Shown here piece by piece: positions 1 through 36,834 of a DNA stretch of 36,834 bases. Origin of the DNA: Lachnospiraceae bacterium (GTDB taxonomy: Bacteria; Bacillota; Clostridia; Lachnospirales; Lachnospiraceae); NCBI GenBank assembly GCA_024680675.1, contig JAILBX010000285.1, positions 1 to 36,834 of the forward strand. The letters are read 5' to 3'. Every line of letters starts with the position of its first letter. Within the stretch, counting starts at the first letter, position 1. The translations under genes were made by a program, and so were the position numbers. The notes under the pieces are model-generated. The model ran no database searches and was not told where the DNA came from. It saw only the letters and a program-made list of their open reading frames with translations.

Positions 1-43
1 TAGAATTTAAATATTGAGATTAAATATCTTAAGGAGAAAAACT

Positions 44-1432
44 ATGTATGAGATAAATTATGAGCAGCCTGTCCATGTTCATTTTATCGCCATTGGCGGA
101 ATAAGCATGAGCGGGCTTGCCAAGATACTTCTGACCAGGGGCTTCACTGTTTCCGGTTCTGATATAAAGGCTTCCGGACTGACTGAAGGTCTCATAAAAG
201 ACGGGGCAAGGATAAGCATAGGACAGAAGGCGGAAAATATCACAGAGGATATAGATCTGGTAGTCTATTCCGCAGCCATTCATAAGGATAATCCTGAGAT
301 GGCAGAGGCCATAAAAAGAGGTCTTCCATTACTTACAAGAGCAGAGCTTCTTGGTCAGATAATGAAAAATTATGAAAGATCCATAGCAGTGGCAGGTACC
401 CATGGAAAGACCACAACCACTTCAATGATAAGCACCATATTGCTGGCAGCTGATCTTGATCCCACTATTTCAGTGGGAGGCATACTGAAGGCCATAGGAG
501 GAAATATCAGAATAGGTAAGTCCGAAAACTTTCTTACAGAGGCCTGTGAATATACCAACAGCTTTTTAAGCTTTTACCCCAAATACAATATTATCTTAAA
601 CATAGAAGAAGATCATTTGGATTTCTTTAAGGATATAGAGGATATAAGACATTCCTTTAAAAAGTTTGCAGAGCTTCTGCCCTCAGACGGCCTTCTTGTG
701 ATCAATTCGGAAATTGACAGGCTTTCTGAGATCACAGGGGATTTAAACTGCAAAGTTCTTACCTTCAGTTCAAGGGAAGAGGATCCTTCCTCAGACATAA
801 GCTGTAAAAATATATCCTACGATGAAAAGGGATGTGCTTCCTTCACTCTTATAAAGGATAAAAAAGAAGTAACTGATGTGAAATTAAGGGTTCCCGGCAG
901 GCACAATGTTTCCAACGCTTTAGCCGCCATAGCCCTTTGCCTGGAACTGGGAGTCGACCTTGAAGCCATAAAGGCCGGTCTTTTGGACTTTCAGGGAGCA
1001 GACAGAAGGTTTGAATATAAGGGAACTCTTAAGGGAATAACCCTTATCGATGATTATGCCCATCATCCAACTGAAATAAGAGCCACATTGAATGCAGCTC
1101 TTAATTATCCACACAAGACACTCTGGACTATCTTTCAACCCCACACCTATTCAAGGACCAAAAGCTTTTTTGAAGATTTTGCTGAAGTCCTTTCCCTTTC
1201 CGACAGAGTGATCATGGCCGACATCTATGCCGCCAGAGAGACTGATGATCATTCGGTTTCTTCAAAGCAGCTCAGTGATGCCATAAACAAAAGAGGCAGC
1301 AAAAGCTACTACTTTGCCTCCTTTAAGGAAATCGAGGACTTCGTAAAGACAAACTGTAAAGAGGGTGATCTGGTGATCACTGTAGGGGCCGGAGATATCT
1401 ACAAGGTTATTGATGATCTTCTGGCTGAATAA
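44..1432 (+). CDS. murC: UDP-N-acetylmuramate--L-alanine ligase
   Basis: Cytoplasmic Mur ligase that adds L-alanine to UDP-MurNAc using ATP, the first peptide step of peptidoglycan precursor synthesis. The 462-residue product has a family-typical length. The N-terminal nucleotide-sugar domain starts with the glycine-rich HFIAIGGISMSG stretch. The ATP-binding P-loop GTHGKTTTT lies at residues 118-126. The central domain contains NIEEDHLDFF and the C-terminal domain contains DDYAHHPTEI, both characteristic of MurC. I chose the ATG at 44 because AAGGAG at 31-36 lies 7 bases upstream; the longer TTG-initiated frame from 14 has no such support. It converges on the prs-like gene with only 8 bases between the stop codons, and I see no terminator there. 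The identification is firm. Confidence 0.97.
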   Translation: MYEINYEQPVHVHFIAIGGISMSGLAKILLTRGFTVSGSDIKASGLTEGLIKDGARISIGQKAENITEDIDLVVYSAAIHKDNPEMAEAIKRGLPLLTRAELLGQIMKNYERSIAVAGTHGKTTTTSMISTILLAADLDPTISVGGILKAIGGNIRIGKSENFLTEACEYTNSFLSFYPKYNIILNIEEDHLDFFKDIEDIRHSFKKFAELLPSDGLLVINSEIDRLSEITGDLNCKVLTFSSREEDPSSDISCKNISYDEKGCASFTLIKDKKEVTDVKLRVPGRHNVSNALAAIALCLELGVDLEAIKAGLLDFQGADRRFEYKGTLKGITLIDDYAHHPTEIRATLNAALNYPHKTLWTIFQPHTYSRTKSFFEDFAEVLSLSDRVIMADIYAARETDDHSVSSKQLSDAINKRGSKSYYFASFKEIEDFVKTNCKEGDLVITVGAGDIYKVIDDLLAE

Positions 1433-1440
1433 AGAAGGCC

Positions 1441-2661
1441 TCAGGGCTCATCATTGTCCTTGTCTAAAAATCCGTTTTTCTCCTTATAAGCTGCCACAAG
1501 GCTCTGGATCCTGTCACTGGGATCCAGAAGATCGCTTATAGAGGAGTCATGGTTTAAGGTATCTATTATATATGCTATATATTTACTTAGATCACAATTT
1601 ATATAGTACTCTCTTTCAAGAAGCTCAGGCATCTGATATACAAGATTGGTAGTCAGTACCTTTGTTATAACCCCTTCTTCATAGGCCTTGTCAAAGGGTT
1701 CAAGACCGGTGGTGAAAAGTCCGAAGGTGGCCGCGATAAAAATACGGTTTGCCTTCCTCTTCTTAAGCTGCTTTGCCACATCTATACAGCTTTCTCCGGA
1801 GGATATCATATCATCTATAACTATAACATCCTTTCCCTCTACGGAGGATCCCAAAAACTCATGTGAGATTATGGGATTTCTGCCATTTACTATCCTTGTA
1901 TAGTCTCTCCTTTTATAGAACATACCAAGCTCCAGACCAAGGACATTGGCAAGGTAGATAGCTCTTGTCATTCCTCCCTCATCAGGACTTACTATCATCA
2001 TATGTGAAGAATCTAATGTAAGATCCGTTACCGCATGGAGGAGACCCTTTATGAACTGATATTGGGAACGTACTGTTTCAAAACTTGAAAGGGGGATTGC
2101 ATTCTGAACTCTTGCATCATGTGCATCAAATGTAATGATATTATCCACGCCCATCCTTGTAAGCTCCTGAAGAGCTATGGCGCAGTCTAATGATTCTCTT
2201 GCCGACCTCTTATGCTGCCTGCTTTCATAAAGGAAGGGCATTATAACGGTTATACGCCTTGCCTTTCCGCCTACGGCAGCTATTATTCTTTTCAGATCCT
2301 GATAATGATCGTCGGGAGACATCCTGTTTTCATGTCCGCAAAGAGAATATGTAATGGAATAATTACTTATATCTACCAAAAGATACAGATCCGTACCTCT
2401 GACCGACTCATTGATAACTCCCTTGGCTTCTCCGGTTCCGAATCTGGATATCTTTGCATCAAGGATATAAGAATCCCTCTGATAGCCACTGAATATCAGA
2501 GAATTTTTGTGCTCGTTCTCTCTTTCGGTCCTCCATTTGACCAGATATCTGTCTACCTTTTCTCCTAATGGAATACAGCCGTTTAAGGGTATGATCCTCA
2601 GTGAGCCTACAGGAATAGTTTCAAGATTACGCTTTTCTTCGCGTCTGGGCATTTCAACCAT
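1441..2661 (-). CDS. prs: ribose-phosphate pyrophosphokinase, divergent clostridial type
   Basis: Makes PRPP from ribose 5-phosphate and ATP, for nucleotide, histidine and tryptophan synthesis. The 406-residue product is longer than classical Prs (about 315). It has an N-terminal extension, the core stretch VIMPFLYESRQHKRSARES in place of the usual GYARQDRK loop, FDAHDA in place of VDLHA, and a PRPP-binding loop VIVIDDMISSGES near residue 290. These show the phosphoribosyl-pyrophosphate fold with divergent loops. It is the last gene of a dnaD-dnaI-prs operon, 8 bases after the dnaI-like stop. The annotated ATG lies only 3 bases after AAAGGAG. An ATG three codons later (2652) lies 12 bases after it, so the exact start is uncertain. 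Catalytic activity is inferred from the conserved loop. Confidence 0.85.
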   Translation of the reverse strand: MVEMPRREEKRNLETIPVGSLRIIPLNGCIPLGEKVDRYLVKWRTERENEHKNSLIFSGYQRDSYILDAKISRFGTGEAKGVINESVRGTDLYLLVDISNYSITYSLCGHENRMSPDDHYQDLKRIIAAVGGKARRITVIMPFLYESRQHKRSARESLDCAIALQELTRMGVDNIITFDAHDARVQNAIPLSSFETVRSQYQFIKGLLHAVTDLTLDSSHMMIVSPDEGGMTRAIYLANVLGLELGMFYKRRDYTRIVNGRNPIISHEFLGSSVEGKDVIVIDDMISSGESCIDVAKQLKKRKANRIFIAATFGLFTTGLEPFDKAYEEGVITKVLTTNLVYQMPELLEREYYINCDLSKYIAYIIDTLNHDSSISDLLDPSDRIQSLVAAYKEKNGFLDKDNDEP

Positions 2662-2669
2662 TATCTCCT

Positions 2670-3647
2670 TTATATTTTATTTATTTTTTTCTTTTTGATC
2701 CTTATATCAGCGATCTTGGGATTCAAAAGTGCATAGCTTCCCAATAATCTGGAAGCGCTTCTTGACTCATATCTTTCAGAAAGATCGGACATGGAAAGAT
2801 TTGTGGATATTATGGTCCCTCTCCTTCTGTTAAGTCTTTCATTGATTATAAGAAAGAATCTCGAAACCACGAAGGAGTTTACTGTTTCCGTACCCAGATC
2901 ATCTATGACAAGAAGGTCACAGTTGAAAATATCATCCCTGATACCCTTCATATCATCAGAATCTTCATAATTCCTGAAAGAATATGTAGCAAGTGTATCA
3001 AATAATGTTGTAGAAGTAAAGTAAATTACAGAATGTCCTTTATCCAAAAGCTCTTTTGCAATACAATTTGTAAGAAAAGTCTTTCCTGTTCCCGGGTCGC
3101 CAAAGAATAAAATATTCCTGTTGGCATCCTCCCTCTCAAAGCTCTGAACAAAGGCCTTACAAAAATCTATGATCTTTTCCATCTGCTCTAATTCATTGTC
3201 ATAATAATAGTCATAGGATAAGGTCTTAAAGTTCTCTTCCCTTATTATATCAGCTATATTTGACTGGTCATACAGGGTATTGATGATGGCCTGTTTTAAA
3301 CAGTGACAACGTTCATTTCCTATGTAACCCGTATCCTTACAGTCAGGGCAGTCATATATGGGATCAAGGTAGTCTTCGGAATAACCGTATTCCTTAAGAA
3401 GCTCCTTCTTTTTAAGCCTTATCTCCCTTGCCTTTTTGTCCAGGTCATAAACCAGATCGCTCTCTCCCCTTACAAGACCCAGACCGTATTGCAGGGAAAG
3501 TCTTGGAATAGCCTCATCAAGCTCCTTAAAACCCGGTATTTTTTCGTTGACTTCGTTTTTTCTTTTTTCTCTGATACGTTTATTTCTGCTGACACGTTCA
3601 TCGTACTCATACATTATATCCGCATATTTTGATTTTGAAAGTGCCAT
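2670..3647 (-). CDS. DnaI/DnaC-like helicase loader ATPase
   Basis: AAA+ ATPase that loads the replicative helicase DnaB onto DNA, by family assignment. The 325-residue product has a charged N-terminal region, a four-cysteine zinc site (Cys100, 103, 114, 116 in CPDCKDTGYIGNERCHC), a Walker A motif GDPGTGKT at 183-190, and a Walker B LLVIDDLGTE around 245. The N-terminal zinc region followed by the ATPase is the layout of Bacillus DnaI and many clostridial DnaC-like proteins. It lies 10 bases downstream of a DnaD-like gene, a classic pairing in Firmicutes primosomes. The helicase itself is also in this window at 31073-32410. A phage-type loader is less likely because the surroundings are housekeeping genes. 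Confidence 0.9.
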   Translation of the reverse strand: MALSKSKYADIMYEYDERVSRNKRIREKRKNEVNEKIPGFKELDEAIPRLSLQYGLGLVRGESDLVYDLDKKAREIRLKKKELLKEYGYSEDYLDPIYDCPDCKDTGYIGNERCHCLKQAIINTLYDQSNIADIIREENFKTLSYDYYYDNELEQMEKIIDFCKAFVQSFEREDANRNILFFGDPGTGKTFLTNCIAKELLDKGHSVIYFTSTTLFDTLATYSFRNYEDSDDMKGIRDDIFNCDLLVIDDLGTETVNSFVVSRFFLIINERLNRRRGTIISTNLSMSDLSERYESRSASRLLGSYALLNPKIADIRIKKKKINKI

Positions 3648-3657
3648 TTATTTCTCC

Positions 3658-4683
3658 TTAATTTAACAGTTCCTGGGCTATAAGGTCATAGTCTATCCCG
3701 CTCTTTGAGGATGAAGAGGACTTTTTCCCCGGCTTTTTAACCTTTTTAGCTGTATTTTCCAGCTTTTTGCTTCTTTCCTTTTCAAGCCTTTCTATATCCT
3801 CAAGGCTCCTTATATTTTCCTTCTTCCAGTTCTTTAGAATGGTATCCGCATATTGAAAGGCCGGTTTTTGTATGTTCATTATGGTTCTTTCGCAGGCGGC
3901 TGCCAGGATATCAGATGAAAAGCCGTATTCGTTGACCCACTTTCTTATATAAGAAAGCTCTGTATCCAAAGGCTTTCTCTTTTCTATACCAAAGGCCTTA
4001 AATACAGCCCCTGTCTCCTTTGGAAGCTTTGAAACATACTCCTTTGCTTCATCTATGCTGCTTATTCCCGCCTTAGCCCATATACCCGCAAGCTCTTCTA
4101 TATAGGGCATCTTTTTATTGTCATTATTGGCACAATACTCTATAAGATACTCAGTAAGCTCGGAAGAAAAGTTAAGATCGTTGATTATATAAAATATAGA
4201 TTCTATATCCATTTGAGTCAGTATCCTGCCAAGATACATTTCGGAAACGTATAAAAGCTCATTTATCTCCGGCCTGTTCCTGAATTTCTCAAGCTCCTTT
4301 ATGCTATAGCTCTTCTTCTTGGGAAAATCAACAGTTTTTAGCACCTGAGGTTTTTTTACATCCTCACAGGCAGCAACCTTCAGGCCGCTTTTTTCCACAT
4401 CCAGCATAGACAGGCCCTTAAGGTTTTTATTTTCATCCGTGTTCAGCTTTATCAGTCTCCTCTTCTCAAGATACTTAAAGGCCCGGATAACATCCTTTTC
4501 GGAATAATTAAACTTATCCTCTATGGATGTAAGGGAAATGTCCAGATTTCCCTGAACAGAACGGAGCAGATAGAGATATATCTTTACCTGAACCTCATTC
4601 AGCTCTCCAAGGAAATCATCAATAAAAGTATCTGATATATTTGTAAAACCTGTCTTTGGACAGGATATCACTAAACTATTCAT
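3658..4683 (-). CDS. DnaD-like primosome protein
   Basis: Probably a replication initiation protein acting with the downstream helicase loader. The 341-residue product has an N-terminal winged-helix-like part (about residues 20-90; LTSIEDKFNYSEKDVIRAF looks like a recognition segment). A middle region with a conserved LLYVSEMYLGRILTQMDIES segment is typical of the DnaB_2/DnaD C-terminal module. A second copy of that module (about 215-290) ends in YADTILKNW. The tail is lysine- and serine-rich (KKVKKPGKKSSSSS), suitable for binding nucleic acid. The start ATG follows GAGG by 8 bases and lies just downstream of a strong extended -10 promoter. Two modules separated by a spacer match clostridial DnaD-domain proteins of about 330 residues. 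It heads the dnaD-dnaI-prs operon. Confidence 0.87.
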   Translation of the reverse strand: MNSLVISCPKTGFTNISDTFIDDFLGELNEVQVKIYLYLLRSVQGNLDISLTSIEDKFNYSEKDVIRAFKYLEKRRLIKLNTDENKNLKGLSMLDVEKSGLKVAACEDVKKPQVLKTVDFPKKKSYSIKELEKFRNRPEINELLYVSEMYLGRILTQMDIESIFYIINDLNFSSELTEYLIEYCANNDNKKMPYIEELAGIWAKAGISSIDEAKEYVSKLPKETGAVFKAFGIEKRKPLDTELSYIRKWVNEYGFSSDILAAACERTIMNIQKPAFQYADTILKNWKKENIRSLEDIERLEKERSKKLENTAKKVKKPGKKSSSSSKSGIDYDLIAQELLN

Positions 4684-4704
4684 TCCATCAACCTCGCTTG
4701 GGTA

Positions 4705-4713
4705 ATTATAGCA
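4705..4713 (-). promoter_or_regulatory. extended -10 promoter of the dnaD-dnaI-prs operon
   Basis: On the minus strand the sequence reads TGCTATAAT, a perfect extended -10 element. No good -35 box is visible 17 bases upstream, which is common for extended -10 promoters. The predicted transcript starts near 4698, giving a leader of about 15 bases before the dnaD ATG at 4683. Confidence 0.6.
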
Positions 4714-4787
4714 TAAGCCCTCCTCTCTTAAAATGATTTCTTATACCCAAAGCACCGTAAAATCAAGCTTTTTCGCCCTGTGGACAG

Positions 4788-4823
4788 TGTGGATAACTCC
4801 CTCTTGCAATTATGTTATACACA
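4788..4823. promoter_or_regulatory. pair of DnaA boxes upstream of dnaD
   Basis: TGTGGATAA at 4788-4796 is the exact reverse complement of the consensus box TTATCCACA. TTATACACA at 4815-4823 matches TTATNCACA on the plus strand. A weaker copy, TGTGGACAG, lies at 4779-4787 and TGTGGAAAA at 4929-4937. The two good boxes lie about 75-105 bases upstream of the dnaD -10 element. The match is seen directly; regulation by DnaA is inferred. Confidence 0.5.
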
Positions 4824-4878
4824 ACAAAAGTCAGATTTAAGGGAAATAATTTTTTTTGGTTAAATGATTATGTAAATT

Positions 4879-4925
4879 AAAAAATCCACAGGCAAAAAAT
4901 TTTAATCTTTTTTTTCGCCTGTGGA
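4879..4925 (-). terminator. rho-independent terminator of ahcY
   Basis: Read on the minus strand, TCCACAGGC and GCCTGTGGA form a perfect 9-bp stem extended by A/T pairs (one bulged G), followed by TTTTTTAA. It lies about 30 bases after the ahcY stop codon. Confidence 0.8.
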
Positions 4926-4956
4926 AATTGTGGAAAATCTTCACATATTTTTTATG

Positions 4957-6204
4957 CTAAACCAGTGATTTATTAAGATAAGCCTCCTGCTCCTCTGTAA
5001 GCTTATCGATCTTTTTACCAAGAAATTCCAGCTTTCTCTTTGCTACCTCATTGTCCACATCCTTTGGAACATCTATTATCATCTTATCAAGAGAATCTGC
5101 ATGCTCAACAAGATATTTGGCAGAAAGAGCCTGAATGGCAAAGGACATATCCATTATCTCTGCAGGATGTCCGTCCCCTGCTGCCAGATTCACAAGTCTT
5201 CCCTCGGCAATAACATATATCCATCTGCCTGTGGGCATCTTGTAACCCATGATATTATCTCTTACATTTCTTTCTTCAAGAGCTATCTCTTTCAGCCTTA
5301 CCATATCTATCTCACAGTCAAAATGTCCTGCATTACAAAGGATGGCGCCATCCTTCATTTCCATGAAGTCTTCCTCGTCCACAACCTTGTCGCAGCCTGT
5401 TACCGTAATAAAGAAATCTCCCAGCTTTGCAGCCTCCTTCATAGGCATAACATCGAAGCCATCCATTACAGCCTCTATTGCCTTTATGGGATCTATCTCC
5501 GTAACTATCACCCTTGCTCCAAGACCCTTGGCTCTCATGGCAACTCCCTTACCGCACCATCCGTAGCCTGCAACAACTGCTATCTTTCCTGCCACAATAA
5601 GGTTTGTGGTCCTGTTGATACCGTTCCATACAGATTGTCCTGTTCCGTACCTGTTATCAAAAAGATGCTTACAGTCTGCATTATTGACAAGAACCATAGG
5701 AAACTTAAGATCTCCTGCCTTATCCATTGCCAAAAGCCTTATTATACCTGTTGTGGTCTCTTCGCATCCTCCTATTACCTCGGGTATGAGATGCAAAAAC
5801 TCGGTATGCATCATATGGACCAGATCCCCTCCGTCATCGATTATGATGTTGGGACCATGCTCTAAGACTGCTCTAATATGGTTTTTATATTCTTCCTCAT
5901 TTACTCCATACCAGGCATGAACCTCAAGCCCTGCCTTCACCAGAGCTGCCGCCACGTCGTCCTGGGTCGACAAGGGATTGGACCCGGTAACGAACATCTC
6001 AGCTCCCCCGGCCTTTAAGACCTTACAAAGGTAGGCTGTTTTTGCTTCAAGGTGAACCGAAAGAGCTATCTTCTTTCCTGCAAAGGGCTTTGACTTTGAA
6101 AATTCCTCCTCCAAAGTCCTTAACAGATCACAGTTTCTTTTTACCCATTCAATTTTTCTCTCGCCTGATTCGGCTAAATTAATGTCTTTGATCTCGCTGC
6201 TCAT
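4957..6204 (-). CDS. ahcY: adenosylhomocysteinase (SAH hydrolase)
   Basis: Splits S-adenosylhomocysteine into adenosine and homocysteine, removing the product inhibitor of methyltransferases. The 415-residue product matches the shorter bacterial/archaeal form of the family. Visible motifs are the N-terminal substrate part (SVHLEAKTAYL, GSNPLSTQDDVAAAL), DDGGDLVH, the NAD-binding loop VVAGYGWCGKGVA near residue 208, and a C-terminal NLAAGDGHPAEIMDMSF signature. The ATG follows GGAGG by 5 bases. It has its own promoter inside the 3' end of the upstream aminopeptidase gene, a leader of about 90 bases and its own terminator, so it is at least partly an independent unit. No luxS or pfs gene is in this window, so whether this is the only SAH route cannot be judged here. 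Confidence 0.97.
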   Translation of the reverse strand: MSSEIKDINLAESGERKIEWVKRNCDLLRTLEEEFSKSKPFAGKKIALSVHLEAKTAYLCKVLKAGGAEMFVTGSNPLSTQDDVAAALVKAGLEVHAWYGVNEEEYKNHIRAVLEHGPNIIIDDGGDLVHMMHTEFLHLIPEVIGGCEETTTGIIRLLAMDKAGDLKFPMVLVNNADCKHLFDNRYGTGQSVWNGINRTTNLIVAGKIAVVAGYGWCGKGVAMRAKGLGARVIVTEIDPIKAIEAVMDGFDVMPMKEAAKLGDFFITVTGCDKVVDEEDFMEMKDGAILCNAGHFDCEIDMVRLKEIALEERNVRDNIMGYKMPTGRWIYVIAEGRLVNLAAGDGHPAEIMDMSFAIQALSAKYLVEHADSLDKMIIDVPKDVDNEVAKRKLEFLGKKIDKLTEEQEAYLNKSLV

Positions 6205-6295
6205 TTTAACCTCCGAATTTTATTCAGCCGAATTTTTATTTATGTGATGGTCGTCTGTCCTATCATCACCCCTTCGCCCTGTAGGGAGCAAAATC
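6205..6295 (-). promoter_or_regulatory. structured 5' leader of ahcY
   Basis: The predicted ahcY transcript carries about 90 untranslated bases. A hairpin GTGATG/CATCAC (6264-6269 with 6244-6249, 14-base loop) is visible, preceded by a CCCT...AGGG stretch that could pair, and followed by an AT-rich run with two copies of AATTCGG near the ribosome site. I do not recognise the SAM-I, SAM-II or SAH riboswitch consensus. Candidate cis-acting RNA only. Confidence 0.3.
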
Positions 6296-6301
6296 ATTGA
6301 G

Positions 6302-6330
6302 ATTATACCAAATTCTCCGGATTAAGGCAA
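6302..6330 (-). promoter_or_regulatory. ahcY promoter
   Basis: Minus-strand TTGCCT (6325-6330), a 17-base spacer and TATAAT (6302-6307). It lies within the last codons of the upstream aminopeptidase gene. Confidence 0.6.
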
Positions 6331-7418
6331 GACAGGGAATCCAATACAAAACGGCCGTCCTTTCTTATAAGAACATCATCAAAGTAGATCTCTCCTCCTC
6401 CGTATTCAGGTCTCTGGATCCATACCAGATCCCAGTGAATTGCGGAATGGTTCCCGTTTGGAGCTTCATCATAACAGTTTCCGGGGGTGAAATGAATGGA
6501 TCCGTTTATCTTTTCATCAAAGAGGATATCCTTCATAGCTTTATTGACATAGGGATTTACTCCTATTGCAAACTCTCCCACATATCTTGCTCCTTCATCT
6601 GTATTTAAAAGCTTTTCTATCTTCTCATTTTCGTTACAGCTGGCCTTTATTATCTTTCCGTCCTTAAACTCAAAGGAGACATTCTCATAGGTAACTCCCT
6701 GATAGAGAGAGGGTGCATTATAGCTTATGATACCGTTGACCGAATCTCTTACGGGAGCTGTAAAGACCTCTCCGTCAGGTATATTCAATTCTCCCGCACA
6801 GGGTATGGCAGCTATGTCCTTTATTGAAAATCTAAGATCAACTCCCGGTCCTTTAAGATAAACTCTGTCGGTTTTATTCATAAGCTCCACCAGGGGCTTC
6901 ATGGCCTCATTCATTTTTGAATAATCAAGACAGCATACCTTAAAATAGAAGTCTTCAAAGGCCTCGGTGCTCATATTTGAAAGCTGGGCCATTGCATCAT
7001 TGGGATATCTTAAAACTACCCACCTGGTTTTTTTCACCCTTATATCATGATGAACAGGAACAGAATAGAGTCTGTCATAGAGTGAATTCTTCTCACTTGC
7101 CACATCAGAAAGCTCTGATACATTATCTGTACCCCTGATGCCGATATAGCAGTCCATATTGCTCATCTCAAGGCAGTCCACCTTTGCCATAAGCATAAGC
7201 TGCTCTTCACTGCAGCCCATCATCATGCGCCTTAAGACCCTTTGTCCGGTAAAATGAGGGAAGGGCATTCCCCCCGCCTTATACACCTCATCTATAAGGG
7301 CACAGGCCAGGTCTTCTGTAGCCTCCCCTATATAATGAATATAGACCTTCTCTCCCTTCTTTACCTTGCAGCTGTAGTTCACGAGATTAAAAGCCAGCTT
7401 CTTTATCCTTTCATCCAT
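6303..7418 (-). CDS. M29-family aminopeptidase (AmpS/PepS-like)
   Basis: Cytoplasmic metallo-aminopeptidase that removes N-terminal residues from peptides. The 371-residue length fits M29 enzymes (about 370-410). Conserved segments are LNIPDGEVFTAPVRDSVNG, which carries the first metal-ligand glutamate; YVGEFAIGVNP, with the second glutamate; and NHSAIHWDLV near residue 330, with the histidine and aspartate ligands. The gene starts at an ATG 5 bases after AGAGGTG and follows the 840-codon gene by 33 bases, so the two are probably co-transcribed. Substrate preference cannot be read from the sequence. Confidence 0.93.
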   Translation of the reverse strand: MDERIKKLAFNLVNYSCKVKKGEKVYIHYIGEATEDLACALIDEVYKAGGMPFPHFTGQRVLRRMMMGCSEEQLMLMAKVDCLEMSNMDCYIGIRGTDNVSELSDVASEKNSLYDRLYSVPVHHDIRVKKTRWVVLRYPNDAMAQLSNMSTEAFEDFYFKVCCLDYSKMNEAMKPLVELMNKTDRVYLKGPGVDLRFSIKDIAAIPCAGELNIPDGEVFTAPVRDSVNGIISYNAPSLYQGVTYENVSFEFKDGKIIKASCNENEKIEKLLNTDEGARYVGEFAIGVNPYVNKAMKDILFDEKINGSIHFTPGNCYDEAPNGNHSAIHWDLVWIQRPEYGGGEIYFDDVLIRKDGRFVLDSLSCLNPENLV

Positions 7419-7451
7419 AAAAACACCTCTTTCTTATATTAAAATTCTTTC

Positions 7452-9974
7452 CTAGTCTTTTTTGATCTTATAAGAGATAAAACGATTTCCCCTTTCCTCA
7501 AACTCCTGAGCCGCATCCTTTCTTCCTGCCTTCAAGGGTTCACCCAAAGAGGGATCGTATATCTTAACATTATTACTGTCATAGCCGATTATCATAACCG
7601 CCATACCGCCTCCGGTAAAGGACATAACAGGGAAGCCCTGGGAAACATAGTAAAGGACCGACTCCATACCGCAGCCTGTAAGATCCAGTGCAACACCCTT
7701 TTCCAGGCTTTCCTTAAGCATTATAAGGGCGGACTCTCCTGCCTGGATCTCTCCGGAGCTTTTATAGACTCCTGCCTTTTTAAGCATTTCATCAACTATG
7801 ATCTCATTGCTTCCAAAGGTCTCATCGGGAAGCCTTTCATAGGATATGTCTTCTATTGAGGCGCTTGTTTTTCTGTTGCCCGCCTCATAGATATAGAAGC
7901 ACTTTTTGTCCACTACATTTCCGAAAATATCTGTCGCCCTGTTTACTGCATCTGAAACCGAGGTGTATATACTGTCTATATTTCCCTTGGAATAAACAAA
8001 GTATCTGTCTATTGGATCCTCCCATTTAATATTAAGCTTCCTGCTGCCTTCAAAGAGTACAGCCTTGGGATTTGTCACCTTGACCGCCTCTGTAGAGCTG
8101 TGTCTGTAAAGCTCGGTCTGATAGGTGGTTTCCATCTCATCCGTCACCACATACTTATACTTGTTATTATAAACCTCGCTTTCCACAGAGCTTATTATCT
8201 GATCATCGGGAGCTTCTATGAAGCTGCCGTTACCGTCAAGGGATAGTCTTTTAAGGTTGATTATGTTATCTGTAAATTCAACGTTCTTTATATAGAAGCC
8301 TTCCTCATGATAATCCTTTAACATATTTCCCGACTCATCCATTATACAGATACTGTACATAGGCAGGAGTATGGTTCCGTTCACATCGGTATTTATATCC
8401 GACATTCTTATCTTGCCATAAACAAAGTCATCATTAACAAAGCCCAGGGGGAGCAGAGCATCCATTGACTCTCCCTTTATCTCACTTTGCTTTTCATTAT
8501 CAATAGACATTATAACCAGTTTACTGTACCTTCTGACATCCCTTTCAGGCTGCCAGGCTATAACTCTGTTATCATTGCTGGCCACAAAACGACGCTCATC
8601 AAGCTCATTGGCTACAAGCTCATATTTTCTCTCATCTAAGGATATCCTGTAGACACTTCCGTCAAGATAGAGATAGAATATATTGTCATAATTAAGATAG
8701 GAGAGGGCTTCTATGTTCTTCTTAAGGACCGCATAGGCTTTACCGTAGGGAATAAAGAGCTGCTCCTCTATGGTATTTACCACGCTGTCATAATAATAAA
8801 GGGCAATACCCTCTTCTCCCTCATGGTCTCCCCTGTTCATATATCCGTAAACAAGGAAATACATGCTTCCCTGTTCATCTATGGTAAGTATCTTGATCCC
8901 ATGCTCGTCAAATCTTGTTCTTATATCATCATTATTTTCATCCCAGAAGGAAAATACCCTGGCAAGGTTATTGTTATTGGAGTTGAAACAGTAAAGACGG
9001 TTACTCTGTACAAAGCAGAAGATGTTTCCATCCTCATTTTCCTTGTATTTAAGCTTGTCATTCATAATACCATGTATAAGCTTATCATTAACGAGGAGCT
9101 CCTCTGTCTCATTCTCTATGAACTGATCCATTGTCCGTTCATATTCCATAAGATACATCCTCTCCTTGCCCTTTTTTACCCGGAAATATTCACCTACCTT
9201 ATAGGTATTTCCCTTTGCACCCACCCGGTATTTAAGCTTGATACAGTAATTTTCCGGATCCGCATCCAAAATACTCATTTCCTTTTCTCCAATGAGCACA
9301 GGATCAAGCTGACCCCAGGTCAGCTGGTTAAAGTTGGAGTGAATATTTACATAGGCAAAGCTTGAATTATCACCGTCGGTATTTGGCTCCATATACTTTT
9401 TTATATCTTTTGCAGCCTCCTTATCAAAGGTACGTTGGGAAAAATCCTTAACAAAAGCGGTAACCTCCGACAGTCCAAGATCCTGCCTGTCTATAAATCT
9501 TATATAATATGTAGCTGTCTGACCTGTCTGAAGCTTAAGCTTTACAAGAAGCATATACTCTGTTTCCGGCAGTATCAGATCCTTGATATGAATGACCGCA
9601 GTAAGATCCTTCCCGGTATTTACATAGTCTGTAAGCTTCTGATTCTCTATCAGTCTCTCCATGTCCATGGTCCTGACTTCATATTCCATTTCCGAAATCA
9701 GGGTTCCAAAGGTATTTACGAAAATACTGAGCTCTCTGTTTTCCCCCAGGGGATTTAAAGGACCTCTTAGGAAGCTGCCCTCCATTTCCCCGGTATAACC
9801 TCTGTTTATGTTAACCTTTTCATTATTAAAAACCGTATAAAGCACAGGAAGAGTTGCTGAACTCATTTCAGTAGTCATGTCCTGACTTTCTGTATTTATT
9901 ACAAGGCTTGTGATAAAAATGGATATTAAAAATACCCCCATCATAACCCCGATCATCATTAAATACTTTTTCAT
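7452..9974 (-). CDS. membrane-anchored extracellular protein with degenerate C39-like domain
   Basis: I do not recognise the gene as a named family. The 840-residue product starts with one membrane helix (about residues 5-27: MMIGVMMGVFLISIFITSL), leaving a large outside part. Residues 30-170 look like a beta-rich domain. The central part (about 200-600) is rich in short beta strands with repeated aromatic and charged positions, suggesting propeller-like repeats. The C-terminal 130 residues resemble peptidase C39-like folds: LYYVSQGFPV, then GGGMAVMIIGYD, then VKIYDPSLGE. In active members the last part normally reads G-H-A/W before the GYD; here the histidine position is methionine and no cysteine is found at the usual place, so it is probably inactive. 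A regulatory or wall-sensing role is possible. It leads the operon with the aminopeptidase. Confidence 0.6.
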   Translation of the reverse strand: MKKYLMMIGVMMGVFLISIFITSLVINTESQDMTTEMSSATLPVLYTVFNNEKVNINRGYTGEMEGSFLRGPLNPLGENRELSIFVNTFGTLISEMEYEVRTMDMERLIENQKLTDYVNTGKDLTAVIHIKDLILPETEYMLLVKLKLQTGQTATYYIRFIDRQDLGLSEVTAFVKDFSQRTFDKEAAKDIKKYMEPNTDGDNSSFAYVNIHSNFNQLTWGQLDPVLIGEKEMSILDADPENYCIKLKYRVGAKGNTYKVGEYFRVKKGKERMYLMEYERTMDQFIENETEELLVNDKLIHGIMNDKLKYKENEDGNIFCFVQSNRLYCFNSNNNNLARVFSFWDENNDDIRTRFDEHGIKILTIDEQGSMYFLVYGYMNRGDHEGEEGIALYYYDSVVNTIEEQLFIPYGKAYAVLKKNIEALSYLNYDNIFYLYLDGSVYRISLDERKYELVANELDERRFVASNDNRVIAWQPERDVRRYSKLVIMSIDNEKQSEIKGESMDALLPLGFVNDDFVYGKIRMSDINTDVNGTILLPMYSICIMDESGNMLKDYHEEGFYIKNVEFTDNIINLKRLSLDGNGSFIEAPDDQIISSVESEVYNNKYKYVVTDEMETTYQTELYRHSSTEAVKVTNPKAVLFEGSRKLNIKWEDPIDRYFVYSKGNIDSIYTSVSDAVNRATDIFGNVVDKKCFYIYEAGNRKTSASIEDISYERLPDETFGSNEIIVDEMLKKAGVYKSSGEIQAGESALIMLKESLEKGVALDLTGCGMESVLYYVSQGFPVMSFTGGGMAVMIIGYDSNNVKIYDPSLGEPLKAGRKDAAQEFEERGNRFISYKIKKD

Positions 9975-10000
9975 AAAGCGATCCTTTCTAAAGCATTATG

Positions 10001-10009
10001 ATTATATCA
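10001..10009 (-). promoter_or_regulatory. extended -10 promoter of the 840-codon gene
   Basis: Minus strand reads TGATATAAT, an extended -10 element, 27 bases upstream of the ATG at 9974. The -35 position is poor. Confidence 0.45.
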
Positions 10010-10046
10010 TTTTATTTGCCGCCATACATTATTTTTATACATCTTC

Positions 10047-10075
10047 TTGCAACTTCTTCATTTGTTGGGTATAAT
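10047..10075 (+). promoter_or_regulatory. promoter of the small-gene cassette
   Basis: TTGCAA (10047-10052), a 17-base spacer and TATAAT (10070-10075). The predicted start near 10082 leaves about 145 untranslated bases before the first gene. Confidence 0.6.
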
Positions 10076-10081
10076 TGTGGC

Positions 10082-10226
10082 TAGGGATGATTTTTATTTT
10101 GGGAGTATCAATAAAGGTCAGGGCCCGGGGAAGCCCTGTAAAGTTGGATTTTCAGATCTTTGTCTCATTTTGGGGAAAGCAGGGAGAGAGATCTTTGATC
10201 AAATAATTATAAAAAGGGGAAAAAAT
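10082..10226 (+). promoter_or_regulatory. long structured leader before the small-gene cassette
   Basis: About 145 bases with no convincing reading frame. CAGGGC/GCCCTG forms a hairpin around 10122-10141, and two copies of AGATCTTTG (around 10157 and 10189) flank a G-rich middle section with complementary TCTC/GAGA segments. I recognise no known riboswitch. It ends in AGGGGA 6 bases before the ATG at 10227. Confidence 0.35.
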
Positions 10227-10550
10227 ATGAATAACATGATCAAAAGTGCCATCAGGCAGGACAAAAAAAGAGTTGAATACATGCTTGAAAGCTATAAGGC
10301 TGAACTTAAAAGCCTTCCCAAGGGAACTATTTCCGAAAAGCGTGTAGGAAATAAGACCTATTATTATCTCAAATATCGTCAGGGATCAAAGGTCATCTCC
10401 GATTATATAAGTAAAGAGGATCTTTCCGGCGTAAAGGAGATAATCGAAAGGAAGCAGCATATTAAGACCATGATCCGTTTCTTAAAGCTTGAAAAAGATA
10501 CTGCGGATCGTCTTTTGAGAAATAAAGCAGGAAACAGAGGTTTAAGATGA
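10227..10550 (+). CDS. small basic protein with beta-hairpin core, unknown function
   Basis: I cannot name this gene with certainty. The 107-residue, lysine- and arginine-rich product has a helical N-terminus (residues 1-30), a core LPKGTISEKRVGNKTYYYL followed by KYRQGSKVISDYI that looks like a three-stranded sheet, and a helical C-terminus. This pattern resembles DUF6788-type small proteins. The start ATG is supported by AGGGGA 6 bases upstream; the frame is open further upstream, but the promoter and leader lie there. Its stop overlaps the start of the next gene (ATGA), so the two are translationally coupled. The cassette stands on the plus strand between two long minus-strand operons, which suggests insertion as a unit. 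Confidence 0.7.
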   Translation: MNNMIKSAIRQDKKRVEYMLESYKAELKSLPKGTISEKRVGNKTYYYLKYRQGSKVISDYISKEDLSGVKEIIERKQHIKTMIRFLKLEKDTADRLLRNKAGNRGLR

Positions 10551-10759
10551 AGCGCGAAAGCTTTAAGGTCATTATGATCTTACTTGTTCCAAAGATCGTT
10601 CATCTGGTTATGGAAAATGAGAAGATGGATGAAATAGAAGCCTGTTCCTCCTTCTACAGCTCAGAGCTCTATGCAAAGCTGGAAAATGAAGAAAATGATA
10701 TGTGGCAGATGGAACCAAAGGAATTATATGAATTGTATGCAAAAGAAATTCATGGGTAG
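10547..10759 (+). CDS. small acidic protein of a DUF3791-associated module
   Basis: 70-residue product, acidic overall, with a hydrophobic helix start (VIMILLVPKIVHLVM) and the stretch YSSELYAKLENEENDMW. From memory this stretch recurs in small Firmicutes proteins encoded beside DUF3791 proteins; this cannot be checked here. The ATG overlaps the preceding stop by 4 bases. The hydrophobic first half is amphipathic rather than a clear membrane helix because it is interrupted by proline and histidine. Possibly one half of a toxin-antitoxin-like or regulatory pair; no function is claimed. Confidence 0.7.
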   Translation: MKRESFKVIMILLVPKIVHLVMENEKMDEIEACSSFYSSELYAKLENEENDMWQMEPKELYELYAKEIHG

Positions 10760-10772
10760 GTAAAAGGACAGT

Positions 10773-10988
10773 ATGAGCAACGAGGGTAATTTTTTGACTT
10801 ACTGTATAGAGCAGTATAAATATGACAAAAAACTCACCGGAAAAGAGGTTATGGAGCTTTTTAAAAGATATAAGGTTTTGGAATATATTTTTTCAAGCTG
10901 TGAAGCCCTTCATACTGCCAAGGCTAAATACATTACCGAAGATATCGATCTTTATATAAAGGCATGTCAGGCTGTGGAGGATAAGTAA
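10773..10988 (+). CDS. DUF3791-family small protein
   Basis: 71-residue product with the pattern F-x2-YCIEQYK, LTGKEVMELFKRYKVLEYI and YITEDIDLYI, which I recognise as DUF3791. Members are common in gut Firmicutes and often lie next to genes for DUF3990 proteins, thought to have an ADP-ribosyltransferase-like fold. No such partner is present here. It starts 13 bases after the previous stop and ends just before a bidirectional terminator, completing the three-gene cassette. Function unknown. Confidence 0.75.
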   Translation: MSNEGNFLTYCIEQYKYDKKLTGKEVMELFKRYKVLEYIFSSCEALHTAKAKYITEDIDLYIKACQAVEDK

Positions 10989-11042
10989 GCTCCCTTGGCT
11001 TTAATGGCTTAAGACTATATATGAAGCGCTGATATCCGATGG

Positions 11043-11078
11043 AAAAAAAAGAGGCGAGACTGATCTCACCTCTTTTTT
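11043..11078. terminator. bidirectional terminator between the DUF3791 cassette and the atp operon
   Basis: GAGGCGAGA and TCTCACCTC form a 9-bp stem (one mismatch, loop CTGA), flanked by A8 on the left and T6 on the right, so it can act in both directions. It ends 1 base before the DUF6171 stop codon. Confidence 0.85.
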
Positions 11079-11079
11079 C

Positions 11080-11325
11080 TTACCACTTCTTTTTGGGACA
11101 GGCTGCTCTTTTACCTGCAGCGCGAAACTCCACATAACAGCCGCAGGCCAGGCAGGTTCCCTCTTCCAGCTTGTCGCACATAAGACATATATCCAACCTT
11201 CTTTTGTACTCATCCTCAGAGCTTCTGTCCTCTTCTTTTATTACGGAAATGTATTTTTCAACATTCTCTTTGTCTTTTTCTGAAAGATCTCTTAAAAGAC
11301 ATCTTATACATCCGCTTTTAGGCAT
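11080..11325 (-). CDS. Cys-rich DUF6171-like protein, last gene of the atp operon
   Basis: 81-residue product with eight cysteines (6, 9, 47, 50, 58, 61, 63, 76). They fall in pairs CIRC, CLMC and CLACGC plus a final ACP, so it is likely to bind zinc or an iron-sulfur cluster. The pattern matches what I recall as DUF6171. Its ATG comes 1 base after the atpC stop (TAA-A-ATG) and it ends at the operon terminator, so it must be read with the ATP synthase genes. It has no membrane segment. Whether it has any role in ATP synthase assembly or redox control is unknown. Confidence 0.75.
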   Translation of the reverse strand: MPKSGCIRCLLRDLSEKDKENVEKYISVIKEEDRSSEDEYKRRLDICLMCDKLEEGTCLACGCYVEFRAAGKRAACPKKKW

Positions 11326-11326
11326 T

Positions 11327-11749
11327 TTATTTTGAATTACCTTTATTTAAAGTCTCTATTCTGACTACCGATCTTTCGAGAGCCAGAGTTGCACGGTTTA
11401 AGTCTGTTCCCATTGGCTTTTCACTTAACCTTCTTTCGGCTCTTATCCTGGCTTCCTCAGCTCTCTTTTCATCGATCTCCGAAGGCCATTCCACAACCTC
11501 AGCAAGTATTGTTACCGAATCCTGTAAAACCTCAACAAATCCGGAATGCAAAGCCGCAACTTTTATCTCTTCCTCCGACTCCTTAATATAGAGGACTCCC
11601 GGAGCGATAACAGCTGTCAGGGGTATATGTCTTTTAAGTACTCCTATTTCACCTTCCGTAGTCTTAAGCTCAACCATTATCACCTCTCCCTCATAAAAAA
11701 CCCTGTCGGGAGTGATAACTCTGAGCTTAAATGCTCTATCATCAGCCAT
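11327..11749 (-). CDS. atpC: ATP synthase epsilon subunit
   Basis: Part of the central stalk of F1; couples rotation to catalysis and inhibits ATP hydrolysis. The 140-residue product begins with the N-terminal beta-sandwich (FKLRVITPDRVFYEGEV, then TEGEIGVLKRHIPL) and ends with two helices (RAEEARIRAERRL). Length and motifs are typical. It lies 25 bases after atpD and is immediately followed by the DUF6171 gene. Confidence 0.96.
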   Translation of the reverse strand: MADDRAFKLRVITPDRVFYEGEVIMVELKTTEGEIGVLKRHIPLTAVIAPGVLYIKESEEEIKVAALHSGFVEVLQDSVTILAEVVEWPSEIDEKRAEEARIRAERRLSEKPMGTDLNRATLALERSVVRIETLNKGNSK

Positions 11750-11774
11750 GTTAATGAAACTCCTTATCTATCCT

Positions 11775-13202
<1,428 letters not shown>

Positions 13203-13217
13203 TCATCATAAAAAGCC

Positions 13218-14096
13218 CTAGGCATTAAGCGCATCTGCACCACCGATGATCTCTGTAAGTTCCTGGGTAATATGTCCCTGTCTTGCTCTGTTGTACTGAA
13301 GCTCAAGACTTCCTATCATTTCCTCAGCATTACTTGTAGCTGAATCCATAGCCTGCATTCTGGCACCGTTCTCACTGGCCACTGCCTGAATGAGAGCTCC
13401 GTAAATGATACTTGTGACATACTTAGGTATAATCATATCAAGAGCATCTGTTTCCTCAGGCTCATAGTTCATAAGAGCTCTGTTGTCCTCCTCACTCCTG
13501 ATATCTCCTATCTCATCCGCAGTAGCCTCCACATCCACCGGAAGCAGCTTTAAAAGAGTAGGAACATGTGAAACTGTATTTTTAAAATTGGTGTAAGCGA
13601 TGTATATCTCTCCGATTTCACCATTCTTATAAGCTAAGAGTAAATCCTCACTAAGCTCCATAGCATCAGAGTACAAGGGTTCTTCAATTATATCCGATCT
13701 GTCTTCCTTTATCTGGTAACCACGTCTTTTAAGAGTATCCCTGCCCTTCTTACCTATGGAATATATGGCCAGGTCTTCCTTTTTCAGATCGCTGCCGGTT
13801 ATGAGCTTTACAATATTGGAATTGTAACCCCCTGCCAGACCTCTGTTTGAGGTGATGACCACCACAGCCTTCTTTGTGGATCCATTGGGAAGCATGAAGG
13901 GATGATTGATAAACCCGGATCTTCTCATGATACCCATTATGGTTTCATACATGCATTGAAAATAGGCCCTTGAGCTTTCTGCCCTGTTTTTTGCTCTCTG
14001 GAGCTTAACAGTTGATACCAGCTTCATAGCCTTGGTGATCTGCTGGGTACTCTGTATACTGACCTTTCGTCTTTTGATGTCTCTCATAGACGCCAT
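13218..14096 (-). CDS. atpG: ATP synthase gamma subunit
   Basis: Rotating central shaft of F1. The 292-residue product has the N-terminal helix start MRDIKRRKVSIQSTQQITKAM, the central VVITSNRGLAGGYNSN fold and the C-terminal helix with ATSNAEEMI and YNRARQGHITQELTEI, both family signatures. It lies 20 bases after atpA. Start context and length are normal. Confidence 0.97.
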   Translation of the reverse strand: MASMRDIKRRKVSIQSTQQITKAMKLVSTVKLQRAKNRAESSRAYFQCMYETIMGIMRRSGFINHPFMLPNGSTKKAVVVITSNRGLAGGYNSNIVKLITGSDLKKEDLAIYSIGKKGRDTLKRRGYQIKEDRSDIIEEPLYSDAMELSEDLLLAYKNGEIGEIYIAYTNFKNTVSHVPTLLKLLPVDVEATADEIGDIRSEEDNRALMNYEPEETDALDMIIPKYVTSIIYGALIQAVASENGARMQAMDSATSNAEEMIGSLELQYNRARQGHITQELTEIIGGADALNA

Positions 14097-14116
14097 AAAA
14101 CATCACCTGCATCTTT

Positions 14117-15625
14117 CTACTTTAAGTAATCCGCCTTAAAGTCATTTATTGCTTTTATAAGCTTATCCTCAGCTTCCTTTGATAATTCCTTTGAATCCTT
14201 TATTGAAGCGGGAACCTCAGGATAATTTGTCTTAATATAATCAAAGAACTCTTCCTCAAAATCAACAACCTTATCCACAGGCACATCAATAAGATACTTT
14301 CTGGTTACCGCATATATTATCAGCACCTGATACTCAACAGGCATGGGCTTGTACTGAGGCTGCTTGAGAACCTCCTTGATCCTTTCACCCTGTGCCAGCT
14401 TCTCCTTTGTATCCGCATCAAGCTCCGAACCAAACTGAGCGAAGGCTGCAAGCTCTCTGTACTGGGCAAGCTCTGTACGGATGGGAGCAGCTATCTTTTT
14501 CATGGCCTTGATCTGAGCCGCACCACCAACTCGGGATACGGAAAGACCGGCGTTAACTGCGGGACGGAAGCCTGAATTGAACATTTCTGTCTCAAGGTAT
14601 ATCTGTCCGTCGGTTATGGAAATAACGTTTGTGGGAATGTAAGCTGAAACATCTCCCGCCTGGGTTTCAATGATAGGTATTGCGGTTAAGGAACCTCCGC
14701 CATATTCCTCGCTCATTCTTGCAGCTCTCTCAAGGAGTCTTGAATGAAGATAGAATACGTCACCGGGATAAGCTTCACGCCCGGGTGGACGACGAAGGAG
14801 CAGGGAAAGTGTACGATATGCAGTGGCATGCTTACTCAGATCATCATAGATGACTAAGACATCCTCTCCATTTTCCATCCACTCCTCACCTATAGCACAT
14901 CCTGAATAGGGAGCTATATACTGAAGGGGTGCCAGCTCACTGGCGGTGGATGCAACCACTGTTGTATAAGCCATGGCGCCGAAACTTTCAAGTGTCTTAA
15001 CTATGGAAGCTACAGTAGAAGCCTTCTGGCCTATGGCTACATATATACATTTAACATTCTGACCCTTTTGGTTTATTATCGTATCAATGGCAATGGCAGT
15101 TTTACCTGTCTGTCTGTCTCCGATAATAAGCTCTCTCTGTCCTCTGCCTATGGGTATCATGGAGTCAATAGCCTTGATACCTGTCTGAAGGGGTGTATCA
15201 ACGGATTTTCTTGTGATAACACCTGAAGCAACTCTTTCAATCTTACGATACTTATCTGTATTTATAGGACCTTTCCCATCTATGGGCTGACCTAAGGAAT
15301 TAACAACTCGTCCCAGCAATGCATCACCCACCGGAACCTCCACAACTCGTCCCGTAGTCTTTACGGTATCGCCTTCGTTTATGTTCTTGTGATCACCTAA
15401 GAGAACGGCACCTACATTATCCTCCTCTAAGTTCATGACCATTCCGAAAACATCTCCGGGAAATTCCAAAAGTTCACCCTGCATAGCTTTCTCAAGTCCA
15501 TGCACTCTGGCTATACCGTCTGCCACCTGAATTACAGTGCCGACTTCCGATACTTCCAGCTCATTTGCATATCTCTTGATCTGATCCTTTATTACAGAAC
15601 TGATCTCTTCCGGTCTTAAATTCAT
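14117..15625 (-). CDS. atpA: ATP synthase alpha subunit
   Basis: Non-catalytic nucleotide-binding subunit of F1. The 502-residue product has the P-loop GDRQTGKT at 169-176, [12 protein letters not shown] (Walker B) and [24 protein letters not shown], and the signature [17 protein letters not shown] near 370. Length matches the family. It lies 52 bases downstream of atpH, in the usual H-A-G-D order. Confidence 0.98.
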
Positions 15626-15677
15626 GGATCTATGTCCTTTCTAAACTAATTTTAATTCTGCCTAAAAGCCTCTGCTC

Positions 15678-16229
15678 CTAAACTGCCAACTGGATATCAA
15701 GCAGTTCCTTCTTAAGGGAGTCAAGCTTTGAAGCAATACTGGAATCAACAACTCTGTCACCTATTCTTATGACCATGCCGCCTATAAGAGCTTCATCGAT
15801 CTGATAATTCATTTCCATACTCTTATAACCGGTAGTTTCAAGCAGTTTTTTCTCCACTGCCTTTTTCTGAGCCGCTGACAGTTCCGAGGGTGTGGATACA
15901 TAAGCCACCCCGATCTTTTTATACTCTTTTACAGAATCAATAAAATGATCCAATATGGATTCTATGTGTTCATACCTTCTGTTTTCGATAACAATGTTCA
16001 AAAGTCCTACCAGCTCATCACTCAGCCTGCCCTTGAAAACAGACTCCATAACGGCCTCCTTATCCTCCCTCAGTATCTTGGGATGGTTCATAAGCCTGTC
16101 ATACTCGGTATTTTCTTCTAAAATTTTTTTCAGTTCCAATACCTCTTCGTAGAGCTTGTCCACGGAGTCCTTTTCTACTGCTACCTCAAACAGAGCGTCT
16201 GCATATGTTGCGGATATCAGCTTTGCCAT
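15678..16229 (-). CDS. atpH: ATP synthase delta subunit
   Basis: Peripheral stalk subunit that joins the b subunits to the top of F1. The 183-residue product begins with ISATYADALFEVAVE and ends with IDEALIGGMVIRIGDRVVDSSI, the classic OSCP/delta signature. Its start overlaps the end of atpF by 13 bases, indicating coupled translation. Confidence 0.96.
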   Translation of the reverse strand: MAKLISATYADALFEVAVEKDSVDKLYEEVLELKKILEENTEYDRLMNHPKILREDKEAVMESVFKGRLSDELVGLLNIVIENRRYEHIESILDHFIDSVKEYKKIGVAYVSTPSELSAAQKKAVEKKLLETTGYKSMEMNYQIDEALIGGMVIRIGDRVVDSSIASKLDSLKKELLDIQLAV

Positions 16230-16780
16230 GTCTTTTCACCTACTTCCTTAAGGGTCTCTTCAACGAGACTATCCTGGACAGTAGTGTCTATAGAAGCCGA
16301 AACGACCTTCTGAGCCATAAGTGAAGCAATCTGGATCATCTCGGTCTTCATTTCATCATAAGCCTTCTGTTTCTCAAGCTTTGCCTCTTCTCTGGCCTGA
16401 CTTATGATCCTTGAAGCTTCCTCCTTTGCCTCGGCTACTATCCGGTTTTCATTGGCAACCGCTTTTTTCCTTGCCTCCGATAATATTTCCTCGGATTCCT
16501 TTTCTACATTCCTGATCTTGTCTTCGTACTGACTCTTAAGCTCTGCCGCTTCCTCTTTATCTCTGGCAGCCGAATTTAAATCACCCTCAATTCTATCCTG
16601 ACGTTTCTTAAGAATCTCCTTTATGGGATTAAATAAGAAATACGACATTGCCAGAAACAGGATGAATACCGCCAAAGCAGACCAGGCAGCATCATGAAGA
16701 AGTTGAAAATCCAAGTCAAACAGCCGTTCCATCGTTTCTCCTGTGCCTGTTAAGAGCACAGTGTTAAATAATGGTTCCAA
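16217..16780 (-). CDS. atpF: ATP synthase b subunit
   Basis: Peripheral stalk subunit anchored in the membrane. The 187-residue product has one membrane helix (about residues 31-50, AWSALAVFILFLAMSYFLF) followed by a long charged coiled coil (residues 55-160). The start is a TTG placed 7 bases after AAGGAGG; the first in-frame ATG lies 16 codons later, without a comparable ribosome site, and would trim the region before the helix. The 3' end overlaps atpH. Confidence 0.94.
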   Translation of the reverse strand: MEPLFNTVLLTGTGETMERLFDLDFQLLHDAAWSALAVFILFLAMSYFLFNPIKEILKKRQDRIEGDLNSAARDKEEAAELKSQYEDKIRNVEKESEEILSEARKKAVANENRIVAEAKEEASRIISQAREEAKLEKQKAYDEMKTEMIQIASLMAQKVVSASIDTTVQDSLVEETLKEVGEKTWQS

Positions 16781-16812
16781 GTGTCTGCCTCCTTTCGATT
16801 ATTTCCTGTTTA

Positions 16813-17124
<312 letters not shown>

Positions 17125-17127
17125 TTA

Positions 17128-17859
17128 TCAGCCTTCTCCGATGGCATCGGAAATGTATGTCATAGTCAGCATACAGAAGACATAGGTCTGTATCGCTCCC
17201 GAGAACAGATCGAAATATACATGCAATACGGAAGGAATACCGATCTTAACAAAGAATGGCAGCAGCGCATAATAAAGCGCCATCATAACGGTTCCGGAAA
17301 GTATGTTTGCAAACAAACGAAGGGATAAAGAAATAGGAACCGCAACATCTCCTATAAGATTTATGGGGAGCCAGAAAGGCCAGGGCTCACATAATCCCTT
17401 TAATACCCCTATAGGCTTTTGATACTTGAACTTATTAAACAATATGAGGCAGAAGGTCAGCACTCCCAAAGGAAATGTCACACCATAATCCGCCGTGGGA
17501 GGTCTTAGACCTAAAAGACCGGAAACATTGCTTATCAGTATGAATATGGCAATGGTCCCTATGTAGTTGACAAACTTACCGGCCTTGCTTCCCATTACGC
17601 CGACAGTCATATTGCTTATGAAATCCATGATGAACTCCGCAATATTAACCAGCATTGGAGGCGCCTTGTAAGGATCCATCTTCTTGATCTTTCCATGAAC
17701 CACTATGGAAAAAACAAGTATCAAAAGCATTACGATCAGAATACTCACATGAGTATTTGTGATCCACACCTTATGTCCGAAAAGCTCATAAGAAAATATG
17801 CCCTTGATCATAAAGTCAGGTTCCTTAGCCATCAGCAATGCATTCGAACATGTGTACAA
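17128..17859 (-). CDS. atpB: ATP synthase a subunit
   Basis: Stationary membrane subunit that holds the ion half-channels. The 243-residue product has about five to six membrane helices. The essential arginine lies in ISLSLRLFANILSGTVMM near residue 190, and a conserved VNYIGTIAIFILISNVSGL segment lies earlier. Translation probably begins at a TTG directly after the atpI stop (TAATTG), 9 bases after AGGTG; the first ATG (codon 10, 17832) has no ribosome site. The product is therefore 234-243 residues. Confidence 0.93.
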   Translation of the reverse strand: MYTCSNALLMAKEPDFMIKGIFSYELFGHKVWITNTHVSILIVMLLILVFSIVVHGKIKKMDPYKAPPMLVNIAEFIMDFISNMTVGVMGSKAGKFVNYIGTIAIFILISNVSGLLGLRPPTADYGVTFPLGVLTFCLILFNKFKYQKPIGVLKGLCEPWPFWLPINLIGDVAVPISLSLRLFANILSGTVMMALYYALLPFFVKIGIPSVLHVYFDLFSGAIQTYVFCMLTMTYISDAIGEG

Positions 17860-18336
17860 TTATTTTCTCACCTCTTTCCTTATATTTTTTTCTTCCTCAT
17901 CCTCCAAAAGAGGCTGCCCGGGAGGATCTGTGATCCTGTAGACATACCTTCTTACCAGGGGTTGAAGAAAGGCGCTTATCTTTATACCAAAGATACCGGC
18001 AAAGCAGCAGGGAAGACTTCCTATCCCCGAAAGGGCAGTCAGAACAAAAACCGCCGCCACCACCAGGTATCTTATCAGATATCTGTTCCTTGCAAAGGAC
18101 ATAGCTCCCTTTTCATCCAGCTCCAGGGAGCTTTCTATACTTCCGTACAGATTTATAAGATAAAAAAGAGAGAGAGCCAATCCTATTAAAAGTCCCAAAA
18201 GGTTATATATTATGGTCTTTCTGTATATCAGTATCCCTATAAACCAGAGAGCACCCCATATGCCTATTCCCGTGGCCATCTCCTTAAGGGTATCATTGCT
18301 CTTTATCAGGCTTATCAACTTTATCTTCTTTTGCAT
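17860..18336 (-). CDS. atpI: ATP synthase I-like membrane protein
   Basis: Small membrane protein at the front of many atp operons, linked to c-ring assembly and possibly ion transport. From the ATG at 18336 the product has 158 residues with four hydrophobic segments (about 20-38, 42-62, 85-105, 108-128) and a charged tail EDEEEKNIRKEVRK. I chose this ATG because AGAGGG lies 5 bases upstream; another ATG directly before it (18339) is too close to that site. It overlaps the end of the upstream atpZ gene by 44 bases. Sequence similarity to AtpI is moderate; position is the stronger argument. Confidence 0.75.
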   Translation of the reverse strand: MQKKIKLISLIKSNDTLKEMATGIGIWGALWFIGILIYRKTIIYNLLGLLIGLALSLFYLINLYGSIESSLELDEKGAMSFARNRYLIRYLVVAAVFVLTALSGIGSLPCCFAGIFGIKISAFLQPLVRRYVYRITDPPGQPLLEDEEEKNIRKEVRK

Positions 18337-18595
18337 CATATCCCTCTGAAATATGAGCCCCCTTGATATTCCTTGAGTCCGAGGGCTTGCTGTAGATCTT
18401 CCTTGCCAGTATGAAGACATTCCTTCCTCCGGCTATGGCGCCTATAAAAAACATTATTATAAACACATAAGACGTACCTAGCTTCCTGTCAATGAACATT
18501 CCCAAAAATGTACACAGAAAGATGGGCACCAGCATATTTATTCCAAACTGTAATATAAACGTAAAAGACTGAAATACTTCTTTTTTATATTTCAC
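18293..18595 (-). CDS. atpZ: AtpZ-like ATP synthase accessory protein
   Basis: First gene of the atp operon. The 100-residue product has two membrane helices (about 12-33 and 41-62) with a loop MFIDRKLGTS and a glycine-rich IGAIAGGRNVF, typical of the AtpZ/AtpI-like family, then a hydrophilic tail ending in DKEQ. Family members have been proposed to move magnesium or calcium or to help assemble the c ring. The ATG follows a modest AAGG site. Its 3' end overlaps atpI out of frame. Confidence 0.8.
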   Translation of the reverse strand: MKYKKEVFQSFTFILQFGINMLVPIFLCTFLGMFIDRKLGTSYVFIIMFFIGAIAGGRNVFILARKIYSKPSDSRNIKGAHISEGYDAKEDKVDKPDKEQ

Positions 18596-18627
18596 CTTGC
18601 TCGCTCTTTTTGCTTAATCTTTCCCGA

Positions 18628-18672
18628 AATCCGATTTTTTTTGGTAAATCTGTCGAATTTTTTTATCGGATT
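18628..18672 (-). promoter_or_regulatory. inverted repeat in the atp operon leader
   Basis: AATCCGAT (18628-18635) and ATCGGATT (18665-18672) are exact reverse complements separated by 29 AT-rich bases. On the minus strand the repeat lies in the 88-base leader of the atp transcript. It may fold; no known motif is recognised. Confidence 0.35.
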
Positions 18673-18689
18673 CCACCACAACAAATAAA

Positions 18690-18718
18690 ATTATACCAAT
18701 AAACATTTTAAAAGTCTA
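18690..18718 (-). promoter_or_regulatory. promoter of the atp operon
   Basis: Minus strand TAGACT (18713-18718), a 17-base spacer and TATAAT (18690-18695). The -35 box lies within the left arm of the 18708-18738 palindrome. The transcript should start near 18683. Confidence 0.6.
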
Positions 18719-18738
18719 TAAAATTCGTAGACTTTTAA
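18708..18738. repeat. 11-bp inverted repeat shared by divergent promoters
   Basis: TTAAAAGTCTA (18708-18718) and TAGACTTTTAA (18728-18738) are exact reverse complements with a 9-base spacer. Each arm contains one -35 box of the two divergent promoters. It may be an operator or simply two identical promoters back to back. Confidence 0.6.
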
Positions 18739-18756
18739 CAGGAGTAAAGTTATAAT
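18728..18756 (+). promoter_or_regulatory. promoter of the DUF402 gene
   Basis: TAGACT (18728-18733), a 17-base spacer and TATAAT (18751-18756), the mirror image of the atp promoter. The transcript should start near 18763, about 30 bases before the ATG. Confidence 0.6.
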
Positions 18757-18792
18757 TATTTTATAAAATCTTTATAAAGTATGGGAGGGCGC

Positions 18793-19275
18793 ATGAAAAA
18801 CACAAAACTTTTCAGAAAACGTATTATCCCACCTGAGTGCATCCCCCTTGTGGATGACGAAATATTATACAGGGACGAGGACCTTATCGTTACCAAATGG
18901 AAGACCTTAAAACCTAAAAAGGATTTGGATCATGGCATTTCCGCCTACTTTCTCAAGGAAGGCTATAAGGTCAGTAAGTTTATGTGCTCAGACGGCTCTC
19001 TGCTTTACTGGTACTGTGACATAATAGAATACAGCTACTCTTCCGACACGGATACCTATATCTTCACGGATCTTTTAGCTGATGTTGTCATCTGTCCCGA
19101 CGGCAGTCTCAGAGTAATCGATATAGATGAGATAGCCGATTCCCTGGAGTCCGATACCCTTTCAAAGGAGCAATCCATCAGGCTTTTAAGATCCCTTGAT
19201 TCCCTTCTCAAAAAGATCTACAGCGGAGAATTTTCCTCCCTTAAAGCAATAGTGGACAAATATTCGGATCAGTAG
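18793..19275 (+). CDS. DUF402 protein, probable nucleoside tri/diphosphatase
   Basis: The 160-residue product has the DUF402 pattern: LIVTKWKTLKP near the N-terminus, SLLYWYCDIIEYSY in the middle, then YIFTDLLADVVICPDGSLRVIDIDEI, and a helical tail. Acidic residues in YCD, DLLAD and DIDE would bind metal. Relatives such as Staphylococcus and Bacillus Ntdp/YgaC hydrolyse nucleoside tri- and diphosphates. An ATG at 18781 is in frame, but GGGAGG at 18783-18788 is a ribosome site for the ATG at 18793, so I prefer the later start. It is transcribed away from the atp operon and its 3' end overlaps the SleB-like gene by 7 bases. Confidence 0.8.
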   Translation: MKNTKLFRKRIIPPECIPLVDDEILYRDEDLIVTKWKTLKPKKDLDHGISAYFLKEGYKVSKFMCSDGSLLYWYCDIIEYSYSSDTDTYIFTDLLADVVICPDGSLRVIDIDEIADSLESDTLSKEQSIRLLRSLDSLLKKIYSGEFSSLKAIVDKYSDQ

Positions 19276-20435
19276 AAAACATGGGCTCCTATTATCTGAC
19301 CGTTGATACTTGGTGTGGCTCTTCTGAAATAGAGACAGTTACCTACCGGGGTAGAACCTGACATGGCTTCGTCTGCGGCTCTGTAGCATTCTTCAGGAGC
19401 TCCAAGAGCAAGTCTTGCTGCCAGACGGCCGCTGGCTACAGGTGAAAACTGGCCCTTTTGATATATGACTCCAAGCATTGTGTTTGGGAATGCCGCAGAT
19501 CTCATCCTGTTTATGACAACAGCTCCCACCGCCACCTTTCCAATATAGGGCTCTCCTCCTGCTTCGCAGTAGATAAGGCTTGCAAGTATATCCCTGTCTC
19601 CGCTTTCCTTGCTGATCTGGGAAATATCTCTCCAGGACATTTTTGAAGCCTTCTTGGACATAGCCTGTTCCTCTGAAAGCTGCCTTTTCAGTTCGGAGAG
19701 ATTTGCCTGCTGCTCTTTTATTTCTTCGTCCTTGGCAGCCTGCTCGATCTCTGCTACGGAAATTGCGCCTGTAGTCTGACTTATGGAACCGTTGGTGGAG
19801 CTTATGAGTACCCCCACCTTCTCCTGTTCCGAAAGTGAAACCGCCTTCATTTCATCGTAAACAGCCTTTTCCTCTTCCAGTTTTTCTTCTTCAACCTCTA
19901 TTTTTTCCCTTATGGCAATAAGCTCTTCATACATCTTCCTGTCATAAGCTTCGATCTTGCCTATATATTCTGCTTTATTCAGAAAATCCACATAATTTTC
20001 CGAACTGATAAAGGCCTCCATAACATTGGAGTCCCCTCTCTCATACATATATCTGACCCGCTTTTTCATAAGGTCATACTGCCTTGCTTCCTCTTCCTTT
20101 GCGCCATTGACCTCATCTGTGATCTTTGAAAGCTCCTCCTCCTTAACTATAAGACGGCTTTCAATGGCCTCAAGGTTCTCACTCAGGCTTTCAAAGTTCT
20201 CATTTAAACTGGTCAGATATTTTAGAAGCTCACTTTTTTGTTCCTCAAGATTATCCTTCTTTTCGTCAATGGCCTGCTTTTGAGCCTCTGTCTGCTGTTT
20301 TAACTCTTCTGCCTTCTTTATCCTTTCGGATATGCTTTCTTCGGAGTAAACCTCTATTGTCCCTTTAACAGTAAACATACAAAAGATCAGCAGAAGGGAA
20401 AGCAGCTTCTTTGATATCCTTTTAAAACTCCTCAC
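19269..20435 (-). CDS. secreted coiled-coil cell wall hydrolase with SleB domain
   Basis: Likely acts on peptidoglycan outside the cell. The 388-residue product has an N-terminal signal peptide (KKLLSLLLIFCMFTVKG, residues 9-25), a long coiled coil (about 35-260, heptads of E/K/L, as in CwlO/PcsB-type proteins) and a C-terminal SleB/hydrolase_2 domain. The latter contains SLIYCEAGGEPYIGKVAVG with catalytic Glu291, followed by VINRM and the ending IIGAHVFY. The start is GTG, overlapping the comEB stop (GTGA). Because it carries a CwlO-like coiled coil, a role in growth or division is as plausible as a spore role. Confidence 0.87.
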   Translation of the reverse strand: MRSFKRISKKLLSLLLIFCMFTVKGTIEVYSEESISERIKKAEELKQQTEAQKQAIDEKKDNLEEQKSELLKYLTSLNENFESLSENLEAIESRLIVKEEELSKITDEVNGAKEEEARQYDLMKKRVRYMYERGDSNVMEAFISSENYVDFLNKAEYIGKIEAYDRKMYEELIAIREKIEVEEEKLEEEKAVYDEMKAVSLSEQEKVGVLISSTNGSISQTTGAISVAEIEQAAKDEEIKEQQANLSELKRQLSEEQAMSKKASKMSWRDISQISKESGDRDILASLIYCEAGGEPYIGKVAVGAVVINRMRSAAFPNTMLGVIYQKGQFSPVASGRLAARLALGAPEECYRAADEAMSGSTPVGNCLYFRRATPSINGQIIGAHVFY

Positions 20436-20917
20436 AAAATAAGTTCTACCTTTCTGTCTGTACGCTTATACTGATAGTATTTCACTCCCGCAGAATCCAG
20501 CATCCTCTTAGAGGCTATCACAGAAGGAGTAGCCTTATACTTATCATTGTCATATATAATGGTTTTTATTCCGGACTGAATAACTGCCTTAGCACATTCG
20601 TTACAGGGAAAAAGAGTAACATATAAGGTAGAGCCCTCAAGTGAACCTCCCCTGTAATTAAGAATTGCATTCAGCTCGCTGTGGGTGCTGTAAAAATACT
20701 TGTTATCAAGAGGATCTCCCTCCCTGCACCAGGGAAATTCATCATCCGAGCATCCCTTGGGAAATCCGTTGTAGCCAACTGAAAGGATCTTATTGTCACT
20801 GCTTACTATACAGGCTCCAACCTGAGTATTTGGATCCTTTGACCTCTGAGCCGACAGTTTGGCGATCCCCATAAAATATTCATCCCATGTAATATAATCC
20901 TGTCTCTTATCATTCAT
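20432..20917 (-). CDS. comEB: dCMP deaminase / ComEB family
   Basis: Converts dCMP to dUMP for thymidylate synthesis, a zinc enzyme of the cytidine deaminase fold. From the ATG at 20917 the product has 161 residues, with the zinc ligands His79 in THSELNA (Glu81 is the proton shuttle) and Cys105 and Cys108 in PCNEC. GACIVSSDNKILSVGYNGFP is the nucleotide-binding start. Upstream in-frame ATG 20926 is only 1 base from GGGAGG, while 20917 is 10 bases away. It lies between rpiB and the SleB gene and is coupled to the latter by a 4-base overlap. Confidence 0.9.
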   Translation of the reverse strand: MNDKRQDYITWDEYFMGIAKLSAQRSKDPNTQVGACIVSSDNKILSVGYNGFPKGCSDDEFPWCREGDPLDNKYFYSTHSELNAILNYRGGSLEGSTLYVTLFPCNECAKAVIQSGIKTIIYDNDKYKATPSVIASKRMLDSAGVKYYQYKRTDRKVELIL

Positions 20918-20950
20918 TCGATCCATTCCTCCCAACGGGTATAAAGTCAA

Positions 20951-21391
20951 TCACCCTTCAAGCTTTGCTACTTTTTCTATCCTTCTGACATGCTTTTCCA
21001 TATTTGAAAACTTTGTATCAAGAAATACATCAACTATCTCAAGAGCCAAAAGGGGTCCTGTCATGCCCCCGCTGAGGGCAAGTACATTTGCATCATTATG
21101 CTCCCTGGTCATCCTTGCGGTCATGGTATTTGAGCAGAGAGCGGCTCTTACGCCCTTAACCTTATTGGCAGCAATAGATATTCCGATCCCTGTGGTACAT
21201 AATACGATTCCCTTATCGGCCTTACCTGAAACCACATCCTCTCCCACGGCCTTTGCATATTCGGGATAATCAACGGAATCCAGGCTGTAACATCCCTTAT
21301 CATCCACTTCATAACCCTTTTCCAAAAGGTGTGCCTTAACAATCTCCTTTAACTCGTAACCACCGTGGTCACAACCCATTGCAATCTTCAT
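20951..21391 (-). CDS. rpiB: ribose 5-phosphate isomerase B
   Basis: Interconverts ribose 5-phosphate and ribulose 5-phosphate. The 146-residue product starts with IAMGCDHGGYELK and has the family signature GIVLCTTGIGISIAANK with the catalytic cysteine near 65, followed by REHNDANVLALSG. Length is typical. AAAGGAG precedes the ATG by 8 bases. It heads the rpiB-comEB-sleB group; the short gaps argue for one transcript. Confidence 0.95.
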   Translation of the reverse strand: MKIAMGCDHGGYELKEIVKAHLLEKGYEVDDKGCYSLDSVDYPEYAKAVGEDVVSGKADKGIVLCTTGIGISIAANKVKGVRAALCSNTMTARMTREHNDANVLALSGGMTGPLLALEIVDVFLDTKFSNMEKHVRRIEKVAKLEG

Positions 21392-21462
21392 ATCCCTGTC
21401 TCCTTTTTTTATTTTATCTTATATTCAGGGCAGACGACTCCCTGTTTTTTACCCTGTCCAAG

Positions 21463-21494
21463 AAACCGGGCCCTGTATTAAAGAGCCCGTTTTC
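21463..21494 (-). terminator. terminator of the GH18-Sua5 operon
   Basis: Minus strand: AAACGGGCTC and GGGCCCGGTTT form a GC-rich stem (one bulge, one wobble) with a 9-base loop, followed by CTT. It lies 46 bases after the Sua5 stop. Confidence 0.65.
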
Positions 21495-21540
21495 TATAAT
21501 AACCCATATGCTTTTTACTGTCAAAATCCGACTCGGTCAG

Positions 21541-22614
21541 TCAGTCAGAGCCAAGCTCAATGACCATATGACCCGCCGCCTTTATAAGCCTGTTCATTAT
21601 GGCCTGTCCAAGCTTTGGAGTATAAAACTCCATGGAATATATCTTTTCTATATTTCTGTCATCAAAGCTTCTTAAGGCTTCATAGAGATTTGCCGCTATT
21701 TCTTCCTCTCTTTCAAAGCTGCCCATATCAAATAAAAGATCGCAGGAAGCTTCAAAGTCTTTTACTGTATCTTTAAGATCACAGACCATAAGCCCGCAGC
21801 TTATGCCCTTTTCCCTGCATTTTTCAAGCTCCCCCTTCATATATGAAAGAACCCTGGCTTTTTCTCCCTTTACTATGACAAGCTGACCCCTGGGAGCATA
21901 GTGTCTGTACCTCATCCCCGGGGCTTTTGGCTTCTGCCCCGGCTCTTCCTTACCAAAAACCGCCGGGTCATAGCTTACGCTTCCTGTCACCCTTTTTATC
22001 ATTTCCCCGTTAATATAGCCGGGCCTTAAGATCATGGGAATTTCTTCCGTAACATCGATTATGGTGGACTCAAGGCCTATAGCGGATCTTCCCCCGTCGA
22101 TCACCATATCGATGATCCCGTCCATATCCTCCATCACCCTGTCTGCACTGGTGGGAGAAGGCTTGCCGGAACGGTTGGCGCTGGGAGCTGCTATATAGCC
22201 TCCCGAGGCCTCTATAAAGGAAAGAGCCACCTTATTATCCGGCATTCTTACGGCTACAGTAGACAAGCCTCCGGTGGTCTCAGAGGGCACCCTTTCACTC
22301 TTCCTGAAAACAAGGGTCATAGGCCCCGGCCAGAAAGCCCTGCTCAGCTTTATGGCATTTTCCGGTATATCCTCCGTTATGGGATCCAGAGCTTCCATAG
22401 AGGCTATGTGAACGATCAGCGGATTATCAGAAGGTCTCCCCTTTGCCTTGTATATCTTTTCGGAGGAGAAACTGTTTAGGGCATCTCCTCCAAGACCGTA
22501 TACCGTTTCCGTAGGGAAGGCCACAAGACCTCCCTCTTTTATGATCCTTCCGGCCTCCTCAATCAGCTCCTTATCTATATTATCCTTATCAATAAATATC
22601 CTTTTAGTCTTCAT
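21541..22614 (-). CDS. L-threonylcarbamoyladenylate synthase, Sua5 type
   Basis: Makes threonylcarbamoyl-AMP from threonine, bicarbonate and ATP for the t6A base in tRNAs that read ANN codons. The 357-residue product has the full Sua5 layout: an N-terminal YrdC domain (GGLVAFPTETVYGLGGDA near 28-45, KIYKAKGRPSDNPLIVHI, SANRSGKPSPT near 145) and a C-terminal Sua5 domain (from about 230, PGMRYRHYAP marking the linker). Its ATG comes 1 base after the GH18 stop (TAG-T-ATG) without a clear ribosome site, so it is likely to be translationally coupled. Confidence 0.95.
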   Translation of the reverse strand: MKTKRIFIDKDNIDKELIEEAGRIIKEGGLVAFPTETVYGLGGDALNSFSSEKIYKAKGRPSDNPLIVHIASMEALDPITEDIPENAIKLSRAFWPGPMTLVFRKSERVPSETTGGLSTVAVRMPDNKVALSFIEASGGYIAAPSANRSGKPSPTSADRVMEDMDGIIDMVIDGGRSAIGLESTIIDVTEEIPMILRPGYINGEMIKRVTGSVSYDPAVFGKEEPGQKPKAPGMRYRHYAPRGQLVIVKGEKARVLSYMKGELEKCREKGISCGLMVCDLKDTVKDFEASCDLLFDMGSFEREEEIAANLYEALRSFDDRNIEKIYSMEFYTPKLGQAIMNRLIKAAGHMVIELGSD

Positions 22615-22615
22615 A

Positions 22616-24490
22616 CTAAAACCACTGTTCTATAAGATCCCACACATATGGAGCAGCAAGACTCAGCTCCCAACCGGCAACTCCTCCTATGCCGTAGCCC
22701 TGCATAAGTCCCAGCTTGGCGCTTAAGGATACTTCGTCCTCAAGCCACACCTCATAGGTCTTCTCTCCCACCTTCCAGGTGGCATAGTTCTGCATGGTGC
22801 TTTCATCCCAGGTCTTTGTGGCATTATAATTGCTTAAAAGCTCATCCTCCTGCTTAAGGGAAGGAGTAGCAAGGACAGAAAGCTTATAGGATATCACTTC
22901 CTCTCCGGGAGGAGTCTCTGCCATTTCCGCCTCTGTCTTTGGAGTCTCTTCCCATACTCTCGTATAGAAAGGAAGAGCATTTATAACCTTATTGGCCGGA
23001 ACCTCCTTAAGGGTCTCTTCTATTCCCTCCTTTACATAGTTGATGGAGGCCACGGATCCGGCCTTTGCCGATCCCGCATAGGTCTCATCATAACCCATTA
23101 TTATTACATAATCAGTAAATATGCCCTGTTCCTTCCTATGATAATGTCTGTTATAGGCCTTGGGAACATAATTATCCACAGATACGACAAGTCCGTTCTT
23201 ATGACACTCAATGGACAGCTCCCTTATAAACTGTATAAAGGCTTCTCCAAAGCTGTCTTTTATTGTTTCAAAATCCACATTCAGGCCGTCCACGCCAACA
23301 GACTTGGCATCGGATATAAGCTGGGATATGAGCAATGCCCTCTTATCCGGATAGGGAAGAAGCTCCGAAGCATCTCCATCCGCGTTAAAATCATCCACTA
23401 CTGCCCAGACCTTCATTCCCTTTGAATGGACTGTATCCACATAGGTCTTTGAAGAAAAGGATCTTATCTTGCCGTCACTGCCCTCCAAGGAATACCAGGT
23501 GGGAGCTAAAACGGTAATGCCCTTTGTCCCTTCAATGGCTGAATTAAGACTTTCATTTCCTGCAGTGCCCGCAATGGAATGCCACATTAAAACCACCGGT
23601 TCGGGGGAAGTCATGGAAGTAAACTTCTCTTCAGGCACATCGGTCACGGGAGTCTGAGCCACATTTGTAACAGGTCCAAGATACTCGGTCTTAACATAGC
23701 CTATATGAAGCTCATCCGTTAGTGCTTTGGTCCATTCTCCCTCCTGGACAATGCATACAAGACTCTGACCCTCCAAAAGCTTTGTCACATAGGGACTCTT
23801 TTTATCATCATCCACACGAAGGGCAGTTTCCTTTGTAACAGTGACTCTGTCCTCCTTGCCCCATTCATTCCTTATGAGAGCTCTGTAGGGTTCACCCTTT
23901 CCACCAAACAGATTCAGCTCAAGGTTGCAGAAAAGCTTGACATAATCAAGGGACATATAGATAGTCTCAAGCTCTGCGCTATTGTCTTTATAGCAGATGG
24001 TATGTCCAAGATCCACACTTCCCTGACTGTTTGAATAGCTTGACTCACCGATCACGGTTTTAAAGCTGTCATCTTCTCTGGTATAGATAACGGAGTCCTC
24101 GGCTTTTTCATAATAGAACCTGTCTGTGTAGAGCTCCTTTATCTGGGACAGGGGCATATAAAGACTGTCCTCCTTAACCACTATCCTTTCCTCTGTAAGC
24201 TCATTGTCCTTGATAAGAATGGCGCTGCTGTCATCCTTTACCCCGTAATACTCATAAAGGTCAGCCTTTGTATCACTTCCGGCGGAGCCTTCAAAAAGGC
24301 CGGTTTTTATAGCTACTATTATGATTATTATTATTACAAGGATGGCAAGGAAAGGCGGAAGCAGGGTTCTTAAAAGTCTCCTGTTCCTGTTCTTTCTCTT
24401 TTTTCTTCTTCTGACAACCCTTCTGTCACCGTCAAAATCCCGGTAACCGTCATGCATTCCTCTTCTGTCCAAATCTATTCCTCCGGCCAT
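22616..24490 (-). CDS. membrane-anchored GH18-family glycosidase
   Basis: Cell-surface protein that probably binds and cuts a glycan such as peptidoglycan or chitin-like sugar. The 624-residue product starts with a basic cytoplasmic tail (RRKKRKNRNRRLL), one membrane helix (about 45-63), an outside region with two copper-amine-oxidase-like beta stretches, an SH3-like segment (EGQSLVCIVQEGEWTKAL near 235-255) and a GH18 barrel. The catalytic motif is VDGLNVDFETI near 400, with the acid glutamate present; IIMGYDETYAGS is the later strand. This layout resembles YaaH/YkuQ-type clostridial proteins. The ribosome site is weak (GAGA). Confidence 0.85.
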   Translation of the reverse strand: MAGGIDLDRRGMHDGYRDFDGDRRVVRRRKKRKNRNRRLLRTLLPPFLAILVIIIIIIVAIKTGLFEGSAGSDTKADLYEYYGVKDDSSAILIKDNELTEERIVVKEDSLYMPLSQIKELYTDRFYYEKAEDSVIYTREDDSFKTVIGESSYSNSQGSVDLGHTICYKDNSAELETIYMSLDYVKLFCNLELNLFGGKGEPYRALIRNEWGKEDRVTVTKETALRVDDDKKSPYVTKLLEGQSLVCIVQEGEWTKALTDELHIGYVKTEYLGPVTNVAQTPVTDVPEEKFTSMTSPEPVVLMWHSIAGTAGNESLNSAIEGTKGITVLAPTWYSLEGSDGKIRSFSSKTYVDTVHSKGMKVWAVVDDFNADGDASELLPYPDKRALLISQLISDAKSVGVDGLNVDFETIKDSFGEAFIQFIRELSIECHKNGLVVSVDNYVPKAYNRHYHRKEQGIFTDYVIIMGYDETYAGSAKAGSVASINYVKEGIEETLKEVPANKVINALPFYTRVWEETPKTEAEMAETPPGEEVISYKLSVLATPSLKQEDELLSNYNATKTWDESTMQNYATWKVGEKTYEVWLEDEVSLSAKLGLMQGYGIGGVAGWELSLAAPYVWDLIEQWF

Positions 24491-24516
24491 TTAATCTCTT
24501 CAAACTATAATATGTC

Positions 24517-24545
24517 ATTATAATAAACATCTTATGGTTTGTCTA
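24517..24545 (-). promoter_or_regulatory. promoter of the GH18-Sua5 operon
   Basis: Minus strand TAGACA (24540-24545), a 17-base spacer and TATAAT (24517-24522), with the predicted start about 20 bases before the ATG. Confidence 0.65.
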
Positions 24546-24570
24546 ACATGTTTTTCCCCCCTGAATAAAA

Positions 24571-24636
24571 GAGAAACCCTTTATCTGCTGTAAGAGGGGT
24601 CTTCTTAGTGTACAGCAAATGAGGGTTCCGCTTCTC
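24571..24636. repeat. nested inverted repeat in a long intergenic region
   Basis: Three nested pairs: GAGAA/TTCTC, AACCCT/AGGGTT and TGCTGTA/TACAGCA, enclosing an 18-base loop with AGAGGGG. The repeats are exact. It could be a folded RNA, a transposon end or a remnant; no gene is within 80 bases on either side. Confidence 0.45.
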
Positions 24637-24715
24637 CTTAAACACCTGTATAGAGGAGTAAAGAAAAGAGATCCTTACCCCATACGGTTTATTATTGGCT
24701 TACAACATTCTATTT

Positions 24716-24992
24716 TTATCTATAGACCACCTTATCAAATCTTACTTCAAAAACCTCTCCCTTTCTATCCTCCATAAAGTCGGGCATATACCTTGAATCC
24801 TCCGAAACAGCCAATATCTTGGACATTTCCTTTTCCGGTGAGAGATAGATCCCTCCTATGGAAACCTTTGCGCCCTTCTCTATGCAATGAGTTAAATAAC
24901 CTTTTATCTTCAAACAGATGATAACCATCTCCTCCCTTGTGTCTGCTGTAAAAATAGATCTCCTGATACCGGCACTTGTTTACTGGTTTCAT
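24716..24992 (-). pseudogene. frameshifted remnant of a small hypothetical gene
   Basis: Two minus-strand frames together give a plausible protein. The upstream frame reads YQEIYFYSRHKGGDGYHLFED. The downstream frame (+1) continues with CIEKGAKVSIGGIYLSPEKE and ends KVVYR at the stop at 24716. The switch falls around 24900 in an AAAA run, so one inserted base is the simplest explanation. Neither frame alone has a well-placed start: the downstream ATG (24928) lies only 2 bases after a ribosome site. I cannot name the family. The alternative is a real 70-codon gene starting at 24928. Confidence 0.4.
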
Positions 24993-25445
24993 CGTGATAC
25001 ATTTTTGATCATTTTTTCACAAACACTTTATATTTTTACTGTTTTTTCCGATATATATCATGAGAGATATGAGAGCAGATGCTTAAGGATAAAGGCTTCG
25101 ACACGAATGGCTTTTTAAGAATAAATATAAACATGATCACCCTGATGGCTGTTAAAAAAATACTACTGTTGTTTGGATTCCTATCGTCAGAATTTTAAAA
25201 AAACGATTGGACAAGTAAGAAAACTTACTCAAAGATTCTGCTAAATGCAGATAGACAAGAGTCATATGCTAGTAAATACGATTCTCTTTTATAAATCTTA
25301 AAAATTACATCAACCTCCTTCTGCCACAGACTGTGCAGAAGCCTTATAAGGAGATAATAGTACAAAGCACTTTGGTTTTCAAGATTTTTTTTCAAAATAT
25401 TTATAATTTTTTTATTATTTTTTCTGACAGACCTTTTATTTATTG
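24993..25445. other. intergenic region with a hairpin and no recognisable gene
   Basis: AT-rich stretch without convincing coding frames. The only clear structure is at 25315-25353: CTTCTGCCACAG pairs with CTGTGCAGAAG (one bulge), flanked by CTCCTT/AAGGAG and followed by the palindrome CCTTATAAGG. It may be a remnant or an RNA structure. Confidence 0.4.
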
Positions 25446-25472
25446 TTGACTTGATTTTTTTTTAAGTATAAT
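25446..25472 (+). promoter_or_regulatory. mecA promoter
   Basis: TTGACT (25446-25451), a 15-base spacer and TATAAT (25467-25472). An alternative -35, TTGTTG at 25443-25448, gives an 18-base spacer. The transcript would start near 25479, leaving a leader of about 157 bases. Confidence 0.55.
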
Positions 25473-25636
25473 ATGAAGTTGAAAGATGCAGACGGACCCT
25501 GCTACAGGATAGTATATAAATGGCCTGTTTGGCATACTTTTAAAGCGAAGTGACAAGAATGTCATACATTGCTGGCACTTATCCCCTAAGGGATCCCCAA
25601 AGGATCTCTATCACGAACAGAAAGGATGTGATATAT

Positions 25637-26401
25637 ATGAAGCTTGAAAAAGTGAATGATCATCAGATCCGTTGTACCTTGACCAAAAGTGACCTTGCCG
25701 ACCGGCAGCTCAAATTAAGCGAGCTTGCTTACGGTACGGAAAAAGCTAAGAGTCTGTTCAGAGATATGATGCAGCAGGCAGCATATGAATTCGGCTTTGA
25801 AGCAGAGGACATTCCTCTTATGATAGAAGCTATACCTCTATCCTCTGAGAGTATAGTACTTATAATAACGAAAGTTGAGGATCCGGAAGAACTGGATACG
25901 CGTTTCTCGAATTTTGCTCCCTCGGTTAAGAACGGTATGGAGGGACAGCTGGAGGAATTGTTAAAATCCATGACCGACAATCCCGATAATGTATTGGATC
26001 TCTTTAAAAAGTTAAAAGCTGATCAGACAAAGGCAACTCCTGCACCCGTTGCAGGCACTGCAGCAAAGAGCACCATTGCAGAACAGCCTCAGGCTGCTAT
26101 ACCTGCCGACTATCTGAAGGCCTTTTCCTTTGACAGCCTGGATGATATAAGCAGACTTGCAAAGCTTATTAACAAAGTTTACAAGGGAAAAAATTCACTT
26201 TACAAGGACAATAAAAACAAGAAGTACATACTTGTTATCACCAAGTCCGAAAACAGTGATTCCGACTTCAACAAGATCTGCAACATGATTTCCGAGTATG
26301 GCTCCTTTGAAAGATTTAACCATGCTTCTGCCGCCTTCCTCGAAGAAGAAGGATGTCTGCTGATAAAGGACGACGCTATAAACAAAATGATGATCGAATG
26401 A
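25637..26401 (+). CDS. mecA: adaptor protein MecA
   Basis: Adaptor that delivers substrates to the ClpC-ClpP protease and helps ClpC assemble. The 254-residue product has the MecA N-terminal domain (MKLEKVNDHQIRCTLTKSDL, then LIITKVEDPEEL up to about residue 95), a variable linker rich in Ala, Pro and Thr (about 125-165) and a C-terminal ClpC-binding domain (FSFDSLDDISRLAKLI to the end). I chose the ATG at 25637 because it matches the start of MecA proteins; the frame is open further upstream into the leader. A ribosome site AAAGGA lies 10 bases upstream. No clpC gene is in the window. Confidence 0.9.
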   Translation: MKLEKVNDHQIRCTLTKSDLADRQLKLSELAYGTEKAKSLFRDMMQQAAYEFGFEAEDIPLMIEAIPLSSESIVLIITKVEDPEELDTRFSNFAPSVKNGMEGQLEELLKSMTDNPDNVLDLFKKLKADQTKATPAPVAGTAAKSTIAEQPQAAIPADYLKAFSFDSLDDISRLAKLINKVYKGKNSLYKDNKNKKYILVITKSENSDSDFNKICNMISEYGSFERFNHASAAFLEEEGCLLIKDDAINKMMIE

Positions 26402-26442
26402 CCCTTAGGCAGCTGCCCCGGGGGGCAAAGGTTTATCCGAAT

Positions 26443-26493
26443 AAAAAATCCCTGCTTTTCAGACCGGAAACTTCTGTAAAGCAGGGGTTTTTT
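26443..26493. terminator. bidirectional terminator between mecA and the DUF1858 gene
   Basis: AAAAAATCCCTGCTTT and AAAGCAGGGGTTTTTT form a long stem with a 19-base loop, with T tracts on both strands. It serves two convergent genes. Confidence 0.9.
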
Positions 26494-26529
26494 ATTGTCA
26501 CTTAAAGCCTAAGCTTTTACTTTAAGATT

Positions 26530-26721
26530 TTATGCGTTCTGGATAGCCTTCATAAGATCATCTATATCTATTCCATGAACCATTGCAGCTTCCTCAAGGC
26601 TCTCCATCTGAGATGCAGGGCATCCGAGACAGTGCATTCCCGCTTCCATCAACAGAGGCGCCACATTGGGGGCTGTTCTTAAGATTTCTCCGATCGTTGT
26701 TTCCTTCGTTATCTCTGCCAT
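26530..26721 (-). CDS. DUF1858 small protein
   Basis: 63-residue product with the DUF1858 pattern: [23 protein letters not shown] then [15 protein letters not shown]. Cys31 and Cys34 form the conserved CLGC pair, which suggests a redox or metal role; similar domains are found alone or attached to hybrid-cluster and other redox proteins in anaerobes. The start is the ATG at 26721, 7 bases after GGGAGG; the in-frame ATG further up lacks a ribosome site. It has no obvious partner gene, lying between mecA and the pfl control region. Confidence 0.88.
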
Positions 26722-26778
26722 ATCATTTCCTCCCTTTTTGATCAATTGTTTTATCTTTCCGTTTCACTGGTCAACCTC

Positions 26779-27019
26779 GCAAATTTCTTCGCAATTTGCT
26801 CGTTATAAATCAGATTGCTTCGCAATTCCGCAGGTACCGGGCTTGAACCCGGCACCTGCGAAAAGCTTCTCCCACCACCTGAAGGTGGTGGGTTATCTTT
26901 TTGATTTATATATTACCTTCTTTTCCCCGATTTAACAAGTTAAATAATTATTAAGGAAAAGGCTTTTATAATAGGTAGTTTTGTATACAATGAACACGTT
27001 TTTACTGTCACTTCGTGAC
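26779..27019. repeat. cluster of five palindromes between the DUF1858 gene and pflB
   Basis: GCAAATT/AATTTGC (26779-26799), ATTGC/GCAAT with loop TTC (26814-26826), a 13-bp arm pair starting CGCAGGT with one mismatch (26829-26860), CCCACCACC/GGTGGTGGG (26871-26892, followed by TTATCTTTTT) and GTCAC/GTGAC with loop TTC (27007-27019). CTTCGCAATT occurs twice. The fourth hairpin looks like a terminator on the plus strand, but no plus-strand gene precedes it. Possibly the end of a lost IS200/IS605-type element or a structured RNA. Confidence 0.5.
26981..26990. promoter_or_regulatory. TTGTATACAA palindrome, site 1 (distal)
   Basis: Perfect 10-bp palindrome 288 bases upstream of the pflB ATG. It matches sites 2 and 3 at the promoter. 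Such palindromes are typical of GntR-type operators; the regulator is not in this window. Confidence 0.45.
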
Positions 27020-27124
27020 TCAAATAGTAACATATAATAAATAATGTGCGTTTCCATTGTGAAAAATGCACAGTTTGAGGGGCTTTGCTTCAATAATGTT
27101 CATAAAAAAATACAAGTAGCCTAA

Positions 27125-27153
27125 TTGACTTGTATACACTATTTCATTATAAT
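27125..27153 (+). promoter_or_regulatory. promoter of the pfl operon
   Basis: TTGACT (27125-27130), an exact 17-base spacer and TATAAT (27148-27153), the best sigma-70-type promoter in the window. The transcript would start near 27160, leaving about 109 bases of leader with a possible CTGACC/GGTCAG hairpin (27180-27185 with 27222-27227). Confidence 0.8.
27130..27139. promoter_or_regulatory. TTGTATACAC palindrome, site 2 (in promoter spacer)
   Basis: Nine of ten bases match TTGTATACAA. It starts on the last base of the -35 box, so a bound protein would compete with RNA polymerase. Confidence 0.5.
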
Positions 27154-27155
27154 CA

Positions 27156-27165
27156 TTGTATACAA
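27156..27165. promoter_or_regulatory. TTGTATACAA palindrome, site 3 (at transcription start)
   Basis: Perfect palindrome 2 bases after the -10 box, over the predicted transcription start; 26 bases centre to centre from site 2. Confidence 0.55.
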
Positions 27166-27268
27166 CAAATCTAACAGTTCTGACCGGATCAGATCAGAGT
27201 CAGGCAAATGTTTTGATCAGTGGTCAGTTACAACAATTTATTCAAGAAAAATAGGAGGCTATAGTCAA

Positions 27269-29308
27269 ATGAGATCAGAATGGAATGGTTTCGTAGGTGG
27301 CAAATGGGAAAGTGAGATCAACGTAAGAGATTTTATCCAGAAGAATTATACACCTTATGATGGTGACGGTTCTTTCCTTGCCGGACCTACACAGGACACA
27401 AAGGATTTATGGAATCAGGTATTGGACCTTCAGAAGCAGGAGCGTGCAGCAGGCGGAGTTCTTGATATGGACACAAAGGTAATTTCCACTATTACCTCAC
27501 ATGGTCCCGGATACCTTGACAAGAGTAAGGAGAAGATCGTAGGATTCCAGACCGATAAGCCTTTCAAGCGTTCACTTCAGCCTTATGGTGGTATCCGTAT
27601 GGCAGAGAAGGCTTGCTCGGACAACGGTTATGAGGTTGATCCCGAGATCAGCGAATTCTTCGCAACACACAGAAAGACACACAACGCAGGATGTTTCGAT
27701 GCTTACAATCAGGAGATGAGAGCTTGTCGTTCATCCCACATTATCACAGGTCTTCCTGATGCATACGGACGTGGACGTATCATCGGTGACTACAGAAGAG
27801 TTGCTCTTTACGGTATTGACAGACTTATCGAGGATAAGCAGGAGCAGAAGGATTCCACAGGAAGAGTTATGACAGATGATGTTATCCGTCTTCGTGAGGA
27901 ATTATCAGAGCAGATGACAGCTCTTAAGATGATGAAGGAAATGGCTGCTTCCTACGGATGCGATATTTCAAAGCCTGCTACAAACGTACAGGAAGCTATC
28001 CAGGCTACCTACTTCGGATATCTTTGCTCAGTTAAGGAGCAGAACGGTGCAGCAATGTCTCTTGGACGTACTTCAACCTTCATTGACTGCTTCGCAGAGA
28101 GAGACTTAAAGAACGGAACCTTCACAGAGGAGCAGATCCAGGAGTTCATCGATCACTTCATTATGAAGCTTCGTTGCGTTAAGTTTGCTCGTACACCTGA
28201 ATACAATCAGATCTTCGCAGGTGATCCCGTTTGGGTTACCGAATCAATCGGAGGTGTTGGTGTTGACGGACGTCATATGGTAACAAAGATGAGCTTCCGT
28301 TATCTTAACACTCTTATAAACTTAGGACCTTCACCTGAGCCCAACCTTACAGTTCTCTGGTCTACAAGACTTCCTGAGAACTTCAAGAAGTTCTGTGCTA
28401 AAATCTCTATAACAACATCTTCCATCCAGTATGAGAATGATGACCTTATGAGAGTTACTCACGGTGATGACTACGGTATCGCCTGCTGCGTATCCTCAAT
28501 GGTAATCGGTAAGGAAATGCAGTTCTTCGGAGCTCGTGCTAACCTTGCAAAATGTCTCTTATACGCTCTTAACGGTGGTGTTGATGAGGTTACAAAGAAG
28601 CAGGTTGGACCTAAGTATCGTCCTGTTGAAGGCGATGTATTAGACTATGATGATGTATTATCCAAGTTTATGGATATGATGGAGTGGCAGGCTGACGTTT
28701 ACGTTAACACTCTTAACATCATCCACTATATGCACGACAAGTATTGTTATGAAAGAGCAGAGATGGCTCTCCATGACAAGAACGTAAAGAGATACTTTGC
28801 AACAGGTATCGCAGGTCTTTCAATCGTTGCTGACTCACTCTCAGCTATCAAGTATGCTAAGGTTGAGGTTATCAGAGATGAAGACGGAATAATCACTGAC
28901 TTCAAGACAACCGGTGAATTCCCTAAATATGGTAATGATGATGATCGTGTTGACGAGATCGCTCAGAAGATCGTTCACAGATTTATGACAGCTGTAAGAA
29001 GACATCATACCTACAGAGGTGGAATACCTACAACCTCTATTCTTACAATTACTTCAAACGTTACTTACGGTAAGGCAACAGGTAATACACCTGACGGACG
29101 TAGAAAAGGACAGCCTTTCGCTCCCGGTGCTAACCCTATGCACGGACGTGATACCCACGGTGCTGTTGCTTCACTTTCATCAGTATCAAAGCTTCCATTC
29201 AAGGATGCACAGGATGGTATTTCAAATACCTTCACGATCATCCCCGGAGCTCTTGGTAAGGAAGATAAGGTATTCGCAGGAGATATCGAGCTTGACCTTA
29301 ACAAATAA
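27269..29308 (+). CDS. pflB: pyruvate formate-lyase core subunit, lacking the glycyl-radical domain
   Basis: Cleaves pyruvate with CoA to acetyl-CoA and formate. The 679-residue product aligns with PFL from its start ([25 protein letters not shown]) through the active-site pair Cys406-Cys407 in [10 protein letters not shown] to [15 protein letters not shown] and [10 protein letters not shown]. It then stops with a new tail ([12 protein letters not shown]). Classical PFL (about 740-760 residues) continues from that point into the C-terminal radical domain with RVSGYA. That domain is encoded separately at 29562-29810. The ATG at 27269 has TAGGAGG 10 bases upstream and matches the family start; the open frame from 27125 runs through the promoter. 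Codon use is of the highly expressed type (CGT, CTT, GGT), unlike the neighbouring AGA/AGG/ATA-rich genes. Confidence 0.93.
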
Positions 29309-29322
29309 GAAAGGATATAACT

Positions 29323-29526
29323 ATGGCAGAACGCAGTAACATGGCAGATGATTTAGTTGCTTTCTTAGATCAGTCAGTTGCAAACGGCGTGGGACATCTG
29401 AATGTGGACACTGATGAGTCATCGGAATCCCGTTCGGTAGAGACAATGGGATGTACGGATTGTTCAAGAACCCCCCTTGCCTGCAGTGTTCCTACCCTGC
29501 ATCAGGGACTTGATGATTACAAATAA
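29323..29526 (+). CDS. small Cys-tailed paralogue of the glycyl-radical domain
   Basis: A 67-residue protein I do not recognise as described. Residues 9-29 (DDLVAFLDQ, then GVGHLNVDT) align with residues 11-32 of the radical subunit (DNLVGLLDG, then GHHLNVNV). After that the two differ completely: there is no RVSGYA radical loop; instead the tail is acidic, then MGCTDCSRTPLACSV, giving Cys44, Cys47 and Cys54, and ends HQGLDDYK. AAAGGA lies 7 bases before the ATG. It sits 14 bases after pflB and 35 bases before the radical subunit, in a different frame from both. It may bind the same groove of PflB as the radical domain, as a protector, scaffold or radical quencher (inference). Confidence 0.8.
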   Translation: MAERSNMADDLVAFLDQSVANGVGHLNVDTDESSESRSVETMGCTDCSRTPLACSVPTLHQGLDDYK

Positions 29527-29561
29527 AATCATAAATAAAAATTAAGAAGGAGGAAAATATT

Positions 29562-29810
29562 ATGGCAGTAGAAGCAAGTCAGACTCAGATCGACAATCTT
29601 GTTGGTTTATTAGATGGATATGCAACAAAGGGTGGACATCACCTTAACGTTAATGTTCTTAATAGAGATACTTTAATCGATGCTCAGGCACATCCTGAGA
29701 ATTATCCTCAGCTTACTATCCGTGTTTCAGGATATGCAGTAAACTTCATTAAGCTTACTCCCGAACAGCAGGCTGATGTTATCTCAAGAACATTCCATGA
29801 GGCTATCTGA
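29562..29810 (+). CDS. stand-alone glycyl-radical subunit of PFL (GrcA/YfiD-like)
   Basis: The 82-residue protein corresponds to the C-terminal domain that is missing from PflB. It reads [20 protein letters not shown], then [19 protein letters not shown] with the radical site Gly57, and ends [11 protein letters not shown]. This continues the classical PFL sequence almost without gap from where PflB stops. E. coli YfiD/GrcA, a spare part for oxygen-damaged PFL, has the same fold, but there the main enzyme still has its own domain. Here PflB has none, so this subunit should be essential for activity. AAGGAGG lies 8 bases before the ATG, stronger than the pflB site, suggesting ample production. 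Confidence 0.93.
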
Positions 29811-29849
29811 TCAATGATCTAAAGATTATAGCAGATCCCAAGTAATAAA

Positions 29850-29882
29850 AATGCCAGAGACTGTTTTACAGTCCCTGGCATT
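29850..29882 (+). terminator. intercistronic hairpin between the radical subunit and pflA
   Basis: AATGCCAG/CTGGCATT plus GACT/AGTC form a 12-bp stem with one mismatch and a 7-base loop. It is not followed by a T run, so it may act as a 3' stabiliser or partial terminator that lowers pflA relative to the structural genes. Confidence 0.55.
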
Positions 29883-29909
29883 GTATTAAGAAAAAAATGA
29901 GGTAAAAAC

Positions 29910-30701
29910 ATGACACAAGGACACATTCATTCACTTGAAAGCTTTGGAACTGTAGACGGACCGGGAACACGATACGTTGTATTTGTACAGGGGTGCCCTA
30001 TGCGTTGTATGTACTGTCACAACCCTGATACCTGGGCAATGTCCGGTGGAACACCTACTGATCCCGAGTACATTTTTGAACAGTACAAGCATAATGAACC
30101 TTTTTATAAAAATGGAGGAGTGACTGTAACCGGAGGGGAACCCCTTATGCAGATAGATTTTCTTATTGATCTTTTCTCCATTTTCAGAAAAAACAATGTA
30201 CATACCTGTCTGGATACTTCAGGTATAGCCTTCAGACCTGATGATGAAGAGCTTATGAAAAAGTATGACAGGCTTATGGAGCTTACCTGTCTTGTAATGC
30301 TGGATATTAAGCATATTGATCCCAGTATGCATCTTATGGTCACAGGTCAGCCCAATGACAATATTCTCGCCTTCGCCGAATATCTTGATAAAAAACAGGT
30401 GGATATGTGGATAAGGCATGTTGTAGTTCCCAATCTTACAGATGATGATAAATATCTTTACAAGCTGGGCTACTTTATAGGAGGTCTTTCAAACCTGAAG
30501 GCCTTGGATGTACTGCCCTACCATACTATGGGAAAAGTAAAGTATGAAAAGCTTGGCTACAAATACAGGCTTGCGGATACTCCGGCTATGTCACAATCCG
30601 AGGTTATAAAAAAGAAAGAGGTTATCCTTAACGGGATCCGTGACAAGCGTAAGGAGCTTGGCCTGTCAGGAGAACATCCTCATATAGGAAATGAAGAATA
30701 A
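29910..30701 (+). CDS. pflA: pyruvate formate-lyase activating enzyme
   Basis: Radical-SAM enzyme that takes a hydrogen atom from the glycine of the PFL radical domain. The 263-residue product has the cluster motif CPMRCMYC (Cys29, 33, 36), preceded by SFGTVDGPGTRYVVF, which is the PflA signature. VTVTGGEPLMQ follows at about residue 75 and CLDTSG near 107. It ends with a hydrophilic tail. It lies 99 bases after the radical subunit, behind a hairpin. Its natural substrate here would be the small separate subunit docked on PflB. Codon use is more ordinary (ATA, AGG) than in pflB. Confidence 0.95.
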   Translation: MTQGHIHSLESFGTVDGPGTRYVVFVQGCPMRCMYCHNPDTWAMSGGTPTDPEYIFEQYKHNEPFYKNGGVTVTGGEPLMQIDFLIDLFSIFRKNNVHTCLDTSGIAFRPDDEELMKKYDRLMELTCLVMLDIKHIDPSMHLMVTGQPNDNILAFAEYLDKKQVDMWIRHVVVPNLTDDDKYLYKLGYFIGGLSNLKALDVLPYHTMGKVKYEKLGYKYRLADTPAMSQSEVIKKKEVILNGIRDKRKELGLSGEHPHIGNEE

Positions 30702-30766
30702 GCTATTTAGAATAATACATACGGGTGAAGGTATTTGATATTTTTTTAACGAAATCTTTATTTCCC

Positions 30767-30795
30767 TTGAAAAAAAGCGGTCTTTGTATTAGAAT
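30767..30795 (+). promoter_or_regulatory. ferredoxin promoter
   Basis: TTGAAA (30767-30772), a 17-base spacer and TAGAAT (30790-30795); both boxes match at 5 of 6 bases. AAAGGAGG precedes the ATG. Confidence 0.7.
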
Positions 30796-30828
30796 AAATA
30801 CGACCATAATGTAAAGGAGGGCTTAATT

Positions 30829-30999
30829 ATGGCATATAAAATTGGCGATTCTTGTATCGCTTGTGGAACATGTGAAGGTCAGTGTCCGGTAGGTGCAATA
30901 TCTATGGGAGACGGCAAGTTTGAAATAGACGAGAGCATGTGTGTGAGCTGTGGCTCTTGTGCAGGAGCTTGTCCTGTAGGCGCTATCGAATCAGACTGA
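30829..30999 (+). CDS. 2[4Fe-4S] ferredoxin
   Basis: A 56-residue clostridial-type ferredoxin. Two near-identical halves each hold one cluster motif: Cys9, 12, 15, 19 (CIACGTCEGQCP) and Cys38, 41, 44, 48 (CVSCGSCAGACP). Length and cysteine spacing fit the classical family. It has its own promoter and ends at a bidirectional terminator, so it is a single-gene unit. PFL-activating enzyme needs a low-potential electron donor (flavodoxin or ferredoxin), so a position next to pflA is suggestive, but ferredoxins have many partners and the link is inference. Confidence 0.95.
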   Translation: MAYKIGDSCIACGTCEGQCPVGAISMGDGKFEIDESMCVSCGSCAGACPVGAIESD

Positions 31000-31010
31000 C
31001 GTACAGACAC

Positions 31011-31057
31011 AAAAAGATCGAGTGGGGCATTAACATTACCCTGCTCGATCGTTTTTT
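31011..31057. terminator. bidirectional terminator between the ferredoxin gene and dnaB
   Basis: GATCGAGTGGGG and CCCTGCTCGATC form a 12-bp stem with two G-T pairs and a 13-14-base loop, followed by T6 on the plus strand and with A5 before it, giving T5 for the minus strand. Confidence 0.88.
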
Positions 31058-31072
31058 ATGCTCAAAAGTCTA

Positions 31073-32410
31073 TCAATTATATTCAATTTCCCGATCTGCA
31101 AATTTAGTATATTTAGGCAGCCAGGTAAGCTTTATCTTTCCCACGGGACCGTTTCTCTGTTTAGCAATGATCACTTCCGTAACGTTCTTATTTTCCGTAT
31201 CCGGATTATAATAATCCTCCCTGTATAAAAACATAACAACGTCAGCATCCTGCTCTATAGCCCCGGATTCACGAAGATCCGACAGCATAGGTCTGTGATC
31301 CTCCCTCTTCTCTACTGCTCTTGAAAGCTGGGACAGGGCAATGACAGGAACATCCAGCTCCCTTGCCAAAGCCTTCAGGGCTCTGGAGTTATCCGAAACC
31401 TCCTGCTGCTTTGAATCATTTCTTCCGCTTCCTGACATAAGCTGCAGATAGTCGATTATGATCATATCAAGCCCAAACTCCAGTTTATACTTCCGGCATT
31501 TGGATCTTAGCTCTCCCACTGAAATAGCCGGAGTATCATCTATAATAAGCTTTGACCCGGCTAATCTGTTGGCACTCTCCACAATATTTCTTATATCATC
31601 CCCTTCAAAGGATGCGTTTCTTATCCTTTCAGCCTCAACCATGGAATCAACCGCCAAAAGACGGTTTATAAGCTGTTCCTTGGACATTTCCAGACTGAAT
31701 ATGGCAACGCTGAGTTTTTCTTCTATACAGGCATATCTTGCTACATTCAGGACAAATGCCGTCTTACCCATTGAGGGTCTTGCTGCCACAAGAAGAAAGT
31801 CAGAGGGCTGAAAGCCTGAGGTCTTTTCATCAAGGGCCCGAAAGCCCGATGATATACCGGTTATCTTTCCACCCTTAAGACTCAGCATCTGCATCCTCTC
31901 AAGTGCCTTGGCAACTACCTCTCTGATGGGAACAAAATCCCCTGTATTCCTTCTCTGGACAATATCAAATATCTTCTTTTCAGCATCCTCAAAGATGGTA
32001 TCCATGCTATCCTTGGGATTATAGCATTCAGCACTTACTGTTTCCAGTGCATTGATCATTTTTCTGTAAAGAGCCTTTTCCTTGACTATATTTGAATAAT
32101 GCTCGATCTTGGCTACTGTTATATTCAGGGTCATAACATTTTGGAGATAATCCAAAGAGGCCACCTCCTCGGGAACATCCATCTCCCTTAACCTGGCCTG
32201 AAGAGTGACAACGTCCACAAGCTTATATTCATTGTTCATGGACACCATGGCTTCAAAAACTACTCCATACTGCTTCTCATAAAAATCCTCCTTGGCAAGG
32301 ATCTCCGAAGCCTTATCAATAGCCTTTTTATCCATCATCATGCAGCAGATGACCGACTGTTCGGCAAGGGAATCATGAGGCATTATCCTTCTAATAGCTG
32401 CCTCATCCAT
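31073..32410 (-). CDS. dnaB: replicative DNA helicase
   Basis: Hexameric helicase at the replication fork. The 445-residue product has the N-terminal domain (HDSLAEQSVICCMMMD onward) and the RecA-like C-terminal domain with Walker A ARPSMGKT at 210-217, Walker B IIDYLQLM near 305, and ALSQLSRAVEKRE with the arginine loop near 345. Length is standard. It lies 1 base after rplI in a gdpP-rplI-dnaB operon, a common Firmicutes arrangement. The matching loader (dnaI-like) and DnaD-like genes are at the other end of the window. Confidence 0.98.
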   Translation of the reverse strand: MDEAAIRRIMPHDSLAEQSVICCMMMDKKAIDKASEILAKEDFYEKQYGVVFEAMVSMNNEYKLVDVVTLQARLREMDVPEEVASLDYLQNVMTLNITVAKIEHYSNIVKEKALYRKMINALETVSAECYNPKDSMDTIFEDAEKKIFDIVQRRNTGDFVPIREVVAKALERMQMLSLKGGKITGISSGFRALDEKTSGFQPSDFLLVAARPSMGKTAFVLNVARYACIEEKLSVAIFSLEMSKEQLINRLLAVDSMVEAERIRNASFEGDDIRNIVESANRLAGSKLIIDDTPAISVGELRSKCRKYKLEFGLDMIIIDYLQLMSGSGRNDSKQQEVSDNSRALKALARELDVPVIALSQLSRAVEKREDHRPMLSDLRESGAIEQDADVVMFLYREDYYNPDTENKNVTEVIIAKQRNGPVGKIKLTWLPKYTKFADREIEYN

Positions 32411-32411
32411 A

Positions 32412-32858
32412 TCAAGCTTCCTCTATTTTTACCTTAAGTTTTCCGGTAACCTCACTATGCAGCTTAACTGCTACCTCATAGCTGCCTATAGCCTTTAAGG
32501 GCTCATTTAAGAGTATCTTCTTCTTATCAAGGTTTAGGCCGCACTGCTTATTTGCTTCCTCTGCAATTTCCTTTGAAGCAACTGAACCAAAGGTCTTTCC
32601 GTCCTTACCGGTCTTAAGCTTTAATACAAGCTCTTTTTCCTCTATGACCTTTGCTAACTCCTTTGCTTCCTCAAGTATCCTTGCGGCAACCTTTTCATCA
32701 TTCTGCTTCTTAAGCTTAACTTCATTTAAGTTTTTATTTGTAGCCTCCACAGCAAGCTTCTTGCTGAAAAGAAAATTTCTGGCATAGCCATCACTTACAG
32801 TTACTATTTCATCTTTTTTACCCAGGGATTTAACATCCTCCAAAAGGATAACCTTCAT
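32412..32858 (-). CDS. rplI: 50S ribosomal protein L9
   Basis: Binds 23S rRNA and helps keep the reading frame. The 148-residue product starts with [31 protein letters not shown], the N-terminal L9 signature (broken here as [16 protein letters not shown], then DGYARNFL), followed by a long connecting helix and a C-terminal domain with KTFGSV. The ATG overlaps the gdpP stop by one base (TAATG). Confidence 0.97.
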
Positions 32859-34903
32859 TATATAGCACCTTCCTTTTCCATCTGATCTATTGTATCCGTT
32901 AATCGTTTTTCCGCCTCTTCAAAGCCAATGCCGTCAAGCTGGGCACCTGCTATGGTCATATGACCGCCCCCTCCCAGTCTTTCCATTATAAGCTGCACAT
33001 TTACATCATCTATGGATCTTGCAGAAATATAAATTCTGTTCTGATATTCCGATAAGACAAAGGAGGCTCTTATACCGTTAATATTTAAAAGCTCATTTGC
33101 AGCCTGAGCAGCAACCACTGTGGGATTTTCACTTGGTCCGTCATAATAGGATATGGCATACATCTTCTTATATACCGATACATGACTTACTGCCTCGGAT
33201 CTGGCTATATAGTCATTCAGAGTATCTCTTGACATCTTCCTTACTCTGGTCACATCTGCGCCGTTCCTTCTAAGATAGGCAGCTGCTTCAAAGGTTCTTA
33301 CTCCGGTCTTTGCAAGGAAATTATTGGTATCCATGGTTATACCGGCATATATACAGTCTGCTTCAACAGGCTTAAGCTTCACTGTATCGCTTATGTACTG
33401 GAGTATTTCGGCAACCATCTCCGATGCGGAGCTGGCAAAGGGCTCAACATAGGACAGGGTGGCATTCTCAATTATCTCAGAGCCCTGTCTGTGGTGGTCT
33501 ATGACTACTATTGTCTTACATAGGCTGAGAAGCTCCGAACACTCGGTATAACTTGGCCTGTTAACATCCACCACCACAAGGACGGTATTATCATCAGCCA
33601 TCTCAACTGCACGGAGATTATTTATAATAAGCTCCTGCTCTCCCTCCTCCTGACTGAGGAAGGCATCCACCATGGGCCTTATGGAGGTGGAAATATCATT
33701 GACAACGATATGGGCACTCTTTCCCAGGGTCTTGGCTGCTCTGAATATACCAACAGCAGCTCCAAAGGCATCTATATCCGTTATCCTGTGACCCATTACC
33801 ATTATTCTGTCGGTGGACTCAAGGATTTCCTTTAATGCATGGGCCTTTACTCTGGCCTTTACTCTTGTATTCTTTTCCGTGGATCTGGTCTTTCCTCCGT
33901 AATAGCTTACAGATTCGGGAGTTTTTATTACAGCCTGATCGCCGCCCCTTCCAAGGGCAAGATCAATGGCATTTCTGGCATAATCATAGTTTTCAACATA
34001 GGATTCCGCCCCCACGCCAAAGCCTATGCTCAGGGTAAGCTTCATCTCGTTTCCTATGTTTACTGTTTTTACATCCTCTAGAAGATTAAAGCGATCCTCT
34101 ATCAGCTTCTTTAAGGAGCTGTTCTTAATAAGTACAAGATACTTATCCTTTTCCATCTTCTTTAAAAGAGCTTCATGAGCAGCCAGATATTTATTTATCC
34201 TTCTGTCTACCAAGGCTCCAAGTAAAGACCTTCTGACCTCCTCAACGGATTCCAGGGCTTCATCATAATTATCAATATAAATAAGTCCGCAGGCTAACTG
34301 CTGCTCCTCTATCTTACGCTGCAGCACATTTACCTTTGTTTCATCGAACATAAAAAAGGCAATGAGAAAGCTGTTCTTATCGCTGTTCTCCAGCATATCG
34401 GCATCATTTACTATATCATCTATAAAAAGCTTTTTCATACTGATCCTGTATTCCTTATCTTCAAAGGAAAACATCAGCTCATTTTCACTTTCCACTGCCG
34501 GAAGCATGCCCTTATTAAAGCCTGTTAAAAGGCTCATTATGGTTTTCTGACTGTTTGATTTTGTATGAAGTGTATTTTCAAAGGCCTCATTTGCCCAAAC
34601 AAGCTTTCCTCCCTCATCTAAAAGAGCATAAGGAAGCTCCAGTTCCCTTAACAGCTGCTTCTGGATCTGCCCGTAGCCGGTGGCAAAATTAATAAAATCA
34701 TTTATTACTACACCCTTATTCTTCATATACAGGTACATAGAAAACCCTATACAGACAATAGCAAATCCGGCCGCCACTATACCTGCTTTAGTATCTATAA
34801 AGAAGAGAGCGATGACCATTATCACCATTAATAAGGATATTCTTAAAGGCCATTGAACATAAGATCTGACCTGTCCGGTTAATCTGATTTTTGACTTTCC
34901 CAT
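32858..34903 (-). CDS. gdpP: cyclic di-AMP phosphodiesterase, GdpP/YybT type
   Basis: Breaks down c-di-AMP, which controls potassium and wall homeostasis. The 681-residue product has two membrane helices (about 17-35 and 38-58), a PAS-like domain (about 80-150, [15 protein letters not shown]), a degenerate GGDEF domain (about 180-310) and a DHH-DHHA1 phosphodiesterase. [12 protein letters not shown] and DHH near residue 469 supply metal ligands, and [13 protein letters not shown] near 650 is the DHHA1 signature. All key residues are present. AGAGGA lies 6 bases before the ATG. It heads the gdpP-rplI-dnaB operon. Confidence 0.95.
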
Positions 34904-34939
34904 TTTAATCCTCTAGCTTAAATCACAACACTTCTTTAG

Positions 34940-34968
34940 ATTATAACATTTTTGTCTTATCCACTCAA
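34940..34968 (-). promoter_or_regulatory. promoter of the gdpP-rplI-dnaB operon with DnaA-like site
   Basis: Minus strand TTGAGT (34963-34968), a 17-base spacer and TATAAT (34940-34945). TTATCCACT at 34957-34965, eight of nine bases of a DnaA box, overlaps the -35/spacer region; TGTGGACAA (34980-34988) is another one-mismatch box. Confidence 0.55.
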
Positions 34969-34985
34969 CCACAAGACCTTGTGGA

Positions 34986-35047
34986 CAAAAGAAGAAGACG
35001 GCTACAACATCACGCGGTATCAACCTGAGTAATGTTATAGCCGTCTT
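34986..35047 (-). terminator. terminator of the rpsF-ssb-rpsR operon
   Basis: AAGACGGCTACAACAT (34995-35010) pairs with ATGTTATAGCCGTCTT (35032-35047), one mismatch in 16, with a 21-base loop; on the minus strand it is followed by CTTCTTTTG. It lies 15 bases after the rpsR stop. Confidence 0.8.
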
Positions 35048-35061
35048 ATTCTTATTTTCTT

Positions 35062-35337
35062 TTATTCCTGGGTGTAAGGCATCAAAGCTACGTGACGGGC
35101 ACGCTTTATTGCTACTGTAAGTTCCCTCTGATGCTCAGCACAGTTTCCTGTGATCCTTCTTGGAAGTATCTTTCCTCTCTCGGAAATATACTTTCTTAAA
35201 AGGGAAACATCCTTGTAGTCGATCTTCTTATCCTTTCCACAGAAAACACAAACTTTCTTTCTTCTGCGGATCCCGCCTCTTCTCCTGTTCTGAGAATCAG
35301 CTCTATCATTATCACCCTGTGGTCTGTTGTAAGCCAT
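35062..35337 (-). CDS. rpsR: 30S ribosomal protein S18
   Basis: Ribosomal protein that pairs with S6 on the platform of the small subunit. The 91-residue product has a basic N-terminus ([16 protein letters not shown]) and the S18 core [20 protein letters not shown] followed by RRITG and [10 protein letters not shown]. The gene order rpsF-ssb-rpsR is conserved in Firmicutes. It lies 18 bases after ssb. Confidence 0.98.
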
Positions 35338-35355
35338 TTTCAGTTCCTCCTGATA

Positions 35356-35814
35356 TTAATCGAATGGCAGCTTCTCATCTGTCTCTTCAGGAATATTCAT
35401 AAAATCATCGCTTAAGTCCGATGCGGCATCTCCCAATGCGGCGTCATGAGTATCCACATATCCGGATCCCGATCCCACTGGAGCTGCGGCATTCTTAGAC
35501 TCGGCAAATTCCTGATCCTCTGCCACTACTTCGGTCGTATAAACCTTTTGGCCATCCTTGTTCGTATAGCTTCCGGTCTGGATACGTCCCGTTACAACTA
35601 TCTTAATTCCTTTACGAAAATATTTCTCGGCAAACTCACCTGATTTTCCAAAGGCAACACAGTTAATAAAATCAGCTGTCTGATCATTTCCGTTTCTGTT
35701 AAATCTTCTGTCAACAGCAAGTGTATACCTTGCGATAGCCATCTGATTATCCCCTGTTGAATATCTCACTTCAGGATCCCTGGTAAGTCTTCCCATCAAT
35801 ATTACTTTGTTCAT
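35356..35814 (-). CDS. ssb: single-stranded DNA-binding protein
   Basis: Coats single-stranded DNA during replication and repair. The 152-residue product has an OB fold (VILMGRLTRDPEVRYS, RYTLAVDRRF, VVTGRIQTGSYTNKDG) for about 105 residues, then a flexible linker and the acidic tip DEKLPFD that recruits partner proteins. Length and tip are typical. It is flanked by rpsF and rpsR with short gaps. Confidence 0.98.
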   Translation of the reverse strand: MNKVILMGRLTRDPEVRYSTGDNQMAIARYTLAVDRRFNRNGNDQTADFINCVAFGKSGEFAEKYFRKGIKIVVTGRIQTGSYTNKDGQKVYTTEVVAEDQEFAESKNAAAPVGSGSGYVDTHDAALGDAASDLSDDFMNIPEETDEKLPFD

Positions 35815-35831
35815 CTATTACTCTCTTTCCA

Positions 35832-36122
35832 CTATGCCTCATTTTGCTTAACGCAAAGATATCTGAGTACGTTTTCCATAATGCGAACACGATTTTCGAT
35901 TTCGGCAGGTGCAGTAGTTTCAGCCTCAAAATGAACGAAATAGTAAAATCCTTCCTTCATTTTCTGAACTTCGTAAGCAAATCTCTTCTTACCCCATTCT
36001 TCAACATCTGTTACTGTGCCACCGAAACGGCTGATATAACCCTTAACCTTTTCGATCGCAGCCGCTCTCTCTTCGTCCTCGATCTTAGCATTAAGAACAA
36101 CGCATAATTCATATTTGCTCAT
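35832..36122 (-). CDS. rpsF: 30S ribosomal protein S6
   Basis: Ribosomal protein of the small-subunit platform. The 96-residue product starts with YELCVVLNAKI and contains VEEWGKKRFAYEVQKMKEGFYYFVHF, here split as VEEWGKKRFAYEVQ and EGFYYFVHF, the S6 signature; RIMENVLRYL ends the fold. AGAAGGAGG precedes the ATG by 8 bases. First gene of its operon. Confidence 0.97.
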   Translation of the reverse strand: MSKYELCVVLNAKIEDEERAAAIEKVKGYISRFGGTVTDVEEWGKKRFAYEVQKMKEGFYYFVHFEAETTAPAEIENRVRIMENVLRYLCVKQNEA

Positions 36123-36210
36123 GCTAGTACCTCCTTCTGGATGAATAGCCCTAAGCTCTCACTTAGAGCAAGGATATCGCCTTTAAGACGATAGTAAAAA
36201 TGTATCACGA
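36123..36210 (-). promoter_or_regulatory. rpsF operon leader
   Basis: About 88 bases with two possible hairpins: TATCG/CGATA and GCTCTAA/TTAGGGC. In many bacteria an S6:S18 complex binds this leader to control the operon. I could not place the conserved CCG bulge with confidence, so this is only a candidate. Confidence 0.3.
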
Positions 36211-36216
36211 GAACAT

Positions 36217-36245
36217 ATATTAACACAGATAGCTTTGTTTTTCAA
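36217..36245 (-). promoter_or_regulatory. promoter of the rpsF-ssb-rpsR operon
   Basis: Minus strand TTGAAA (36240-36245), a 17-base spacer and TAATAT (36217-36222). Confidence 0.55.
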
Positions 36246-36266
36246 CTCTTTTTTTATCAGACCTGC

Positions 36267-36834
36267 CTAAAGCTCTATATCCTCAAGGGAGGCAAGCTCA
36301 GTAAACAGCTCCCCTATCCTTCTTCTTATTACAAGGGTATTCTTTGCGGGCTTTACACTTATCTCACTCTCATTTATCACCACAACCGTGTTTCCGTTAA
36401 AATAATTTATAAAGGAGGCTGCAGGATATACTGTTAAAGAGGTTCCTCCGATAATAAGCATATCAGCTTTGGACAGGGCCGATATGGCTCCCTGAACCTG
36501 ATCCTCAGGCAGTCCCTCTTCATATAAGGTAATGTCCGGTCTGATGGTTCCCCCGCACTCGCAATGGGGAATAGCTTCCTCTGACTCAAATATATAATCA
36601 GAAGGGTAGGTCTTACCGCACTTCATACAATAGTTTCTAAGAGCGCTTCCATGGATCTCATAAACCTTCCTGCTCCCTGCCTTCTGATGAAGACCATCGA
36701 TATTCTGGGTAACTATCCCTATAAGCTTTCCCTTTTCTTCAAGCTTTGCCAGATATTTATGGGCATTATTAGCCTCTATATTTCTGGTATCCATCTTCTG
36801 TCTGTGAAACTCGTAGTAAACCTTGGGTTCATAT
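36267..36834 (-). CDS. NAD-dependent protein deacylase (sirtuin), 3' part
   Basis: Removes acyl groups from lysines using NAD. The gene is cut by the window end: the frame stays open to 36834, so the N-terminus with the first NAD-binding loop is missing. What is visible is the catalytic TQNIDGLHQKAGS, the histidine in YEIHGS, a zinc site CMKCGK/CECGG, RPDITLYEEGLPE, GGTSLTVYPAA and a closing VINES segment. All are standard Sir2 elements. It ends about 20 bases upstream of the rpsF promoter. Deacetylase versus desuccinylase activity cannot be told from this part. Confidence 0.93.
   Translation of the reverse strand, partial: YEPKVYYEFHRQKMDTRNIEANNAHKYLAKLEEKGKLIGIVTQNIDGLHQKAGSRKVYEIHGSALRNYCMKCGKTYPSDYIFESEEAIPHCECGGTIRPDITLYEEGLPEDQVQGAISALSKADMLIIGGTSLTVYPAASFINYFNGNTVVVINESEISVKPAKNTLVIRRRIGELFTELASLEDIEL

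Follow-up and report, generated by a model that had tools for sequence, protein, structure and literature searches.

A naturally split pyruvate formate-lyase with a separate glycyl-radical subunit and a conserved cysteine element in Lachnospiraceae

The window, that is, the whole 36,834-nucleotide stretch of Lachnospiraceae DNA analysed here, contains four plus-strand genes in a row (27269-30701): a pyruvate formate-lyase (PFL) core gene pflB, a small gene that we call mid, grcA3 and pflA (Table 1). Immediately 3' of pflA lies a gene for a small two-cluster ferredoxin (30829-30999), a possible electron donor for the activase, while a DUF1858 / hybrid-cluster-associated redox disulfide protein is encoded divergently from pflB (26530-26745, minus strand). 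The consensus scan returned 7 promoter-like sites in the region against a mean of 10.6 in shuffled sequences, that is, no excess, and the terminator scan returned 2 sites against 2.3. The hairpin in the grcA3-pflA gap perhaps sets differing mRNA levels.

Table 1 Features of the split PFL cassette (positions in the window)
Feature	Position	Strand	Evidence
Sigma-70-like promoter, TTGACT-17-TATAAT	27125..27153	+	consensus scan, 11/12 matches
pflB core (PFL without complete glycyl-radical domain, 679 aa)	27269..29308	+	TIGR01255 1092.1 bits, model 2-665/744; PF02901; PF01228 1-51
C406-C407 codons (IACCVS), active-site cysteine pair	28484..28489	+	invariant in 24 split cores (alignment A2)
Split-specific core end, 13 residues, strand-like by eye	29267..29305	+	GD-[LIV]-x-[LIV]-[DE]-like pattern
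mid, third component (67 aa): radical-domain-like N-half and cysteine tail	29323..29526	+	conserved in split cassettes
mid residues 7-30, like first half of glycyl-radical domain	29341..29412	+	hhalign against GrcA3, E 1.1e-6
mid residues 41-66, Cys tail GCTDCSRTPLACSVPTL..D	29443..29520	+	pN/pS 0.11; profile match to core tails
grcA3, autonomous glycyl-radical subunit (82 aa)	29562..29810	+	NF038360 159.6 bits; PF01228 49-106
Radical glycine Gly57 codon	29730..29732	+	invariant in A4; aligned with E. coli G734
15-pair hairpin, grcA3-pflA gap	29850..29882	+	terminator scan stem, terminator-like on minus strand only
pflA, PFL-activating radical SAM enzyme	29910..30701	+	TIGR02493 275.7 bits, cut-off 231.75

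The core scores above the cut-off of the PFL model TIGR01255 (1092.1 against 994.2), but its alignment stops at model position 665 of 744, and it has no complete C-terminal glycyl-radical domain in its own chain as a classical PFL does. Specifically, the 106 positions of the Pfam domain PF01228 are shared out between two proteins, with 1-51 falling on the core end and 49-106 on the 82-residue protein. The latter lies barely above the cut-off of the GrcA3 family NF038360 (159.6 against 158), and the pflA product exceeds that of the PFL activase model. As the sequence-only reading had claimed, PflB keeps both catalytic cysteines (C406/C407) and breaks off inside the radical domain, while the part of this domain with Gly57 (RVSGYAV) lies on its own downstream gene. 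The gap between the two measures 253 bases. The two genes are in different frames (offset 2293, not divisible by 3), and each is preceded by its own Shine-Dalgarno-like site, recognised by eye (AGGAGG, 27253-27258; AAGGAGG, 29547-29553).

The same split arrangement recurs at many other loci, so the split is neither chance nor an assembly error. A stop-codon error or a pseudogene is ruled out by the different frames together with this conservation. Additionally, a GD-[LIV]-x-[LIV]-[DE]-like pattern specific to the split marks the end of 91 of 101 split cores, and it was not seen in the full-length PFL ends compared. Family models and conservation thus bear out the proposal of a core with a separate glycyl-radical subunit: the natural split of PFL is confirmed at this locus, and it is a lineage trait.

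The same reading had reported a gene between the two. The gene is indeed present, but it is not incidental: its product, mid, is a conserved third component of the cassette, which that reading overlooked. Neither Pfam nor NCBIfam holds a curated family for mid, and with mid as query no match was found among PDB sequences. In the alignment of 43 mids (A1), residues D16, G24, H25, C47, A53, C54 and P57 are invariant. The N-half of mid aligns with the N-half of GrcA3 over 30 columns (hhalign, E 1.1e-6, probability 91%), and 30 of the 43 mids weakly match GrcA3 (best E 1.2e-4). The similarity is limited to this half; mid reaches 12 bits against the GrcA3 cut-off of 158, and no RVSGYAV radical glycine loop is present in the mid alignment rows inspected. 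The C-half carries a cysteine tail, with three cysteines in the last 35 residues of 62 of 75 mids; two divergent mids (L179, L180) end shortly past the first Cys pair. Pairwise comparison of 36 of the 43 mids gives a pN/pS of 0.11 in the tail, 0.31 in the N-half and 0.56 in the linker, and the Cys tail is under strong constraint. A chance open reading frame is excluded by the conservation and the low pN/pS. Mid-like genes also occur away from any PFL (L181 in genome G299, and L186 in G381, a weak match). The ACSVPT stretch of the mid tail (PLACSV) slightly resembles ACCVSS of the core active site (IACCVS), which may be chance.

AlphaFold predicts mid alone as mostly disordered with helix as its only element (mean pLDDT 61.3). 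The core model is poor (mean pLDDT 62.8), with a disordered C-terminus below 50 that includes the split-specific end, and docking is not visible in these single-chain models of either protein.

A scan of genome contigs with the 82-residue protein found at least 580 relatives, of which 80 loci were kept; the named relatives are mostly Lachnospiraceae and also include Ruminococcus and Massilimicrobiota. In an even draw of 200 genomes from the window's family, 171 have a TIGR01255 match and 76 have GrcA3 in its own short frame, at thresholds of E <= 5.1e-44 for autonomous GrcA3 and E <= 5.1e-10 for mid. A frame of 183 residues in G419 (E 1.3e-30), near the lower end of the matches listed, was left out because it scores like a full-length PFL domain, and it is maybe a cut gene. 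The 76 split genomes comprise 51 with mid, 24 with a core Cys tail and 1 with neither, while the remaining 124 genomes contain no full mid match. Across 299 genomes drawn from the phylum, PFL-like proteins are present in 166, and a full mid match is found only in the window's own genome and in one other member of its family; two additional, weak mid matches correspond to N-terminal halves of radical domains, in frames 751 and 775 residues long. PFL frames shorter than 740 residues occur, among the matches listed, only in the two mid-bearing genomes and in a contig-end gene (G207).

Mid and the core Cys tail appear as exclusive alternatives. Among 101 split cores, 75 have a mid, 24 have a core tail, 2 have neither and none has both. 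Mids were found here by HMM, and tail-type cores are those with at least two Cys after the split point, whereas each of the 75 mid-bearing cores has fewer than two; one core (L152) was counted as tail-type, its 'mid' match being its own cut GrcA3. The set is not random, since most cores came from a similarity-ranked scan and the others were chosen for lacking mid; L001-L003 and L084 (the window itself), L085-L088 (including split genome G204) and L129-L146 were left out of the count. The core tails of mid-less cassettes, e.g. DCKDLACNIPNI and GCGDMACKVPTLHKGID, were read in alignment A3: 14 of the 24 show C-x-[IV]-P, 6 show C-x-E-P and 4 differ (L156, L161, L163, L172). In a profile comparison, mid tail and core tail match over 18 columns (E 3.2e-5, probability 73%). 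Only two cysteines are present in 18 of 23 core tails counted, with widely varying spacing. The counterpart of strand 10 that is copied in mid is absent from tail-type cores, which have only a short GD-x-x strand-like stretch there. Of the two cores with neither element, one (L148, G299) has a mid elsewhere in the same genome (the above-mentioned L181). The other (L166, G408), in the order pflB-pflA-grcA3 with no mid found and no Cys tail, is the lone exception, indicating that the Cys element is not strictly essential. In the 200-genome draw, core ends were read for all 24 tail genomes and for part of the 51 mid genomes; the distance from the end of the core match to the start of the mid match is 42-218 bases in the 41 of the 51 mid genomes with both matches listed, which leaves little room for a core tail in most mid genomes.

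Fisher tests on this exclusivity give very small p values but ignore kinship. Kinship was considered on a quickly built tree of 108 cores, rooted at the midpoint and supported by SH-aLRT values alone, from which L205 (longest frame on the wrong strand) and L200 (cut site not found) were excluded. On it the split PFLs fall into a single supported group (88 rows), within which three full-length PFLs are nested, and the tail/mid character needs 6 changes. The tree offers three well-supported independent pairs for exclusivity (seven on all branches); on average 2.8 of the 3 behave as expected and none is opposite, while 3 pairs cannot reach p 0.05. For the association of the split with the Cys element, on average 1.9 of 3 independent pairs point the same way, 1.1 show no difference and none is against, with one nested sequence (L194) set by hand as element-bearing; the pairs are again too few for significance. 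This L194 (G377) is a one-chain PFL in which the core is followed by a stretch with VTCGCEEVTCAV and then by the radical domain, an apparent natural re-fusion; the other nested full-length PFLs, L192 and L196, have no Cys stretch.

In E. coli PFL, the alignment places the counterpart of the mid N-half at about residues 683-710, the helix and strand that join the radical domain to the barrel. According to PMC8683613, residues 696-733 of E. coli PFL, including strand 10, act as a recognition element for YfiD. When they are missing, no binding of YfiD is detected and the radical yield falls 32-fold, yet YfiD complexes with PFL truncated at 695 have wild-type activity once activated. The natural split cores have no region equivalent to 696-733, and mid carries the first part of it in trans. 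Because the mid N-half resembles this helix and strand and the core tail starts there too, the vacated docking site is the most likely place of action of the Cys tail.

We propose, as a fairly probable account, a multi-chain PFL that is activated by PflA, draws its radical from GrcA3 and has a Cys tail serving the vacated docking site. The core would carry the substrate site with the catalytic cysteine pair, and GrcA3 would carry the glycyl radical for it, docking where an ordinary PFL has its C-terminal radical domain; PflA would activate the assembled chains. The Cys tail, as the C-half of mid here and as the C-terminal core tail in related cassettes, would belong to the system, marking or holding the vacated site and helping to load or seat the radical subunit, and its thiols might give redox or radical control or serve as a thiol placeholder. 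We infer that the chains assemble, that they depend on one another, that mid docks in the strand-10 slot and that the thiols have a role at all. Loading does not explain the conserved cysteines. A bolder idea, which we offer tentatively, is that the Cys tail is a new glycyl-radical control element: the part-copy would dock and mark the core as ready, and the thiols would guard or quench the radical. In this view the element can reside on the core or form part of a protein of its own, and this one small part would seem to have changed chains several times during evolution.

Other roles for the third component can be weighed against this proposal. The enzyme might be an ordinary core plus GrcA3, with mid or the core tail just stabilising or folding the core, or binding metal. 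The predicted disorder of mid alone and the three cysteines at the end of most mids, which could bind metal, would suit such a role; the mid N-half, however, resembles the radical domain specifically, and the variable Cys spacing together with the many two-Cys core tails argues against a rigid metal site, and we regard this explanation as unlikely. Mid could instead be a competitor or cap in the strand-10 slot that keeps GrcA3 off and shields the active site, or quenches the radical under oxidative stress. Such a function seems doubtful to us: the slot-filling segment of mid, its missing radical glycine and the invariance of C47 and C54 in A1 would fit, but tail-type cores lack the strand-10 copy. 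Far less credible is that mid is the precursor peptide of a radical SAM enzyme, or a stray pseudogene, although it is small, Cys-rich and near a radical SAM gene, and although 1 of the 43 mids weakly matches TIGR04118 (E 0.0099). The adjoining radical SAM gene encodes a standard PFL activase, related tails are fused to PFL cores and the tail pN/pS is low, and on these grounds the peptide precursor was dropped.

The multi-chain proposal also has to be set against a reading of GrcA3 as a mere spare part, with the main work done by a complete pflB elsewhere in the genome. Room for this is left by the assembly itself (2.64 Mb, 288 contigs), which is 85% complete, and by at least 3 of the 76 split genomes (G368, G400, G410), where a full-length PFL-type frame stands beside the split; GrcA3 is thus not necessarily the sole PFL radical source everywhere. 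In the window's own assembly, however, PF02901 matches once and PF01228 twice, on the core end and the small protein, and within its 85% completeness neither a full-length PFL-type radical domain (PF02901/PF01228 search) nor the complete second pflB that was sought is found. A congener from the same genus (G459, 99% complete) has the split pair alone in PF01228, and the core itself lacks the radical glycine. For the window's genome the spare-part-only reading is therefore very unlikely and was dropped, no complete PFL being found in the 85%-complete assembly or, by PF01228, in G459. The small subunit is probably obligatory there, because the window's genome and G459 offer no other PFL-type glycyl domain; the earlier expectation of an obligatory subunit thus gains support, on purely genomic grounds.

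In all 20 split genomes chosen for a PF01228 search, both the split core and an autonomous GrcA3 were found. Three of them (G459, G474, G300) have only the split pair, and G393 has the split pair with a second GrcA3 and nothing else. The other matches lie in frames of about 713-756 residues, among which L183 is NrdD-like by eye, and two full-domain matches lie in frames of 791 and 851 residues (G404, G464). The latter two look like other glycyl-radical enzymes, since they are absent among the listed TIGR01255 matches, which reach down to about 1081 bits. Class III ribonucleotide reductase (NRDD) is matched twice in the window's own assembly, whereas no match to an EKR-type pyruvate:ferredoxin oxidoreductase is found there, an absence that is weak evidence at 85% completeness.

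A second autonomous GrcA3 is present in at least 12 of the 76 split genomes. Other grcA3 genes are orphans with no PFL beside them, and 21 such loci were inspected. The upstream gene was tested in the 8 where it resembled a regulator by eye (L038, L042, L051, L058, L060, L067, L074, L080), and in all 8 it proved to be of Crp/Fnr type and to lie no more than 1 kb away; in L042 and L067 a further ORF, thioredoxin-like in L067, lies between regulator and GrcA3. Such orphans may serve the split enzyme as genuine spare parts. The second GrcA3 copies and the regulators at orphan loci make it plausible that, as the sequence-only reading had suggested, replacement is cheap, with only 82 residues renewed after oxygen cleavage.

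Fermenting bacteria of gut and rumen break down much of their pyruvate through PFL, one of their main routes, and the enzyme's backbone is cleaved by oxygen at the radical glycine. A swappable radical subunit would be a clean system for following the installation, seating and loss of a glycyl radical, which is hard in a one-chain PFL, and through the conserved Cys element one can approach the question of how such enzymes may be protected or reloaded in strict anaerobes. Additionally, a complete split system may be misread in annotation as a broken pflB gene.

Several known systems resemble parts of this cassette. The core resembles classical PFL (TIGR01255; E. coli PflB, 1h16) in passing the equivalog cut-off and in keeping the cysteine pair, whose E. 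coli counterparts are numbered C418/C419 in the literature, but classical PFL has the radical domain in its chain, whereas here it is on another gene. E. coli GrcA/YfiD (TIGR04365) has a radical domain related in sequence to the 82-residue protein, which nevertheless falls below the TIGR04365 cut-off (99.1 against 170). According to PMC8683613, YfiD has a 60-residue disordered N-terminus and repairs complete PFL after oxygen cleavage, and it also serves truncated PFL in vitro. The partner of YfiD is a complete PFL, whereas the core here never has the radical glycine, and no complete PFL accompanies the small subunit in the window's 85%-complete assembly or, by PF01228, in G459. The 82-residue protein passes NCBIfam NF038360 (GrcA3), a family that covers the small protein alone and was compared by name and score. 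Two PDB entries named 'Formate acetyltransferase' were compared by sequence match only: 38la, with 687 residues, stops at the split point, and 38lb, with 739, extends beyond the aligned end by about 44 residues, continuing with the two-Cys stretch GECDMCEM. Neither seems to hold a radical domain, because the GrcA3 query found neither at E <= 0.001. Our search, which left most subscription journals outside, found no paper on split PFL, mid, the tail/mid pattern or these two entries. Together, the name of the GrcA3 family and entries 38la and 38lb indicate that others already know of the split, at least in part, while mid with its Cys tail and the tail/mid pattern are likely the new part of the system.
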